Shown here in pieces: positions 1 through 64,000 of a stretch of 64,000 bases of DNA. Origin of the DNA: an uncultured Eubacteriales bacterium. GTDB lineage: Bacteria; Bacillota; Clostridia; Oscillospirales; CAG-272. Position numbers and translations under genes: made by a program. Where the stretch lies: the NCBI GenBank assembly GCA_948467545.1, contig CAOKER010000014.1, positions 1-64,000 on the forward strand, in the 5' to 3' direction. Numbering within the stretch: the first letter of the stretch is position 1; each line of letters opens with the position of its first letter. The notes below the pieces were generated by a model. That model saw only the letters and a program-made list of their open reading frames with translations, searched no databases and was not told where the DNA came from.

Positions 1-32
1 AAATACAGAATAAAATGTGTTATAATGTATCA

Positions 33-131
33 CATGTCGGCGCCGGGAATCCGGTGGGTATTTATGTGTCCTTTGCACATGAATATCAGGAGATGCTGAG
101 GGCTAAATCAGCAAATCTGCCGGCGTTTTTT
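33..131 (+). ncRNA. Predicted structured small RNA, copy 1
   Basis: The start is inferred about 7 nt after TATAAT (21-26) and the end at the T-run (126-131). The closing stem is CGCCGG (41-46) with CCGGCG (120-125), plus a G-U pair. Inside it, an 11-bp hairpin (58-68 with 76-86, including two G-U pairs) has a 7-nt loop, and a 6-bp hairpin TGCTGA/TCAGCA (94-99 with 108-113) has an 8-nt loop. This makes a three-way junction ending in a terminator-like T-run. CCGG at 43-46 can pair instead with CCGG at 51-54, a competing hairpin that would open the closing stem. I do not recognise the family. The -35 box would lie across the window edge. Confidence 0.55.
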
Positions 132-295
132 AATGTCCTGCCGGTTCGGACGGTATTAAATTTTATTTGGACTAAAGGTTTAAGAATCCCAAAACTTTAA
201 AATAGGGGGTAGGATTTTAAAGCCATCATATTTGAAATCATACATGAAGATTTAGAAAATCCGATTCCTAAATTCGAGTTTTTTCGGCAAACCTA

Positions 296-324
296 TTGAA
301 ATACAGAATAAAATGTGTTATAAT
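296..324 (+). promoter_or_regulatory. Sigma-A type promoter of small RNA copy 2
   Basis: TTGAAA (296-301), a 17-bp spacer and TATAAT (319-324), close to the vegetative consensus. Transcription would start near 331, exactly at the 5' side of the predicted RNA fold. Confidence 0.75.
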
Positions 325-330
325 GTATCA

Positions 331-430
331 CATGTCGGCGCCGGGAATCCGGTAGGTATTTATGTGTGTCGTTCACATGAATATCAGGAGATGCTGAGGG
401 CTAAGTCAGCAAATCTGCCGGCGCTTTTTA
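331..430 (+). ncRNA. Predicted structured small RNA, copy 2
   Basis: This copy has the same three-stem fold as copy 1. The closing stem is a full 7 bp here (GCGCCGG with CCGGCGC), where copy 1 has a G-U at the outer pair. The 11-bp hairpin is unchanged, but its 7-nt loop is TGTCGTT instead of TCCTTTG. The last loop differs by one base. A T5 run (425-429) follows the closing stem, as in an intrinsic terminator. Function is unknown; candidates are a trans-acting RNA or a ligand-binding RNA with its own terminator. Confidence 0.6.
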
Positions 431-544
431 ATGTCCTGCCGGTTCGGACGGTATTTAACTGATATTCAGTATAGCACATTGGAAAATATTTGTCAAGATA
501 TTTTGCAAAAAAATACCGAAAAAAATCGAATGATTTTAAAACAA

Positions 545-598
545 AAGAAAAAACAGCCTGAGGACAATTTTAATGCCGCTTTTAGACTACAGGCTGTT
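545..598 (-). terminator. Intrinsic terminator for the minus-strand gene ending at 731
   Basis: AACAGCCTG (552-560) is the exact inverse of CAGGCTGTT (590-598). Read on the minus strand, the hairpin is followed by a T-rich run, about 130 bp beyond the stop codon of the PF06541-like gene. Confidence 0.6.
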
Positions 599-613
599 AA
601 ATGTTGTAAAATT

Positions 614-738
614 CTAAAGTATCTAAAGATGCTAAAGTTTCTGAATATGCTAAAGTCTCTGAAGATGCTAAAATCTCTAAAAATTCTAAAGTCTCTGAAG
701 ATGCTAAAGTCTATAAAGCCTCTGAAGCCTCTAAAGAT
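614..738. repeat. Degenerate 9-bp tandem repeat, about 14 units
   Basis: The units follow CTAAAGNNN / CTGAAGNNN with a strict 9-bp period. The tract lies between the end of the membrane protein gene and its terminator and touches the last codon of that gene. It can be read as a (Leu-Lys)-rich peptide on the plus strand, but no ribosome binding site precedes such an ORF, so I treat it as non-coding. Similar short-period expansions occur inside several genes of this window. Confidence 0.85.
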
Positions 739-1222
739 TGACGTCATCTTTCGCCGTGCTTTTCCCATCGTCCGCGTTCCCGTCGTCCGCAAAGTATAAC
801 AGACGTAAAAAAGATTTACGAAGCATTCCGCAAAGGTAAATTACCGGAATACATAAAAACACCCACAGGACGGTAAACGGGAGGCAAACCTGACCGAGGA
901 GATTGAACGGCAGACGCGAATAATCCCATACTCCAAGCCCTAATATTATATTGATTATGCACCCGGAAACAAACTCGACCGCGGTAATGATAACCCCGCC
1001 CATAACCGCGCGCAGGAAAACGCCTGTCCTTCGGTGCAGTTTTTCGTCCGCGTAATATATGAGGCAAAAGCACAGCCCTCCCACAATTGCCATTGTCGGA
1101 TGCGTGTAACCGCGCCAAATCATTTCCAGTAGAGGATATACAAGAGAGCCTATACAAAATAATATAAGATATTTTTCAGTATTTTTTAAGTAAATACCGT
1201 GTTTTAATTTCATGCGCATCAC
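731..1222 (-). CDS. Four-helix membrane protein, PF06541-like (putative ABC-transporter type IV)
   Basis: A 163-residue protein that is mostly hydrophobic, with about four membrane segments (roughly residues 17-32, 43-57, 70-95 and 108-132). The WRGYTHPTMAIVGG and GVWDYS motifs match the PF06541 family of small integral membrane proteins whose function is uncertain. The first possible codons are GTG, ATG and ATG within 12 bp; the ATG at 1213 (MKLKHG) is also plausible. A perfect inverted repeat covers the start region (see 1212-1254). The hydrophilic C-terminus (ADDGNADDG) contains a short duplication and ends in the 9-bp repeat tract. It stands alone, with a terminator downstream. Confidence 0.7.
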   Translation of the reverse strand: MMRMKLKHGIYLKNTEKYLILFCIGSLVYPLLEMIWRGYTHPTMAIVGGLCFCLIYYADEKLHRRTGVFLRAVMGGVIITAVEFVSGCIINIILGLGVWDYSRLPFNLLGQVCLPFTVLWVFLCIPVIYLCGMLRKSFLRLLYFADDGNADDGKSTAKDDVNL

Positions 1223-1254
1223 CCCGATATTATGATTAGCGGAGTGATGCGCAT
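1212..1254 (-). promoter_or_regulatory. 11-bp perfect inverted repeat covering a start codon
   Basis: ATGCGCATCAC (1212-1222) is the exact inverse of GTGATGCGCAT (1244-1254), with a 21-bp loop. In the minus-strand mRNA the 3' arm contains the GTG and ATG start codons of the membrane protein gene, so the hairpin would hide the initiation region. Confidence 0.55.
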
Positions 1255-1410
1255 TTATTCAGCCGCCGCGCGGCTTTGCATTTTTTTTAATAAAGGTGAA
1301 AAAGGAAAAGGAAAAAGAGGGAAAGCGCCGTCATGAGGAGCTTCGGCGAGGCTTCGTGCTTCCCTGAAAAGTCTGTGGAAGCCGTCTTTCGGAAGTCGGA
1401 GGAAATTTGG

Positions 1411-1536
1411 TTTTCGTTTAGTGTACGTGCGGTGCGGTTAGCTTTCGTTTAGTGTACGTGCAGTGCGGTTAGATTCCGATGAGTGTACGTGCGGGCGATT
1501 AACTTCCGTTTAGTTTACGTTCAGAGGCGTTCGGTT
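1411..1536. repeat. Four imperfect 32-bp tandem repeats
   Basis: Units at about 1411-1442, 1443-1474, 1475-1504 and 1505-1536 share the core TTTAGTGTACGTGC. Divergence rises to the right, and the last unit forms the final codons of the DUF1836 gene. The rest of 1223-1410 shows only a GC-rich hairpin with a T-run (1262-1290). Confidence 0.8.
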
Positions 1537-2115
1537 TCCGTTTTTAAGCGCGGAAAATTTTTCTTCGGAATAAGATGAGACAATCGACGCGAAATATGAC
1601 AGCAGAATTACTTCAAGCGCGCTCCGCAGTCTTTCCGCGGCTCCCGAAATCTGTTCTTCATAGCCGGCCGTTTCCCTGCATATGATTTCCCGTATTCGCT
1701 CCGGTGTGACCGACTCGCTTTCGTCAATACTGTCGATGATTTTGCAGATGTACTCGTAAAGAATAGGCTCCGATATAATATCGTCGGCGCGGCTGTCGAG
1801 ATTTCCGTTTATATAATGAAGAAGAAAATCAATTTTTTCGAGCTTCATGGTTGTCCTGAGCATATTGATTATCAGAATTCTCGCAAGCTGTACCTCGCTG
1901 TATCTCTTATTCACGGTGCTGCCGAGCCAGCCGCGTTTAACCCAATTCTGAATGGTTGAGCCGTCGATGCCGGCGATGTCTCTTATGCGGTTCAGCATAA
2001 TTCCGTCTGACATAAAAAATACTTTGTCCAAAAATTCTTTTCCCGTAATGCCGCGCATCTCGTCTTTAGACACCTTGGTTCCGGGAATATATTTATCTTT
2101 CATATTTATATTCAT
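1510..2115 (-). CDS. DUF1836 domain protein (putative DNA-binding regulator)
   Basis: A 201-residue protein. The segment around residues 40-75 (NWVKRGWLGSTVNKRYSE) and the following helices match DUF1836, a family of small Bacillota proteins. It looks like a MerR-type winged helix: a helix-turn-helix, then a W-x-x-Y/RYSE wing. The match rests on the SEVQLARILIINMLR and DDIISEPILYEYICKI segments. The C-terminal tail is encoded partly by the last 32-bp repeat unit and probably carries no function. A consensus promoter lies 105 bp upstream. The target genes are not evident from this window. Confidence 0.75.
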   Translation of the reverse strand: MNINMKDKYIPGTKVSKDEMRGITGKEFLDKVFFMSDGIMLNRIRDIAGIDGSTIQNWVKRGWLGSTVNKRYSEVQLARILIINMLRTTMKLEKIDFLLHYINGNLDSRADDIISEPILYEYICKIIDSIDESESVTPERIREIICRETAGYEEQISGAAERLRSALEVILLSYFASIVSSYSEEKFSALKNGNRTPLNVN

Positions 2116-2219
2116 TATAATTACCGTGCCTTTCTTCGGCTTTACGTTCGTTTCCGCACGTCGGTGTTCGATGCGGAACGCCTTGTTTCGGGGGTGTAAA
2201 CCGTTTATCTGTATAAGTG

Positions 2220-2248
2220 ATTATACATCACAATCATATGATTGTCAA
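2220..2248 (-). promoter_or_regulatory. Consensus sigma-A promoter for the DUF1836 gene
   Basis: On the minus strand: TTGACA (2248-2243), a 17-bp spacer, TATAAT (2225-2220). Both boxes are perfect. The spacer contains the palindrome ATCATATGAT, a possible operator. Confidence 0.85.
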
Positions 2249-2276
2249 GCGCGGCGAAAAATATTTTAAAAAGTAT

Positions 2277-2400
2277 TTAAAACTTAGGCAAGAGATGTCT
2301 TCCGGCTTCCGAGAGATTCATGGAACAATATTCATTGGACGGCAGTATAATCCCCCTGAATGAGCAGCTGCGCTGAACTTGCGGCATCCCATGACGGGAA
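2277..2400 (-). repeat. Dispersed intergenic repeat R1, copy A
   Basis: On the plus strand it begins AACTTAGGCAAGAGATGTC and later carries TGAATGAGCAGCTGCGCTG. The same blocks recur at 13860, 18471 and partly at 51404 and 4803. It lies between the GH95 stop and the DUF1836 promoter. The rest of 2400-2529 shows no further recognisable element. Confidence 0.65.
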
Positions 2401-2529
2401 CAGCTCGTTATTGCAAAAAATACCGCATCATAAATCCCGTGACGTCAGGACCGCCGCCTTTTACGGGCGCGGCCGATTGACGCGGGAATACAATGCGGTG
2501 ATGTTTATTCTGTCAGCAAATTACAGTTT

Positions 2530-4758
2530 TCAGAATGTTTTTGTTATGGATTTACCCTTTGAAAAACTCATTTTATAGGTTTTGTTATTGACTGCGACAT
2601 TGAGTTTTCCTTCTCCAACAGTTGAGCGAATAGTGAACGAGGTGACCTTGCCGTCCTTCCACTCCGCATCGGCCTCGTATCCGCCGCGAATGCAAAGTCC
2701 GCGGAATGCTCCGTCCTTCCAGTCCTCCGGTACGGCGGGCAGAATTCTGACGATTCCGTCTCGGCTTTGAAGCATCATCTCTGCAATTGCCGCGGTGCCG
2801 CCGAAATTGCCGTCTATCTGAAACGGAGGATGCTCATCGAGAAGGTTTGTATTTGTCGATTTGGTAAGGAGCTTATGGAACATTGAAGCTGTGCCTTCCT
2901 TATCGTATATATGTGCTTCAAGGTTAAGCACCCATGCCGCGCTCCATCCGGTATGTGCACCTCCGGAGGACAGACGTTTGTTTATAGATTTTTTGACGCC
3001 CTCAAACAGCTCCGGAGTCTTGTCCGGAGTAATGCTCCAGCCGGGGTAAAGCCCAAACGCGTGAGAGATGTGACGGTGACCGGGATCCGGCTCTTCGTAT
3101 TCTTCCATCCATTCCAAAAGTCTGCCGTCAGATCCGAGCTTGAGCGGAGGCATTTTTTCTCTTGCTGTTTTTGCTTCCTGTTCCATTTCCGGATTGATAC
3201 CGAGAATTTTTTCCGCTTCGATGTAGAAATCAAGCAGTCCGCCGATAATTTCAATATCCATTGTGGGCGACATGCAGAGCATAGCCTCTTTGCCGTTTAC
3301 TATATAGCTGTTTTCCGGAGAGGTGGAAGGACCGGACAGAAGAACTCCGTTTTCATCCTCCGTCATGTAGTCGAGGAAAAAGCGAGAGCATTCAGCAATA
3401 TACGGATATGCGACATTTTTCAGATAGTTTTCGTCAAGCGTAAACAGGTAATGCTCCCACATGTTGAAGCAGAGCCATGCTCCGCCGAGCGGCCAAAGCC
3501 CCCATATTCCGTCGGCCGGAGAGGTCATTCCGTATACGTCCGAAACGTGATGGAGAACGGTTCCGCGGCAGTGATAACATTCCTGCGCCGTTTTTTTGCC
3601 CGGCTCAAGCAGGAATTTATTTATGTAATCAAACAGCGCAGTTCCGCATTCGCTCAGATTTGCCGTTTCCACAGGCCAGTAATTCATCTGCAGATTGATG
3701 TTTGTATGATAGTCTGAATTCCAAGGCGCGGCGACATGCGTGCACCATTTTCCCTGCAGATTCGCCGGAAGTGTTCCCGGACGGCTGCTTCCTATAAGAA
3801 GGTATTTTCCGAAATTAAAATAAAGCGTTGCCATTCCCTTGTCGGTCTTGCCGTCGCGCAGTCTTTCCAGTCTTTCGTTTACCGGGTATTGCTTCGCGTC
3901 GTCGTCTCCGAAAATCTGTATGTCGGAGCGGTTCATAAGCGCTTTATGGTCTTCAATCTCGGCGGCCTTTACAGCTTCATAACCGCGCGCGGCTATTTTT
4001 GCCATTGACGGTGCCTTGCGCCTGCTTCTTTCAAGAGTCTGTATTGTTATAAAAATCGTGCAGGCGTCCGCGCCCTCAAGAAATACTTCGTCGGGCGTCA
4101 TTCCGAGGCATCCGCCGTCAGGATAAAATCCTATTTTAATTTCAAACTTATGTCCGCCGGACTGCGTTTCTCCGATAAGCGTAAGAATGTTTTCAATGCC
4201 GATTCTTTCAAAGTTGTCAACTTCACGTTCAAAATGAGCCTTGAAAGAAATCGAACCGGGCTTGTCCGCCGTCATGCGGAAAGCGATTACGTTGTCGGGA
4301 TACGAAGCGAAAAGCTCTCTTTTGTATTTTATTCCGCCGGCTTTGTAGGTGACCGAGGCAATGCCGTCCTCAAGGTCGATTTCGCGGCGGTAATCGGAAA
4401 AATCTATACCTTCGGCATGAATGTCAAGACAAAGATCTCCTGCTGTTTCGTATGATTTTATCCTGTTGAAGCAGTCGTCCATGTTGTCTCTCGCCCACTC
4501 GTCAGCCTCGGAGACCTCGCCCCTTTTAATCATGCCGAGCATGTGATCTATGCATTCCCGAACTCTCTTAGGATTAGGAATCGGACCTCCCGCCCAGATA
4601 AATTCCTCGTTGAGCTGTATGCGCTCGGATGCGACATGACCGTACAGCATCGCCGCTATATTTCCGGCGCCGACCGGAGAGCCGTCCTCCCAGTTATTTG
4701 CTTCATTCGCAAGATAAAGAATCTTGCCGTCGCGCATTTTTTCTCTTTTATCTTTCAT
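2530..4758 (-). CDS. Glycoside hydrolase family 95 (alpha-L-fucosidase type)
   Basis: A 742-residue protein covering a whole GH95 enzyme. It has an N-terminal beta-sandwich (about 10-250), a linker and an (alpha/alpha)6 barrel. Active-site signatures of the inverting 1,2-alpha-L-fucosidases are present: HTNINLQMNYW with the two Asn at about 353 and 355, LLEWMEE with the general acid Glu at about 549, and FQIDGNFGG with Asp at about 649. No signal peptide is visible, so it acts inside the cell on imported fucosylated oligosaccharides. Some GH95 members prefer L-galactosides. It sits in a sugar-hydrolase neighbourhood with GH4 and AraC and has a long structured leader. The start follows a GAAAGGAAAATCAG ribosome binding site. 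Confidence 0.88.
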   Translation of the reverse strand: MKDKREKMRDGKILYLANEANNWEDGSPVGAGNIAAMLYGHVASERIQLNEEFIWAGGPIPNPKRVRECIDHMLGMIKRGEVSEADEWARDNMDDCFNRIKSYETAGDLCLDIHAEGIDFSDYRREIDLEDGIASVTYKAGGIKYKRELFASYPDNVIAFRMTADKPGSISFKAHFEREVDNFERIGIENILTLIGETQSGGHKFEIKIGFYPDGGCLGMTPDEVFLEGADACTIFITIQTLERSRRKAPSMAKIAARGYEAVKAAEIEDHKALMNRSDIQIFGDDDAKQYPVNERLERLRDGKTDKGMATLYFNFGKYLLIGSSRPGTLPANLQGKWCTHVAAPWNSDYHTNINLQMNYWPVETANLSECGTALFDYINKFLLEPGKKTAQECYHCRGTVLHHVSDVYGMTSPADGIWGLWPLGGAWLCFNMWEHYLFTLDENYLKNVAYPYIAECSRFFLDYMTEDENGVLLSGPSTSPENSYIVNGKEAMLCMSPTMDIEIIGGLLDFYIEAEKILGINPEMEQEAKTAREKMPPLKLGSDGRLLEWMEEYEEPDPGHRHISHAFGLYPGWSITPDKTPELFEGVKKSINKRLSSGGAHTGWSAAWVLNLEAHIYDKEGTASMFHKLLTKSTNTNLLDEHPPFQIDGNFGGTAAIAEMMLQSRDGIVRILPAVPEDWKDGAFRGLCIRGGYEADAEWKDGKVTSFTIRSTVGEGKLNVAVNNKTYKMSFSKGKSITKTF

Positions 4759-4802
4759 CTGATTTTCCTTTCATACAGATTTATTTTTTACATGTTATGT
4801 GA

Positions 4803-5000
4803 ATTATAACTCAGGCAGTATGTCCCACACCTTAGGTACGGCGAAGCGAATTCGGAGGCGAAAAGCTTTAGCCTTTCGGATTGTGCTAAGGTTTTAGACA
4901 AAACTGCAATATTTCGGGGTTTTGCTTCGCAAAATCGCCGTCCTCTGACGGCGAAACGAAACTTGCATCTTAAAGCGTTAAACTTTAAGATATTATAGCA
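4803..5000 (-). ncRNA. Structured leader upstream of GH95 (leader family L, copy 1)
   Basis: Positions 4905-5000 are about 75% identical to 22285-22380, and both follow a promoter at the same distance. On the minus strand there is a hairpin (CTTAAAG/CTTTAAG), then a candidate three-way junction. The junction has an outer pairing TTTCG/CGAAA (with GCAA/TTGC further out), a CCGTC/GACGG hairpin and a TTTTGC/GCAAAA hairpin. No terminator T-run is visible, so any control may act on translation or stability. Near the gene, 4803-4830 carries a partial R1 repeat. Confidence 0.6.
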
Positions 5001-5020
5001 TAATGAGGGAGCTAATTCAA
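4992..5020 (-). promoter_or_regulatory. Promoter of the GH95 leader transcript
   Basis: Minus strand: TTGAAT (5020-5015), a 17-bp spacer, TATAAT (4997-4992). The spacer ends ATTATGC, matching GGTATGC at the second copy of the leader. Confidence 0.75.
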
Positions 5021-5421
5021 GACTTTTCGCGATTATACTTAAAAATATCTGTTCCGCGCGGACAGGCGGATAAAAAAACGATTTAACTTCGAGAGGCGTA
5101 TGTCTGCCGATGAAAGCTGAGACGCATCGAGAACAGGGTACGGAAGGGCAGAACCATAATGTCATAATAATTGCGCCGCTTCTTCCGTTTGGTTATCATC
5201 GGTTTATCGTTTTTTCTTTTTTGGGACGTCCTCCGTTTTCCTTTATCGGCGCAGGTTCTGTATTTTGAGTTTAATCTATCGCATTGCTTCCGTTTCTTTC
5301 GTTGGTACGTATAAACTATAACTATATCAGAGATGGATACGACGTTAAATACCGCACTAAATACCCTCCCTGTTTTTATGCGGAGTAATCCGCCTTTAGG
5401 CAATGCGTCGACTGCGCGACG
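5021..5421. other. Intergenic stretch with no recognised element
   Basis: About 400 bp between the GH95 promoter and the GH4 terminator. Several short ORFs exist in all frames, but none has a ribosome binding site or a recognisable product. Confidence 0.5.
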
Positions 5422-5455
5422 AAAAAAGCAGCCGCGTCCGTATAAGGCGCGGCTT
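5422..5455 (-). terminator. Intrinsic terminator downstream of GH4
   Basis: On the minus strand AGCCGCG pairs with CGCGGCT around an 11-nt loop and is followed by GCTTTTTT. It lies 35 bp past the GH4 stop codon. Confidence 0.85.
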
Positions 5456-5489
5456 GGAGCAGGCATGGAAAGGCCTTAGGCCGAAAATA

Positions 5490-6815
5490 TCAGTGAAATT
5501 TCGGCAGCCAATTTCCGTGAGCTTCGATAAGAGCGTCGACCATTTTGACAATCGTATCGACAGACAGCTCGCTGCCTGTGTGTGGATCAAGCATTGCCGC
5601 CTGATAGATATGTTCTTTCCTGCGTGTGACTGCGGCTTCGATGGTGAGAAGCTGAACATTTATGTTTGTCATATTCATCGCGGCGCACTGTACCGGCAGA
5701 CGGCCCACATAGCAGGGATTAACTCCCTGTCCGTTAATTAGGCATGGAACCTCTATGCAGGCGTCACGCGGGAGATTTTCGATCAGTCCGCCTTTATTGA
5801 GCACATTTCCGCCGATTTGATAGGCATTTCCTGTTGTCATCGATTCCATGATATAAGAAGCGTATTCCTTGGAACGCTCATGCGTCAGGGCGCGGTTGTG
5901 TACAAGCTCCTCCTTCTGTTTTTGCCATTCTTCGATTTGATTTATACAGCGTCTCGGATACTCGTCGAGCGGTATGTTAAATTTTTCTGTCAGCTCAGGA
6001 TATTTTGATTTGATATAGAAGCTGTTGTACTCGGCGTTGTGTTCGCTCGATTCGGTGCAGTAGTATCCGAGCTTATCTATGTAGTCAAAACGTACCATGT
6101 CCGTGTGGCTGCCCTTTTTGTTCTTTTCCCGCGCGCGTTTTCTGATTTCTGGGTAAAGGTCGGCGCCGTCCCTGTCGCGAATCTCAAGAAGCCATGCCAT
6201 GTGGTTGATGCCGGCGATCAGCTCCCGCCGTCCGTCCAGTTTGTCCTGCATATCCAGAGAGCTTAACAAATCGCGGCTGCACGACTGAACGCTGTGACAG
6301 AGCCCTACGGTTTTGATTCCGGTATACCGCTGCATATATCCGGTCAGCATCGCCATGGGATTGGTATAGTTCAGAAACCATGCGTCTGGACAGACCTCCT
6401 CTATATCCCGAGCAAAGTCCTCCAATACCGGAATGGTGCGGAGGGCTCTCATAATTCCTCCGATTCCGAGGGTATCGCCGATAGTCTGGCGAAGTCCGAA
6501 TTTTTTAGGGACTTCAAAATCGGTGACGGTGCAGGGATCATACAGTCCGACCTGTATCGCATTTACCACAAAATCTGCGTTCCGCAGGGCTTTTTTTCGG
6601 TTCTCAACACCTAAAAATGCCGAGATTTTTGCTTTGCCTCCGTTTATGTTCCGATTGATGTTGTCAAGCATCATTTCGCTCTCCCGAAGCCGATCCGCGT
6701 CGATGTCGTATAAGGCAAGCTCCGCTTCGTTCAGGACATCGGAACACATACAGTCGCCCAAAACATTCTTGGCGAAAATTGTGCTTCCCGCTCCCATAAA
6801 GGTTATTTTAATCAT
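5490..6815 (-). CDS. melA: Family 4 glycosidase, probable alpha-galactosidase MelA
   Basis: A 441-residue NAD+- and Mn2+-dependent GH4 enzyme, cytoplasmic. The N-terminal Rossmann motif GAGSTIFAKN binds NAD. NYTNPM (about 149-154) and GLCHSVQ (Cys173/His174) with INHMAW (His about 205) are the metal and substrate motifs. CHSVQ is typical of MelA-type alpha-galactosidases, whereas the alpha-glucosidases usually carry CHG. An upstream in-frame ATG exists at 6833. The ATG at 6815 has the better ribosome binding site (GAAGGAAATAAC) and starts directly with MIKITFMGAG. The gene is transcribed divergently from an AraC regulator, its likely activator. An alpha-glucuronidase or galacturonidase activity is less likely. 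Confidence 0.85.
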   Translation of the reverse strand: MIKITFMGAGSTIFAKNVLGDCMCSDVLNEAELALYDIDADRLRESEMMLDNINRNINGGKAKISAFLGVENRKKALRNADFVVNAIQVGLYDPCTVTDFEVPKKFGLRQTIGDTLGIGGIMRALRTIPVLEDFARDIEEVCPDAWFLNYTNPMAMLTGYMQRYTGIKTVGLCHSVQSCSRDLLSSLDMQDKLDGRRELIAGINHMAWLLEIRDRDGADLYPEIRKRAREKNKKGSHTDMVRFDYIDKLGYYCTESSEHNAEYNSFYIKSKYPELTEKFNIPLDEYPRRCINQIEEWQKQKEELVHNRALTHERSKEYASYIMESMTTGNAYQIGGNVLNKGGLIENLPRDACIEVPCLINGQGVNPCYVGRLPVQCAAMNMTNINVQLLTIEAAVTRRKEHIYQAAMLDPHTGSELSVDTIVKMVDALIEAHGNWLPKFH

Positions 6816-6884
6816 GTTATTTCCTTCTTTCATCTTCTTTTGCCGTGGTGTTTAAAAGATAGCATATTTTTTCTGATTTTACCA

Positions 6885-6914
6885 TTGCATAATGTGATAT
6901 ATATTTGTTATAAT
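6885..6914 (+). promoter_or_regulatory. Promoter of the AraC regulator in the divergent intergenic region
   Basis: TTGCAT (6885-6890), an 18-bp spacer and TATAAT (6909-6914), 39 bp before the start codon at 6953. The melA promoter must lie in the same 137-bp space, but I see no clear consensus for it, as expected for an activator-dependent gene. Confidence 0.65.
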
Positions 6915-6952
6915 GTTAGTTAATTAAATGCCGATCGAAGGAGAGAAAAAAT

Positions 6953-7744
6953 ATGAGTCAGCATAATATTATGATGATTAACCGAAATTTTTCGGATATA
7001 AATCCGCTGCTCGGAGGAATCGAGCGTTGTGAGCCGCTTCACTGCTACGGGCCTAACAGACGTGAGTATTACCTGATTCACTATGTTTTTTCGGGGCGTG
7101 GTGTCTTTGAGACCGAGGGGAAAACCTATTGTCCGGAGGCGGGAAGTATGTTTTTTCTCAGACCGGGACAGGAGGCATATTATAAAGCCGATAAAGAAGA
7201 TCCCTGGACGTACGGCTGGATCGGCTTTACCGGAGCTGTAAATTTAGATGGAATCTTTTGTCGGAATGTGATTTTTTCCGAGGAGTGCGGAAAAATTTTT
7301 CGGGATATCTTGAGCTGCGAGGAAAGACAGCTTGATACTGAAATGTATATCTGCGGAAAAATCTTTGAACTGATTTCCGTACTGAACGGAGAGCGTACCG
7401 CAGAGGTCGGACGGGAAAACCGTTATGTGCTGATGGCAAGGAACTACATCGAAAGCTCTTATGACCGTAGAATCGGTGTGTCCGAGCTTGCCGAATATCT
7501 GAATCTGAACCGCAGCTATTTCAGCGCGCTCTTCAGAAAGCATACCGGAAAATCGCCTCAGCAGTATCTTGTTGACTATCGGCTTGAAAAAGCGGCATTC
7601 CTTTTAAAAAATCGAAATTGTTCCCCTTCCGAAGCGGCGCTTTACTGCGGATATCACGATATTTTCAATTTTTCCAAGATGTTCAAAAAGAAATACGGCG
7701 TTGCACCTAAGTATTATCAAAAGAATGATTACGCAGTGCAATGA
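6953..7744 (+). CDS. AraC-family transcriptional regulator
   Basis: 263 residues. The N-terminal half (about 20-130) is a cupin-like AraC sugar-sensing domain (YYLIHYVFSGRG, FFLRPGQEAYYKAD). The C-terminal half (about 155-258) is a double helix-turn-helix AraC domain: IGVSELAEYLNLNRSYFSAL, then GKSPQQYLVDYRLEKA and GYHDIFNFSKMFKKKYGVAP. A strong ribosome binding site GAAGGAGAG precedes the ATG. Its place next to melA suggests that it controls melA in response to an alpha-galactoside, which is an inference. A small hairpin (GGCGC/GCGCC, 7830-7842) follows, but without a T-run. Confidence 0.9.
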   Translation: MSQHNIMMINRNFSDINPLLGGIERCEPLHCYGPNRREYYLIHYVFSGRGVFETEGKTYCPEAGSMFFLRPGQEAYYKADKEDPWTYGWIGFTGAVNLDGIFCRNVIFSEECGKIFRDILSCEERQLDTEMYICGKIFELISVLNGERTAEVGRENRYVLMARNYIESSYDRRIGVSELAEYLNLNRSYFSALFRKHTGKSPQQYLVDYRLEKAAFLLKNRNCSPSEAALYCGYHDIFNFSKMFKKKYGVAPKYYQKNDYAVQ

Positions 7745-7848
7745 GGTTATTTTCTGCTTGGACTTTTAAAACATCGGTAGGTTTTAACTTTTTCAGTTAC
7801 GTATTGTAGCCGCCGAATCCGTATGACGCGGCGCTTTGCGCCTTATAT

Positions 7849-7883
7849 AAAAAACGGAGCAAGCGATATAAAGCGTGCTCCGA
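7849..7883 (-). terminator. Intrinsic terminator of the minus-strand RiPP region
   Basis: On the minus strand CGGAGCA pairs with TGCTCCG around an AT-rich loop and is followed by TTTTTTAT. It closes the transcript coming from the peptide locus at 8003-10015. Confidence 0.75.
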
Positions 7884-8002
7884 CGTTTAAAGATAGGATA
7901 AATAAGAAGCGCAAAGGTGATTTGAAATTTGATTTGAATCGGTATGTTTAAACTGTTTTTTAAAAACTTCGAGTATATTATAACAATAATTGCCTGCCGC
8001 AG

Positions 8003-8026
8003 TTATTTCATCTCAAATAGCTTCAT
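8003..8026 (-). CDS. Possible 7-codon mini-ORF with a strong ribosome binding site
   Basis: ATG after an ideal AAGGAGG (8 bp spacing) encodes only MKLFEMK and a stop. It may be the relic of a second precursor peptide, a leader peptide, or chance. Sequence beyond the stop does not resemble a Cys-rich core. Confidence 0.25.
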   Translation of the reverse strand: MKLFEMK

Positions 8027-8127
8027 TTTTTCCTCCTTGTGTACAAAACAGGGTGCGGTAGTGAAACTCATGACCCTAATATCATAATTGATAATATTTG
8101 TTATGTATAACACAAATCATATGAGAG

Positions 8128-8150
8128 GTGGGGGATTCTGAATCCCCCAC
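8128..8150. other. Perfect 10-bp palindrome with a 3-nt loop
   Basis: GTGGGGGATT and AATCCCCCAC flank CTG. It lies 38 bp downstream of the precursor peptide stop on the minus strand. No T-run follows, so it may protect the 3' end of the precursor mRNA or limit read-through rather than terminate outright. Confidence 0.6.
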
Positions 8151-8188
8151 ACTTAAACATATTCTATAAATCGGCAAACATCATTTAT

Positions 8189-8353
8189 TTATGGTTTTTT
8201 TGTTCCATTAACCGTATGGCTAGTTGGGTATGTGTTGGTGCTAGTATTTACCGTTTGATCTAGGGTGCTGTACGTGCATTTGCACTTTACAGTGCAAACA
8301 TAATCCAATGGCAAAATCTCACCGGTACTAAAAAGATTTTTTAAAAATTTCAT
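8189..8353 (-). CDS. Small Cys-rich RiPP precursor peptide (candidate)
   Basis: A 54-residue ORF starting MKFLKNLFSTGEILPLDY. Three cysteines are clustered as C-x3-C-x-C (residues 20, 24, 26), followed by a Thr/Ser/Asn-rich tail with 11 Thr in the last 28 residues and a C-terminal KKP. The ribosome binding site AGAGGAATAAAC is well placed. The gene is 37 bp downstream of a peptide-maturation protein and a radical-SAM SPASM remnant, all on the minus strand. Cys clusters with many Thr/Ser/Asn acceptors are typical of thioether-forming ranthipeptide-type or clostridial Cys-rich bacteriocin precursors. The nearest family is probably the CLI_3235/Clo7bot type, but I cannot confirm this. It is too short for ordinary ORF calls. 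Confidence 0.65.
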   Translation of the reverse strand: MKFLKNLFSTGEILPLDYVCTVKCKCTYSTLDQTVNTSTNTYPTSHTVNGTKKP

Positions 8354-8390
8354 GTTTATTCCTCTTTGATTTTTAACCTTATATGCCGAG

Positions 8391-9284
8391 TCATAGAATA
8401 TCGATATTAATGGGCAGGGATAATTTTGAAATCATTTTGTTAATCCATTCGTCTTGTTTCATCCACTCACTTATGATAGTTTCTTCTGAATTTTGAGAAA
8501 ACACTTTAAAGTTTAAATTGTCTCTGTGTTGGTATATATAGTATGGCGAGTGAGTAATAACATTTGGCATTTTGCCAAATATTCGTTTAAACATTTCGCA
8601 ATGAACTTCATTGCTATCAAAGTCTGAATCGAGACATAATATAGTATAATCAGGGTTTACTTTTTCGAAATATGCAATTATTTGACTAAATGATAATTTC
8701 CTTAACACCTGTTCATCCCAATATATGGATTTAATAACTACTTGGGGTTTATATGGTTGATAAAAATAATCGGACATACTCTCCGGGCATTTTTCATACA
8801 TGGAATCTAAAATCATGCTAGTTTTATCCAAATAGTGTCTTTCGAGTTCTACATTTTTCTCCCTAAAAACTCTTTCAAGAAGCAATTCCACATTTACAAT
8901 ATTACTACAGCTCGAAAATGTAAGAATAAGTATTGTTGGTAGCGAGGAGAACTGATTTATATCTGTTTCTCTTAATGAAAAATCTGTTGCAGTATAATTA
9001 TATGGACTTGGCATCAACATAAACTCTTGCGGTGTAATTCTGTTTGAAATTTTTTGTAGTAAACTATTATCGCCAAATACTAACAATTTATCACCATCAA
9101 AATGCTCAATGCAATCAACTAAACTGACATGATAAACAGTGTTCAGTATCTTTAATTCTTGTGTGTTATGATTTTCTCCTAACAATACAATCTCATCTGC
9201 TTCTATCAAATTTTTATAATTTGGATATGAAAGTACTGCCATGTGTTCTGTAAATGAATCAGATACTATTAATAACTTGCTCAT
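8391..9284 (-). CDS. Peptide maturation system protein, TIGR04066-like
   Basis: 297 residues with no transmembrane segment or catalytic motif I can name. The N-terminal half (MSKLLIVSDSFTEHMAVLSY, then VLLGENHN) looks like an alpha/beta domain. The placement next to a SPASM protein and a Cys-rich precursor, and the general look, fit the TIGR04066 peptide maturation proteins that accompany clostridial Cys-rich peptides and the CcpM radical SAM enzyme. That assignment is from memory of the cluster, not from a search. The gene is intact, AT-rich compared with flanking genes, and begins 16 bp after the SPASM fragment. Its role in peptide processing is unknown. Confidence 0.5.
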   Translation of the reverse strand: MSKLLIVSDSFTEHMAVLSYPNYKNLIEADEIVLLGENHNTQELKILNTVYHVSLVDCIEHFDGDKLLVFGDNSLLQKISNRITPQEFMLMPSPYNYTATDFSLRETDINQFSSLPTILILTFSSCSNIVNVELLLERVFREKNVELERHYLDKTSMILDSMYEKCPESMSDYFYQPYKPQVVIKSIYWDEQVLRKLSFSQIIAYFEKVNPDYTILCLDSDFDSNEVHCEMFKRIFGKMPNVITHSPYYIYQHRDNLNFKVFSQNSEETIISEWMKQDEWINKMISKLSLPINIDIL

Positions 9285-9300
9285 TTGTTATTCTCCTTAA

Positions 9301-10015
9301 TTATAGTTTATTGTAATAAGAAATCATCAACTCTTTTTTTACGCCTTTACACGCATTTAGTTTTTGTTCAGCGGTAAGGGCATCTTTTTCACAATCAAGG
9401 CATGAAGTAGCACACATAGAACACAACCGAAATGCATAACATTTTTTGCACTCTTCTTCAGTCATTTTTCCAATATTCAAAAATTTATGCATTAATTCAT
9501 AGTTTAAGATTTCACTTCTATAAACATTTCCAAACTTCGTAGCATCAGATTCCTTGATTTTTTCACAAGAAAACAAGTCACCATTGCAATTCACAAAAAA
9601 TCTTGACATTATAGGAACACACGGACCGTTATGATGAAGTTTTCCTTTTGAAAAATTTTTGTTATTATACAGCTTGATAATTTCTTCCTTCATAACGAAG
9701 AAGTCATTGTATTTAGAAATTTCATGTTGTATAAAACTAGAATATATATAATCTACTCCTCTAAGGTTTGCCGGTAACAAATTCAATTTTTCTTTACTCA
9801 CTCCAAATGAAACGAAGAAATCAATGATTTTGAGGATTCTCATCAGGCATTACTACAGAATTGAAACTCACATTTTCATTGAAATATATCACAACAGCAG
9901 TTTTGATTGGAATCTGAAAATCAATGAGTACTGCGCAATTACCACTATTCCATATATCAATCAACTTGTCCACATATTCAACTGAATTTCCACCGATCAA
10001 CCCCACACGACACAT
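9301..10015 (-). pseudogene. Broken radical-SAM peptide maturase (SPASM part) fused to an AMP-ligase N-terminus
   Basis: Two overlapping frames. The first (10015-9821, 64 aa) starts like an AMP-forming ligase (EYVDKLIDIWNSGNCAVLID), then changes into what looks like radical-SAM barrel sequence (NENVSFNSVVMPDENPQ) and stops. The second (9843-9301, 180 aa) continues KIIDFFVSFGV and carries a SPASM domain with GPCVPIMSRFFVNCNGDLFSC and CKKCYAFRLCSMCATSC. Removing one A from the AAAA run near 9830 would join the frames as PQIIDFF. The catalytic CxxxCxxC of radical SAM enzymes is absent. The likely history is a deletion that fused two genes of a peptide cluster, then a frameshift. The SPASM part may still be translated from its own ATG. 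Confidence 0.65.
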
Positions 10016-10140
10016 ATATTTTCCCTTTTCATATTTAAATTACATTTTTCAGATGGTTTGTTACACAATTCGAAAATATTTACAAAAAATTCTAATTTCA
10101 TTGGTATTCTGACTAATATCTAAATCTAAATTATCTTATC

Positions 10141-10182
10141 AAAAAAACAGGATATTTTTGCAAGAACACAAAAATATCCTGA
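10141..10182 (-). terminator. Strong intrinsic terminator after the integrase
   Basis: On the minus strand CAGGATATTTTTG pairs almost fully with CAAAAATATCCTG and is followed by TTTTTTTGAT. It separates the truncated integrase from the peptide locus. Confidence 0.85.
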
Positions 10183-10260
10183 TTAAATTATTTAGAATTT
10201 TTATTTCATTTACATGAAGAGACTGTATAGCATGCACAGTTGTCATGTGATACCTCCAAA

Positions 10261-11307
10261 TTATTTCAATGCTGGGAGACTATTGTAGAAATATTTTCCT
10301 CTATTTAAGAATATTCTATCATATGTACGTGTTTTTGTCAATAAAAAATACTCATTAAAAAAAGTTCTAAAAATATCGCAGAGTGCTTGCGGAATAGATA
10401 TTTGTCTAATGCTGCTTATTGTTTTAGGAAGTTTGACTTCGGGTTCCTCACCGGCAACTTTTACAACACTTCTGCGTATATGGAGAGTTCGATTTCCAAA
10501 ATCAATATCCTCCCATTTGAGTCCTGCGATTTCACCTCGTTTTGCGCCTGTATAAATAGCTGTTGCAATTACAGCATGAATATGTATAGGCTCAAGTTTT
10601 GCTTTATCAAGAATTTCAGCGACCTCTTCGTTATCAAAAGCCTCAACTTCGGGAGTAATAATCTTTGCAAATTCTAAACGGCGTGAGTCAGCAGGGTTAG
10701 TAGTGATATAGTCTTGTTTCCATGTCATCGTCATAATGGACTGCATTATAGTCAGATATCGACGGACGGTAGCCGGAGCGAGCTTTTCGCCTTTATTATC
10801 AATACGATCATCAGGCGTAGAAAGAAAGTTAATAAATTCCTGTAAGTGAAAAGGTTTGATCTTGTCAAGATGCATCGTTCCGAAATGCGTAATAAGCATT
10901 CTATCAATAGAGGTATTGTATAATACATGGGTTGTGGGAGAAATTGTTTCTTTCTTCGTTTCGATGTACACATTGCAGAAATCCTTGAACAAAGGGGTGT
11001 TAGAAGTTGGTGAAGGGATATCCACTTTAACAAGAGTAGAATGAACAGCCTGTTGGGTGTTTGTATTAAGATCAGATTCAACAATCGTTTCATCCTTGTT
11101 GCAGAGTCTTTTCTCATAGTCTAATCTACATTCTTCCTCAAGAGCTTTTACAAATGCATCAAGTTCTTTCCGCAGTTTAGATTCAGGCAGATTGATCTTC
11201 GATGGATGGAACAGACGAGATTTTTCAAACGGTCTGCCGTTCTCTAAAGTGCTGTGTGATACTCTCATCAAATAATTGTTGTTGCCTCTTTCTTTAATAT
11301 AAGCCAT
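10261..11307 (-). pseudogene. Tyrosine recombinase / phage-type integrase, C-terminally truncated
   Basis: From the ATG at 11307 (ribosome binding site GGGAGGCTATT) it encodes about 348 residues: an N-terminal arm-binding region, a SAM-like core-binding domain (LFKDFCNVYIETKKE to TWKQDYITTNPAD), and the start of the catalytic domain with the first Arg in TGAKRGEIAGLKWEDIDF. The protein ends RGKYFYNSLPALK, before the H-x-x-R box and the nucleophilic Tyr, so it should be inactive. The longer ORF to 11688 is an artefact that reads through tRNA-Pro. It sits 263 bp from the 3' end of tRNA-Pro, the classic place for the integrase of an integrative element. No second copy of the tRNA end was seen. 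Confidence 0.8.
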
Positions 11308-11509
11308 AATAGCCTCCCAAAAATATTTTTGTTGGAAGTACACCGGTGCAAGATTTTTGGGGTTGAATTCAGAAATATTGAAGGAGAAGTGCTGTGGGTA
11401 AGAAAAATACCGGTACGCTTTTTGAAAAGTTCTTTGCAATTTTCTTGCACCAACTATGAACCAAGAATGCACCAAATGGCAGATGTGTTCAAAAAGTGGC
11501 AAAACAAAC
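11308..11509. other. Candidate attachment-proximal region with GTGCAAG/CTTGCACC motifs
   Basis: Between the integrase start and the tRNA terminator, CCGGTGCAAG (11342), CTTGCACC (11442) and GCACC (11469) recur in both directions. They could be arm sites for the integrase or simple remnants. The evidence is weak. Confidence 0.25.
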
Positions 11510-11543
11510 AAAAAACGAACCAAAATCTTACGATTTGGTTCGC
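11510..11543 (-). terminator. Terminator of tRNA-Pro
   Basis: On the minus strand CGAACCAAA pairs with TTTGGTTCG (loop TCGTAAGA) and is followed by TTTTTTG. It lies 27 bp past the CCA end. Confidence 0.85.
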
Positions 11544-11569
11544 TTTTTAGCGGGATATTACCAATCCCT

Positions 11570-11645
11570 TGGTCTGAGTGACTGGACTTGAACCAGCGGC
11601 CTCTACCACCCCAAGGTAGCGCGCTACCAACTGCGCCACACCCAG
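11570..11645 (-). tRNA. tRNA-Pro (anticodon GGG), CCA encoded
   Basis: The full cloverleaf can be drawn on the minus strand. The acceptor is CTGGGTG/CACTCAG with one G-U. The D-arm is GCGC...GCGC. The anticodon stem CTACC/GGTAG closes the loop TTGGGGT, so the anticodon is GGG. The T-arm is GCTGG/CCAGT with TTCAAGT, and ACCA is encoded at the 3' end. It has its own terminator. The adjacent integrase suggests that its 3' end was used as an attachment site. Confidence 0.93.
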
Positions 11646-11962
11646 ATACAACACTGATAATTATATCACAACGGATGATAAAAGTCAATAGTTTTTTGTA
11701 AAAAGAATGGGCTTGGAGCGGAAGAATTAGAGAGAATTAGCAGGAGAATTATTTGTCGGCAGAGTCAGCACGGAAGCGGTTGCATAGCTTGTGTCATTTG
11801 CATGTAAAGTATTACTCGGCCGACTGATTTGACGCGTAAAATGATTATTCGTTCGGCAAAGCAGGCACGGAAACGGTTACATCATACATTGGATTCAACG
11901 TGAAAAACGGTTGTTTTGTCAATTGCTTGAGTTGCTTGAAGAGTTTGTTGAGGATGAGTTTT
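11646..11962. other. Intergenic stretch with an imperfect 30-bp duplication
   Basis: Two related segments near 11756 (GTCAGCACGGAAGCGGTTGC) and 11860 (AGGCACGGAAACGGTTAC) lie about 95 bp apart. The tRNA promoter should be just upstream of 11645 on the minus strand. Nothing else is recognised. Confidence 0.4.
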
Positions 11963-13018
11963 TTATTCGGATGCCGGACTAAGCGCGATTCGCTCGCAGA
12001 GAGTCTCGTAATCAAGCCCTGCGGCTGCCGCCTCCTGCGGAAGAAGGCTCGTCGGTGTCATTCCCGGAAGTGTATTTGCCTCAAGAAAGAAAAGTTTGTC
12101 GGTATTTTTGTCGTAGATAAAGTCGGAGCGGCTGTAGCTGCCCAGACGAAGTATTTTATGTACACGCAAAGCCGTATTGCGCAGCCGCGTTTCGAGGCTT
12201 TCCGGAATGTCTGCCGGTGTAATTTCTCTTGTATGTCCCTGTTGATATTTGTTTTCGTAGTCGTAGAAGCCCGACATTGGAATAATCTCGATTGAAGGCA
12301 GGGCTTCTCCGCACAGAACTCCGACGGAAAATTCGGCTCCGGAGATAAAACGCTCGGCAATTATGTCCTGGCGCTGGATTTTTGCTGCTTCAATTGCCGT
12401 TTTCAGCTCTTCTTCTGTTTTTGCGATCGATATTCCGACGCTCGATCCGCATGAGGACGGCTTTATTATGCATGGAAGACCGATGTCTTTCATTATTTTT
12501 TCGGTGCTGATATCCCGACCGTCCATACAGAGCCATTCCGCGGTTTCGATTCCCTCGTACCTTACCAACCTTTTTGAAATGTCCTTATCCATCGCGAGCA
12601 GACAGCCTGCATAGCCGCTGCCTGTGTATTTTATTCCGCAGCAGTCTAAATATGCCTGAAGCTGTCCGTTTTCTCCCATGGCGCCGTGCAAAGCTAAAAA
12701 TGTTATGTCCGCATGACGGCATATTTCAATTACACCGCGTCCTACAAGGGAATTGATGTCTTCGTTCCCTCCGCGCAGCTTTTTCCTAATCTCCGCAACA
12801 GTTTTCAGATTCGGCTCACGCGAGGATATAGAGGGAATTTTCGGCGGGACCGATGTAAAAGAATCCTCCGGTTTTTCATGTGTTTGACTATCCATATATA
12901 CGTCCAGCAGGGCTACCGAATGTCCCCGTTTTATAAGAGCGGCCGCAATTAAGGCGCCGGAGGAGAGGGAAACATCCCGCTCTGGGCTGAGACCTCCTGC
13001 GAGAATAGCAATTTTCAT
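11963..13018 (-). CDS. ddl: D-alanine--D-alanine ligase
   Basis: 351 residues, an ATP-grasp enzyme making D-Ala-D-Ala for peptidoglycan in the cytoplasm. Visible signatures are the N-terminal AILAGGLSPERDVSLSSG, LHGAMGENGQLQAYLD (Ddl HGxxGExG motif), YTGSGYAGCLLAMDKD, IIKPSSCGSSVGIS (ATP-binding loop) and the C-terminal FLEANTLPGMTPTSLLPQEA with metal and D-Ala contacts. The length is usual for the family. A ribosome binding site GGAAAGG stands 12 bp before the ATG. The gene lies downstream of mnmM on the same strand, separated by 255 bp that contain short duplications, so it probably has its own promoter or a long leader. Confidence 0.95.
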   Translation of the reverse strand: MKIAILAGGLSPERDVSLSSGALIAAALIKRGHSVALLDVYMDSQTHEKPEDSFTSVPPKIPSISSREPNLKTVAEIRKKLRGGNEDINSLVGRGVIEICRHADITFLALHGAMGENGQLQAYLDCCGIKYTGSGYAGCLLAMDKDISKRLVRYEGIETAEWLCMDGRDISTEKIMKDIGLPCIIKPSSCGSSVGISIAKTEEELKTAIEAAKIQRQDIIAERFISGAEFSVGVLCGEALPSIEIIPMSGFYDYENKYQQGHTREITPADIPESLETRLRNTALRVHKILRLGSYSRSDFIYDKNTDKLFFLEANTLPGMTPTSLLPQEAAAAGLDYETLCERIALSPASE

Positions 13019-13273
13019 TATAATACCATACCTTTCCGACGTGAAAATGAACAGAAACGAGATTTTCTCCTCTTTTCACGCTGTTCTTATCGACAGATAC
13101 TGTGTCTGTCAGGCTTCGGACTGTCGCCATGGAAACATACCATACTGGATCTGCTGCCATGGAAACATACCGAATTTGTCGGTCATCGGACTGCAATCGC
13201 TGCTGATACTGTGTCTGATAGACTTGAACTGTCTGTCAGAGACAGAATATGCCGAAAATCGGGTTTTGAGAAC
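13019..13273 (-). repeat. ddl upstream region with two pairs of direct repeats
   Basis: GCCATGGAAACATACC occurs at 13126 and 13156 (30-bp spacing), and GATACTGTGTCTG occurs at 13096 and 13205. This indicates local duplication in the presumed leader of ddl. No promoter of good consensus or terminator is clear here. Confidence 0.6.
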
Positions 13274-13837
13274 TTATTTTCGTTCCGCGATAAAGAAATA
13301 CGGAGATGACGGCGAGTTTATTATCTGAAAGCGCGAAACAGACAGCTCAAACCTGCTGATCTGTGAAAGCATGTTCTCTATCATTTCGCCTTCAAGCCGA
13401 CCTTCCTCATGTCCCGGATAAACAGCGATTAAAAGGATTCCGTCGTTATCTATCATCCAGACTGCCGCTTCTATAGCCTTTCTTGTCGATTCGCGTTTTG
13501 TTGTTACCTTCTTATCAGATCCCGGAAGCCATCCGAGGTTGAAAACACCCGCGCAGAATTTTTTCTTTACATAATTTGCCGCGTTTTCGTGAGAGTCGAG
13601 AATGAGAGTATAATTTTGCGGACAGCCGGTTTCGGTCAAAAGCTTTTGTGTTGATTCAAGTGCCTGTTGCTGAACGTCAAAAGCATATACGTGTCCCGGC
13701 ATGTCTTCGCCTCCGTATACGGCGCGGCATAGATATTCGGTGTCATGTCCGTTTCCCATTGTAAAATCAACGGCGACAGCGCCCTTTTTAAGATGGGCGG
13801 AAAGAAAATATTTGTGCAGCGACAGCAGATCTGACAT
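13274..13837 (-). CDS. mnmM: tRNA wobble-uridine methyltransferase MnmM (YtqB family)
   Basis: 187 residues from the ATG at 13837, which follows AAAGGAGACACATC. Upstream codons in frame belong to the leader and repeat R1. The SAM-binding motif I DFTMGNGHDTEYL, the second motif GHVYAFDVQQQAL, and VFNLGWLPGSDKKVTT with AVYPGHEEG are hallmarks of the YtqB class I methyltransferases. Work on this family shows that it completes mnm5s2U34 in some tRNAs of Bacillota and plants. The enzyme is cytoplasmic. The gene has its own promoter about 220 bp upstream and may be cotranscribed with ddl. Confidence 0.85.
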   Translation of the reverse strand: MSDLLSLHKYFLSAHLKKGAVAVDFTMGNGHDTEYLCRAVYGGEDMPGHVYAFDVQQQALESTQKLLTETGCPQNYTLILDSHENAANYVKKKFCAGVFNLGWLPGSDKKVTTKRESTRKAIEAAVWMIDNDGILLIAVYPGHEEGRLEGEMIENMLSQISRFELSVSRFQIINSPSSPYFFIAERK

Positions 13838-13857
13838 GATGTGTCTCCTTTCATGGT

Positions 13858-13985
13858 GTTTATAACTTAGGCAAGAGATATCCCCGCCTTTTTCGCAGCG
13901 GAAGACAATCTTCATTCAGTGAGAGTAAAGTTCCTTACTGAATGAGCAGATGCTCTGCATCTGCCGCATTGAATAACGGGAGGGC
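13858..13985 (-). repeat. Dispersed intergenic repeat R1, copy B, in the mnmM leader
   Basis: On the plus strand: TATAACTTAGGCAAGAGAT, then CATTCAGT...ACTGAATG (an 8-bp stem), then a perfect hairpin GCAGATGC-TCT-GCATCTGC. It is transcribed as part of the mnmM 5' leader and ends 21 bp before the start codon. Confidence 0.65.
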
Positions 13986-14055
13986 TCCTTATTGAACTTG
14001 AGCAAGGATATCACACATCTCTTTTGCGGCGCGAGCAAACATTTATTATAGTCTC

Positions 14056-14084
14056 AGTATAGCATACAAGCATTAATATTTCAA
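14056..14084 (-). promoter_or_regulatory. Promoter of mnmM (divergent)
   Basis: Minus strand TTGAAA (14084-14079), a 17-bp spacer, TATACT (14061-14056). It lies back to back with the plus-strand promoter at 14102. Confidence 0.7.
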
Positions 14085-14101
14085 GTAAATCGGAAAAACT
14101 A

Positions 14102-14130
14102 TTGCAAAGAAATGCTGTTTTTGCTATAAT
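14102..14130 (+). promoter_or_regulatory. Promoter of the LarA-like gene
   Basis: TTGCAA (14102-14107), a 17-bp spacer and TATAAT (14125-14130). Transcription begins near 14137, which rules out the ATG at 14102 as the start of the following gene. Confidence 0.8.
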
Positions 14131-14194
14131 GTATATATGCTTTGGCGGGCGGCGTGCCTGCCGGGTGTATCCTGCAAAGGAAGGTAGACTTGTT

Positions 14195-15508
14195 TTGATA
14201 CATAAAAGCGAAAATGGAATGTCCGACGCGGAGCTTCGCGCTGTTCTTGAGGACTTCACGGACGAATGTCTTAATGAAATTTCCGTAAAGCGGGCTTCGG
14301 CCGGAAGTGGCTGGAAAAGTGAAATTAAAGTTTTGATTTTACCGCCCGATTTTACAAGAATGTACAGCGGAGCCGGACATATTACCGCTGTTTTGATCTC
14401 TATTTTTTCCGGTATAACCGAAAAAAGCGGGCTTAAGATTGATATTGACGTTATGCCGGCGCTCGGAACGCATGTTCCTATGTCCTCGGAGGAATGCGAA
14501 GTTTTTTTTGAGGGAGCGGTTGATTACGACAGACTCATAGTTCATAACTGGCGTACCGACGTGGTTAAGCTGGGAGAGGTTCCGGCGGAATTTGTATCCG
14601 AGGTTTCGGAGGGACTGGTAAACGAGAAAATCGACGTTGAGGTAAACCGCCGTATTGTGTCGGAAGAATATGACTTGATTCTGTCTGTCGGGCAGGTCGT
14701 TCCGCACGAGGTTGTCGGTATGGCAAATTACTCTAAGAATATTTTTGTCGGGTGCGGCGGAAGCTCTATGATAAACAGCTCGCATATGCTTGGCGCGTTT
14801 TACGGTATGGAGCGGATCATGGGCAGAGATTATTCGCCTGTACGGCGGGTATTCGATTATGCCGAGAAAAATTTTATCGCGGATATACCGCTTAAATATA
14901 TTCTTACCGTTACAACCAATACGGGCGACGATGTACATATTCACGGCCTTTATTGCGGCAGGGAACGCTCGAATTTTGAGGCGGCTGTAGCTCAAAGCAG
15001 TCAGGTCAATTTTATCAAGCTTGACAGGCCGCTGAAAAAATGCATCGTTAATCTTGATGCCCGTGAGTTTAAAAGCACCTGGCTGGGAAACAAAGCCATA
15101 TATAGGACGCGGCTCGCAATGGCTGACGGGGGAGATTTGATTGTTCTTGCTCCGGGTGTCGCGCAGTTCGGAGAGGATTCCGAAAACGACAGGCTTATAC
15201 GGAAATACGGTTATATCGGACGTGAAAATGTTCTTAAGCTTGTCTCGGAAAACCGAGATTTAAAGGAAAATCTGTCGGTGGCGGCGCATCTGATTCACGG
15301 TTCTTCCGACGGTCGTTTCCGTATTACATATTGTACAAAAAATCTGTCGCGCGGCGAGATTGAAAGTGTAAATTTCGGCTATTGTCCGTATGACGAGGCC
15401 GCCGCAAAATACAATCCGGAAGAGCTGCATGACGGATGGAACTGCGGAGCGGACGGAGAGGAGTATTACTATATAAGCAATCCCGCGCTCGGCCTATGGA
15501 GTGTCTGA
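14195..15508 (+). CDS. LarA-like protein (lactate racemase superfamily, DUF2088)
   Basis: About 437 residues. The start is set at TTG 14195 because the promoter begins transcription near 14137 and AAGGAAGG lies about 10 bp before this TTG. The order of blocks fits the LarA fold: an N-terminal domain with ILPPDFTRMYSGAG, the MPALGTHVPMSSEE segment, YDRLIVHNW (His near the cofactor site), and LILSVGQVVPHEVVGMANYSKNIFVGCGG. LarA enzymes use a nickel-pincer nucleotide to racemise or epimerise 2-hydroxy acids. The substrate here is unknown, and D-mannonate or another sugar acid would fit the sugar-rich setting. No larB, larC or larE genes are in the window. Confidence 0.7.
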   Translation: MIHKSENGMSDAELRAVLEDFTDECLNEISVKRASAGSGWKSEIKVLILPPDFTRMYSGAGHITAVLISIFSGITEKSGLKIDIDVMPALGTHVPMSSEECEVFFEGAVDYDRLIVHNWRTDVVKLGEVPAEFVSEVSEGLVNEKIDVEVNRRIVSEEYDLILSVGQVVPHEVVGMANYSKNIFVGCGGSSMINSSHMLGAFYGMERIMGRDYSPVRRVFDYAEKNFIADIPLKYILTVTTNTGDDVHIHGLYCGRERSNFEAAVAQSSQVNFIKLDRPLKKCIVNLDAREFKSTWLGNKAIYRTRLAMADGGDLIVLAPGVAQFGEDSENDRLIRKYGYIGRENVLKLVSENRDLKENLSVAAHLIHGSSDGRFRITYCTKNLSRGEIESVNFGYCPYDEAAAKYNPEELHDGWNCGADGEEYYYISNPALGLWSV

Positions 15509-15688
15509 CGGAATTATAAAAAATAAGAATGTATCGTTATAAATAAGGATGCGGCAAGGATGCGGCGTTTACAGTGTGTTGTCTGACAAGCGTGGACATC
15601 GTATAATCGTGCTGACTGCCGCGGCGGTACAGCTGCGGCTGTATACAAAACAGTAAATTTTATTCATTGAAGGGAATGGTAATATATT

Positions 15689-17152
15689 ATGAAAACTAAA
15701 GCGGATATAGGTATGATCGGACTTGCGGTTATGGGCGAGAATCTTGTAATGAATATGGAAAGCAAGGGCTTTACGGTAGCTGTCTTTAACCGTACGACTT
15801 CGGTTGTTGACAAGTTTGTCGGGGGCCGTGCCAAGGGACTTAATATTATAGGCACACATTCTCTTGAGGAGCTTGTTGCTTCGCTGGAAAAACCGCGGCG
15901 CGTGATGCTTATGATCAAATCGGGACAGCCTGTTGACTCGATGATTGAAACTCTTCTGCCGCTGCTTGAGGACGGCGATATAATCATAGACGGAGGTAAT
16001 TCTCATTTTCCGGATACTATACGCAGGACAAAATATGTAGAGTCTAAAGGAAAACTGTTTATTGGTACCGGTGTGTCCGGCGGCGAGGAGGGCGCGCTTA
16101 AGGGACCGAGTATGATGCCCGGCGGATCAAACGCCGCATGGCCTGTTGTCAAGCCTATTTTTCAATCTATCTGCGCCAAAGGTCCTGACGGCTCTCCGTG
16201 CTGCGATTGGGTAGGAGAGGACGGCGCCGGCCATTTTGTCAAGATGGTTCACAACGGAATCGAATACGGAGATATGCAGCTTATCTGTGAGACATATCAG
16301 ATAATGCATGATCTTCTTGGTATGAGCAACGAGGAGATGTCCGCCGAGTTTGCGGAATGGAACCGCGGAGAGCTCGACAGCTATCTCATAGAAATCACAC
16401 GTGACATTTTAGCATACCGCGATGAGAATGGTGAGGCGGTTGTAGACAAAATTCTTGATACGGCCGGACAAAAGGGGACCGGAAAATGGACCGCGATAGC
16501 TTCTTTAGACGAAGGCATACCGCTTACACTGATAGGGGAGGCCGTATTTGCGCGCTGTCTTTCGGCTATGAAAGCGGAGCGCGTCGAAGCTTCAAAGACT
16601 TTGGGAACCGAAAAAAGAGCTCTTAAGCTCAGCGCCGAAGAGAGAGCGGACATTCTTCGCGATCTCCGCTGTGCGCTTTTTGCCGCTAAAATTGTTTCTT
16701 ATGCGCAGGGATATACTCTCATGCGTTCGGCGGCTAAAACATACGGATGGAATCTCAATTACGGCGGAATTGCTCTTATGTGGCGCGGCGGCTGTATCAT
16801 ACGCTCCGCATTTCTCGGAAAAATTCAGGAGGCTTATATATCTAATTCCAATCTTACAAATCTGTTGCTCGATCCGTATTTTTCATCTGTAATTAAAGAC
16901 TGTGAAGCTGGCTGGAGAAGGGTATGCGGTCTGGCTATCGCGAACGGAATTCCCGCTCCCGCGATGACGACGGCTCTTACGTATTTTGACGGATACCGCT
17001 GCGACCGCCTTCCTGCGAATCTGCTTCAGGCTCAACGCGATTATTTCGGAGCTCATACTTATGAGCGTGTTGACTGTCCCAGAGGGGAGTTTTTCCATAC
17101 GAACTGGACGGGGCACGGCGGAGATACATCCGCACGAACCTACAATGCGTAA
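15689..17152 (+). CDS. gnd: 6-phosphogluconate dehydrogenase (decarboxylating)
   Basis: 487 residues, full length for the long NADP-type enzyme of the oxidative pentose phosphate pathway (6-phosphogluconate to ribulose 5-phosphate plus CO2). The N-terminal Rossmann motif is GMIGLAVMGENLVMNM. IIDGGNSHFPDT and GTGVSGGEEGALKGPSMMPG hold substrate contacts. FVKMVHNGIEYGDMQ carries the catalytic Lys and His. The C-terminal helical domain ends with the TNWTGHGGDTSARTYNA signature. It starts with MKTKADIGMIG. A hairpin-rich gap of 180 bp separates it from the LarA-like gene. Two hairpins follow it. Confidence 0.96.
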   Translation: MKTKADIGMIGLAVMGENLVMNMESKGFTVAVFNRTTSVVDKFVGGRAKGLNIIGTHSLEELVASLEKPRRVMLMIKSGQPVDSMIETLLPLLEDGDIIIDGGNSHFPDTIRRTKYVESKGKLFIGTGVSGGEEGALKGPSMMPGGSNAAWPVVKPIFQSICAKGPDGSPCCDWVGEDGAGHFVKMVHNGIEYGDMQLICETYQIMHDLLGMSNEEMSAEFAEWNRGELDSYLIEITRDILAYRDENGEAVVDKILDTAGQKGTGKWTAIASLDEGIPLTLIGEAVFARCLSAMKAERVEASKTLGTEKRALKLSAEERADILRDLRCALFAAKIVSYAQGYTLMRSAAKTYGWNLNYGGIALMWRGGCIIRSAFLGKIQEAYISNSNLTNLLLDPYFSSVIKDCEAGWRRVCGLAIANGIPAPAMTTALTYFDGYRCDRLPANLLQAQRDYFGAHTYERVDCPRGEFFHTNWTGHGGDTSARTYNA

Positions 17153-17217
17153 ACAGATTTGAAAACATAGAATCACATTCGGCGAAATTCGTAGGGACAG
17201 CGGTTTTATTCTAAAAA

Positions 17218-17348
17218 CAAGAAAAGCTCATATATGGATTTCTTTGAGTATGGGCTTTTCCGCGCCGAAGGACGGCAAAGGTTATTTATTTGAAGTACAT
17301 AAATTTTCGGACAAAGGAACAGCCCTCAGAAAATTTTTCTGAGGGCTG
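17218..17348 (+). terminator. Two hairpins after gnd
   Basis: GAAAAGC/GCTTTTC closes a stem at about 17220-17260. CAGCCCTCAGAAAA with TTTTCTGAGGGCTG at 17320-17348 forms a nearly perfect 12-bp hairpin. Neither has a long T-run, so they may act as weak or two-way terminators between the convergent gnd and ThuA genes. The rest of 17153-17507 shows nothing else. Confidence 0.5.
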
Positions 17349-17507
17349 ATAATTTTGAAATAATGATATAACTATTCAAAAGAAAGCAGTCTCCGCGTTT
17401 ATTGTATGCGGATTTACCTCCGTTTGTCGGGCCGATGCAAACTGCCGCGAATTGATACGGGCGGCTCCCCTTTTATCTGAACTGAAATTGAAACGCTTTT
17501 CACAGCG

Positions 17508-18254
17508 TTATTTTTTGATATGCAGAGCAACAGGGGTTGCGTCGGCGCTGATCATCGGCATACCCGGATCTTCAAATCCGTTTGTCGGAGCTGCCCAGTG
17601 AATTGCATTTTTGATAACCTTAAGTATTTCGGGATGATAATAAGAACGGCATGTTTCGTGTCCGGGCTGAAAGTAAAAGACCTTGCCGAGACCGCGGTAG
17701 AAGCAGCATCCGGAACGGAGAATATTGCCGGATTCAAACCAGCTTCCGAAAACAATTTCATCGGGATTTCCTATGCAGAACGGTTCTGAGTAAACCTCTT
17801 CGGATTCGATATCGATATATGGACCGATACCCTTTGCAACCGGATGCTGAGGAAGAAGCGTCCACATGAATTCATGATAATTGTCGCCCCATGACAGTGA
17901 TCCCGTAGTTCCTATGAGCTGACCGAGCGGCTTGGAGGCGTGAGCGGAGTGAAGCGCGATAAATCCCATGCCGTTTCTTCTTACACGGTTAACAATTTTT
18001 TCGACAAGCGCGTCTTCAACTTCGCTGTGCGCAATATGCGCCCACCAGAGAAGAACATCGGTATTGTTTAGTACGTCGTCCGGAAGGCCCTGTTCGGGAT
18101 CTCTCAGTGCCGCAAGGCGAATTTCAAGTTCCGGATCATCTTCGATTCCTCTTTTTATTGCTCCGTGAATACCCTCGGGGTAAATTTTAGCAATTTCCGG
18201 ATCGTCCTTCTCGTGTAAATATTCATTCCAAATCGTAACTCTTATTTTATTCAT
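17508..18254 (-). CDS. ThuA-domain protein (trehalose utilisation family)
   Basis: 248 residues that match the ThuA fold, a glutamine-amidotransferase-like family. Signatures are the start IRVTIWNEYLHEK, VLLWWAHIAHSEV, RRNGMGFIALHSAHASKPL, SWGDNYHEFMW and GLGKVFYFQPGHETCRSYYHPEI. ThuA proteins are linked to trehalose or other disaccharide metabolism, and some act in keto-sugar conversion. The exact reaction here cannot be told. The protein is cytoplasmic. A ribosome binding site GAAAGGAATC precedes the ATG. The gene lies downstream of the sugar ABC ATPase msmK on the same strand with an R1 repeat between them. Confidence 0.88.
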   Translation of the reverse strand: MNKIRVTIWNEYLHEKDDPEIAKIYPEGIHGAIKRGIEDDPELEIRLAALRDPEQGLPDDVLNNTDVLLWWAHIAHSEVEDALVEKIVNRVRRNGMGFIALHSAHASKPLGQLIGTTGSLSWGDNYHEFMWTLLPQHPVAKGIGPYIDIESEEVYSEPFCIGNPDEIVFGSWFESGNILRSGCCFYRGLGKVFYFQPGHETCRSYYHPEILKVIKNAIHWAAPTNGFEDPGMPMISADATPVALHIKK

Positions 18255-18470
18255 GATAAAAAGATTCCTTTCATTAAATCATTAAATCCGCAGCTGCGGT
18301 GCGGACAGAGCTTGATAAAAATATACGTGTACAGCAAACAGCAGCGTGAAAATCATATATTTTTTAACTATAAAATTTTCACGCCGCCGTTGCTGCGGTA
18401 TACAGTAAACGCTCGCGCTTTTCTGAACGCTTATGCAAATTACCGTCTTATCCAAAATTATTAAAATTAT
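18255..18470. other. ThuA upstream region with a long inverted repeat
   Basis: GTGAAAAT...ATTTTCAC, extended by CAGCAGC/GCTGCTG-like arms, spans about 18338-18396. No clear promoter is seen. Confidence 0.4.
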
Positions 18471-18625
18471 TTATAACTCCAGCAAGAGATGTCCCCTCGT
18501 CTAAAGGCGGCGGTGACCAATCTTCATTCGAATGAAGTACAATCTCTGCCTTCACCGAATGAACAGCTGCGCTGCACTTGCCGCGTCAACAATTGGGCGA
18601 ACCCATTGTTGACAGAAATATTAAA
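18471..18625 (-). repeat. Dispersed intergenic repeat R1, copy C
   Basis: TTATAACTCCAGCAAGAGAT, then CTTCATTCGAATGAAG, CGAATGAACAGCTGCGCTG and CTTGCCGCGTC, in the same order as copies A and B. It ends with a strong hairpin GTCAACAAT...ATTGTTGAC (18588-18615). It lies between msmK and the ThuA gene. Confidence 0.65.
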
Positions 18626-18647
18626 CTGGTATTCTCAACTGGTATTC

Positions 18648-19760
18648 TTAATATGAAATACATCTTTCGGTATCTTTATCGAAAATATGTAATCTGTCGA
18701 TATCAACGCCGACTTTTACTGTGTCTCCGGCTCTTGCTGTGGAATGAGGCGAAACACGTGCGATGAGGTTTTGTTCGTCTACAACAAGATAGAGATATAT
18801 TTCAGCGCCCATAAGCTCGGTAACGTCTACATATGCGTCGAAAGACGCGTCGGCAAATTTTGTAATGTCTTCGGGATCTTCATGCAGACATTCCGGACGT
18901 ATCCCGATAATAACCTCTTTGTTTGCGTATTCCTGAAGTGTGGGATTCGATGCTTTGTCGGCCGGCAGCTTGAGAGACACGTTGCCAAAATTGACAAACA
19001 TATCGTCGCCTTTCTTTACAAGAGTGCAGTTGATGAAGTTCATCTGAGGGGTTCCGATAAATCCTGCGACGAAGATATTGACAGGCATATCGTAGAGATT
19101 TTGAGGAGTATCGACCTGCTGGATGATACCGTCCTTCATAACGACGATACGGGTTGCCATGGTCATAGCCTCTACCTGGTCATGCGTTACGTATACAAAT
19201 GTAGTTCCGATTTTCTTATGAATTTTTGTAATCTCGGTTCTCATAGCGGCGCGAAGCTTTGCGTCGAGGTTTGACAGCGGCTCGTCAAGCAGGAATACTT
19301 TAGGCTCGCGGACGATTGCGCGTCCGAGTGCGACACGCTGCTTCTGTCCTCCGGAAAGAGCCTTAGGACGTCTGTCGAGCAGGTGGGTAATATCGAGGAT
19401 ACGAGCGGCTTCTTCGACACGGCGCTTGATTTCTTCCTTGGGAGTTTTACGGAGCTTAAGTCCGAAAGCCATGTTTTCAAATACCGTCATGTGAGGATAC
19501 AGAGCGTAGCTCTGGAACACCATCGCGATATCTCTGTCCTTTGGAGCTATGTCGTTTACGAGACGGTCGCCGATAAAGAGCTCGCCTTCTGTGATTTCCT
19601 CAAGTCCCGCGATCATTCGCAACGTTGTGGATTTACCGCAGCCTGACGGTCCAACGAGAATAAGAAATTCTTTATCTTTGATTTCGAGGGAGAAATCGGA
19701 AACCGCAGTAACTCCTCCCGGATATTTTTTATAGATGTGTTTAAGTGAAAGGCTTGCCAT
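18648..19760 (-). CDS. msmK: Sugar ABC transporter ATP-binding protein, MsmK/UgpC type
   Basis: 370 residues, with all ABC ATPase motifs: Walker A GPSGCGKST (37-45), Q-loop AMVFQSYALYPHM, signature LSGGQKQRVALGRA, Walker B VFLLDEPLSNLD, and switch VYVTHDQVEAMT. The C-terminal TOBE/MalK regulatory domain (about 240-370) has GIRPECLH and the usual MsmK ending. It energises carbohydrate importers at the inner face of the membrane. No permease or binding protein is adjacent, so it is probably the shared ATPase for several sugar transporters. The ATG follows AGGAGGAATATTTA. Confidence 0.95.
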   Translation of the reverse strand: MASLSLKHIYKKYPGGVTAVSDFSLEIKDKEFLILVGPSGCGKSTTLRMIAGLEEITEGELFIGDRLVNDIAPKDRDIAMVFQSYALYPHMTVFENMAFGLKLRKTPKEEIKRRVEEAARILDITHLLDRRPKALSGGQKQRVALGRAIVREPKVFLLDEPLSNLDAKLRAAMRTEITKIHKKIGTTFVYVTHDQVEAMTMATRIVVMKDGIIQQVDTPQNLYDMPVNIFVAGFIGTPQMNFINCTLVKKGDDMFVNFGNVSLKLPADKASNPTLQEYANKEVIIGIRPECLHEDPEDITKFADASFDAYVDVTELMGAEIYLYLVVDEQNLIARVSPHSTARAGDTVKVGVDIDRLHIFDKDTERCISY

Positions 19761-20033
19761 TAAATATTCCTCCTGAATTATTGCTTATTTGGAATTTTCC
19801 GGCTCAGACTCTTCATGTCCGCCGTACGGTTCGCTTTTATGTCTGCCGCCGGCAGCGGCTTTTTTCTTGCAATGATAATTATAACACTAATATTTTATCA
19901 GAAAAAGTCATTTTTGAAAAGGTTTTTTTTCACGAAATTGCAGAGTGCGTTTTATGCAATTTTGACAACAATCTGAAACAAACTGTGAATTGAGGTGCAT
20001 TTTAGCCTCTTAAACTTTTTAATATATTAAAAA

Positions 20034-22184
20034 TTACAGCTTCATGGTCAGCCCGATTCTGCCGCGTTCCTTGTCTACCGACAGAATTTTGACCTTTACA
20101 ATATCGCCGACAGAGAGAACCTCGGATGGATGAGATATTCTTTTTCTGCATATCTGAGAAATATGGACAAGTCCGTCCTGATGTACCCCTATATCGACGA
20201 AAGCTCCGAAATCTATAACGTTGCGCACAGTTCCGGTAAGCTCCATTCCCTCCTCAAGATCGTCTATTTCAAGTACGTCGGTACGGAGAATAGGTCCCGG
20301 AAGCTCGTCGCGGACGTCCCTTCCCGGTTTTTCAAGCTCGGATATTATGTCTTCGAGCGTCGGAATTCCGACGCCGAGCTCCGCGGCGATTTTTCCGATT
20401 CCCGCGCGGGCCACGGTTTCTCTGAGCCCTATGATTTTGCCGAGACGGACGTCCTCTTCATCGAGTGAAAACCGGCGCATAAGTTCTTTGGCGGTGCCGT
20501 ATGATTCCGGATGTACCCCGGTGCGGTCGAGAATTTCGGAGGAGCCCGATACCCTCAGAAAGCCGGCGCACTGCTCATAAGCCTTTGCACCTACGCGCGG
20601 CACCTTTAAAAGCTGGGCGCGTGATTTGAATTCGCCGTTTTCCTCGCGGTATTTTACGATATTTTTTGCGGAGGAGGCATTTATTCCCGCAATATATGAG
20701 AGCAGCGCGCCGGACGCGGTGTTCAAATCAACACCGACGCTGTTTACACATGCCTCGACGACGCCGGACAGGGCTTCGTCAAGACGCGCGGGCTTCATAT
20801 CGTGCTGATACTGTCCGACGCCTATGGACTTAGGATCTATTTTGACAAGCTCCGCAAGCGGATCTTGAAGACGCCGTGCGATCGAAACCGCACTGCGCTG
20901 TGTTACGTCAAAATCCGGGAATTCTTCGGCTCCGAGCTTGGAAGCCGAATAAACCGATGCACCGGCTTCGCTTACGATAACATATTTGCAGCCTGCGTCC
21001 GTTTCGCGAAGAGTATCCGCAATAAAAGCCTCGCTCTCGCGTGAAGCGGTTCCGTTACCGATGGCGATAACGTCTATGCCGTATTTTTCTATGAGAGCTT
21101 TTACTTTTCTTTTGGATTCTTCGGTACGCTCCTGCGGCTTGGTGGGATAAATTACCGCCGTATCGAGTACCTTGCCGGTGGGATCGACTACCGCGAGCTT
21201 GCAGCCGGTGCGGTATCCGGGATCATATCCCATTACGGTCATTCCCTTGACCGGAGGCTGCATAATCAAATTACGCAGATTTTCGGAAAAATTTTTGATC
21301 GCTCCCTCGCTGGCCGTGTCAAAAAGCTCGGAACGCAGCTCACGTTCTACAGACGGGGCGATCAGCCGTTCATAACTGTCTGTAATTGCAGAGATTACAT
21401 GGCTGTAAGCGGGACTTTTGGGAGATCCGAGAATCCTGTCCGCAAGGAAATTCAGAATCAGCGACGGCTCAATCGTAATCGAAACGCGTACATACTCTTC
21501 CTTTTCCGCGCGGTTGACCGCGAGAATACGGTGGTTTGGAATGGATGAGAGCTTTTCGCTGTAATCATAGTAATTTTCATACGGAGAGGGGCCTTCTTTA
21601 ATTTGTTTGGCTGTGATGCTTCCGGCCCGCCAGGTTATCGCGCGAATTTCACGCCTGTAATCTGCCGAATCCGAGATGTCCTCGGCAATGATATCCCTTG
21701 CTCCGGCAAGCGCGTCCTCGGAGGAAGTTACTCCCTTTTCTTCATCTATATATTCTTTTGCAGTTTCTTCTATCGTTTTTCCGTAGTTTTCCCTTTGTTC
21801 GAGCAGGAGCGCCGCGAGCGGCTCAAGCCCTTTTTCTCTTGCCGCGGAAGCTCTTGTCTTGCGGTGCTGCTTATACGGACGGTAGATATCTTCAAGCTCT
21901 GTGAGTGTTTTTGCTTTGCCGAGGGCCTCGGTGATTTCGGGTGTAAGCTTGCCCTGCCCGTCTATGAGGAAGGTAATTTCCTCTCTGCGCTTGTCAAACC
22001 CGCGCAGATAATTCAGCCGTTCGGAAAGCTTTCGGAGAATTGTGTCGTCCAGCGAGCCGGTAACCTCCTTTCTGTAGCGGGCGATAAACGGAATGGTGTT
22101 TCCTTCGTCTATAAGCGATATGGTTTTTTCTATCTGCTTCTCCTTGATTCCGAGTTCGTCTGATAAAGCCTTAATAATATCCAT
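20034..22184 (-). CDS. tex: Tex family S1 RNA-binding protein
   Basis: 716 residues, full length. The order is an N-terminal Tex helix-turn-helix domain (TIPFIARYRKEVTGSLDD), a YqgF/RNase H-like domain (GYDPGYRTGCKLAVVD to VIAIGNGTASRESE), the motif SIGVGQYQHDM, a helix-hairpin-helix repeat (NTASGALLSYIAGINASSA), and a C-terminal S1 domain (GMELTGTVRNVIDFGAFVDIG). Tex binds nucleic acids and affects transcription. It is non-essential in most species. The start codon has no strong ribosome binding site nearby (GAAAGGAC is 33 bp away), so translation may depend on the leader. A perfect promoter and a conserved leader lie upstream. Confidence 0.95.
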   Translation of the reverse strand: MDIIKALSDELGIKEKQIEKTISLIDEGNTIPFIARYRKEVTGSLDDTILRKLSERLNYLRGFDKRREEITFLIDGQGKLTPEITEALGKAKTLTELEDIYRPYKQHRKTRASAAREKGLEPLAALLLEQRENYGKTIEETAKEYIDEEKGVTSSEDALAGARDIIAEDISDSADYRREIRAITWRAGSITAKQIKEGPSPYENYYDYSEKLSSIPNHRILAVNRAEKEEYVRVSITIEPSLILNFLADRILGSPKSPAYSHVISAITDSYERLIAPSVERELRSELFDTASEGAIKNFSENLRNLIMQPPVKGMTVMGYDPGYRTGCKLAVVDPTGKVLDTAVIYPTKPQERTEESKRKVKALIEKYGIDVIAIGNGTASRESEAFIADTLRETDAGCKYVIVSEAGASVYSASKLGAEEFPDFDVTQRSAVSIARRLQDPLAELVKIDPKSIGVGQYQHDMKPARLDEALSGVVEACVNSVGVDLNTASGALLSYIAGINASSAKNIVKYREENGEFKSRAQLLKVPRVGAKAYEQCAGFLRVSGSSEILDRTGVHPESYGTAKELMRRFSLDEEDVRLGKIIGLRETVARAGIGKIAAELGVGIPTLEDIISELEKPGRDVRDELPGPILRTDVLEIDDLEEGMELTGTVRNVIDFGAFVDIGVHQDGLVHISQICRKRISHPSEVLSVGDIVKVKILSVDKERGRIGLTMKL

Positions 22185-22284
22185 AAATTAAACAGTTTTG
22201 CTTTTGAATAACAAAAGTCCTTTCTTAAATTTATATATACTTATATATAACTATAAATCATTGTTCGTTGGTTCGTCCTAACCG

Positions 22285-22380
22285 GCAATATTTCACGGTT
22301 TTGCTTTGCAAAATCGCCGTTTCTTTGACGGTGAAACAAAACTTGCATCTTAAAGCAAAGCTTTAAGATTATTATAGCAT
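22285..22380 (-). ncRNA. Structured leader upstream of tex (leader family L, copy 2)
   Basis: This is the counterpart of 4905-5000. On the minus strand: the hairpin CTTAAAG/CTTTAAG, then an outer pairing TTTCAC/GTGAAA enclosing an ACGG-type hairpin and TTTTGC/GCAAAA. Where this copy pairs A with U in the outer helix, copy 1 pairs G with C, a compensatory change. The leader begins right after TATAAT. No T-run terminator is visible before the gene. Confidence 0.6.
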
Positions 22381-22399
22381 ACCATCCCATTTCTGTCAA
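22371..22399 (-). promoter_or_regulatory. Consensus promoter of tex
   Basis: Minus strand TTGACA (22399-22394), a 17-bp spacer, TATAAT (22376-22371). Both hexamers are perfect. Confidence 0.88.
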
Positions 22400-22454
22400 C
22401 GCGCGGAAAATTTAAGAAAGTTTATTTAATTACGATATTTTTTACATAAACATC

Positions 22455-22483
22455 TTGATTTTTGAGAATAAAAAGAATATACT
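22455..22483 (+). promoter_or_regulatory. Promoter of the NifU-like/GGGtGRT operon
   Basis: TTGATT (22455-22460), a 17-bp spacer and TATACT (22478-22483), 37 bp before the ATG at 22521, which follows AACAGGAGACTTAGAT. Confidence 0.7.
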
Positions 22484-22520
22484 GTATTCATAAAAATATA
22501 AAAGAACAGGAGACTTAGAT

Positions 22521-23234
22521 ATGAGCAATACAGAATGCAGCTACGCTGTTTCCAGCAAGGTTGAAAGCATGTGTGCTGTCGCCAAGGGGCCTCATCACGG
22601 TCCCGCGCCTATTCCCGAAGAGGGAAAATGGGTTAAGGCATATGAGATAAAAGACATCAGCGGCCTTTCTCACGGAATCGGCTGGTGCGCTCCTCAGCAG
22701 GGCGCGTGCAAGCTGACGCTTAACGTAAAAAACGGTATCATCGAGGAAGCTCTCGTTGAAACTCTCGGATGCTCCGGAATGACACATTCCGCTGCGATGG
22801 CGGCTGAGATTCTTCAGGGAAAGACTTTGCTTGAAGCTCTCAATACAGACCTTGTTTGCGATGCTATAAATGTCGCGATGCGTGAAATTTTCAAGCAGCT
22901 TGTCTACGGCCGCTCACAGACGGCGTTTTCGGAGGGAGGACTTCCGATCGGCGCGTCGCTTGACGACCTTGGAAAAGGACTTCGCTCTCAGGTCGGAACG
23001 ATATTCGGCACAAAGCTGAAAGGCGTTCGTTATCTTGAGATGGCCGAAGGATATATTCTTTCACTCGGCCTTGATAAGAATGATGAAGTTATCGGATATA
23101 AGTTTGTAAATCTCGGAAAAATGCTTGACGCCATAAAGGCGGGAAAGGCTCCGGCCGAGGCTTACGAGTCAAATATTAAGACATACGGAAGATATGACGA
23201 AGCGGTAAAATACATCGATCCGCGCGAATCTTAA
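22521..23234 (+). CDS. NifU/IscU-like iron-sulfur scaffold protein paired with GGGtGRT protein
   Basis: 237 residues. The segment GIGWCAPQQGACKLTLNVKNGIIEEALVETLGCSGMTHSAAMAAEILQGKTLLEALN resembles the NifU N-terminal fold, with Cys near residues 56 and 63 and the CSGM Cys near 84. SEGGLPIGASLDDLGKGLRS follows. Unlike IscU it has extra N- and C-terminal parts, so it is a variant scaffold. In many anaerobes this gene stands directly before a GGGtGRT gene, as here (18 bp apart). The pair probably handles an Fe-S cluster or related cofactor, but the reaction is not established. The operon has its own promoter and terminator. Confidence 0.75.
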   Translation: MSNTECSYAVSSKVESMCAVAKGPHHGPAPIPEEGKWVKAYEIKDISGLSHGIGWCAPQQGACKLTLNVKNGIIEEALVETLGCSGMTHSAAMAAEILQGKTLLEALNTDLVCDAINVAMREIFKQLVYGRSQTAFSEGGLPIGASLDDLGKGLRSQVGTIFGTKLKGVRYLEMAEGYILSLGLDKNDEVIGYKFVNLGKMLDAIKAGKAPAEAYESNIKTYGRYDEAVKYIDPRES

Positions 23235-23252
23235 GAGGGGGCGTAATTACTG

Positions 23253-24260
23253 ATGTCTAACGATGTAATGTTTGAAGGCAAGGAAAGGCGTATGGCGGGA
23301 ATTAAAGCCTGTCTCGCCGAGTATGGCATCGCTGACTTGGAGCAGGCGCGCTCTGTTTGCGAAGCGCATGGGATCCATGTCGATGAAATTGTAAAGGGCG
23401 TTCAGCCGATTGCGTTTGATAATGCGAGCTGGGCATATACGCTCGGATGTGCCGTTGCAATAAAAAAAGGTGCAAAGAACGCGGCGGATGCCGCGGAGGC
23501 GATCGGAATCGGTCTGCAGGCGTTCTGTATTCCCGGCTCGGTTGCTCAAAACCGCAAGGTCGGTCTCGGACACGGAAATCTTGCGGCTATGCTTCTCCGT
23601 GAGGAGACAAAGTGTTTCTGCTTTCTTGCGGGCCATGAGTCTTTCGCGGCGGCGGAGGGCGCTATAGGTATCGCGCGTACTGCCAATAAGGTGCGTAAAA
23701 CTCCTCTCCGCGTAATTCTTAACGGTCTTGGTAAAGACGCTGCATTTATTATAAGCCGTATCAACGGATTTACCTATGTGCAGACAGATTACGATTTTTA
23801 TAACGATGAGCTGAAAATCGTAAATACAACGGCTTATTCGGACGGAGACAAGTCAAAGGTTCTCTGCTACGGCGCGAATGACGTGCTTGAAGGAGTTGCG
23901 ATTATGAAGCACGAGTCTGTCGATGTTTCGATAACCGGAAATTCAACAAATCCGACTCGTTTTCAGCACCTTGTAGCGGGAACGTATAAGAAGTGGGCTA
24001 TCGAAAACGGAAAGAATTACTTCTCTGTTGCTTCAGGAGGAGGAACAGGCCGTACGCTTCATCCCGACAATATGGCTGCCGGTCCCGCGTCCTACGGACT
24101 TACCGACTCTATGGGGCGTATGCACGGGGACGCGCAGTTCGCGGGCTCCTCATCGGTTCCGGCACATGTCGAGATGATGGGACTTATCGGTGCGGGCAAC
24201 AATCCGATGGTAGGTATGACCGTCGCCGTCGCCGTCGCTGTCGAAGAGGCTATGAAGTAA
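23253..24260 (+). CDS. GGGtGRT family protein
   Basis: 335 residues. The defining motif is SGGGTGRTLHPDN at about residue 255, within a protein rich in Gly and Ala. FCFLAGHESFAAAEGAIGIARTANKV, GLGKDAAFIISRINGFTYV and the tail GAGNNPMVGMTVAVAVAVEEAMK are consistent with the family. It is soluble and predicted cytoplasmic. The ribosome binding site AAGAGGGGGCG stands before the ATG. The family is widespread in anaerobes and always seems to travel with the NifU-like gene, but its activity is unknown to me. The final ACCGTCGCCGTCGCCGTCGC run encodes the AVAVAVAV tail. Confidence 0.88.
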   Translation: MSNDVMFEGKERRMAGIKACLAEYGIADLEQARSVCEAHGIHVDEIVKGVQPIAFDNASWAYTLGCAVAIKKGAKNAADAAEAIGIGLQAFCIPGSVAQNRKVGLGHGNLAAMLLREETKCFCFLAGHESFAAAEGAIGIARTANKVRKTPLRVILNGLGKDAAFIISRINGFTYVQTDYDFYNDELKIVNTTAYSDGDKSKVLCYGANDVLEGVAIMKHESVDVSITGNSTNPTRFQHLVAGTYKKWAIENGKNYFSVASGGGTGRTLHPDNMAAGPASYGLTDSMGRMHGDAQFAGSSSVPAHVEMMGLIGAGNNPMVGMTVAVAVAVEEAMK

Positions 24261-24306
24261 GTCTGAGCGGCATTCGGTAAAGTAATAAAGAGATATAATA
24301 GAATCA

Positions 24307-24346
24307 GACGCGTCGCAAAGCATAACTGCCTTGCGACACGTCTTTT
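24307..24346 (+). terminator. Terminator of the NifU-like/GGGtGRT operon
   Basis: GACG-CG-TCGCAA pairs with TTGCGA-CA-CGTC (one 2x2 internal mismatch) and is followed by TTTTG. Confidence 0.75.
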
Positions 24347-24533
24347 GTTGAGCGGGTAAAATAGTGCTTGATAGGTTTTCGGTCTTCGCGTGGAAGAGAC
24401 TATTATGAGTATATCTTTCCCGCTTTCCCGCGTGTAAAAATTGTATTAGCTCCGCTTTTCTTCGGTTCGGTTTTTGAAGACTATATATAATTGATATTGC
24501 CGGGATAATGATAAAGTATTTATTTATATAAAC

Positions 24534-25544
24534 TTAACGAATGTTCGCGCACATCTTCATCAGACTGACAATATCTTTCGCGTTTACGGCGGCATCCTTA
24601 TTTATATCGAATATATTACAATATCCTTTGTTTTCGGCTATAAATGTCATTAAATGTACGATATCTTTTGAATTAACGATCCCGTCTGCGTTTGTATCTC
24701 CGAGCGGAGAATAACCGTCGAGCTCGATTCGGATTGTTCCAGAGGGAGAAGAACCTGCCCTCAGACCGTCGCTCAGAGCGACGAAATCTTTAAGACGGCA
24801 TGTATCTTTGGGTTCCTCTTGAGGAGTAGGTTCATATGAAGAATCCTCCGGAGAATCGAATATTTGTATACCGTAATTAAAGGCGGAACCGTCTGTTCCG
24901 ATATTCTTTTTTGCGAGGTCGCCGAGAGGGATGCGCATTTCAATGATATATCCGTCCTGTGTTTCGGATGCCGCAAAGTGTTTATTATCTTTATTATTAG
25001 CGTGGCCGTTTCCCCATTCATTCAGATTGACGAGCCCGTCCGCCTCGGAATCCTTTGCCGCCATGTATCTTCCCGCGCGGTCGGCGTATACGGTGGCTGT
25101 TTGTTCTCCGAAGGTTAGGGATATTATTATTCCGTCCTGTATATATGGAATGGTACCGCTATCCTCGGCAAGCTTAAAATGCTCGTCGTCGATACAGCCG
25201 TAATCATCGTCCCTGACAGCTACCGCTATATAGATGTTGTCGTCGTCATATAAGAAATACGAGCAGGCTTCGCAGTCCCAGCCGTATAGAAGAAGGTCGT
25301 AATAATATCTGCCTCCTGCCCAGTATCTGCCGTCTGAGTTGTCTTTCGTCCATTGGTGCCTCACATGGTATGAATCTATATACTCGCTGTCGATTATTCC
25401 GTCGATTTCGGGAGTGAATTTCCGTGTGCGCCCGTCAACGTCATTGTTGTCGGATGCGCAAAACGGAAAAGCAAACGCCGACTGTACAATCATAAGAGCG
25501 GATAAAACGGTTAAAATTTTTTCATGAAATAACTCCTTTAGCAT
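24534..25544 (-). CDS. Secreted CBM9-like protein with type I dockerin
   Basis: About 336 residues. A signal peptide (ILTVLSALMIVQSAFA) precedes a domain at about 45-255 with FTPEIDGIIDSEY, DDDNIYIAVAVRDDD and GYIIEMRIPLGDL, as in the carbohydrate-binding CBM9/DOMON-like fold. The last 55 residues hold two Ca-binding dockerin repeats: GDTNADGIVNSKDIVHLM and DINKDAAVNAKDIVSLMK. It should dock onto a cohesin scaffold outside the cell. No cohesin is in this window. The ATG at 25544 has no ribosome binding site. A better start at 25525, preceded by AAAGGAG at 7 bp, is one A out of frame in an A6 run (see findings). Confidence 0.82.
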   Translation of the reverse strand: MLKELFHEKILTVLSALMIVQSAFAFPFCASDNNDVDGRTRKFTPEIDGIIDSEYIDSYHVRHQWTKDNSDGRYWAGGRYYYDLLLYGWDCEACSYFLYDDDNIYIAVAVRDDDYGCIDDEHFKLAEDSGTIPYIQDGIIISLTFGEQTATVYADRAGRYMAAKDSEADGLVNLNEWGNGHANNKDNKHFAASETQDGYIIEMRIPLGDLAKKNIGTDGSAFNYGIQIFDSPEDSSYEPTPQEEPKDTCRLKDFVALSDGLRAGSSPSGTIRIELDGYSPLGDTNADGIVNSKDIVHLMTFIAENKGYCNIFDINKDAAVNAKDIVSLMKMCANIR

Positions 25545-25739
25545 ACTAGTTTAAAAATGTTTTTATATATTTATGATAAATGAGTTATTAAAACAAGGGT
25601 ATCAATCCTTTCTATATTTCTATAAAGTAAATAATTTACAAATATATTATATCAATGTATTAGAAATAGTCAATACTTTTTTATAGATTCTCTTTGAAAG
25701 TATTTTTATAGAATAGCCTAATAAATTTTGTATCTGTAC
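25545..25739. other. AT-rich intergenic stretch
   Basis: Very AT-rich. It presumably contains the promoter of the dockerin gene (minus strand), but no unambiguous -35/-10 pair can be assigned. Confidence 0.35.
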
Positions 25740-25767
25740 TTGACAAATAAAAAATAAGTGGTATAAT
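25740..25767 (+). promoter_or_regulatory. Promoter of rplJ-rplL
   Basis: TTGACA (25740-25745), a 16-bp spacer and TATAAT (25762-25767). Confidence 0.85.
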
Positions 25768-25769
25768 AG

Positions 25770-25945
25770 AAAAAGTAGTCCAAAGACAGCAGGTATAAAT
25801 CCGACGCAGATTGTGACGGATTTTGTAAAGCTTTCCTGCCGAGGAGAATGATAAAAGGTTTTGCGGAGCATTCTGTTCCGACGCATTTTATTGACGTATT
25901 CCCGTGGCGTGTCTTTGACACGGCGCGTTTTTTGTTTGCTGGGCT
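25770..25945 (+). ncRNA. Ribosomal protein L10 leader
   Basis: The segment has AAAGACAGCAGGT (25782 onward) pairing with TTCCTGCCGAGGAGAAT (about 25834-25850), the kink-turn motif bound by the L10-L12 complex. A later hairpin CGTGTC/GACACG with GCGTTTTTTG (about 25909-25935) looks like an attenuator. The leader lets L10 repress its own operon. The position directly before rplJ supports the call. Confidence 0.82.
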
Positions 25946-25972
25946 ATGAGTTTATATATGGAGGTATTACAA

Positions 25973-26542
25973 ATGCCAAGTGCAAAAATCTTAGCACAAA
26001 AGCAGGCTGAGCTTGATGTTCTTGTGGGCAAGCTCAAGAATGCCAATGCGGGCGTTCTTGTCGACTATTCCGGAATCACAGTTGAGCAGGATACAAAGCT
26101 TCGCGCATCCTTCCGCAAGTCCGGCGTTGAGTACAAGGTGTACAAAAACACAATGACTTCACGCGCGTGCGATGAAGTCGGATACTCGGAAATGAAGGAT
26201 TTGCTCAAGGGAATGACCGCCCTTGCAATCAGCGAAAGCGATCCCGTCGCTCCCGCGAAAATAGCTAAGAAGTTCGCGGATGATATTGAGACATTCGATA
26301 TCAAGGGCGGCTTTCTTGACGGAAAGGTTATTTCACGCGATGAAATAATGGCGCTTGCCGATATTCCGTCAAAGGAAGAGCTCATTGCGAAATTCATGGG
26401 CAGCATCCGGTCGCCTATCTACAAGTTTGCATATGCTTTGCAAGCTATTGTAGATAAGAAGGGCGAAGAATCCGGCGAGACTGTATCTGCAGAAGAGGCT
26501 GCTCCCGCAGAGGAAGCCGCACAGCCGGAAGCTGAGGCATAA
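25973..26542 (+). CDS. rplJ: 50S ribosomal protein L10
   Basis: 189 residues from the ATG at 25973, which follows GGAGGTATTACAA; the ATG further upstream lacks such a site. MPSAKILAQKQAELDVLV, VDYSGITVEQDTKLRASFRK, YKVYKNTMTSRA and LKGMTALAIS are L10 signatures. The C-terminal tail is an Ala/Glu-rich stretch after the L7/L12-binding helix. L10 anchors the L7/L12 stalk and represses translation through the upstream leader. It is cotranscribed with rplL, 87 bp downstream. Confidence 0.97.
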   Translation: MPSAKILAQKQAELDVLVGKLKNANAGVLVDYSGITVEQDTKLRASFRKSGVEYKVYKNTMTSRACDEVGYSEMKDLLKGMTALAISESDPVAPAKIAKKFADDIETFDIKGGFLDGKVISRDEIMALADIPSKEELIAKFMGSIRSPIYKFAYALQAIVDKKGEESGETVSAEEAAPAEEAAQPEAEA

Positions 26543-26629
26543 GTCAGGTATATTACAGTACCGCGACAGTACCATGGCACCTATTTATTAATTTAAAAAC
26601 ATAATTTACAATTTACGGAGGATTAAAAA

Positions 26630-27007
26630 ATGGCTACAGAGAAATCACAGCAGATTCTTGATATGATCAAGGAACTTACAATAATTGAACTTTCTGACCT
26701 TGTAAAGGCGGTTGAAGAAGAATTCGGCGTATCCGCTGCTGCTCCGGTTGCAGTTGCAGGCGCCGCAGCCGCAGGCGCTCCCGCCGCAGAAGAGAAGAGC
26801 GAATTCGATGTAATTCTTAAGGCGTTCGGCGCGAAGAAGCTTGACGTTATCAAGGTTGTACGCGAGATTACAGGTCTCGGACTTAAGGACGCTAAAGACC
26901 TTGTCGAGGGCGCTCCGAAGGCAGTTAAGGAAGGTGCTTCCAAGGAAGACGCCGAAGATATTAAGAAGAAGCTTGAGGAAGCCGGCGCAGAGGTTGAGCT
27001 TAAGTAA
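26630..27007 (+). CDS. rplL: 50S ribosomal protein L7/L12
   Basis: 125 residues, the normal length. The N-terminal dimerisation helix ([25 protein letters not shown]), the Ala-rich hinge ([18 protein letters not shown]) and the C-terminal factor-binding domain ([20 protein letters not shown] to [21 protein letters not shown]) are all intact. An AATTTACGGAGGATTAAAAA ribosome binding site precedes it. It forms the stalk that recruits translation factors. Confidence 0.98.
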
Positions 27008-27213
27008 GTTCGGCGCGTATGCTTTTCGGCATGTGACCGAACGGACTCTATTTTACGTCCTATCGGCAGATGGTTCTTCTGTTTTCGGATGGGAGAGACT
27101 TCGCCGAAACGTTTCATGACAGGAATAAGCTTCTTATCAAGTCTTAAATCAAAAGTACATGTTGGATTTTTTGATTTTAATATTTTATTTGATTTTATCT
27201 GACTTTAAAAATC

Positions 27214-27265
27214 GGCGAATGAAACGCACTCATGCGGAGCTGTTTTTCATTCGCCCTTTATTTTG
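27214..27265. terminator. Two-way terminator between rplL and the hsdS remnant
   Basis: GGCGAATGAAA pairs with TTTTCATTCGCC. It is followed by CTTTATTTTG on the plus strand and by GATTTTTAAAG on the minus strand, so it can stop both transcripts. Confidence 0.75.
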
Positions 27266-27470
27266 CACGCTCAAATGTCAATAATTTATCCATGTAATAT
27301 TCATACTGTCGTTTTCTTAGTGTTAGTTCCTTTGTCAGGTCGTTTGTAAGTTTTGTAAATATGTTTAATATCCGCACTATTTCAATCTGTACTTCAATAG
27401 GCGGTATAGGAACTTCGTATTTCATAACAGCACGTTTGTCACCAAAACAAATATTTTTATTGTTTAACAA
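27258..27470 (-). pseudogene. hsdS: Remnant of a type I restriction specificity subunit (HsdS C-terminus)
   Basis: 70 residues. MKYEVPIPPIEVQIEIVRILNIFTKLTNDLTKEL plus LRKRQYEYYMDKLLTF is the standard end of an HsdS target-recognition domain and its conserved coiled-coil spacer. The rest of HsdS, HsdM and HsdR are absent, so this is a left-over fragment, perhaps a donor for specificity shuffling elsewhere or simple decay. It is AT-rich compared with neighbours. The flanking 27471-27600 is AT-rich and holds no gene. Confidence 0.82.
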
Positions 27471-27601
27471 TTATATTAAAAGCCGTAAAGGGTGATTAAG
27501 TCCGTGTTTAACAGCTATTCAAATTTTATATTTTTGTGTTTTTTTGAAACTTTTTTAATTTCTGAAAAAATTGTAAACTCTGAATTTTTTATTTTGGGGT
27601 G

Positions 27602-27630
27602 TTGACAATTAAAAATAATAGTGATATAAT
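27602..27630 (+). promoter_or_regulatory. Consensus promoter of the branched-chain amino acid cluster
   Basis: TTGACA (27602-27607), a 17-bp spacer and TATAAT (27625-27630), both perfect. Confidence 0.9.
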
Positions 27631-27639
27631 ATCAAAAAT

Positions 27640-27754
27640 ACAAGGTAGGCAGGAAGTACTCCGCCGTTAAGCTGGCGGTTTTCGTTTGCGCACTCTGCTC
27701 CTGCAGTCAGCGCTGTGCCTGCCGTGCCTGATGACGGGGGAAATCCCTTATTGA
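27640..27754 (+). other. Extra structured module between promoter and T-box
   Basis: GGCAGG (27647) can pair with CCTGCC (27718) around the hairpin CCGCC/GGCGG (27661-27678). T-box leaders usually start directly with stem I, so about 110 nt of additional structured RNA is unusual. I do not recognise a family. Confidence 0.4.
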
Positions 27755-28042
27755 AAATGAAAGGCTGTGACGAAGACCGTCGGGGTTAAAGCATTTCAGA
27801 GAGCCGGTGTGCGGTGCGAACCGGTATGTATTTTTCCAAGCGACATCTCACTTCTGAGCCGGGAGTCCGAAAGCGTTTGCGAGTAGATACTCTCCGTAAA
27901 TGCTGCGTTAAAGCATAGGAATTGTTAGATTCCAAAGAGGTGGCAGTCTATGACTGCAATTTGAGTGGTACCGCGAGTGCTGATGTTGGAAGTTTGCACC
28001 CGTCTCAAAGTAAGAAAAGCTTTGAGACGGGTGTTTTTATTT
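27755..28042 (+). ncRNA. T-box leader, probably isoleucine-specific
   Basis: The T-box sequence GAGTGGTACCGCG (27963-27975) is clear. Stem I features include GACGAAGA and CAGAGAGCCGGTG...GCGAACCGG. The segment CGAC-ATC-TCACTTCTGAGCC is laid out like a specifier loop, giving codon ATC (27845-27847) for tRNA-Ile. The terminator is CACCCGTCTCAAAG/CTTTGAGACGGGTG with GTTTTTATTTT (27997-28040). Uncharged tRNA-Ile would prevent termination and allow transcription of ilvA and the genes behind it. The specifier choice is an inference. Confidence 0.88.
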
Positions 28043-28159
28043 TCTTATCCGAGCGGAGGATTTCCCGTAAAAGCATGTTTTTGGGGGCATACCGGCGTAA
28101 TGTGTTACCGATGCATATAGTCAGAGGCCTCGGTTGGAAGGAAAGGTTATGGTGTTTAT

Positions 28160-29350
28160 ATGTTGACTTTGGATAAGGTATTTAATGCTCAGACAGTGCT
28201 GAAGGATATTATCCGTGAAACAGCGGTTGTAAGGGCAAACGGCATCGCTCCGAACTGTAAGCTTTATCTGAAGCCTGAAAATTTGCAGATTACGGGATCG
28301 TTTAAGGTGAGGGGAGCCGGTTATAAAATAAAAATGCTCTCGGAAGAAGAGAAAAAGAATGGCGTAATTGCCTGTTCGGCCGGAAATCACGCGCAGGGAG
28401 TCGCGCTTGCCGCGTCGCGGTGCGGAATCAAGTCGCTGATCTGTCTGCCTGACAGCGCACCGATTTCAAAGGTAGAGGCTACCAAGGGCTACGGTGCGGA
28501 TGTTTGTCTGGTAGAGGGCTGTTATGATGACGCGTATCAGAAAGCGCTGGAGCTGCAGGAGCGTGACGGATATACCTTTGTTCATCCGTTTGACGATGAA
28601 AACGTCATCGCCGGGCAGGGTACGGTCGGTCTTGAGATAATGAATGATCTCGACGACATAGATGCGATTATTGTCCCGGTCGGCGGCGGAGGTCTTATTT
28701 CCGGAATCGCGTATGCTGTAAAGCAAATCAGACCTTCCATTAAAATATACGGTGTTCAGTCTGCCGGCGCGGCAAGTATGTACAGCTCGGTAAAAAACGG
28801 AAAAATCGAATGTTTGGATAAGGTCCAGACTGTCGCGGACGGCATTGCGGTAAAGCAGCCCGGTGAAAATACTTTCAGCTTGGTGAGGGAATATGTAGAC
28901 GATATTGCGCTTGTGAGTGACGATGAAATCTCCTCCGCCATTCTTGCTCTGATAGAAAAGCAGAAGATGATTGCGGAGGGCGCGGGCGCCGCGTCGGTGG
29001 CGGCGGCAATGTTCGGTAAGTTTCCGATTGAGGGCAAAAAGACGGTTTGCGTTGTGTCGGGCGGAAATATTGATGTGACGAGTCTGTCGAGGGTTATCGA
29101 AAGAGGACTTATGAAATCGGGACGCTCCAGCAGTTTGCTGATCGAACTGATTGATAAACCGGGACAGCTAAAAGAAATTTCCCGTATAATCGCCGATTGC
29201 GGAGCAAATGTTACGGGGGTTCATTACGAAAAGGGAGAGACGGAAAGTGTTATAGGATGCTTTCTTCGCATAGAGATGGAAACCAGAGATTACAGTCATG
29301 TTCAACTTATTACGCGTACTTTGTGCGATGAGGGCTTTAAAATTGTGTGA
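28160..29350 (+). CDS. ilvA: Threonine ammonia-lyase (threonine deaminase)
   Basis: 396 residues: a PLP domain (about 1-315) plus one ACT domain (about 322-396, SSSLLIELIDKPGQLKEISRII). The PLP lysine is in QITGSFKVRGA. SAGNHAQGVALAA binds the substrate carboxylate and VPVGGGGLISG the phosphate. It converts threonine to 2-oxobutanoate, the first step to isoleucine. The short single-ACT form also occurs among catabolic TdcB-like enzymes, but the Ile-type T-box and the following leu/ilv genes support a biosynthetic role. The start follows GGAAAGGTTATGGTGTTTAT. Confidence 0.92.
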   Translation: MLTLDKVFNAQTVLKDIIRETAVVRANGIAPNCKLYLKPENLQITGSFKVRGAGYKIKMLSEEEKKNGVIACSAGNHAQGVALAASRCGIKSLICLPDSAPISKVEATKGYGADVCLVEGCYDDAYQKALELQERDGYTFVHPFDDENVIAGQGTVGLEIMNDLDDIDAIIVPVGGGGLISGIAYAVKQIRPSIKIYGVQSAGAASMYSSVKNGKIECLDKVQTVADGIAVKQPGENTFSLVREYVDDIALVSDDEISSAILALIEKQKMIAEGAGAASVAAAMFGKFPIEGKKTVCVVSGGNIDVTSLSRVIERGLMKSGRSSSLLIELIDKPGQLKEISRIIADCGANVTGVHYEKGETESVIGCFLRIEMETRDYSHVQLITRTLCDEGFKIV

Positions 29351-29526
29351 CCGTTGTTTTTATTGTTAGTTAAGGAGAGGAGCGCTGTCGTAAAGCGCCG
29401 CGGCGGCGGACCGTCACGCCGTCTGAAAAGCAGGAGTTACCACCGACGAAGAGGGGGAACGTCTTGCTTTTAGGCCTTTTAACTTTTAGGTTTTAGGTCT
29501 TTTAATTATAGAAAGGATTTTAATAT
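29351..29526. other. ilvA-ridA intergenic region with hairpins
   Basis: AAAAGCA (29428) can pair with TGCTTTT (29464), followed by a T-rich stretch with a repeated TTTTAGG(C/T)(C/T)TTTTA block. This could attenuate read-through from ilvA. No known riboswitch was recognised. Confidence 0.35.
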
Positions 29527-29904
29527 ATGAGCAGTGCAGTTAATACCGAAAAGGCTCCGGCGGCGATAGGACCGTACAGCCAGGCTATAGTTACGGGAAA
29601 TTTGGTTTTTACATCCGGACAGATTCCGCTGAATCCTGAAACGGGGGAAATAGTCGGAGAGAATATTTCAGAGCAGGCCGAACAGGTGTGCAAAAATATC
29701 TCTGCCGTACTTGAAGCGGCCGGAAGTTCGGTTGAAAAAACGATTAAGACCGTATGTTATCTGAAGAATATGGAGGATTTTACCGCGTTTAACGAGGTGT
29801 ATGCCGCATATTTTGCCGGGAAACCGGCACGGTCCTGCGTATCGGTGAAAGCGTTGCCGAAGAACGCGCTGATTGAAATTGAAGCAATTGCAGAAAGGAA
29901 TTAA
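29527..29904 (+). CDS. ridA: RidA family enamine/imine deaminase
   Basis: 125 residues. The YjgF/RidA signatures are GPYSQAIVTGNLVFTSGQIPL, VEKTIKTVCYLKNMEDF, and PARSCVSVKALPKNALIEIEAIA with the conserved Arg and Glu. RidA hydrolyses the reactive 2-aminocrotonate or 2-aminoacrylate released by IlvA, which fits its place right after ilvA. It is a cytoplasmic trimer in known members. leuA starts 4 bp after its stop, so the two are cotranscribed. Confidence 0.95.
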   Translation: MSSAVNTEKAPAAIGPYSQAIVTGNLVFTSGQIPLNPETGEIVGENISEQAEQVCKNISAVLEAAGSSVEKTIKTVCYLKNMEDFTAFNEVYAAYFAGKPARSCVSVKALPKNALIEIEAIAERN

Positions 29905-29908
29905 CTAT

Positions 29909-31570
29909 ATGATGGATTCAAGCAAATATGAGGTGGGATACTATCCGGCTCCGGGCGTACATAACAAATGGGTGACGAAGGATCACATCGAAAAGCCTCC
30001 GGTTTGGTGCAGCGTGGATATGCGTGACGGAAATCAAAGCCTTGTGATTCCGATGAATCTTGAAGAAAAGCTGGAATATTATAAGGTGCTTCTGGAGGTT
30101 GGCTTTAAAGAAATCGAGGTTGGTTTTCCCGCGGCGAGCGAGACTGAATACGAATTTCTGCGGACGCTTATAGACGGTAATATGATTCCCGGTGATGTGA
30201 GCGTTCAGGTTCTTACGCAGTGCCGTGAGCATATCATCAGAAAAACCTTTGACGCCTGCAAAGGAGCTCCGAGCGCGATTATACATTTTTACAATTCGGT
30301 CAGTGTCGCTCAGCGCGAGCAGGTTTTCCGAAAATCAAAAGAAGAAATCAAGAAAATTGCGGTTGACGGAGCAAAGCTTGTAAAGCGGCTGGCGGGCGAA
30401 TACGAAGGAAACTTTCGTTTTGAATATTCTCCCGAAAGCTTTACGGGCACCGAACCGGAATACGCTTTGGAGGTCTGCAATGCGGTTTTGGATGTTCTGG
30501 AGCCGAGCGAGGACAACAATGTCATTATAAATTTACCGGTAACTGTTGAAATGAGCCTTCCTCACGTTTACGCTTCCCAGGTTGAATATATAAGTGAAAA
30601 TATTAAATACCGCGAGTATGTCACACTGTCGCTTCACCCGCACAACGACCGCGGTACCGGCGTTGCTGATACAGAACTGGCACTGCTTGCGGGCGCCGAT
30701 AGGGTAGAGGGAACTCTGTTCGGAAATGGGGAGCGTACGGGAAACGTGGATATTATTACCCTGGCGATGAACATGTATTCTCACGGCGTAGATCCGAAGC
30801 TCGATTTTTCGGATATGCCGTATCTTGTGGAAAAATACGAAAGATGTACGAGAATGCACGTGTATGAACGCGCGCCATATGCAGGCTCTTTGGTTTTCGC
30901 GGCCTTTTCGGGAAGTCATCAAGACGCCATCGCGAAGGGTATGAAGTGGCGAGAGGAAAAATCGCTTCACAGATGGACTGTTCCATATATTCCGATCGAT
31001 CCGCACGATATTAACCGCACATACGATGCCGACGTTATCCGTGTCAACTCACAGAGCGGCAAGGGTGGAATAGGGTATCTGCTTGAGCAGGCGTACGGGT
31101 ATGTGCTGCCCGCGGGTATGAGGGAATCCCTGAGCTATCTCTGCAAGGGCATATCGGATCATGAGCATAAGGAGCTGAAAGCTCCTGAGGTTCTGGAGAT
31201 TTTTAAGACGCACTATTTTCTCGGTGACAGTCCGATTACCGTTTCAGATATGACCTTTAACCGCCGCGGAAGCAGCGTTGAAGCGGAGATAGTATTCAGG
31301 CGTGGGGATAGCGAGACCGCGGTAAGGGCGGTCGGAAACGGTTCTCTTGACGCCGCGAGCAATGCCCTGAAAGAATTTACCGGCACAGAGTATGTTCTGG
31401 AGGTTTATACGGAGCACAGCATGCAGGAGCAGGGATCGGGAAGTATGGCCGCGGCTTATATTGGAATCAGGGATAAAAACGGATCGATGAGCTGGGGCGC
31501 GGGTACCGATACCGACGTAATTCATGCGAGCGTAAACGCTCTGATGAGCGCCTATAATAATATGAAGTAA
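29909..31570 (+). CDS. leuA: 2-isopropylmalate synthase (fungal/actinobacterial type)
   Basis: About 553 residues. The HMGL-like TIM barrel (about 25-310) shows WCSVDMRDGNQSL, LSLHPHNDRGTGVADTELAL and LFGNGERTGNVDI. The C-terminal part (about 430-553) is the LeuA regulatory dimer domain for leucine feedback, ending SMAAAYIGIRDKNG. The N-terminal GYYPAPGVHNKWVTKD block marks the type 2 LeuA of yeasts and actinobacteria rather than the E. coli type. It makes 2-isopropylmalate from 2-oxoisovalerate and acetyl-CoA. The start is the ATG at 29909, 5 bp after the ridA stop. Confidence 0.95.
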   Translation: MMDSSKYEVGYYPAPGVHNKWVTKDHIEKPPVWCSVDMRDGNQSLVIPMNLEEKLEYYKVLLEVGFKEIEVGFPAASETEYEFLRTLIDGNMIPGDVSVQVLTQCREHIIRKTFDACKGAPSAIIHFYNSVSVAQREQVFRKSKEEIKKIAVDGAKLVKRLAGEYEGNFRFEYSPESFTGTEPEYALEVCNAVLDVLEPSEDNNVIINLPVTVEMSLPHVYASQVEYISENIKYREYVTLSLHPHNDRGTGVADTELALLAGADRVEGTLFGNGERTGNVDIITLAMNMYSHGVDPKLDFSDMPYLVEKYERCTRMHVYERAPYAGSLVFAAFSGSHQDAIAKGMKWREEKSLHRWTVPYIPIDPHDINRTYDADVIRVNSQSGKGGIGYLLEQAYGYVLPAGMRESLSYLCKGISDHEHKELKAPEVLEIFKTHYFLGDSPITVSDMTFNRRGSSVEAEIVFRRGDSETAVRAVGNGSLDAASNALKEFTGTEYVLEVYTEHSMQEQGSGSMAAAYIGIRDKNGSMSWGAGTDTDVIHASVNALMSAYNNMK

Positions 31571-31582
31571 GGGGAAATGACA

Positions 31583-32842
31583 ATGGGAATGACTATGACG
31601 CAAAAAATTCTTGCCGCGCATGCGGGACTTGACAGTGTGTCGGCAGGACAGCTTATCAGCGCAAAGCTTGATATTGTCCTCGGAAACGATATTACGACGC
31701 CGGTTGCAATCAAAGAGTTCAAAAAGGTCGGATTTGATAAGCTTTTTGATAAAAAAAGGGTTGCTGTCGTCCTTGACCATTTTGTTCCTAATAAAGATAT
31801 AAAAGCGGCGGAGCAGTCCAAGACATGCCGTGAATTTTCATACTGTCACGAAATCAGTCATTTTTACGATGTCGGCAAAATGGGAATAGAGCACGCGCTT
31901 CTCCCTGAGCAGGGGGTTGTTACCGCCGGAGACTGCATAATCGGAGCGGACAGTCATACCTGTACATACGGAGCACTCGGCGCCTTTTCCACCGGTGTGG
32001 GAAGCACAGATATGGCCGCCGGAATGGCTACGGGAACGGCGTGGTTTAAGGTCCCGTCGGCGATTAAATTCAATCTGAGCGGAAAGCTTCCCTCAAATTG
32101 CAGCGGTAAGGACGTAATTCTCTCGGTTATCGGACAAATAGGGGTGGACGGCGCGCTTTACAAGAGTATGGAATTTACCGGAGAGGGAGTGTCCGGGCTT
32201 TCGATGGACGACCGGCTTTGCATATGTAATATGGCAATCGAAGCCGGGGCGAAAAACGGCATATTCCCGGTCGATGAAAAAACGATTGAATATATGAAAG
32301 GCCGCTGCGAGCGTACTCCGGTAATTTTTGAGGCTGATCCTGATGCGGAGTATGAGCGGACTATAGATATAGATCTTTCAAAAATAGTTCCTACGGTGAG
32401 CTGTCCGCATCTTCCGGAAAATACCCGTCCCGCTAAGGAGCTTGGAAATATCAGAATAGATCAGGTCGTAATCGGAAGCTGTACGAACGGACGCATGGAG
32501 GATATGGAGGCCGCTTATAAGATACTGAACGGCAAAAAGGTTGCGGACGGTGTGCGCTGTATAATAATTCCCGGAACAATGCAGATTCTGCGCGAATGTA
32601 CCGAAAGGGGATATGTGACTGCCTTTATCGATGCCGGGGCGGTTGTGTCTACTCCCACCTGCGGACCCTGCCTCGGCGGATATATGGGAATTTTGGCGGC
32701 GGGAGAACGCTGTATTTCGACTACCAACCGAAACTTTGTCGGAAGAATGGGACATGTCGACAGCGAGGTGTATCTTGCTTCTCCGCATACGGCGGCCGCA
32801 AGCGCGCTGACCGGATATATTACCGAATATAAGGAGGACTGA
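31583..32842 (+). CDS. leuC: 3-isopropylmalate dehydratase, large subunit
   Basis: About 419 residues, the size of the archaeal/HacA-like LeuC. The Fe-S cluster cysteines are in [13 protein letters not shown] and [41 protein letters not shown] is the aconitase signature. It isomerises 2- to 3-isopropylmalate with LeuD. Several ATGs lie at the start; the one at 31583 is 8 bp after AAGGGG. Oxygen-labile clusters suit an anaerobe. leuD begins 4 bp downstream. Confidence 0.95.
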
Positions 32843-32846
32843 AGCT

Positions 32847-33344
32847 TTGAATATACACGGAAAAGTTTTTAAATACCCCGATAATGTCGATACAGACGTT
32901 ATTATTCCCGCACGTTATCTGAACACGTCCGATGCCGCGGAGCTGGCTGCGCACTGTATGGAGGATATTGATTCCGAATTCGTTAAAAATGTAAAAAAGG
33001 GTGACGTTATGGTGGCGGGATGGAATTTCGGCTGCGGCTCATCGAGAGAGCATGCTCCGCTTGTTATAAAAACCTGCGGCACAGGCTGCGTCATAGCAAA
33101 AAGCTTCGCGAGAATATTCTACCGCAACGCTATCAATATCGGACTTCCGATTCTTGAGTGCGCCGAGGCCGCGGAGGAAATCAGCGCGGGAGACGAGATA
33201 AAGGTCGATTTTGATACAGGAGAAATTACCGACGTAACCACCGGCAAAAGCTATAAGGCTCAGCCGTTTCCTCCGTTTATTCAGAACATCATAAAATGCG
33301 GAGGTCTTTTAGCGTCTTTAAAGGAGGCTCAGACGAATGAATAA
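32847..33344 (+). CDS. leuD: 3-isopropylmalate dehydratase, small subunit
   Basis: 165 residues, with the short LeuD swivel domain: [40 protein letters not shown] and [19 protein letters not shown]. It pairs with LeuC. The start is a TTG (MNIHGKVF) preceded by AAGGAGGACTGAAGC. Its 3' end overlaps leuB by 8 bp, so the two are translationally coupled. Confidence 0.95.
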
Positions 33345-34434
33345 GAATATAGCGGTTATCCGCGGTGACGGCATAGGTCCCGAAATTGTCGGGCAGGCGC
33401 TCGCCGTGCTTGACGGGACCGCGGAGCTGTTCGGTCACGGCTTCAGTTATACCGATGTTGACATGGGCGGCTGCGCCATCGACAAATGGGGCGATCCGCT
33501 GCCGAGAGAAATGCTTGAGCGGTGTGTAAATTCGGACAGCGTGCTTTTGGGCGCCGTCGGAGGGGATAAGTGGAACGATGTTCCCGGACATATGCGGCCT
33601 GAAAAAGGGCTTTTGAGGCTTCGCTCGGGCATGGGAGTTTACAGCAACAACCGTCCGGCGAAAATCTGGCCTCAGCTTGCTGGCGCGTCGCCGCTGAAAA
33701 AATCCATTGTGGACAAAGGAATTGATTTTATTATCGTCAGGGAACTTATCGGAGGCATATATTTCGGAGAACACAGAACCGATGATTCCTGCGGCATGCA
33801 GCGAGCTACCGATGTTCTCAGCTATTCGGAGGACGAGATTGAACGCATCGGAAGGATAGGCTTTGAAACGGCGCGTAAGAGAAGCAAGAAGCTCTGTTCG
33901 GTCGAAAAGAGCAACGTCCTTGATTCCAGCAGGCTGTGGAAAAAGGTTATGCATCGTCTGTCGGATGAATATCCGGATGTTGAGCTTACCGACATGCTGG
34001 TCGATAACTGCGCTATGCAGATAGTCAAAAATCCCGCGCAGTTTGATGTAATTGTGACCGAGAACATGTTCGGAGATATTTTATCGGACGAGGCGTCGAT
34101 GATTACGGGCTCGATCGGCATGATTCCGTCGTCAAGTCTGGGCTCGTCCTCCTGCGGGCTGTATGAGCCGATTCATGGATCCGCTCCTGACATTGCCGGG
34201 CTTGATATCGCGAATCCGATCGGAACGATTTTGTCCGCGGCCATGATGCTTCGGTACAGTTTTGACATGCCCGCGGAGGCGGACTGTATCGAGAGAGCGG
34301 TATCGGCTGTGCTTGACGATGGATACCGAACCTCCGATATAATGCCGTCCGACGCGGACGGAGCCTCCCGATGCAGGAGAGTAGGCTGCAGTGAATGCGG
34401 AAAACTGATTGCGGAACGTTTAAGAAAGGAATGA
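33337..34434 (+). CDS. leuB: 3-isopropylmalate dehydrogenase
   Basis: 365 residues of the isocitrate/isopropylmalate dehydrogenase fold. [32 protein letters not shown] (substrate Args), [16 protein letters not shown] and the metal-binding [34 protein letters not shown] are all present. It oxidises and decarboxylates 3-isopropylmalate with NAD+. The C-terminal tail has extra Cys ([12 protein letters not shown]), slightly unusual. It is followed 4 bp later by ilvB. Confidence 0.96.
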
Positions 34435-34438
34435 TGAA

Positions 34439-36106
34439 ATGTTATTATCCGGCTCAGATATAATCGTTAAAATCTTAATTGAGCAGGGTTGCGACGTGAT
34501 ATTCGGTTATCCCGGCGGACAGATATTGAATGTATACGATTCTCTTTATAAGTACAGGGATGAAATTCAGCATGTTTTGACCGCGCATGAGCAGGGTGCT
34601 GTTCATGCCGCGGACGGATACGCGAGAGCGACCGGAAGAGCGGGCGTCGTTATTTCAACCTCCGGTCCGGGAGCGACAAACCTTGTGACCGGTATCGCAA
34701 CGGCGTATCTTGATTCGGTTCCGTTGATTGCAATCTGCGGAAATGTTACCACCGCTCAAATCGGTTCGGACAGCTTTCAGGAAATTGATATTACCGGAGT
34801 AACCCTTCCTATTACCAAACACAATTATTTTGTAGGATCTGTTGAGCAGCTTGCGGATACCGTAAGAGAGGCTTTCAGGCTTGCCGTATCTGGCAGACCG
34901 GGACCGGTACTGATAGACGTTCCCAAGGATGTACAGGTTGCTATGTGTGAATATACTCCGATGCCCGCTGCAGTACCCGATGAAAAAAATGCCGCCAAGG
35001 ATGTCCGTATAGAGGAAGCGGCGGAGTGTATCAACGGTTCCGAGAGACCGTATATATATTTCGGCGGCGGAGTTATCTGGGGCAATGCCGAGGAGGAAAT
35101 GCTCGCCGTTGCAGATAAAATCGACGCGCCGATAGGCTGCTCGATGATGGGCCTTTCCGGAATTCCAACCGAACATCCTCGTTTTTTGGGGATGCAGGGG
35201 ATGCACGGGCATTATGCTTCTTCGATGGCAATGCATCATGCCGATTTGATTATCTCACTCGGAGTACGATTCAATGACCGCGCGACCGGCGACCGGACGA
35301 AGTTTGCCTCAAAGGCTAAGGTTGTACATATTGATATAGACGGTTCGGAGCTGTCCAAAACGGTAAATGCCGTTCACGGTCTGCGGGCGGATGTGCGGCT
35401 TACTCTTCGTAAGCTTCTTCCGCTTATAAAGAAAGCTGAGCATCCTTTGTGGTGGGAATCCATAAATAAATTTAAGGAAGCCGAGCTTGAATATCTTGAC
35501 AGGCGCGGGGGACTGACGCCGCGCAACGCTGTTTTGTGTCTCAACAGGCACCTGGGAGAGAATACTCCGGTCGCGACAGATGTAGGACAGCATCAGATGT
35601 GGGCGGCTCAGAATCTGAGCTTTAAAAACAGCCGACGGTTCATTTCAAGCGGCGGTCTCGGAACAATGGGATTCGGTCTCGGCGCGGCTATCGGAGCGGC
35701 ATACGGTACCGGAGAGCATACCGTTCTGATTACCGGAGACGGCAGCTTCGGAATGTGTTTAAACGAGCTTGCAACCGCGGTGACATATAATGTTCCGGTT
35801 GTCATTCTTATCATGAACAACGGTGTGCTCGGTATGGTACGCCAATGGCAGACGCTGTTCTTTGACAAACATTATTCAAATACCGTGCTGAACAGAAAGA
35901 CCGATTTTGTAGCTTTGGCGGGGGCATTCGGCGCGGACGGAGTAAGAGTTTCGACGCTTGATGAGCTTGATGCCGCGATTAAAAAGGGTTTTGAGTATTG
36001 CGGCCCCTATGTTATTGACTGCGCGATTGACAAGGACGAATTTGTTCTTCCCATGCTTCCGCCCGGCGGAAGCATGGACGACATTATTGTAAAGGTGGGT
36101 GACTGA
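34439..36106 (+). CDS. ilvB: Acetolactate synthase, large (catalytic) subunit
   Basis: 555 residues. The TPP-enzyme domains occur in order: PYR (about 1-170, catalytic Glu in LTAHEQGAVHAADGYARATG), central FAD-binding (about 190-330), and PP (about 370-540, with GDGSFGMCLNELATAV ... IMNNGVLG as the TPP/Mg2+ motif). It makes acetolactate or acetohydroxybutyrate for Val, Leu and Ile. It is coupled to the regulatory subunit 2 bp downstream. The extension GMVRQWQTLFFDKHYSNT matches biosynthetic AHAS rather than the catabolic AlsS. Confidence 0.96.
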   Translation: MLLSGSDIIVKILIEQGCDVIFGYPGGQILNVYDSLYKYRDEIQHVLTAHEQGAVHAADGYARATGRAGVVISTSGPGATNLVTGIATAYLDSVPLIAICGNVTTAQIGSDSFQEIDITGVTLPITKHNYFVGSVEQLADTVREAFRLAVSGRPGPVLIDVPKDVQVAMCEYTPMPAAVPDEKNAAKDVRIEEAAECINGSERPYIYFGGGVIWGNAEEEMLAVADKIDAPIGCSMMGLSGIPTEHPRFLGMQGMHGHYASSMAMHHADLIISLGVRFNDRATGDRTKFASKAKVVHIDIDGSELSKTVNAVHGLRADVRLTLRKLLPLIKKAEHPLWWESINKFKEAELEYLDRRGGLTPRNAVLCLNRHLGENTPVATDVGQHQMWAAQNLSFKNSRRFISSGGLGTMGFGLGAAIGAAYGTGEHTVLITGDGSFGMCLNELATAVTYNVPVVILIMNNGVLGMVRQWQTLFFDKHYSNTVLNRKTDFVALAGAFGADGVRVSTLDELDAAIKKGFEYCGPYVIDCAIDKDEFVLPMLPPGGSMDDIIVKVGD

Positions 36107-36108
36107 TA

Positions 36109-36615
36109 ATGAACAGGTATACCGTGGCGGTGCTTGTGAGAAACCAGTTCGGAGTTTTAAACCGTGTGACAAGCATGTTCCGCCGCCGTCAGTTTAATAT
36201 CATCGCCCTTTCGGTAAGCGAGACGGAATCGGTCGAGTATTCCAGAATAACCGTGACGTTTGAGGGAGAAGAAAACAATAAGCAGCAGCTTGTTAATCAG
36301 CTTTATAAGCTTCCTGACGTCTTTTCCATAAAAGAATTTAACAGCGGAAATTCCGTTAACTGTGAGCTGCTTCTCATCAAAATGCGGAACGACGCAGACT
36401 GCCGTGACGAAATTCTTACAGCGGCGGAGGCATTCAGCGCAAAAACGGTGGACTATTCAAAGGGCTCGATTGTATTTCAGCTTACGGATATAAGCGGCAG
36501 GATTGATGATTTTATCAATCTTATGCGCGATTATACTATACTTGAAATCTGCCGTACGGGAGTTGTTTCTCTTGAAAAGGGCAGTTCAACCATAAGAAAA
36601 GTAACAAATTTATGA
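36109..36615 (+). CDS. ilvN: Acetolactate synthase, small (regulatory) subunit
   Basis: 168 residues, the usual IlvN/IlvH size. The N-terminal ACT domain (about 3-75: YTVAVLVRNQFGVLNRVTSMF, RRRQFNIIALSVSETE) binds valine for feedback control, and the C-terminal domain (about 80-160) contacts IlvB. It starts 2 bp after the ilvB stop. A small hairpin (GTCTGAAAA/TTTTCAGAC, about 36633-36651) lies between it and ilvC. Confidence 0.95.
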   Translation: MNRYTVAVLVRNQFGVLNRVTSMFRRRQFNIIALSVSETESVEYSRITVTFEGEENNKQQLVNQLYKLPDVFSIKEFNSGNSVNCELLLIKMRNDADCRDEILTAAEAFSAKTVDYSKGSIVFQLTDISGRIDDFINLMRDYTILEICRTGVVSLEKGSSTIRKVTNL

Positions 36616-36701
36616 CTGCCTGAAACGGCAGAGTGAAGTCTGAAAATTTTTCAGACGTGGGATTTGTGTCTTGCCGTGCGGAGATGCGGCATTTCACATA
36701 A

Positions 36702-37736
<1,035 letters not shown>

Positions 37737-38103
37737 TAAAGGTTATAATCTGCCGCAGATCGCAGAGGTCTTCCGAGCTTCGTCTGCCGGCTTGAACGGT
37801 GCTTCTGCTACGCAGAGGTTGCCACCGGCAATCCGCACCCTCCGAATGCGGCGAGTTCCATTTCAGGCTTTCGGCAGGTGAATATAATCTCCTGCTGAAA
37901 GCCTGAGGAGTCAAATCCACTGCGGTGCTTGTAATTGCCGCCGCATGATTTAAGCGAGCTTATCGGGCTTTGCTCCGATTTTAAAAAGTCTGAGAATTTT
38001 TACCGCTTTGTTCTGCGATACGGCAGAGCTTTGTAAAATTCGGTTTTTCTGGCCGACAGTTACCGAAGCTGAAACAGAACAAAGCTTTATGTATTAAAAA
38101 GGC
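37737..38103 (+). promoter_or_regulatory. ilvC-ilvD gap with two strong stem structures
   Basis: A hairpin TCAGGCTTT-cg-GCAGG / CCTGC-tg-AAAGCCTGA spans 37863-37906. A perfect 11-bp stem, GCTTTGTTCTG (38005-38015) with CAGAACAAAGC (38075-38085), encloses 59 nt with smaller hairpins and ends 31 bp before the ilvD ATG at 38116. There is no T-run, so it may be a leader acting on translation or an mRNA processing site. No T-box sequence is present here. Confidence 0.5.
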
Positions 38104-38115
38104 ATGGTCATAAAT

Positions 38116-39771
38116 ATGAGTAGAGAAAATATTGTAGACGGTTATCAGAATGCGCCGCACAGAAGCTTGTATCACGCGCTGGGATTGACGGCGGAGGAAC
38201 AGGCAAGGCCGCTTATCGGCATTGTCAGCTCGTACAATGAAATTGTTCCGGGACATATGAATTTAGACAAGCTTGTCGAGGCGGTGAAGCTTGGCGTCGC
38301 AATGGCGGGCGGAACTCCCATAGTGTTTCCGGCAATTGCAGTATGCGACGGCATAGCAATGGGACATACGGGCATGAAGTACTCTCTTGTGACAAGAGAT
38401 CTCATTGCCGATTCCACCGAGGCGATGGCGCTTGCACATGGTTTTGACGGTTTGGTTATGGTACCGAACTGTGATAAAAATGTTCCCGGCCTTTTAATGG
38501 CGGCGGCAAGAGTAAATATTCCGACAGTATTTGTAAGCGGAGGACCTATGCTTGCCGGAAAAGTTGACGGGAAAAAGACAAGTCTTTCCAGCATGTTTGA
38601 AGCGGTAGGCTCATATGCGGCCGGAAAGATCAGCGCCGAAAAGCTTGAAGAATACGAATGCAGGACTTGCCCGACATGCGGCTCATGTTCCGGAATGTAT
38701 ACCGCAAACTCTATGAACTGCCTTACCGAGGCTCTCGGAATGGGGCTTCGCGGAAACGGAACCGTTCCTGCGGTTTACTCCGCAAGGATTGAGCTTGCAA
38801 AGCATGCGGGCATGGCGGTTATGGAATTGGTGAAAAGAGACATCCGTCCGCGGGATATTATGACCGAAGAGGCGATTATGAATGCCCTTACCGTAGATAT
38901 GGCTTTGGGGTGTTCCACAAACAGTATGCTTCATTTGCCTGCGATTGCTCATGAATGCGGTGTGGAAATTAATCTTGACATCGCGAATAAAATCAGTGAA
39001 AAAACTCCGAATCTCTGTCATCTTGCTCCCGCCGGAAGGACATATGTTGAGGAACTGGACGAGGCCGGCGGTGTGTATGCCGTCATGAATGAGCTGAACA
39101 AAAAAGGGCTTATAAATACCGGCTGTATGACTGTTACGACTAAAACCGTCGGAGAGAATATCGAGGGGTGCGTTAATCTTAACCCCGACGTTATCCGGCC
39201 GATTGAAAATCCTTACAGCGAAACCGGAGGAATCGCTGTGCTCCGCGGCAATCTTGCGCCTGAGGGAAGTGTTGTAAAACGCTCGGCGGTCGCTCCCGAA
39301 ATGCTTGTGCATGAGGGTCCTGCTCGTGTGTTCGATTGCGAGGAGGACGCTCAGGACGCCATAAACGCAGGAAAGATCAATCCAGGCGATGTGGTGGTCA
39401 TTCGTTATGAAGGACCGAAGGGCGGTCCCGGTATGCGCGAAATGCTCAATCCTACGTCGGCTATAATGGGAAGAGGCCTTGGCGAAAGCGTGGCTTTGAT
39501 TACCGACGGCAGGTTCAGCGGAGCTACAAGAGGAGCGTGCATCGGACATATTACTCCGGAGGCGGCGAGCGGAGGCCTTATCGGCGTGGTTAAAGAAGGG
39601 GATATTATCAGTATCAATATTCCGGAAAACAAGCTTGAGCTCAAGGTAGAACAAGCGGAGATCGATGAACGGATGAAAAATTTTATGCCAAAAACGAAGA
39701 AGCTGTCAGGATATTTAAAACGCTATGCCGCCCTTGTTTCGGGAGGCGCTTCGGGGGCGATTCTGAACTGA
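38116..39771 (+). CDS. ilvD: Dihydroxy-acid dehydratase
   Basis: 551 residues from [18 protein letters not shown]; an in-frame ATG 12 bp earlier is possible. The Fe-S cysteines are in [31 protein letters not shown] and [25 protein letters not shown] and [12 protein letters not shown] are signature motifs of the IlvD/Edd family. It makes the 2-oxo acids for Val and Ile. Sugar-acid dehydratases share the fold, but the operon context decides for IlvD. It is the last gene of the cluster. Confidence 0.95.
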
Positions 39772-39822
39772 ACCGATATGGCAGATGCGGAGAACATAGC
39801 AGACAAGAAAGGATCGGCAGAT

Positions 39823-41307
39823 ATGACTGACATAGAGGATACGGGATGCAGAGCGGATACGGAGGATGCGGAAACAGCTGAATCCATTGAAGCTGTGAAG
39901 TACATGGAAGACGCGGAAGATTTGGCAGACACAGAGGATATGGAATGCATGACAGATATGGAAGGCTTGACATGTATAGGGGATGCGGAAGATATGCCCG
40001 ATATGGAAGACCTTGCGGATTTGGGAGACACGGCAGAGACGGAATTCGTGGCAGCCGTGAGTAACCTTGCGTCTGCATCGGAGATGAAGGGGATTAGCTT
40101 GAATGTTTTAAAAGTTCGTCTCGGCTCGCTTACGGTTTTCAGAAATCTGCTGAATGATCCTGTCATTTCGTCGCTTTTGAGTTTTCTTGAATTGCCGTCC
40201 GAATTCGGGTATGCCGCTTTTGCCGCCGAGCTTTACAGGGCAAACGGAGGAGATATAGGAGACTATATAGAATATCTTTGTCAAAGCGACGAAAACGTCT
40301 ATGTAAGATGCCTGGGGCGGGGAGAAGCTCCGCCCGTGTATATTTTCGAAAGCGTAAAGGAAGAGCTGAAGACCCTGCAGTATGTCGCACAGCTTACGCC
40401 TGAATTTCTTTGCGGCGGGATTGACTGGGGACTTGGCTGCGGGGTTGGCTGTGGACTTGACGACAGAAGCTTTCTGCCCAAATTTACAGCCTCCGAAGTA
40501 AATCTTGCGGAAAGCTACGATGAGAGGACGAAAAATATTGGCAGATTCGGCTATGGGATATATGCTAAAAACCGTATGTTTACCGTCGGGAGCGATGGTG
40601 AAATTATTCCTGTCGGTAATCCCGATCCCATTTCCCTACGCGAGCTTGTGGACTATGAAATACAGCGGAGAATTATAATCGACAATACAAAGGCGCTGAT
40701 TTGCGGCAAGCCCGCGGCAAATATTCTTCTTACAGGCGATGCCGGTACCGGAAAATCCTCTACGGTAAAGGCCGTATGCAACGAACTTTATTCGGAGGGA
40801 CTGCGTATTATAGAAATCCGTAAGGATCAGCTCCGTTTTATTCCCGGGCTTCTCGATAAGCTTGGCGGCAATCCATTGAAATTTATATTGTTTATAGACG
40901 ATCTTTCCTTTCAAAAAGATGACGACAGCTTTAATATACTCAAGGCGGTTTTGGAGGGATCGGTTTCCGCAAAGTCTAAAAATGTAGTTATTTATGCTAC
41001 CAGCAACCGCAGGCACATTGTAAAGGAAAGGTTTTCAGACCGAGAAGGAGATGATGTTCACCGCGGTGATACCATGCAGGAACTGGTGTCCCTGTCGGAG
41101 CGCTTCGGAATTCATGTTACTTTCAGCAGACCTGACAAAAATACCTTTCTTCATATCGTTCGTCATCTTGCGGCCGAAAACGGACTCAGACTTTCGGAAG
41201 AGGAGCTGGAGCTTAAGGCGGAACGCTTTGCGCTTGAACGCGGCGGACGCTCCGCGAGGCTTGCGCGTCAGTTTGTAGACGGCTTGCTTTCATGCCGTGA
41301 AAAATAA
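39823..41307 (+). CDS. DUF815 AAA ATPase with an acidic low-complexity N-terminus
   Basis: About 494 residues. The ATG at 39823 follows AAGAAAGGA, and a longer frame from 39778 lacks a ribosome binding site. The C-terminal two thirds hold the ATPase: Walker A GDAGTGKSS (about 305-313), Walker B FILFIDDLSF, and sensor VVIYATSNRRH, as in the DUF815 family whose task is unknown. Residues 1-75 are built from degenerate Asp-Met-Glu-Asp-Ala repeats, encoded by a short-period GA-rich tract. The tract appears to be a recent expansion, and it adds a very acidic tail unlike other DUF815 proteins. Confidence 0.82.
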   Translation: MTDIEDTGCRADTEDAETAESIEAVKYMEDAEDLADTEDMECMTDMEGLTCIGDAEDMPDMEDLADLGDTAETEFVAAVSNLASASEMKGISLNVLKVRLGSLTVFRNLLNDPVISSLLSFLELPSEFGYAAFAAELYRANGGDIGDYIEYLCQSDENVYVRCLGRGEAPPVYIFESVKEELKTLQYVAQLTPEFLCGGIDWGLGCGVGCGLDDRSFLPKFTASEVNLAESYDERTKNIGRFGYGIYAKNRMFTVGSDGEIIPVGNPDPISLRELVDYEIQRRIIIDNTKALICGKPAANILLTGDAGTGKSSTVKAVCNELYSEGLRIIEIRKDQLRFIPGLLDKLGGNPLKFILFIDDLSFQKDDDSFNILKAVLEGSVSAKSKNVVIYATSNRRHIVKERFSDREGDDVHRGDTMQELVSLSERFGIHVTFSRPDKNTFLHIVRHLAAENGLRLSEEELELKAERFALERGGRSARLARQFVDGLLSCREK

Positions 41308-41634
41308 TTTACGGCAAAAGGAGTCAGTAAGCTGTTTTCGATGCCCGCTCCAAACCTTATAGCCGTCTGTTTTGTCTGTGACAACTATGCACTTAGTTTT
41401 TGGGGTGTAGAGCGGGTTCAGCCGGAATAGTGAAAAATTCGGTATATTGCCGTAAAACGCCGCGAAAGTCGGTAAAAGACGCGGTGAAATACTGTAAAGT
41501 GTAAAAAGGCATAAAAAGCCTGCGGCATGATTTTGTCCAGAACGGAAGTTTTGGGAACCGTATTCATATGCCGCAGGCGATTGTTTTATTATTGTTATTG
41601 TTTGTTAAGTGTTAAAACTGAGGTATGCTGTAAA
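41308..41634 (+). terminator. Gap with an 11-bp terminator-like stem
   Basis: GCCTGCGGCAT (41518-41528) is the exact inverse of ATGCCGCAGGC (41568-41578), followed by GATTGTTTTATTATTG. It lies 211 bp past the DUF815 stop and 57 bp before the next gene. 41308-41517 shows no other element. Confidence 0.5.
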
Positions 41635-41976
41635 ATGAAATTGTTTGGCAGAAAAAAACGCGAGGACAGCCCGGCTTTCCGTCGCGATATGGCGAAAAAA
41701 ATTGACGGTATGTCGGTAAAGTATGTGACGGAACGCCGCGGTGACGGCGATACTTCCGGTGATTTCGTGATTGGCCGCAGCGGAGCGCTTATTGTGAAGG
41801 ACAGGGAGCTTCTTGTTTATTCAAGCTCTGACGTTGTATTCAGAGCCGAGATTGACAAGCTTTCAATGAGTCCGCTTCTTTCCGGAGAGGGAATAATACT
41901 TGAGGGAGACGACGCGGAGCACGGCGGAGAACACAGAAAAATTATAGCTTACTATACGTACTATCTTAAAAGTTAA
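41635..41976 (+). CDS. Small conserved hypothetical protein
   Basis: 113 residues from MKLFGRKKREDSPAF. It starts with a basic segment and is followed by a beta-rich region (DFVIGRSGALIVKDRELLVYSSSDVVFRAEI) ending in YYTYYLKS. No membrane segment or catalytic motif is visible. I do not recognise the family, but the look is like small PH-like or SHOCT-like cytoplasmic proteins. The ribosome binding site GAGGTATGCTGTAAA is modest. Confidence 0.6.
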   Translation: MKLFGRKKREDSPAFRRDMAKKIDGMSVKYVTERRGDGDTSGDFVIGRSGALIVKDRELLVYSSSDVVFRAEIDKLSMSPLLSGEGIILEGDDAEHGGEHRKIIAYYTYYLKS

Positions 41977-41985
41977 GTGTTTAAT

Positions 41986-42022
41986 AAAAAAAGGAGCGCC
42001 GTCATGAGATGCCTGTACGGCG
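41986..42022 (-). terminator. Terminator of proB
   Basis: On the minus strand CGCCGT pairs with ACGGCG and is followed by CTCCTTTTTTTATT. A second hairpin, TACGGC/GCCGTA, lies just upstream of it. Confidence 0.65.
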
Positions 42023-42090
42023 GTTATCACTGCCGTACTAAAAAGCCGGGACAGCCCGCCGAATCTGAGGCGGGGACACTCCAGATTTGG

Positions 42091-42894
42091 TTATCTTGCT
42101 TTCGGATAAAAAACAGTTCCGATATGTTTTCCGTTAAGAAGTTCATAGAGGAGTTCCGGATTTTCTCCGTTCAGCAGCAGCATCGGTATTCCGGCATTTG
42201 TCGCGATTTCGGCAGCATGAATTTTCGTGACTACTCCGCCTGTACCGAAATCAGAGCCGGCGCCTCCGGCGCAGCCGCGTATTTCGTCGGTAATATCACT
42301 GACCGATGAGATAAGATGCGCATTCGGGTTTAGGTGCGGATCGGAGTCATAAAGTCCGTCGATGTCGCTGAGATTTATAAGAAGATCGGCACCGCACAAA
42401 ACCGCGACGTGGGCGGCGAGAGTATCGTTGTCACCGAATTCAATTTCTTCAAATGAGACGGTATCGTTTTCGTTTACAATCGGCACGCATCCGAGATTCA
42501 TAAGAACCTCGAATGTGTTTTTTGCGTTTTGTCTGCATTCCGTATTGTCGACAATCTCACGTGTTATCAGCACTTGCGCGACATTCTGACCGTAGCTGCT
42601 GAAAAAACGTTCGTATATTCGCATGAGCTCAGCTTGTCCGACGGCGGCGAGTGCCTGCTTTTCTTCTGTCGACGCAGGCTTATGCCCGAAATTGAGCTTG
42701 GCTCTGCCGGCTGTAATGGCGCCGGAAGAAACGAGAATGATTTGCTTTCCGGAATTGACAAAGTCTGAGAGTGTTCTTGAAAGAAGCTCTATACGGTGAA
42801 AATTGAGCTTGCCGCTTGTGTGGCTGAGAGATGACGAACCGATTTTTATGACGATACGCTTTGCGTCTGTTACAATATTAGTTGAATTTTCCAT
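42091..42894 (-). CDS. proB: Glutamate 5-kinase
   Basis: 267 residues of the amino-acid kinase fold without a C-terminal PUA domain, a short form also known in other bacteria. Signatures are RIVIKIGSSSLSH, IILVSSGAITAGRAKLNF, KQALAAVGQAELM, VPIVNENDTVSFEEIEFGDND and GTGGVVTKIHAAEIATNAGI. It phosphorylates glutamate for proline synthesis. The partner proA does not follow, although it usually does. It is transcribed alone on the minus strand. Confidence 0.93.
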   Translation of the reverse strand: MENSTNIVTDAKRIVIKIGSSSLSHTSGKLNFHRIELLSRTLSDFVNSGKQIILVSSGAITAGRAKLNFGHKPASTEEKQALAAVGQAELMRIYERFFSSYGQNVAQVLITREIVDNTECRQNAKNTFEVLMNLGCVPIVNENDTVSFEEIEFGDNDTLAAHVAVLCGADLLINLSDIDGLYDSDPHLNPNAHLISSVSDITDEIRGCAGGAGSDFGTGGVVTKIHAAEIATNAGIPMLLLNGENPELLYELLNGKHIGTVFYPKAR

Positions 42895-43323
42895 AATATT
42901 GCATGCCTTTCTATAAATGATATTTCTATAACTTTACGAAAAACTTTACGAAGACTCTCTCCCGATTCTATGGGGAGCGGTTTTCGCTTCCTTTTTTTCG
43001 ATTTGATACAGTACCCTGTCACAGCGGGCGGTACATTTTATAGAGTTCCGTTTATATAGTTTCGTCCCGGAGGGAATTTTTAATTTGAAAAAAATAACGT
43101 ATTTTTTTACAAAAAAGTGTTTTCTTTATGCAGAAAATGTATTATAATGAATTCTGTATAATATGTACCATTGTATTTTTTCAGTTTAGATATGATATTA
43201 TACAATATTTTGAATGGAAATGCAACGGAGATAATAAATAATTATTTTATTTTCCGCAGGAAGAAAACATTATGCCGGATTTTAACAAAAAAGGAATGCT
43301 TTTATCGGCAGAACGGAGTAAAT
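42895..43323. other. proB-zapA intergenic region
   Basis: This divergent region holds the promoters of both genes. TATAAT occurs at 43143-43148, with no good -35 at 17 bp. A run of T (43103-43109) and AT-rich DNA follow. No gene is supported; the in-frame extension of zapA to 43171 has no ribosome binding site. Confidence 0.4.
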
Positions 43324-43689
43324 ATGAAGCAGAAATACACAGTGACAGTAGCTGGAATGACGGTGAATCTTGTTTCCGACGAGCAGGAGGAATATGTAAA
43401 CGGACTTGTCCGTCTTCTTGACCAGAGAATTAACGAAATGGTTGTTTCGAGCAAGCATTGCAGCAAAAGCGAGGCGCTTCTGTTTTGTACTATTGATTAT
43501 TTCGACGACAAGATTAAAAATTCTCTGCGCTTTCAGCGTATGCAGGAAACAATTGATAAGCTTACCGAAGAAAATGAAGAAATGCGAAGAAAATTGGGGA
43601 TCAAGGCTGAGACGGACACGGCCGATACGGATACAGAGGATATGGCCGAGACCGTTAAAGCTTCGGGCAAAAGGCGCGGCGTAAGATAG
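43324..43689 (+). CDS. zapA: Cell division protein ZapA
   Basis: 121 residues from the ATG at 43324 (GGAGTAAAT before it). The ZapA pattern is YTVTVAGMTVNLVSDEQEEYVNGLVRLLDQRINEM at the N-terminus, then a coiled coil (about 60-90, RMQETIDKLTEENEEMRRKLG) and a degenerate Asp-Thr repeat tail (TADTDTEDMA). ZapA bundles FtsZ at mid-cell. The gene precedes the U32 peptidase by 13 bp, a frequent arrangement in Clostridia. Confidence 0.9.
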   Translation: MKQKYTVTVAGMTVNLVSDEQEEYVNGLVRLLDQRINEMVVSSKHCSKSEALLFCTIDYFDDKIKNSLRFQRMQETIDKLTEENEEMRRKLGIKAETDTADTDTEDMAETVKASGKRRGVR

Positions 43690-43702
43690 CGCGTTCAGTA
43701 AT

Positions 43703-46153
43703 ATGTCGGGAAAAAATAAAATCAAGACTTCGTATGCGAAAGAAATCAATCCGAAGGGAACAAACGGCGGATGCCGTGCAAAATTCGGACGCGAATTAAG
43801 TGCTGGGATTGAAGCAAATGTCAGACGTGGTACAAAAAACGGCAGCAAAGCAAAAAACGTGAACGGGGAAAATGTCAGGTATGGTATAAAACACGGGTGC
43901 AAAGTAAATATTGCTGCCGAAACAGCTGCCGACCGTAGGACAAAAGCCGGGTACGGGAAAAACATCGCTTGCGGGACAGCGGGCGAACATGGTATAAAGG
44001 TCGGAAACGAAGCAAAGACCGTAAGGGAGTTAAAACCCGAATTCGGAGGAAACAAAGAGCTTTATGAAGCAATAAGAGAGACTTTACCGCCCGTAACAAT
44101 AAATACCAAGCTTCCGGAGCTTCTGGTTCCGTGCGGCTCGGAGGATGCGGTTCGTGCCGCGGCAGAGAACGGAGCGGACGCGGTATATTGCGGCGGGAAA
44201 ATGCTGAATGCGAGAATGAACGCGAAAAATTTCGACGACGAGGCATTAAAACGAGCTGTTACATATTGTCAGAGCGCCGGAGTAAAGGTATATGTAACGC
44301 TTAATACGCTTGTCTATGACAGAGAGCTTCGCGCAGCGGCAGAATATGCAAAGATGCTTTATGAGCTTGGAGTAGATGCACTTATAGTGGCGGACGCAGG
44401 TTTTTGCATGCTTTTGAGGGAGTATCTTCCGGGTTTTGAGCTCCACGCGAGTACGCAGCTTTCGGCTCATAATCTTTCGGCGGCGGAAACGCTTGCCGCT
44501 TTGGGTTTCAGGCGTCTCGTACTTGCAAGAGAGATGGGTCTTGCGGATATTCGATATCTGTGTGAAAACTCTCCCATAGAAACCGAATTGTTTGTGCACG
44601 GTGCTCTCTGCGTGAGCAGGTCGGGGCAGTGTCTTATGAGTTCGGTCGTGGGTGGCAGGAGCGGAAATCGCGGAGAATGTGCACAGCCCTGCCGTCTTCC
44701 GTATAACGGAGGTTATCCGCTTTCCCTGAAAGACCTATGCCTTGCCGGTCATATTACTGATTTAATCTCGTGCGGAGTGTCGTCTCTGAAAATTGAGGGA
44801 AGAATGAAATCTACGTCATATATAAGCGGGGTTACAGCAATCTACAGACGGCTGCTCGATGAGCGTAGGAATGCCTCCGACAAGGAGATTTACAGGCTTA
44901 AAAATATATTTTCAAGGGGCGGCTTTACGGACGGTTATTTTACAGGTATAATCGGAAACAGAATGCTTGGTGTCCGCTCTGAACGTGACAAGGCGGCTAC
45001 CGCGTCTGTACTGTCGGCCGACAAGCCTTTCGGAGCATCGGATACAATGAAGAACGGCAGGGGGTTGTCCGGACGTGCTCCTTTGGAAAAGCATCTTCCG
45101 CATACTTTGGCGGATAGATTAGCCTGCCGTGCTGCGCATAACGCGGCGTACACCGTACCAGTACCATACAGTCAGACACAGGCAGAGAAAAGTTCAGTTA
45201 GGTCGGAGAGCTGTCAGACACAGGCAGAGATAAGCTCAGTTCGGTCGGAAAGCTGTCGGACACAGACAGAGAGCGGCTCGGCGCAGGCAGGCGGTATTTC
45301 GGTGCGGAAAAAAAGCATACCCGAAATTTCCATATTAACTTCCTCAATTTTATCGGATGCCGTAGAACTTGATGAAACTCAGGCCGTCGGTAGCTTATCT
45401 GCTCCTTTTCCCAAGCAGGACAGGCGAAGAACCTCCCGTTTTCTTTTTGCCGCGCAGATTCCCGAATCCGCGGACGGATACTTCGATGTAATTGCACTTC
45501 CTCCCGATGAGTTTGTAAAGTGCGGCGGAAGGGAAAAATGTTCGGCGAATGCGGTGGTTTTTCCGTCGGTTATTCACGACAGCGAGCTTAACTCCGTAAA
45601 AAAGCTTCTTGAGGCGGCGCATTCTCTCGGCGCCGAGTATGCATATGTGGGCAATTTGGGACATATAAGCCTTGCACGTGAAATCGGCTTTGCGCTTCTC
45701 GGAGATTTCAGGCTGAATGTAGTTAATTCCGCGGCTCCGATTCTGTACGGACGCCTGGGTGATTTTATCGAATATATTCTTTCACCGGAGCTTATTTTAC
45801 CTCAGGCAAGAGATATTCGCGCCGTAAAAAGTATGATAGTATACGGGCGACTGCCGCTTATGTTGCTTGAAAAGAGCTGCGGTGCGGATCGGCTCACGGA
45901 CAGAAGAGGAGTGGTTTTTCCGGTTTTCAGGGAAATGAACTCGGACGGAATTCGTACAAGGGAGATTGTATACAACAGCTGTCCTGTCTGGATGGCAGAC
46001 AGGCAGAGAGAGCTCGGAGAAGCCGGAATTAAAAGCTATCATTTTGTTTTTTCGGATGAAACGCGGAGAGAGGCCGCGTCGGTTATCAAAGCATACTGTG
46101 ACAAAAAGGCGCCGCCGCCCGGCAGAATCATAAAAAGAATACAGAAAAAATAG
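43703..46153 (+). CDS. U32 family peptidase / prephenate-like Fe-S protein with two expansions
   Basis: 816 residues. The U32 core (about 133-430) begins PELLVPCGSEDAVRAAAENGADAVYCGG, with HGALCVSRSGQCLMSS and GECAQPCRLPY supplying the four cysteines that bind an Fe-S cluster in RlhA/TrhP relatives. A C-terminal DUF3656-like region follows (about 580-816). U32 proteins of this type act in RNA hydroxylation or are annotated as collagenase-like; the substrate here is open. Two stretches are foreign to the family: residues 1-120, rich in Lys/Gly/Asn, and about 490-530 with repeated SSVRSES and QTQAE. Both come from short-period DNA repeats. Confidence 0.85.
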   Translation: MSGKNKIKTSYAKEINPKGTNGGCRAKFGRELSAGIEANVRRGTKNGSKAKNVNGENVRYGIKHGCKVNIAAETAADRRTKAGYGKNIACGTAGEHGIKVGNEAKTVRELKPEFGGNKELYEAIRETLPPVTINTKLPELLVPCGSEDAVRAAAENGADAVYCGGKMLNARMNAKNFDDEALKRAVTYCQSAGVKVYVTLNTLVYDRELRAAAEYAKMLYELGVDALIVADAGFCMLLREYLPGFELHASTQLSAHNLSAAETLAALGFRRLVLAREMGLADIRYLCENSPIETELFVHGALCVSRSGQCLMSSVVGGRSGNRGECAQPCRLPYNGGYPLSLKDLCLAGHITDLISCGVSSLKIEGRMKSTSYISGVTAIYRRLLDERRNASDKEIYRLKNIFSRGGFTDGYFTGIIGNRMLGVRSERDKAATASVLSADKPFGASDTMKNGRGLSGRAPLEKHLPHTLADRLACRAAHNAAYTVPVPYSQTQAEKSSVRSESCQTQAEISSVRSESCRTQTESGSAQAGGISVRKKSIPEISILTSSILSDAVELDETQAVGSLSAPFPKQDRRRTSRFLFAAQIPESADGYFDVIALPPDEFVKCGGREKCSANAVVFPSVIHDSELNSVKKLLEAAHSLGAEYAYVGNLGHISLAREIGFALLGDFRLNVVNSAAPILYGRLGDFIEYILSPELILPQARDIRAVKSMIVYGRLPLMLLEKSCGADRLTDRRGVVFPVFREMNSDGIRTREIVYNSCPVWMADRQRELGEAGIKSYHFVFSDETRREAASVIKAYCDKKAPPPGRIIKRIQKK

Positions 46154-46272
46154 ATTATTTTATAAAAAACAATTTTTCGATGAAAGCTCCGTTTGGACAC
46201 TCATCTTTATCTGTTTTGAAAGGACGGCCTACGTCGGGTATATATCCGTCTGAAGGCAAACGGTAAAAAAAG

Positions 46273-46716
46273 TTGAATCTTAATGTAAAAATAAAAAAGC
46301 TCAGGGCGGAGGCTGTAATTCCGCAGTACGCAACCGACGGTTCGGCTGCGTGCGACCTTACTGCATGTATCGGTGAAAGCATAACCTTAATGCCGCACTG
46401 TACGGTAAAGATTCCGACCGGAATTGCAATAGCTCCGCAGCGAAATGATGTAGTGGGCCTCGTTTACAGCCGAAGCGGAATGGGCGCAAAGCACGGCATA
46501 ACTCTTGCGAACAGCGTTGGAGTTATTGATTCGGATTACCGAGGTGAAATTGTGGTAGCACTTGTAAACCACAGCGATGAACCTTATACTCTAAATCCCG
46601 GAGACCGTATTGCGCAGCTTATGTTTGCCCCGTTTTTTACCGCAGGTTTTACAGAAACGGATGTGCTCGAAGATACTGCGCGCGGGACCGGAGGTTTCGG
46701 CTCGACCGGAAAGTAA
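46273..46716 (+). CDS. dut: dUTP diphosphatase
   Basis: 147 residues, a trimeric dUTPase with all five motifs: AACDLTACI, SRSGMGAKHGITL, GVIDSDYRGEI, PGDRIAQLMF, and the C-terminal P-loop-like RGTGGFGSTGK. It hydrolyses dUTP to dUMP and keeps uracil out of DNA. The start is TTG (MNLNVKIKKL), with no strong ribosome binding site. The family usually starts at this point, so the TTG is accepted. The gap before it (46154-46272) holds nothing clear. Confidence 0.95.
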   Translation: MNLNVKIKKLRAEAVIPQYATDGSAACDLTACIGESITLMPHCTVKIPTGIAIAPQRNDVVGLVYSRSGMGAKHGITLANSVGVIDSDYRGEIVVALVNHSDEPYTLNPGDRIAQLMFAPFFTAGFTETDVLEDTARGTGGFGSTGK

Positions 46717-46750
46717 TTCGCCGATATATACGAAAGGTATGTAAGTAAGA

Positions 46751-47005
46751 ATGAAAAATGTACTGTATACTGTGTTTTTAATCTGCGCAGGAGTGGTAGT
46801 CGGCTCGCTTATCGCAAACGTGACAGCGGAAATATCCTTTCTTGCCTGGCTTGGATATGGATTGAGTCTCGGTATAACGACGCCGCTTGTCCTTGACCTC
46901 GGAGTGATTACGATTACTTTTGCAATGACTTTTAATATGTCTGTAGCGGTTATTATATGTATGGTTGCGGCAATATGTCTGGGACGGAGGTTCAGACCGT
47001 GGTAA
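46751..47005 (+). CDS. DUF4321 small membrane protein
   Basis: 84 residues with two membrane segments (about 5-25 and 45-75), full length for the DUF4321 family. The pattern AGVVVGSLIANVTAEISFLAWLGYGLS matches. Its function is unknown. It overlaps the GTG start of maf by 7 bp, and DUF4321 genes are often found beside maf in Clostridia. Confidence 0.8.
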   Translation: MKNVLYTVFLICAGVVVGSLIANVTAEISFLAWLGYGLSLGITTPLVLDLGVITITFAMTFNMSVAVIICMVAAICLGRRFRPW

Positions 47006-47619
47006 GGTTGATTTTGGCATCCGGGAGTACAAGGAGGCAGGAAATTCTCCGTACACTCGGAATTGATTATTCTGTTCTCAAATGCGATGTTGACGAGACT
47101 GTTGAAAAGATGTCTCCGACGGAAACGGTTCAGACTCTTGCCGCGAGAAAATGCGCCGCGGCAAAAGCGCTTTTGCCGAACGCCGATGAGGACTCTGTCA
47201 TAATCGCGGCCGATACGGTTGTGTCATACGGAGGGGAGATATTCGGCAAGCCTAAAGACAAAGATGACGCTGTACGCATGCTCTCCGCTCTGTCCGGAGG
47301 AATACATCATGTTCATACTGGGATTGCTGTGTCCGACGGGTTTAAAATGACGGTGGAAAGCGAAACGACGGAGGTATTTTTCCGTGAGCTCAGCATGTGT
47401 GAAATCAACAGGTATGTGGATTCCGGGGAGCCGATGGACAAGGCGGGCTCATACGGGATTCAGGAGCGCGGAGCTCTGTTTGTAAAAGGGGTATCGGGAG
47501 ACTATTTTAACATAGTCGGTCTTCCTGTTTGCCGCCTCGGAATTATACTGTCACGGGATTTCGGTGTCGATCTTCTTGCTGTGTCTGCGGTAAATAAACG
47601 GCATTCGTTAATTCATTAA
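46999..47619 (+). CDS. maf: Maf nucleoside triphosphate pyrophosphatase
   Basis: 206 residues from the GTG at 46999 (GGAGG 10 bp upstream). Maf signatures are LILASGSTRRQEILRTLGI, IIAADTVVSYGGEIFGKPKD, and GSYGIQERGALFVKGVSGDYFNIVGLP. It hydrolyses dTTP, UTP or modified nucleotides and is linked to division arrest. It is coupled to the DUF4321 gene and probably to dut upstream. Confidence 0.92.
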   Translation: MVRLILASGSTRRQEILRTLGIDYSVLKCDVDETVEKMSPTETVQTLAARKCAAAKALLPNADEDSVIIAADTVVSYGGEIFGKPKDKDDAVRMLSALSGGIHHVHTGIAVSDGFKMTVESETTEVFFRELSMCEINRYVDSGEPMDKAGSYGIQERGALFVKGVSGDYFNIVGLPVCRLGIILSRDFGVDLLAVSAVNKRHSLIH

Positions 47620-47775
47620 AATACGCCGTGCCGATCTTCAATCTGCTTTATCCGAACGGTTTGAAGCTAACATGGAATTTGCTGCGGCAGGAGGACGGCT
47701 GTCATAGAATCCCGATATTACCGAGAGGAAAACATAGAAAATCCGCATATGTACTAAAAAGGTGTGTTCATAAAA

Positions 47776-49602
47776 ATGAAAGAGGGAAAAAAAACTTCGG
47801 TAAAAAAAAGAAAAGACGGAAAAACTGGGGAGAGCGGATTTATTTGCTCGTCACGTTATATGATTTCCGGGTGGGTTTTTGCAGCTGTTCTTACCGTCTT
47901 TTTATGCAGAGCGTTATGGCTCGGCGGAAGCTCTCCGGTTTTGCCGGGACTTGTCAGCGCCGGAGAAATTGTCAAGGAGGTGACGGTTCCGGCGCTTCGC
48001 GGGCAGATATATGATCGGAGCGGCGTTCTGCTTGTCGGCAATTCTTACAAGTACAGCCTGAAATGTAACGGTATTCAGTATCTTTATTCAGAAACGGGCG
48101 TGGAAGAGCTTTACCTTTTGCTCTGCAAATACGGATGCGGCGATAAGTTTTCCTCATCTGAGGAGCTGGGCAGTTTTCTTGAAAGCGGAAAGACGGTTAC
48201 GCTGTGCGAAGATACTCCGATGAGCATGATTGCATACATAAAAAATGAACGTCCTGCCGGACTTTCGGTTGAAAAGACCTGCGAGAGAACGTTCTATGAC
48301 GGCGGATGTGCATCGCATATACTTGGACATACGGGAAAAATTCAGGAATCGTCCGTTGAGTATTACAGCGAGCTCGGCTATCCGATGGACGCGACTGTGG
48401 GCGTAGACGGAGCTGAAGCTGCATTTGAACAGTACCTTCACGGAACGGACGGAAAAATGCGGGTTACGTACGATTCGGTCGGAAATACGATTTCGGCGGA
48501 AATAATAACAGAACCGTCGGCGGGCAGTGATATTTACCTTACGATAGATATAGAGCTTCAGCGTACGGCATATGAGACGCTTAAGTCAAAGGCTGAGGAA
48601 ATAGGCTCTGAAGGAGGGGCGATGGTTGCTTCCGACGTGTCGAACGGCGAGGTTCTTGTCTGCTCTTCGTATCCTTCATATACCGCAGAGCAGTACAAAA
48701 ATGAATACAGCCTGCTTCAGCAGGACACGTCGTCACCATTGTTTAACAGAGCGGTCAGCGGAAGATATGCTCCCGGTTCGGTCATGAAGCTGTCAACGGC
48801 GGTGGCTGCGCTTGAAGAGGGAGTTATTAAGCCTGAGGATACGATTACCGATCTCGGAAGATATGATTACTATGAGGATAAAGGGTATAGTCCCGTATGC
48901 TGGCTCTATGGTAAAAACGGTACCACTCACGGGGAAATTAATGTTCGGCAGGCAATTATGCACTCCTGTAACTACTTCTTTTTTGAGGTCGGGAGACTTA
49001 CCGGTATCAACGCGATGAATGAGTGGAGTCTGAAATTGGGGCTGGGCGAATTTTCAGGCATTGAGCTTCCGGAGGCGTCTGCTGTTCTTGCCGGACCGGC
49101 TGACCGTTTAAAAAGGAGCGACTACTGGGGAGAGGGAGAGACTCTTGCGGCTGCAATCGGGCAGTCCGACAATCTCTTTACTCCGGCTCAGCTGTGTTCG
49201 TTCATTTCAGTGCTTGCCGAAGACGGAACAAAGTATGCCGAACATCTGCTTCTGTCTGTTTTCGCTCAGACGGGAGAAGCCGTTTATGTATATGAGCCTA
49301 AAATTCTGAAAAGTACCGAAATATCCGAAAGTACCTTAAACGCTGTCCGCGGAGGAATGTACGATGCCGCTCATACCGGGACAATCGGGGCGGTTTTTTC
49401 GGGTAAAAATTATGAAATCGCGGGAAAAACGGGAACCGCGCAGATTTCCGAGGATAACTCAAATGCGTTATTTGCGGCATACGCACCGTTTGACAGTCCG
49501 GAAATATCCGTTGTCTGTGTTCTTGAAAACGGAACGGACGGTTTTAATGCGGCATATCCGGCGGAGGCTCTTTTGACCGCGTATTTTGAAAGAGCGAAAT
49601 AA
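47776..49602 (+). CDS. Class B penicillin-binding protein (PBP2/MrdA type)
   Basis: About 608 residues. A basic N-terminus and one membrane anchor (about 31-50) place it at the outer face of the cytoplasmic membrane. A PBP dimerisation domain (about 68-240) follows, with RGQIYDRSGVLL. The transpeptidase domain carries SVMK (Ser about 335), SCN (Ser about 397) and KTG (Lys about 551). It cross-links peptidoglycan. Whether it serves elongation (MrdA) or division (FtsI) is not certain; it lies near maf and zapA but has no rodA/ftsW partner. Start choice: the ATG at 47776, or a GTG at 47764. Confidence 0.88.
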   Translation: MKEGKKTSVKKRKDGKTGESGFICSSRYMISGWVFAAVLTVFLCRALWLGGSSPVLPGLVSAGEIVKEVTVPALRGQIYDRSGVLLVGNSYKYSLKCNGIQYLYSETGVEELYLLLCKYGCGDKFSSSEELGSFLESGKTVTLCEDTPMSMIAYIKNERPAGLSVEKTCERTFYDGGCASHILGHTGKIQESSVEYYSELGYPMDATVGVDGAEAAFEQYLHGTDGKMRVTYDSVGNTISAEIITEPSAGSDIYLTIDIELQRTAYETLKSKAEEIGSEGGAMVASDVSNGEVLVCSSYPSYTAEQYKNEYSLLQQDTSSPLFNRAVSGRYAPGSVMKLSTAVAALEEGVIKPEDTITDLGRYDYYEDKGYSPVCWLYGKNGTTHGEINVRQAIMHSCNYFFFEVGRLTGINAMNEWSLKLGLGEFSGIELPEASAVLAGPADRLKRSDYWGEGETLAAAIGQSDNLFTPAQLCSFISVLAEDGTKYAEHLLLSVFAQTGEAVYVYEPKILKSTEISESTLNAVRGGMYDAAHTGTIGAVFSGKNYEIAGKTGTAQISEDNSNALFAAYAPFDSPEISVVCVLENGTDGFNAAYPAEALLTAYFERAK

Positions 49603-49664
49603 TACCGCGCTGAGAAATTCAGCCGTATGGATATTCGGAAATAAAGTATGTACTAAAAGCATAT

Positions 49665-50378
49665 ATGAAAGCGTGGATTTATATGAACAGAAAAAAAACA
49701 AACTCGGAAAAAATATTCGGAATGAGCGAGAAAGACAGAGCAGCGCGGATTGTAAGCATACTCAAGGAGATTTACCCGGAGGCTGTTTGCGCGCTGGAAT
49801 ATAAAGACGATCCGTGGAAGCTGCTTGTTCAGGGACGTCTTTCCGCGCAGTGTACGGACAAGCGGGTTAATATTGTCTCGGTTCCTCTTTTTGAGCGTTA
49901 TCCGACAGCATATGATATGGCCGCGGCTGATTTTGACGAGCTTGCGGAAATAATACGTCCCTGCGGTCTTTACCGTACCAAGGCGCAGAATCTGATTGAT
50001 TTTTCAAGAATAATTTGTGAAAAATACGGAGGAGAGGTTCCATCGGAAATGGAGCAGCTGCTTTCTCTTCCCGGAGTCGGAAGAAAGATAGCGAATCTTA
50101 TGCGCGGAGATATATTCGGTCTTCCCGCCATTGTGGCCGATACTCACTGTATCAGAATTTCCGGAAGGCTTGGATTTTATCCCGAAGAACAAAAAGATCC
50201 CGTAAAAACGGAGATGATTCTCCGTGAAATCATTGAGCCGGCCGAGCAGTCGGATTTCTGTCACCGTATTGTGTCCTACGGGCGGGATGTCTGTACGGCC
50301 AGGTCTCCGAGATGCGGAGAATGCTCTCTTGTGTCGTTATGTCTCCACTATGTTCTGAGCAAAGACGAAAATCGGTAA
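49665..50378 (+). CDS. nth: Endonuclease III
   Basis: About 237 residues. The helix-hairpin-helix LLSLPGVGRKIANLM with its catalytic Lys, the catalytic Asp in VADTHCIRISGRL, and the [4Fe-4S] ligands C-x6-C-x2-C-x5-C (CTARSPRCGECSLVSLC) are all present. It removes oxidised pyrimidines from DNA and cuts abasic sites. An in-frame ATG at 49683 is an alternative start. It is convergent with ogg (50418), a second base-excision gene. Confidence 0.95.
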   Translation: MKAWIYMNRKKTNSEKIFGMSEKDRAARIVSILKEIYPEAVCALEYKDDPWKLLVQGRLSAQCTDKRVNIVSVPLFERYPTAYDMAAADFDELAEIIRPCGLYRTKAQNLIDFSRIICEKYGGEVPSEMEQLLSLPGVGRKIANLMRGDIFGLPAIVADTHCIRISGRLGFYPEEQKDPVKTEMILREIIEPAEQSDFCHRIVSYGRDVCTARSPRCGECSLVSLCLHYVLSKDENR

Positions 50379-50417
50379 AACATAAATTATAATCCTATAC
50401 AGATATCTGACAGGGTA

Positions 50418-51275
50418 TTATCCCTGACCTCCTTCGTAACGCTCGTAATAGAATAAATACTGCTGAGCGAGACCGGCGTATTCTCCGAAAAAAACGGGAG
50501 TAAAGCTGTCATCATAGTATTTTGCAAGCACACGTTTTACCCAAACGTCTATCGGAAAAGCGTCGTTTTTTCCGAATCCGAACAGAAGACTGCACGCGGC
50601 GACTTTAGGACCTACTCCCTTTATACGGCAGAGCATTTCCGCGGCCTCCGAAGTTTCCGCTTTTCGTACCTCGTCAAGATCTACTTGTCCGGAGCAGACT
50701 TTTTCCGCGGCGTCGGTTATGTATTTTGCCCGAAAACCCGTTCCGCAGGAAAAAATCGCCTCGGTTCCGGCGTTTGCAAGGCTTTCCGCTGTCGGAAAGC
50801 AGTAAAGCTCTGTGCCTTCGATTTTGTTTCCGAATTTTTCGCAGAGTCTTTTTATAATGGTTTTTATTCTCGGAATATTGTTGTTTTGGGATACTATGAA
50901 TGAGCACAGAGTCTCCCATGGCTGTTGGTGAAGAATACGTATGCCTTGACCGTACTTCATAGCCGCTGTTATAACGGGATCATCGGAGGAGGCTTTGCAT
51001 ATAGAGCTGCGGAATTTTGTATAATCGTCGTCTATAGCAAGATATTCACGCCAATCTTTTTCATATTCTTCTTTTGTCATATTGTGAATGACAAGTTTAT
51101 CAGACGACGGTTGAGACAGCCATAATTCTCTGTCAAGAGCTATTCCGCGGATGTCGCCGTGACTGTCGGAAGAAAAGCGGAATGTCTGTCCGCAGTCAAA
51201 AATTTGAGCTATGTTAAAGCAGTCCAGTCCGGTGATTTCGATATTTTCGTCTTTGCAGGAGACTTTATAATTCAT
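50418..51275 (-). CDS. ogg: 8-oxoguanine DNA glycosylase/lyase
   Basis: 285 residues of the Ogg1 family. The N-terminal domain contains IFDCGQTFRF; IVSQNNNIPRIKTIIKRLCEKFG is the classic motif before the helix-hairpin-helix CRIKGVGPKVAACSLLFGFGKNDAFPIDVWVKR, which includes the catalytic Asp (and Lys in the HhH). It excises 8-oxoguanine and pairs functionally with Nth. Convergent with nth, 39 bp apart, with no clear terminator between. A partial R1 repeat lies upstream. Confidence 0.93.
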   Translation of the reverse strand: MNYKVSCKDENIEITGLDCFNIAQIFDCGQTFRFSSDSHGDIRGIALDRELWLSQPSSDKLVIHNMTKEEYEKDWREYLAIDDDYTKFRSSICKASSDDPVITAAMKYGQGIRILHQQPWETLCSFIVSQNNNIPRIKTIIKRLCEKFGNKIEGTELYCFPTAESLANAGTEAIFSCGTGFRAKYITDAAEKVCSGQVDLDEVRKAETSEAAEMLCRIKGVGPKVAACSLLFGFGKNDAFPIDVWVKRVLAKYYDDSFTPVFFGEYAGLAQQYLFYYERYEGGQG

Positions 51276-51403
51276 AACTGGAAAATTTCCTTTCTTTGAT
51301 AATGGTTGAATACTTGAATATACTTATATAACGTATAATGCAGTGAACTGGCGGCGCTGTTTAAAGGAGTCGATAGCAGGTAAAAGCCGATAAATCCGAT
51401 AAA

Positions 51404-51446
51404 ATTATAATTTAGGCGGGAGATGTTCACAGAGTCTTTCGCGGCG
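51404..51446 (-). repeat. Dispersed intergenic repeat R1, partial copy D
   Basis: TTATAATTTAGGCGGGAGATGTTC matches the left end of copies A-C; the right part has diverged or been lost. It lies in the upstream region of ogg. Confidence 0.45.
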
Positions 51447-51681
51447 GACTGTCCCGGCTTGTTTCGGTGTCGGATTGTCCCGACTCCGAATCGCACTGTT
51501 ACGTCGCTGTGCGCCTTAATAAACTAAACAAAAGATTTCCCGTGTCTATATTCTATATTCGGGATTCGGCCGCTTTTTCGGTGACGGTATAAATCCGTTA
51601 TTGTTATTGCGGGGTAAACGAAACTTATAATATAATCTTCGCTGTACGTAATAAAAACAGCGGGAAAGGTACTGATTAATT

Positions 51682-52407
51682 ATGGCGGAAACAATCTATA
51701 CAATACCGATTAACGAGGTTTTTGACGAATGCGCGGAAAGCGAAACTCCGGAATGCCCTCTTTGTCATCTTTACAATAAATTTGAGGGTGATGAGCTTGA
51801 GCTGATTCTCGGCGCATCTATGATGGAGCCGGATGTCAGGATTAAAACAAATAAAGAAGGCTTCTGCCGCGTGCATTATGACATGATGCTTGAAAAAAAG
51901 AATCGTCTCGGAATGGCGCTCATGCTTCAAAGTCATCTCGGAGAGGTTGCGGAGTCATTTAAAGCCTCAGGCGTTTCCTCTTTGTTTTCTCCGTCGGGCT
52001 CAGGACTTGCGGGACGTCTCGAAAATCTGGAGAAAAGCTGTTATATATGCGGAAGGATAGACCGTTCCTTTGAAAAACTGACCGAAAATATTATATATCT
52101 CTGGGAAAATGATTCTGCTTTCAAAAAAAAGCTTCAAGTACAAAAGATGTTTTGTCTGCCACATTTTCGGCTCCTTTCGGAGCAGTCTGCAAAAAAAATG
52201 TCCAAGAAGAACCAAAAGGAATTTTACAGCTCTGTGATGGCTGTTACGGAAAACTATTTTAATTCCGTTCGGAGCGACGTCGATCACTTTTGCAGAAAAT
52301 TTGACTATCGTTTTCGGGACGAGCCTTGGGGAAATGCCAAAAATGCCGTAGAAAGGTCAGTTAAATTTTTATACGGGAATATTCATAAAAATGAGAAAGG
52401 CAGATAA
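51682..52407 (+). CDS. DUF6062 family protein
   Basis: 241 residues with a paired-cysteine plan: CPLCHLYNKFEGDELELILG, GFCRVHYDMML, CYICGRIDRSF and FCLPHFRLLS. These look like two zinc-ribbon-like or metal-binding CxxC plus CxxH sets. It fits the DUF6062 family of Clostridia, with unknown function. The ribosome binding site GGGAAAGGTACTGATTAATT is before the ATG. Confidence 0.72.
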   Translation: MAETIYTIPINEVFDECAESETPECPLCHLYNKFEGDELELILGASMMEPDVRIKTNKEGFCRVHYDMMLEKKNRLGMALMLQSHLGEVAESFKASGVSSLFSPSGSGLAGRLENLEKSCYICGRIDRSFEKLTENIIYLWENDSAFKKKLQVQKMFCLPHFRLLSEQSAKKMSKKNQKEFYSSVMAVTENYFNSVRSDVDHFCRKFDYRFRDEPWGNAKNAVERSVKFLYGNIHKNEKGR

Positions 52408-52528
52408 CGGACAAAACTGATTCGGCAAGCCTCCGCATACTTCCGGGCAGGTGATTTTTTTCTGATATTTTATCTTCGCTGTCATCGTGTTCTCTGCTGT
52501 ATCGGAGGTGCCGCCTAAATCGGAACGG

Positions 52529-53356
52529 TCATTTTTCGTTGTCTGCATCGAAACCGTTGTCCTTGCCTATGTCGGTTTCGGTTTTATTATCTTCGGTACT
52601 GTTCGTTTTGTATGATTCAGTTTCGGAGCCGTTGTCTTCGTCTATGGCAGTTTCAGATTTGTTATCTTCGGAACCGTTTGTTTCGAAAATTTTAGCTTCA
52701 GAGCTGTCTTTCCCGTTTTTTGCGGCTTCGGCACTGTCGGCTTCAATGTCAGAGCCTTTTGTTTCAGCTCTGCCTGTTTGAGCGTTATCATCTTCCGCCG
52801 CGCTGCCTGCATTTGCGGAGTTATGCTCGTTCGTGCCGTTTTTTTCGATTACAAGTGAAGGGTGTTTTTTTCGGATAAAAATTACAACTGCCGTAAATAA
52901 AACTATAATTATGAAAACGGTACCCACCGCCAAAGCCGCTGCGGAATTGAATTTAAAATCCTCACCTTCGGTTTCTTCGGCCGTTGTTTCTGCGCTCTCT
53001 GTTATTTCCGTAGGTCGGGAGGTGTTATGCTGTGTCGCGGCCTGGGTTTGGGTAACCTCGGCAGTTTCCGTATATTCGGTTTCTTCTCCGCTGTAGTAAC
53101 CGTTGGGATTGCTGATAGATGCTATATCGATTATGCGTATTGTTCTCGGCGCCCGTTCATAGACAATTTCGGTTTCACCTGTCATCGGCGGATTGCTTTC
53201 GGTTGTATCTCCTTCTGTTTCTTCGACAGTCACTTCCGGCTCCGCGCTCAAAAGAATGCCCGACGCGGCAAAAGTTAAAATAAGAAGAAATATCGTCAGC
53301 GTTACGGACGCTAATTTTAACATATAAGCTTTATTTTTTGTGTCATTATATTTCAT
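52529..53356 (-). CDS. Membrane-anchored protein with acidic low-complexity tails
   Basis: 275 residues. An N-terminal signal/anchor (about 13-38), an extracellular-looking Thr/Glu-rich segment (about 40-130, TETAEVTQTQAATQHN), a second membrane helix (about 137-160, AALAVGTVFIIIVLFTAVVIFI) and a cytoplasmic acidic tail (160-275) of degenerate SEDNKSET / DEDNGSET units. I do not recognise the family. The tail comes from a short-period repeat. It stands alone on the minus strand. Confidence 0.6.
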   Translation of the reverse strand: MKYNDTKNKAYMLKLASVTLTIFLLILTFAASGILLSAEPEVTVEETEGDTTESNPPMTGETEIVYERAPRTIRIIDIASISNPNGYYSGEETEYTETAEVTQTQAATQHNTSRPTEITESAETTAEETEGEDFKFNSAAALAVGTVFIIIVLFTAVVIFIRKKHPSLVIEKNGTNEHNSANAGSAAEDDNAQTGRAETKGSDIEADSAEAAKNGKDSSEAKIFETNGSEDNKSETAIDEDNGSETESYKTNSTEDNKTETDIGKDNGFDADNEK

Positions 53357-53764
53357 AGCTGTGATTTTCCTTTTATATTCCGAGGTTTCGGACGGTTTTA
53401 TCTGTCACATGCCGGTTATTTTGAACGTTGCAGTTCAAATATTTTCTGTGCCCGAAGAATTGGACTGATTATTTGATTATTATTTCGCCGACAGCATTTT
53501 AACATTGTTATGATAAATTTCACACTGTTTTACCTGTCGAATCGAAGTCATAACAATATCAGTATACAACAGCAGTATAATATCTTTATTAAATAAATGT
53601 TAACTTTATTTTGAATAGGAATAAAGCATGTAAAATTTAATGCTTAATATTGAAATATCTGAAAAAAGTATTATAATAGATAAGGCACAGCGATTTTTGC
53701 CCGGACGGGGACGGTTAATTAATGCCGTAAGACGTAATGTACGGGTAATATAACTTAATTAAGG
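53357..53764. other. Intergenic region between divergent membrane protein genes
   Basis: AT-rich, with no clear promoter pair or terminator. A TTGAAATATC...TATAATAG stretch (about 53652-53680) may hold the plus-strand promoter. Confidence 0.3.
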
Positions 53765-53776
53765 ATGGTTGGTTTC

Positions 53777-55363
53777 ATGTCGGATGGAAATAAAAAGATA
53801 AATTTCACGGGCTTTTCTATCGCAGCCTTTTTTATCGCGATAGGGTTTGCCGCGGTACAGGTGCTTCTTGCTCTTAAATATTTTGAAACGGATGTGCTGT
53901 TTTTTAAGAACGGGGCACAGCTGCCGAAATATTTTTATTTTGCTGTGACCGCTGTGACAGCCGCGTATCTTGTCATTGGAGTGATTCTCGGTAAAAAGTG
54001 CGGGGGCGAGATTGTGAAAAAATCCCGTCTGACCGCCTTGTCGATATATCTCGGGCTTATATGCGGATTTGTTTTGATAGCGGCAGACGTTATGTTTGTG
54101 CTTAGAATTGCCCGCGGAGAAGAAGTAATTCTGTTTAATTCTGTTTCTGACATTGTTACCGTACTTTTTATTATTGTATCTGTCCCTGCGGCGGCATATT
54201 TTATTGTGGTATCCTTTGAAAACGGAGCGGGCAGCACCGCGGCATCCGTGCTCGGCATGTTTGCGGTGGTTTGGACAGCGCTTCTGCTTTTCAGGCTGTA
54301 TTTTACTATGGATACGGCGCTTACAAGTCCCGTAAGAATATTAAATCAGATTGTTCCGATGACGATTATGTTTTATTTAATACAGGAAATTCGGTATCGG
54401 CTTGGCTGTGAGCGTCCTGCACTTTTCAGGACGTTTTCGGCAATCGCAATGCTCATTATATATGTTACGGCTGCGTTATTCATAACGTCCGCCGTTATGA
54501 ATAATGGAATGGGTACAGATTCAAATCTGATGTTTAAGCTGACGGAGGCATGCATCGGACTTTACATTACCGTAAATACCTTTTGTCTGCCGTCATCGGT
54601 GAAGTATGTCGGCAAAAAATTCGCGGATGAAAAAAATGCGGTAAAGGAAAGACGCAGGCAGCGCGAGGAAAATGAGGCGGATGAATACTTAAACGAGCTT
54701 ATTGAGGACAAGGAGACATTGGATTACAATGCGTTTTTGGGGTCGTCCTCTTACGGTGCGGAAAAATCCGCGGAAGCCGAAGAGCTGGAACATGCGGAGG
54801 AGAACGAAAACAGCGGCGGTTTGAATCGGTATAATGATATTAAAGAAAATTCGGAAATTTTGAACAGAGATAACATAAAGCTTAATTTCGCTTCCGGGGA
54901 CAATACGGAAACGGATGACATAACTTTTTATCACTCCTCTTCACTGTCCGCGTCCGCTGAAAACGAATTTACGGGCGGTTTTGAAAGCGGTGAATTTTCC
55001 GTCCCGAAAGCTGAGAAAAAAATTCCGGAAATTGTTTCGCGCGGCTTCTGTTTGGCGGATAATGAAGAAAAAGATAATGACGTGAAAGATAGTTACGTGA
55101 AAAATGGTGATGTGAAAGATAATGAAAGAAAAAATAATAAAAAGAAAGACGGCTCTGCTCCGTCCGGAAAGGCTGACACAGACCCGGAGGGGAACATGGA
55201 CGATAACGGAAACATGTTTTCTTTTCTGCGCGGAGAACGAGTTTCGGGGGATTTCGGAGGGACCGACAAGGACAAAAAGGCTGACGAAAATAGGAATGTG
55301 AACGACGAAGATTCGTTTGACACCGTAAGCGATATGGACTACGAAGACGATACGGAGCAATGA
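53777..55363 (+). CDS. Multi-spanning membrane protein with a charged repetitive tail
   Basis: About 528 residues. Residues 10-290 hold about seven membrane helices (FSIAAFFIAIGFAAVQVLLA, and so on). The remaining 240 residues are cytoplasmic, highly charged and repetitive (DNDVKDSYVKNGDVKDNERKNN, NVNDEDSFDT). It is not a family I recognise. It is 30 bp upstream of mnmG and probably cotranscribed. The alternative start is the ATG at 53765. Confidence 0.6.
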   Translation: MSDGNKKINFTGFSIAAFFIAIGFAAVQVLLALKYFETDVLFFKNGAQLPKYFYFAVTAVTAAYLVIGVILGKKCGGEIVKKSRLTALSIYLGLICGFVLIAADVMFVLRIARGEEVILFNSVSDIVTVLFIIVSVPAAAYFIVVSFENGAGSTAASVLGMFAVVWTALLLFRLYFTMDTALTSPVRILNQIVPMTIMFYLIQEIRYRLGCERPALFRTFSAIAMLIIYVTAALFITSAVMNNGMGTDSNLMFKLTEACIGLYITVNTFCLPSSVKYVGKKFADEKNAVKERRRQREENEADEYLNELIEDKETLDYNAFLGSSSYGAEKSAEAEELEHAEENENSGGLNRYNDIKENSEILNRDNIKLNFASGDNTETDDITFYHSSSLSASAENEFTGGFESGEFSVPKAEKKIPEIVSRGFCLADNEEKDNDVKDSYVKNGDVKDNERKNNKKKDGSAPSGKADTDPEGNMDDNGNMFSFLRGERVSGDFGGTDKDKKADENRNVNDEDSFDTVSDMDYEDDTEQ

Positions 55364-55393
55364 CTGCCGTAATGAAAGGAATTGAAATTTATT

Positions 55394-57310
55394 ATGATAT
55401 ATTCAGCAGGTGAGGCGGATGTGGCGGTTATCGGCGCCGGACATGCGGGAATAGAGGCTTCGCTCGCCTGCGCCAGGATGGGGCTTGATACGCTTCTTTT
55501 TACAATCAATCTTGACGGGGTGGGAAATATGCCGTGTAATCCTTCGATAGGCGGTACGGGCAAGGGACACCTTGTGTTTGAAATAGACTCGCTCGGCGGC
55601 GAAATGGGAGCCGCTGCGGATAAGGTGACAATGCAGAGCCGTATGCTCAACCGAAGCAAGGGATCTGCAGTTCATTCAAAACGTGTACAGGCCGACAGGC
55701 GGATGTATCATTCAATAATGAAAGAAACTGTTGAAAAACAGGAAAACCTCAGTCTTATTCAGGCTGAGGTCGTTGATTTTACTGTGTCTGACGGAAGACT
55801 GAGATCTGTAATTACAAAATTCGGGGCCGAATGGACTGTAAAGGCTGCAATCGTCTGTACGGGTACATATCTTCGCGGCAAGGTCATAGTTGGCGATGTT
55901 ATGTATGATTCCGGTCCGGACGGAATGCTTCCCGCAAGAGGTCTTGAGAGCGCGCTTCAGCGTGAGGGAATTTCTTTGATGCGCTTTAAGACGGGAACGC
56001 CTCCCCGTGTAGCACGGGACAGTATTGATTTCTCGAAAATGGAGGTGCAGAAGGGGGATGATTATATAAAGCCCTTTTCCGCGCTGACAGATGAAACCGA
56101 GCTTAACGGCAGGGAACAGATTCCTTGTCATATCGTTTACACAAGCACGGAGACGCATAAAATTATCAGAGATAATCTTGACCGTTCGCCGCTTTTCAGC
56201 GGTAAAATTCACGGAACCGGACCTCGGTACTGTCCGTCGATAGAGGATAAAATAGTCCGTTTTGCGGATAAGGAGAGACATCAGCTGTTCGTAGAACCGA
56301 TGGGCCATGATACAAACGAGATGTATATACAGGGATTCAGCTCCTCTATGCCGGAGGATGTTCAGCGAATGATGCTGAGATCGCTTCCCGGATTTGAGAA
56401 TGCCGTTACAATGCGTCCGGCGTACGCGATTGAATATGACTGTGTTGATCCTACCCAGCTTGCGCCTACGCTTGAATTTAAAAATATAGAGGGATTGTAT
56501 GGGGCGGGCCAGTTTAACGGTTCGTCAGGCTATGAGGAGGCCGCGGCTCAGGGGTTGATAGCCGGGATTAACGCCGCGCTTAAAATAAAAGGAGAGGAGC
56601 CGCTTGTGCTGACGAGAGACAGCTCCTATATCGGAACTTTGATTGATGATCTTGTCACAAAAGGGACTGACGAGCCTTACAGGATAATGACATCACGTTC
56701 GGAATACCGTCTGCTGCTTCGTCAGGATAATGCCGACGAGCGTTTGACGGAGCTCGGCCATAGAGTCGGACTTATCGGAGAAGAGAGATACCGGCGCTTT
56801 ACTGAGCGCCGTAAAGCGGTGGAGGATGAAAAAACACGTCTTGAAAATACTATTGTTGCTCCGTGTGACACCGTAAACATGCTTCTTGAAGAACATGGGA
56901 CGGTAAGAATAAGCTCAGGAGTTACTCTTGCTTCGCTTTTAAGGCGACCTCAGCTTAACTATGAGATAATAGCTCCGATTGATTACGACCGGCCGCAGCT
57001 GCCGAAAAACGTTGCAGAGTCGGCATGGATAGAGATTAAGTACGAGGGATATATAAAAAGACAGCTTGCCGAAGCGGAGCGATTCCGTAAATATGAGAGG
57101 CGGCTTATTCCCGCCGATATAGATTATGATAAAATCGTCGGAATACGAAAGGAAGCGGCACAGAAGCTTGCAAAGATCAGGCCGGAAAATATTGGACGGG
57201 CTTCAAGAATATCGGGGGTCAGCCCTGCCGATATTTCGGTATTGATGATATGGATAAGCCAGCATGGCCGCACCGACAGAGATAAAAAAGATTTGATTGA
57301 AAAGGAATGA
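55394..57310 (+). CDS. mnmG: tRNA uridine-5-carboxymethylaminomethyl enzyme MnmG
   Basis: 638 residues. The N-terminal FAD-binding DVAVIGAGHAGIEASLACARMG, TGTYLRGKVIVGD, FKTGTPPRV, QLFVEPMGHDTNEMYIQG and GLYGAGQFNGSSGYEEAAAQG are MnmG signatures, and the C-terminal helical domain binds MnmE and tRNA. With MnmE it makes cmnm5U34 in tRNA; MnmM (13.3 kb) can act later on the same position. An upstream TTG at 55382 is too close to the ribosome binding site. rsmG overlaps its stop. Confidence 0.97.
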   Translation: MIYSAGEADVAVIGAGHAGIEASLACARMGLDTLLFTINLDGVGNMPCNPSIGGTGKGHLVFEIDSLGGEMGAAADKVTMQSRMLNRSKGSAVHSKRVQADRRMYHSIMKETVEKQENLSLIQAEVVDFTVSDGRLRSVITKFGAEWTVKAAIVCTGTYLRGKVIVGDVMYDSGPDGMLPARGLESALQREGISLMRFKTGTPPRVARDSIDFSKMEVQKGDDYIKPFSALTDETELNGREQIPCHIVYTSTETHKIIRDNLDRSPLFSGKIHGTGPRYCPSIEDKIVRFADKERHQLFVEPMGHDTNEMYIQGFSSSMPEDVQRMMLRSLPGFENAVTMRPAYAIEYDCVDPTQLAPTLEFKNIEGLYGAGQFNGSSGYEEAAAQGLIAGINAALKIKGEEPLVLTRDSSYIGTLIDDLVTKGTDEPYRIMTSRSEYRLLLRQDNADERLTELGHRVGLIGEERYRRFTERRKAVEDEKTRLENTIVAPCDTVNMLLEEHGTVRISSGVTLASLLRRPQLNYEIIAPIDYDRPQLPKNVAESAWIEIKYEGYIKRQLAEAERFRKYERRLIPADIDYDKIVGIRKEAAQKLAKIRPENIGRASRISGVSPADISVLMIWISQHGRTDRDKKDLIEKE

Positions 57311-58092
57311 TTATAATTTGTACAAACGGCTCTGGTGAGTTAAAAACGGACAAGGAAAATTTTTTGGAAAGGAGGGATTTTGAGCTTCTTTTTACTGAAA
57401 TTTTTACGAACTGCGGTTTAAAGCATTTTATATCGGAGAGGAATTTAAAATGCTTTTACGGATTGATGGAGTATATGAATACGGCAGGACGGAAAATCAA
57501 TGTTACATCAATAACCGATCCTGTCGGTATAATCTGCCGGCATTTTGCGGATTCGGTTATGACGTCCGAATTTATTCCGTACGGTGCATCTGTGATAGAC
57601 ATCGGAACTGGAGGAGGTTTCCCTTCGATTCCGCTTGCCATAGTACGTCCCGATTTAAAGATAACGGCGATAGACAGTACCGTAAAGAAAGTCAGATATG
57701 TTGAAGGCGCCGCGACGGCTTCAGGAGCTTCAAATATAACTGCGGTTTCCGGACGGGCGGAAGAGATGTGTTCGGGCGGGAAGAGGGAAAGCTACGACGC
57801 TGCGGTATCGCGCGCTGTTGCGTCCATGCCGGTGCTTTGCGAGCTTTGTATTCCTTTTGTAAGAATCGGAGGAAGCTTTATCGCCATGAAGGGACCGGCC
57901 GGAGACGCCGAGCTGTGCTCAGCACAGACGGCCATCCGCAAGCTTGGCGGAGAGCTTGCGGAGAAGAAAGAATATGTTTTGTGTGCCGCGAATGAGAAAA
58001 TAACGCACAGTATATTTATTGTCAGAAAGATATCTTCCACTCCGACATTGTATCCGCGCAATTTTTCACAAATAAACAAAAAAACTCTTTGA
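57307..58092 (+). CDS. rsmG: 16S rRNA (guanine527-N7)-methyltransferase RsmG
   Basis: 261 residues. SAM motif I is VIDIGTGGGFPSIPLAIVRPD, followed by ITAIDSTVKKVRYVEG and YDAAVSRAVASMPVLCELC, then the RsmG-typical FIAMKGPAGDAELCSA. The family's usual start may be a little downstream, as the first 20 residues (MIIICTNGSGELKTDK) look extra. It overlaps mnmG by 4 bp, as usual in Bacillota. Confidence 0.94.
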   Translation: MIIICTNGSGELKTDKENFLERRDFELLFTEIFTNCGLKHFISERNLKCFYGLMEYMNTAGRKINVTSITDPVGIICRHFADSVMTSEFIPYGASVIDIGTGGGFPSIPLAIVRPDLKITAIDSTVKKVRYVEGAATASGASNITAVSGRAEEMCSGGKRESYDAAVSRAVASMPVLCELCIPFVRIGGSFIAMKGPAGDAELCSAQTAIRKLGGELAEKKEYVLCAANEKITHSIFIVRKISSTPTLYPRNFSQINKKTL

Positions 58093-58417
58093 CTTCAAAA
58101 TAGCTTCAAATCCTGAAATCTTACGATTTCCGGGGACAAAACAAAATATTATTTGCTCCCATATTTCATGCTTGTTATCCTTATGAAAGTGTTATACTTA
58201 TATTCGCCGGGGTTGTTTCGCCGGAAGGATTATTGCTCAGCCGGATTTCCGATCCGGCAGGGCAAACTATAAACGAATGAAGAGCCGCCTTTATGAGAGC
58301 GCTTTTCGCATCGTTTTTTTCAGTGTGGATACGAATCCGTGCTGATAACACTTTATAATGGGATTTCTGCCATTATTGAATGAATATCGGAAAGTGAAAA
58401 TAGGGGAGAGTAAAAAA
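58093..58417 (+). promoter_or_regulatory. rsmG-noc gap with a possible promoter and hairpins
   Basis: TTGTTA (58173) and TATACT (58194) are spaced 15 bp apart, weaker than consensus. A hairpin CCGGAT-TTCCG-ATCCGG (58241-58257) lies in the presumed leader of noc. The in-frame ORF extension to 58358 has no ribosome binding site. Confidence 0.4.
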
Positions 58418-59371
58418 ATGAGCAGTATTGCACCCGCGGCAGAGCTTTGCGGCAGCGCCGCATTAAAAAAGCTTTTGTCGGAAACGGACGAGAGAAAAAA
58501 AGAAGCAGGCATTAGTAAAACAGCGTCGGTCAGTGATTCTCTGGACAGCGGAAAGATATTTCGCATATCCGCCGACCGTATAATACCTAACCGCGCTCAG
58601 CCGCGGAAGCTGTTTGATGAGGATGCGATCCTGCGTCTTGCGGACAGTATTCGGAGGTATGGACTTCTGCAGCCTCTTTCGGTCAGGAGACTGGGGTTCC
58701 GAGACGGAGAGCGCGGAAACTATGAAATAGTTGCGGGGGAGCGAAGATTCCGCGCGGCAACGCTTATAGGTATGGAGTACATACCGTGTATAATAATCTC
58801 AGCGGACGACCGTACGGCGGCTGAGCTTGCGCTGATAGAAAATATTCAACGTGAAGGATTGTCAATGTTTGAGCAGGCCGGCGCGATAGCGGCACTGATC
58901 GATATTTACAGTCTAACTCAGGAACAGATAGCTGCCCATCTTTCGGCGAGCCAGTCATATGTTGCAAATAAGCTGCGCCTTTTAAAACTTTCGGAACAGG
59001 AGCGCGAATTAATAACCGAGGGAAGACTGACCGAAAGACATGCGCGGGCGTGCCTGAAAATCAAGGACGGGGATATGAGAATCTCTGTTATTGAACATGT
59101 GATTGCTCATGGGCTGAATGTTTCGGCAACCGAAGAGTATATTGATCGGAAGCTGTGTATGCTGTCGGAGAAGCGCGTGCCGCAGAATGCACGGAAGCGC
59201 AAGCTTATTTTAAAGGACATGAGACTTTTTTACAATTCCATTGATAAGGCGATTGATATAGTTAAGCAGAGCGGAGCAAAGGTGTGTTCGGAACGTCATA
59301 TTGCCGATGAGTACGGAAGCGTGGAGCTTGTGATAAAAATATCGCCGCCGGATGACAGATGTGAGCTGTAA
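58418..59371 (+). CDS. noc: Nucleoid occlusion / ParB-like protein
   Basis: 317 residues from the ATG at 58418 (GGGGAGAG upstream). The ParB CTPase domain has NRAQPRKLFDEDAILRLADSIR and GERRFRAATLIGMEYIPC with ALIENIQREGLSMFEQA; the helix-turn-helix LTQEQIAAHLSASQSYVANKLRLL binds DNA. The place right after rsmG, with a second ParB gene downstream of parA, matches Noc of Bacillota. The N-terminal 45 residues are poorly conserved. Noc versus a second ParB cannot be separated by eye. Confidence 0.85.
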   Translation: MSSIAPAAELCGSAALKKLLSETDERKKEAGISKTASVSDSLDSGKIFRISADRIIPNRAQPRKLFDEDAILRLADSIRRYGLLQPLSVRRLGFRDGERGNYEIVAGERRFRAATLIGMEYIPCIIISADDRTAAELALIENIQREGLSMFEQAGAIAALIDIYSLTQEQIAAHLSASQSYVANKLRLLKLSEQERELITEGRLTERHARACLKIKDGDMRISVIEHVIAHGLNVSATEEYIDRKLCMLSEKRVPQNARKRKLILKDMRLFYNSIDKAIDIVKQSGAKVCSERHIADEYGSVELVIKISPPDDRCEL

Positions 59372-59476
59372 AAGCGGTTTGCCTTATCTGTATGAATGAC
59401 TTTGTAAGATACGGGAGCGGATTTCCTGTTTTTCGCCGAGCTTCCGATTTTACGGAATATATTTATATGTTAGTTG

Positions 59477-59505
59477 TTGACAACCAATCTTAAAATTGTT
59501 ATAAT
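59477..59505 (+). promoter_or_regulatory. Consensus promoter of parA
   Basis: TTGACA (59477-59482), a 17-bp spacer and TATAAT (59500-59505), both perfect. Another 126 bp separate it from the start codon, so the leader is long. Confidence 0.85.
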
Positions 59506-59631
59506 AAAAAATGAATGCTTGTAATTATTTTAAAATATCTTTCATGTTCTTTACGGACATGCCGTTTTGTTCATATTCTGAATGCAGACGGAAAGCTATC
59601 CCGGTATTACATATAGAAAGAGGAATTGAAT

Positions 59632-60393
59632 TTGGCAAAAATAATCGCCCTTGCTAACCAAAAAGGCGGCGTAGGCAAAACTACCTCCGCTGTCAATCTT
59701 TCGGCTTCGATCGGTTCACTTGGGAAAAAAGTATTGCTTGTTGACTCGGATCCGCAGGGAAATGCATCCAGCGGTGTCGGCATTAATAAAAAAAATATGA
59801 AGCTTTCTACATACGATGTTCTCATAAACCGTGCGGGGGCTGACAGTGTTATCACTCCTACGGTTTATGAAAATCTTTCGATAATGCCGGCAAATATTTC
59901 GCTTGCCGGGGCCGAGTTTGAGCTTGTAACGGCTGAGGACAGGGCATTCCGTCTCAAAACGGGGCTTTCTCCTATAGGAGATATGTTTGACTATATACTG
60001 ATTGACTGTCCGCCGTCTCTTGGCATTCTTACGATGAATGCCCTTGCTGCAAGCGACGGAGTGGTAATTCCGATGCAGTGTGAATATTACGCCCTTGAGG
60101 GTTTGACGCAGCTTATGGTTACGATAAAGCAGGTTAAAAGACTGTATAACCGCGGGCTTGATATTACGGGAATTCTCGTGACAATGTATAACGGCAGACT
60201 TAATCTTTCTCTACAGGTAATGGACGAGCTTAAAAAGTATTATGCAGGCAAGCTTTTTTCCACAACAATCATGCGCAATGTTCGTCTCTCCGAGGCGCCG
60301 GGCTTCGGAATGCCGGTAATGTATTTTGATAAATATTCAAAGGGCTGTCAGGCTTATCTGGATGTTGCGGAGGAATTGATAACAAGGATTTAA
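59632..60393 (+). CDS. parA: Chromosome partitioning ATPase ParA (Soj)
   Basis: 253 residues. The start is the TTG at 59632 (MAKIIALANQKGG), 8 bp after AGAGGA. The deviant Walker A KGGVGKTTSAVNLSASI, LLVDSDPQGNASSGVGI, FDYILIDCPPSLGILTMNALAAS and VRLSEAPGFGMPVMYFDKYSKG define the Soj/ParA family. It works with ParB on chromosome segregation. It has its own consensus promoter. Confidence 0.96.
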   Translation: MAKIIALANQKGGVGKTTSAVNLSASIGSLGKKVLLVDSDPQGNASSGVGINKKNMKLSTYDVLINRAGADSVITPTVYENLSIMPANISLAGAEFELVTAEDRAFRLKTGLSPIGDMFDYILIDCPPSLGILTMNALAASDGVVIPMQCEYYALEGLTQLMVTIKQVKRLYNRGLDITGILVTMYNGRLNLSLQVMDELKKYYAGKLFSTTIMRNVRLSEAPGFGMPVMYFDKYSKGCQAYLDVAEELITRI

Positions 60394-60698
60394 TTAAAAT
60401 CATAGGTTTAAGGCAATTTAAGATATAACCGAACGAAGGATGCCGCGCTTCTGCATTCGGCGGTTTCCGATTTCGTTTTCCGCTTGGGGCACAAGACTCT
60501 TTCGTGATGCCTTACGATGGGTACGGGCTCATATTAAAGCTGAAAAGCAAAAACTTGACGGCCGGCAGGCTTTGTTTTGCCGAGGATACGGCTGACATGA
60601 GGTTTTGCCGAACTTATGATAATTAATCGAGGACTGGAGGATGCGGAATTTTTTATGTTTTTCCGGTGCCGAGGCCATAAACGGCGAGGTTGTAAGCA
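60394..60698. other. parA-parB gap
   Basis: 305 bp, longer than the few bp that usually separate these genes. No promoter of good consensus, terminator or gene was recognised. No parS-like TGTTTCACGTGAAACA was seen. Confidence 0.5.
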
Positions 60699-61664
60699 GT
60701 GGAAAAATGTAGAATGGCGCTGACAACAATGGCGAAAAACAGGAATTCAGGTCTTGGACGCGGACTTGACGCAATTTTTCTTGACAATGCCGGTGAGGAA
60801 CCGAAAAGCGGAGTCACAATGCTTAGAGTATCGGAAATAGAACCGCGTCCCGATCAACCGAGAAAAAATTTTGAATCTGAGGCAATTGCGTCTCTGGCTG
60901 ATTCGATTGCGGAGAACGGAGTTTTGCAGCCGCTTCTTGTGCGGTCGGGAGAGGACGGCTTCTATCAGATAATTGCCGGTGAAAGACGCTGGAGAGCCTC
61001 TAAAATGGCAGGGCTTACAGAGGTTCCCGTTATTATAACCGAAGCGGACGATAAAAAAGCTTTTGAGCTTGCGCTGATAGAAAACATTCAGCGTGAAAAT
61101 CTCAATGCAATTGAGGAGGCTGCAGCGATCAGAGATCTTATGACAGAATACGGTCTTACGCAGGAAGAGGTTTCCGTCAGAATTTCAAGAAGCAGAAGTG
61201 CGGTCTCAAATGCGGTAAGACTGCTTGATCTTCCCGATTCTGTTATGAAAATGGTAGCGGACGGACAGCTGAGTTCCGGACATGCACGCGCCCTTTTGGG
61301 ATTAAAAAACAGAGATGATATTGTACCCGCGGCAGAGACTGTCATAGGGCGCGAAATGTCTGTACGTTCAACCGAGGAGTATGTTCGCAGTATGAACAGA
61401 GCTGCCGAATGCTGCATTCGGAACGACAGTGAAAACGAAACGGATAATTCTGTACTTCCACAGGTCAGGTATATGAAGTATCTTGAAAATAAAATTTGCG
61501 AGTCATTTGGGCATGGTGTTAAAATTGTAAATACTCCAAAAAAGAAAAAAATTGAGATCGAATATACTGACAATGATGATTTTGAGAAAATAATAAAAAA
61601 AATGTGCGGAGAATACTTTTTTGACGAGGTTGAAAAAACACCCGAGCAATCGGGAAATGTATGA
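60699..61664 (+). CDS. parB: Chromosome partitioning protein ParB (Spo0J)
   Basis: 321 residues from a GTG (GAGGTTGTAAGCA before it); ATGs at 60714 and 60729 are alternatives. It has the ParB order: GLGRGLDAIF, then the CTPase fold with PDQPRKNFESEAIASLADSI and IAGERRWRASKMAGL plus ALIENIQRENLNAIEEA, the helix-turn-helix LTQEEVSVRISRSRSAVSNAV, and a C-terminal dimerisation part ending in a Lys-rich stretch. It loads on parS and recruits condensin. Confidence 0.95.
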   Translation: MEKCRMALTTMAKNRNSGLGRGLDAIFLDNAGEEPKSGVTMLRVSEIEPRPDQPRKNFESEAIASLADSIAENGVLQPLLVRSGEDGFYQIIAGERRWRASKMAGLTEVPVIITEADDKKAFELALIENIQRENLNAIEEAAAIRDLMTEYGLTQEEVSVRISRSRSAVSNAVRLLDLPDSVMKMVADGQLSSGHARALLGLKNRDDIVPAAETVIGREMSVRSTEEYVRSMNRAAECCIRNDSENETDNSVLPQVRYMKYLENKICESFGHGVKIVNTPKKKKIEIEYTDNDDFEKIIKKMCGEYFFDEVEKTPEQSGNV

Positions 61665-61698
61665 TAATTCCGCGGACTGAGAAAGGAAAGTGCAGAAA

Positions 61699-62970
61699 AT
61701 GCTCGACATTAAATTAATAAAGGAAAAACCGGAATTTGTTAAACAGCGGCTGCTTACCCGCAATGCAGATTACAGTGCGGAAATCGACCGTATTATCGAG
61801 GCGGATATTCAGCGGCGTTCTCTTATAACGGATACCGAACAGCTTCGTGCCAAACAGAATGCTGTTTCAAAAGAAATTCCCAAGCTCAAAAAGGAAGGAA
61901 AAGATACCTCGGAAATTTTTGAGGAAATGAGAAAACTTTCCGATAAAGTTAAAGCTGACAGCGATAAAATCGATGATCTTGATTCGGAGATTGAATCTAT
62001 TCTGCTTTCAATTCCTAATTTGCCCGACGAGAGTGTGCCGATCGGCCCAGATGACGGCGCCAACGCAGAGATCAGACGCTGGGGCGAGCCGAGAAGCTTT
62101 GACTTTAACCCTCAGCCGCATTGGGATGTCGGTGCGAAGCTTGGAATTTTAGATCCGGAATCCGCCACTAAAGTAACGGGAACAAGATTCCATTTCTATC
62201 GCAGTTATGGATCAAAGCTTGAAAGAGCGGTTGTAAATTTCTATCTTGATACTCATTCCGAAAACGGATACACGGAGATATTTCCGCCGTTTATGGTCAA
62301 TCGGGATTCAATGCGCGGTACAGGACAGCTCCCGAAATTTGAAGAGGATGCTTTTAAGGTTGCGGGAACCGATTATTTTTTAATCCCTACGGCAGAGGTT
62401 CCGGTGACAAACATGCATAAGAATTCGATTTTGAGTTCGGAGGATCTTCCGATAAAATACTGTGCATATTCCGCGTGTTTCCGCGCCGAGGCGGGAAGCG
62501 CTGGGAGAGATACGAGGGGACTTATACGCCAGCATCAGTTCAATAAGGTGGAGCTTGTAAAGTTTACCGATCCGGAAAAATCCTGGGAAGAGCTGGACGC
62601 CCTTGTAGAGGACGCGCAGCGCGTTCTTAAAGGTCTGGGACTGGCTCACAGAGTTGTATGCCTGTCAACCGGAGATATGGGATTTTCTTCCGCTAAGACA
62701 TATGATATTGAAGTATGGATGCCGTCGTATAACCGTTACGTAGAAATCAGTTCGTGTTCTAACTTTGTAGATTATCAGGCGAGACGCGCCAATATAAAAT
62801 TTAAGCGCAGCTCAGGTGACAAGGCACAGTATGTACATACTTTAAACGGATCCGGAGTTGCCGTCGGAAGAACTGTGGCCGCAATTTTAGAAAATTATCA
62901 AAACGCAGACGGTACGGTTACAGTTCCACAGGCGCTTCGGAAATATACAGGCTTTGATCTGATAAAGTAG
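61699..62970 (+). CDS. serS: Seryl-tRNA synthetase
   Basis: 423 residues from the ATG at 61699 (GAAAGGA upstream; a GTG at 61690 is too close). The N-terminal coiled coil (about 30-100, [21 protein letters not shown]) binds tRNA-Ser; class II motifs follow: motif 2 with [28 protein letters not shown] and motif 3 with [24 protein letters not shown]. It charges tRNA-Ser (and selenocysteine tRNA) in the cytoplasm. No T-box is visible upstream, because the parB gene ends 35 bp before. Confidence 0.98.
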
Positions 62971-63047
62971 TCTTTTATCTGCGGCAATGAGACAGCTTCT
63001 CTTTTAGTTTATTCGCGTCTTAGAATGTATCTGAAAAGGAGTAATTC

Positions 63048-63572
63048 ATGAACGGAATTATACGTACGATGAACTCGCTGACAGATTCGGCGCTTGGAAT
63101 GTTTATTGCCTCTCTTGCATTCGGAGTGTTTCTGGCGCTTCTTTTTACGCTGTTTCAGAGGTGCGTCATGAGTGCTTTCATCCGCAGATTATTTAAAGAA
63201 AAGGCATTTTCCGCGGAGGATGCAAAAACGCTCGACGAGCTTGGCATTAAAAGAAATATATTTATATTTTTTGCGCTGAAGCGCAGGGGAAGCTTGTTGA
63301 ATTCCCTCTCATCGGCAAGAGAGGAAACCGTTTTTACAGAGGATGGGAGCGGTATAACAGAGAAGAAAAAGCGGCGTGTAAAACGGAATATAAGATTACT
63401 TCATTTTTATATTCCGGATGGCAGACGTGAAAAGGCTGAGGCGCTTTTCTGCGGAAAGAATTCAAATCCGATTTTGGTGGTGCTTTCTTTTTTGCTTTTG
63501 ATTGCCGCAATGCTTCTGCTTATCAAGCTTATTCCGAATATAATTAATTTTGCTTCTGTAATGATAGGATGA
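63048..63572 (+). CDS. Hypothetical membrane protein, two helices
   Basis: 174 residues: a membrane helix at about 18-40 (MFIASLAFGVFLALLFTLF), a basic cytoplasmic stretch with RNIRLLHFYIPDGRREKAEAL, and a second helix at about 142-162 (LVVLSFLLLIAAMLLLIKLI). A ribosome binding site AAAAGGAG precedes the ATG. The family is not recognised. It is probably the first gene of an operon with the following one. Confidence 0.65.
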   Translation: MNGIIRTMNSLTDSALGMFIASLAFGVFLALLFTLFQRCVMSAFIRRLFKEKAFSAEDAKTLDELGIKRNIFIFFALKRRGSLLNSLSSAREETVFTEDGSGITEKKKRRVKRNIRLLHFYIPDGRREKAEALFCGKNSNPILVVLSFLLLIAAMLLLIKLIPNIINFASVMIG

Positions 63573-63680
63573 AAAACGTATAACGATATATCTTTGCCGA
63601 TTTGTCCGGCAGTTAAATTATTTATCTGTCTGTTGAAGCGAAGGCTGCAAAAATCAAATAAAGGAACGGTGATTAATAAA

Positions 63681-64000
63681 ATGAGTAATACCGATGCTAA
63701 TATTTTATCTGAAAAGGATGAGGGCGTTTCAAAAATAAGACGTAAGAAACCGCGCCGAAACAAGTTTGTTACTGTCAGTATTATAATTGCCGCAGCGGTA
63801 TTATGTCTTGTAGTGGTGTACATCATTCTTTATAAAAGCGGATTCAGACCGTATGTCGGAATCGAAACCGAAAGCGGTGAAAAAATCAAGTTCAGCGGAA
63901 TGGTCGATGAAAGCGGCAGTCCTATAAAGGGCAGACTGTTTTATTCGGACGGATCATCGGCAAACGTAAACAGCGAGACCGGTGAAATTGTGTATTCAAA
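63681..64000 (+). CDS. Partial membrane-anchored protein, cut by the window end
   Basis: The frame runs open from the ATG at 63681 to the edge (106 codons). A short basic N-terminus, one membrane helix (about 35-55, TVSIIIAAAVLCLVVVYIIL), then an outside domain starting with KFSGMVDESGSPIKGRLFYSDGSS, which resembles a MORN-like repeat. Too little is visible to name it. AAGGAA is 14 bp before the start. Confidence 0.6.
   Translation, partial: MSNTDANILSEKDEGVSKIRRKKPRRNKFVTVSIIIAAAVLCLVVVYIILYKSGFRPYVGIETESGEKIKFSGMVDESGSPIKGRLFYSDGSSANVNSETGEIVYS

What the first reader, a model, noticed from the sequence alone, without database searches (positions are those of the whole stretch)
1..455. Tandem promoter-driven three-stem small RNA of unknown family
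Two 157-bp units carry TATAAT boxes (copy 2 with a full TTGAAA-17-TATAAT), then a predicted three-way junction and a T-run. Between copies the 11-bp hairpin is unchanged while its 7-nt loop is rewritten, and an outer G-C pair becomes G-U. That is how structured RNAs vary. A CCGG-GAAT-CCGG hairpin competes with the closing stem, so the RNA could switch folds. The unit starts at the window edge, so the array may be longer.
Basis: partly seen in the sequence, partly recalled or inferred. Interest (0 to 1): 0.72.

Follow-up and report, generated by a model that had tools for sequence, protein, structure and literature searches.

The report
Loop-matched RNA pairs with convergent promoters
The two short repeats are copies of a previously uncatalogued bacterial RNA that carries, in most loci examined, the same two variable loop sequences as a second, differently built RNA next to it, and that lies between two promoters facing each other, which looks like an RNA-only recognition and switching circuit of gut Clostridia.

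Summary
The two units (window 1-160, 299-458) belong to an RNA family ('RNA B') with 15 covariance-model hits in this genome and homologues in other families of the order. No Rfam family matches. The fold is a four-way junction, not three-way. Of 33 base pairs, 26 show two-sided changes, and G-U exceeds A-C 133 to 14, so the + strand is the structured one.

Two further features were found. (1) The last unit of nearly every array is followed by a convergent TTGACA-17/18-TATAAT promoter reading antisense through B (window 496-468, minus). (2) A different structured RNA ('RNA A') lies upstream of B and displays the same two hypervariable loops. Loop 1 is identical in 17 of 27 loci (permuted mean 2.1, maximum 7), loop 2 in 21 (8.2, maximum 15). 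Stems differ. The rule recurs in seven distant 'type-2' loci and held in two loci found afterwards. The window's RNA A is on contig C19 (TCCTTTG/GGCTAAG), which probably precedes the window.

Best reading (inferred): locus-specific loop-loop recognition among A, B and the antisense of B, resembling plasmid antisense attenuators. No expression data exist, and the cellular output is unknown.

The parts
21..26 (+). -10 box TATAAT of unit 1 (its -35 lies beyond the contig edge)
   Evidence: sequence
31..157 (+). RNA B, unit 1: P1-P4 four-way junction, U-run and 3' hairpin
   Evidence: covariance model R1, 133.9 bits; fold z -4.4
69..75 (+). loop 1 (P3) of unit 1, TCCTTTG; identical to loop 1 of RNA A on contig C19
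101..107 (+). loop 2 (P4) of unit 1, GGCTAAA; RNA A on C19 has GGCTAAG
161..298 (.). spacer between units; same spacer (95%) at the end of contig C19
272..287 (+). ATTCGAGTTTTTTCGG upstream of the sense promoter; inverted copy at 516-531 upstream of the antisense promoter (possible shared upstream element)
   Evidence: repeated at most own-genome loci
296..324 (+). sense promoter of unit 2, TTGAAA-17-TATAAT
329..455 (+). RNA B, unit 2
   Evidence: covariance model R1, 131.0 bits; fold z -3.0
367..373 (+). loop 1 of unit 2, TGTCGTT (no matching RNA A found)
399..405 (+). loop 2 of unit 2, GGCTAAG, identical to loop 2 of RNA A on C19
433..449 (+). 3' hairpin GTCC..GGAC with GCCGG in its loop
   Evidence: conserved in most copies
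468..496 (-). convergent antisense promoter PB*, TTGACA-17-TATACT, reading leftwards through both units

Best explanation
The finding is the RNA B part of a multi-RNA locus. Shown by sequence: RNA A (own TTGACA-17-TTAAAAT-type promoter, closing stem followed by a U-run) lies upstream of one or more RNA B units (own promoter). A convergent promoter PB* follows the last B unit, and a minus-strand terminator lies between A and B. A and B are different scaffolds, and in most type-1 and type-2 loci they present the same two loop sequences, which change from locus to locus. Inferred: the PB* transcript (antisense B, about 200-460 nt in single-unit loci) has the two complementary loops and is the common partner. 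A acts in trans and B in cis by kissing these loops. Its terminator repeats strands of B's P3, so it may also be an attenuator: its own anti-P3 could open the terminator and let transcription run on into the antisense of A, unless A or B holds the loops. That would make a self-contained, locus-specific RNA switch whose output is the level of RNA A. What A then does in the cell is unknown.
For: B and A are structured on the sense strand: 26/33 and 12/28 pairs with two-sided changes, shuffles and slid controls far lower; G-U/A-C 133/14 and 112/8. PB* scores at least 10 of 12 in 81% of 37 units against 5% of shuffles, and terminators follow on the minus strand. Loop 1 is shared by A and B in 17/27 loci (permuted mean 2.06, maximum 7) and loop 2 in 21/27 (8.2, maximum 15) on the same strand; opposite strand 1 and 6. 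Type-2 loci obey the rule although A is unrecognisable. L143 and L144 were found after the rule was stated and obey it in both loops. Hardly any sense-strand complement of loop 1 exists in type-1 loci, leaving the minus strand as partner. The terminator of the PB* transcript resembles B's P3 beyond shuffles (summed longest match 144, null 100, maximum 114).
Against: No expression or binding data. Four of five single-base A/B loop differences fit a partner complementary to A that wobbles with B, rather than antisense B. In most leaders tested the minimum-energy fold keeps the terminator; only G008b shows the competing fold. B-like RNAs of families f2, f13, f18, f23 and f51 have no loop copy within 1.5 kb. 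G022_34 has mismatched loops. C5 and some other units lack a good PB*.
Confidence: 0.42

Rival explanations
1. A and B are sibling small RNAs whose two loops are seeds for the same mRNA target or targets, different for each locus. The convergent promoter merely antagonises B, as CJnc180 does CJnc190 in Campylobacter.
For: Sibling sRNAs and cis-encoded antagonists are known (PMC4211561, PMC8687705). Type-2 loop 1 is C/U-rich (CCTTCTT, CTTTCC, CCTCGTT), as expected of seeds for ribosome-binding sites. Four of five single-base A/B differences tolerate a common third partner.
Against: Targets would have to change with every locus and between sister genomes (L031 and L061 carry exchanged loops). 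Type-1 loops are not ribosome-site-like. It gives no reason for the strict conservation of PB* and of its terminator.
Confidence: 0.3
2. The locus is a selfish RNA-only module (addiction or incompatibility-like): A is harmful or replicative, antisense B neutralises it through the loops, and loop rewriting keeps copies from cross-neutralising each other.
For: Patchy distribution (about 10 of 395 family genomes) with many copies where present (15 in this genome; 9 in G022), and locus-specific loops.
Against: No protein, transposase or terminal repeats found. A sense B that would titrate the antidote is unexplained. No toxicity data.
Confidence: 0.12
3. Shared loops are a by-product of gene conversion or copying between A and B, without pairing function.
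For: Loops appear exchanged between A copies of sister genomes G008 and G357.
Against: Identity stops at the loop bases: stems differ between A (GTTG/CAAC) and B (ATGTG/CACAT), and in type 2 GTA/TAC against GTG/CAC. Conversion tracts that short and exact are unexpected.
Confidence: 0.06
4. One reading: a single small RNA that switches fold through the CCGG hairpin.
For: Promoter, structure and tandem copies are real.
Against: The CCGG hairpin is P2 of the conserved fold and pairs in 99.4% of cells.
Confidence: 0.03

Closest known systems
pT181-type plasmid transcription attenuators (PMC4878617)
   Same: Antisense RNA and target leader from convergent promoters, hairpin-loop kissing, terminator against antiterminator; specificity lies in the loops.
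   Different: No downstream rep gene; a second, differently built RNA (A) carries the same two loops; chromosomal, many loci with different loops; attenuation is only inferred here.
ColE1 RNA I/RNA II and CopA/CopT kissing-loop control (own knowledge)
   Same: Short apical loops decide recognition, and loop changes make new specificities.
   Different: No replicon; two sense scaffolds and one antisense; no replication primer found.
CJnc190/CJnc180 of Campylobacter jejuni (PMC8687705)
   Same: A small RNA with an antisense small RNA from the opposite strand.
   Different: No second RNA with matched loops, no family of loci with rewritten loops.
Sibling sRNAs (PMC4211561)
   Same: More than one related RNA with shared recognition sequence.
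   Different: Here scaffolds differ and only loops are shared, and loops differ between loci.

Membership tests
Any Rfam 15 family | covariance-model score at or near the gathering threshold over RNA A or B | tested here: not met
   no credible match over these RNAs
RNA B family defined here | P1-P4 four-way junction with two-sided changes | tested here: met
RNA B family defined here | flanked by sense and convergent antisense promoters | tested here: met
   window 296-324 (+) and 496-468 (-)
RNA B family defined here | both loops shared with an upstream RNA A | tested here: met
   type-1 and type-2 loci; for the window only if contig C19 precedes C14 (inferred); not met in families f2, f13, f18, f23 and f51
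pT181-type attenuators | antisense RNA overlapping the 5' end of a leader transcript | tested here: met
   B lies opposite the 5' part of the predicted PB* transcript; promoters are predictions
pT181-type attenuators | mutually exclusive terminator and antiterminator in the leader | tested here: inconclusive
pT181-type attenuators | controls a downstream replication gene | tested here: not met
   no conserved downstream gene on the minus strand; the next features are the antisense of A and upstream RNA
Sibling sRNAs | shared mRNA targets through a common seed | not testable with these tools
   needs RNA-RNA interaction or expression data

The most novel reading that the evidence does not exclude
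A protein-free, locus-specific recognition system in which two unlike RNA scaffolds and an antisense RNA share a two-loop 'barcode' that is rewritten from locus to locus, keeping many paralogous copies in one genome orthogonal: a kind of RNA circuit without a described precedent known to the author.
Probability: 0.38. Interest if true: 0.92.

Novelty: new variant of a known kind. Interest (0 to 1): 0.8.

Why it matters
It adds two covarying RNA families absent from Rfam and a clear sequence rule: two loops shared by two different RNAs, rewritten at each locus. If the RNAs pair as inferred, nature has evolved many mutually orthogonal RNA switches in single genomes. Engineering orthogonal variants of such attenuators has proved difficult (PMC4878617), and the natural loop pairs would show how specificity is built. 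The rule is directly testable, since matched and mismatched loops are given by the genomes.

Tried and rejected
Rfam at permissive thresholds: only chance matches over these RNAs. Minus strand as the structured strand: rejected by folding energy and G-U/A-C counts. A third partner with reverse-complementary loop 1 on the sense strand: almost none within type-1 loci. Viral contigs: no exact match of the RNA A pattern. The R1 hit in G253 (L065) and the R2 hits in G292, G208 and G267 look like chance matches in or beside ordinary coding sequence and were set aside by eye. A conserved downstream gene on the minus strand: present in some loci only (G008/L097; G228), absent at others. A first paper search with too many terms found nothing.

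Full report
Check of the observation. The window is the first 64 kb of contig C14 of a 2.47-Mb, 30-contig genome. Units 1-160 and 299-458 are 94% identical with a period of 298. The plus strand folds much better than the minus strand. The fold is a closing stem P1 with three hairpins P2 (CCGG-GAAT-CCGG), P3 and P4, followed by a U-run and a small 3' hairpin. So it is a four-way junction, and P2 is a regular part of it.

A family, not an isolated repeat. DNA search finds related places on contigs C6, C19, C16, C8, C25, C2, C5, C13 and C18, many at contig ends, as expected when repeats break an assembly. A covariance model from 13 copies (R1) gives 15 hits in this genome, hits in 10 of 395 genomes of the family (the hit in G253 and possibly the two weakest are chance) and in four further families of the order. 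A type-2 model (R3) adds one more family of the order and one outside it. On 35 distinct matches, 94% of cells pair, 26 of 33 pairs show two-sided changes (shuffled 11.7, 0/500 as high), and slid controls collapse to 32-43% paired. In the 30 best matches G-U outnumbers A-C 133 to 14: the plus strand is the structured RNA ('RNA B'). This alignment is fitted to the model and so leans towards it, but the effect is far beyond the controls; an ordinary sequence alignment of 13 copies also shows two-sided changes at 6 pairs. Rfam has nothing. Named holders of the companion RNA A are gut Clostridia MAGs, among them Candidatus Geddesella stercoravicola and Candidatus Avispirillum faecium.

Convergent promoter. 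Immediately behind the last unit lies TTGACA-17-TATACT on the minus strand (window 496-468). Scored on 37 units, 81% have a site with at least 10 of 12 consensus bases, against 5% of shuffles, and most are perfect TTGACA-17/18-TATAAT while the spacers differ. Of the seven units scoring below 10, two are the inner units of the window and C6 arrays, one is the first Geddesella unit, one is L071, where an insertion of about 140 bp splits the -10 box from the rest, and three are in C2, C5 and C13. A minus-strand terminator follows 200-460 nt downstream in most single-unit loci. Transcription itself is not shown.

RNA A and the loop rule. Upstream of B in type-1 loci lies another structured RNA with its own TTGACA-17-TTAAAAT-type promoter and U-run; 12 of 28 pairs show two-sided changes and G-U/A-C is 112/8. 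At the same locus A and B carry the same two apical loops although the stems differ: L031 TGTCGAG and TACCACC in both; loop 1 of L063 TTTATGC, L071 TTCGTTG, L074 TCTCTAG, L079 TTGATCC, L080 TTGTTTC, L081 TTACGAC, Geddesella TTTCGTC. Over 27 loci loop 1 of B recurs in full upstream in 17 (permutation mean 2.06, maximum 7 of 2000; opposite strand 1) and loop 2 in 21 (mean 8.2, maximum 15; opposite strand 6). One of the 17 (G357) is a copy outside A; its true A loop differs by one base. The loci are not fully independent, since several come from the same genomes, but their loops mostly differ. For the window the cognate A is on contig C19 (TCCTTTG; GGCTAAG), whose last 18 bases equal the window's first 18 and whose end carries the same spacer. 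The join is inferred, and unit 2's loop 1 (TGTCGTT) has no match there.

Type 2 and later tests. Seven loci in four other genera (g3, g32, g37, g66) have a diverged B between the same two promoters and an upstream RNA without detectable similarity to A. Yet both loops recur there, exactly or with small changes: CCGGTTT/TTGCGAG, CCTCGTT/TTGCGAG, CTTTCC/CGCTAA, CTTTTA/TTGGTGG, CCTCTA/CGGYCAA, CTTTCAT/TTGCC, CCTTCTT/TTGCA (loop 2 read by eye). Two type-1 loci found later by the order-wide search fulfil the rule in both loops (L143, L144). B-like RNAs of families f2, f13, f18, f23 and f51 keep the P1-P4 architecture but show no upstream loop copy within 1.5 kb, so the rule is not universal. In the G478 array three B units have different stems, yet all share loop 2 and two share loop 1.

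Mechanism. Within type-1 loci the sense strand holds almost no reverse complement of loop 1, so the evident complementary partner is the PB* transcript. The terminator of that transcript repeats strands of B's P3 more than shuffles do, which would allow terminator/antiterminator competition as in pT181 (PMC4878617). Folding supports this only in part. I infer that A and B both engage the loops of antisense B and that readthrough of PB* into the antisense of A is what is controlled. Convergent transcription with antisense pairing can give switch-like behaviour (modelled in PMC4519249). The main rival is that the loops are seeds for mRNA targets. Four of five single-base A/B differences fit a partner complementary to A that wobbles with B, which speaks mildly against antisense B as the sole partner; the number is too small to decide.

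Known or new. None of four paper searches returned a description of this arrangement; most subscription papers are not held, and the large candidate list of PMC8040213 could contain the single RNAs without the loop rule. It works like antisense/kissing-loop control but is not a member of any family tested.

Noticed in passing
L031 (rc), L035 (rc), L089, L097, L058 (C19), upstream of RNA A: A third conserved, apparently structured stretch ('RNA C', AATAAGCTAACTYCCGGAACAAAA...ATTGTGGNCTATCGC); its 3' end can pair with the tail behind A (AUAGACUGACAG/UGUCAGUCUAU; in L089 changed on both sides). Type-2 loci have a similar AATAAGCNCYCCCGAAACAAAA. No Rfam match.
   Followed up: partly
L031 and L061 (G008, G357): A second RNA A copy lies downstream of PB*. 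Between these sister genomes the loop 1 sequences of the upstream and downstream A copies are exchanged (TGTCGAG/TTTACGG), and B follows the upstream A.
   Followed up: partly
L071, about 1.5 kb into the locus: An insertion of about 140 bp splits the antisense promoter within its -10 box and restores a TATAAT on the B side but not the -35.
   Followed up: no
window 599-738: Degenerate 18-bp tandem repeats (AAGTCTCTGAAGATGCTA) right behind the antisense promoter; other simple repeats follow B at C5, C13 and L089.
   Followed up: no
L031 and L097, minus strand beyond RNA C; L141 and L142 likewise: Uncharacterised proteins that look similar by eye are encoded beyond the RNA cluster in G008 and Avispirillum, and another similar pair at the two G228 loci; other loci have none.
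   Followed up: no
window 25762-25942 (+) and 11573-11645 (-): Ribosomal protein L10 leader and a tRNA by Rfam; ordinary.
   Followed up: no
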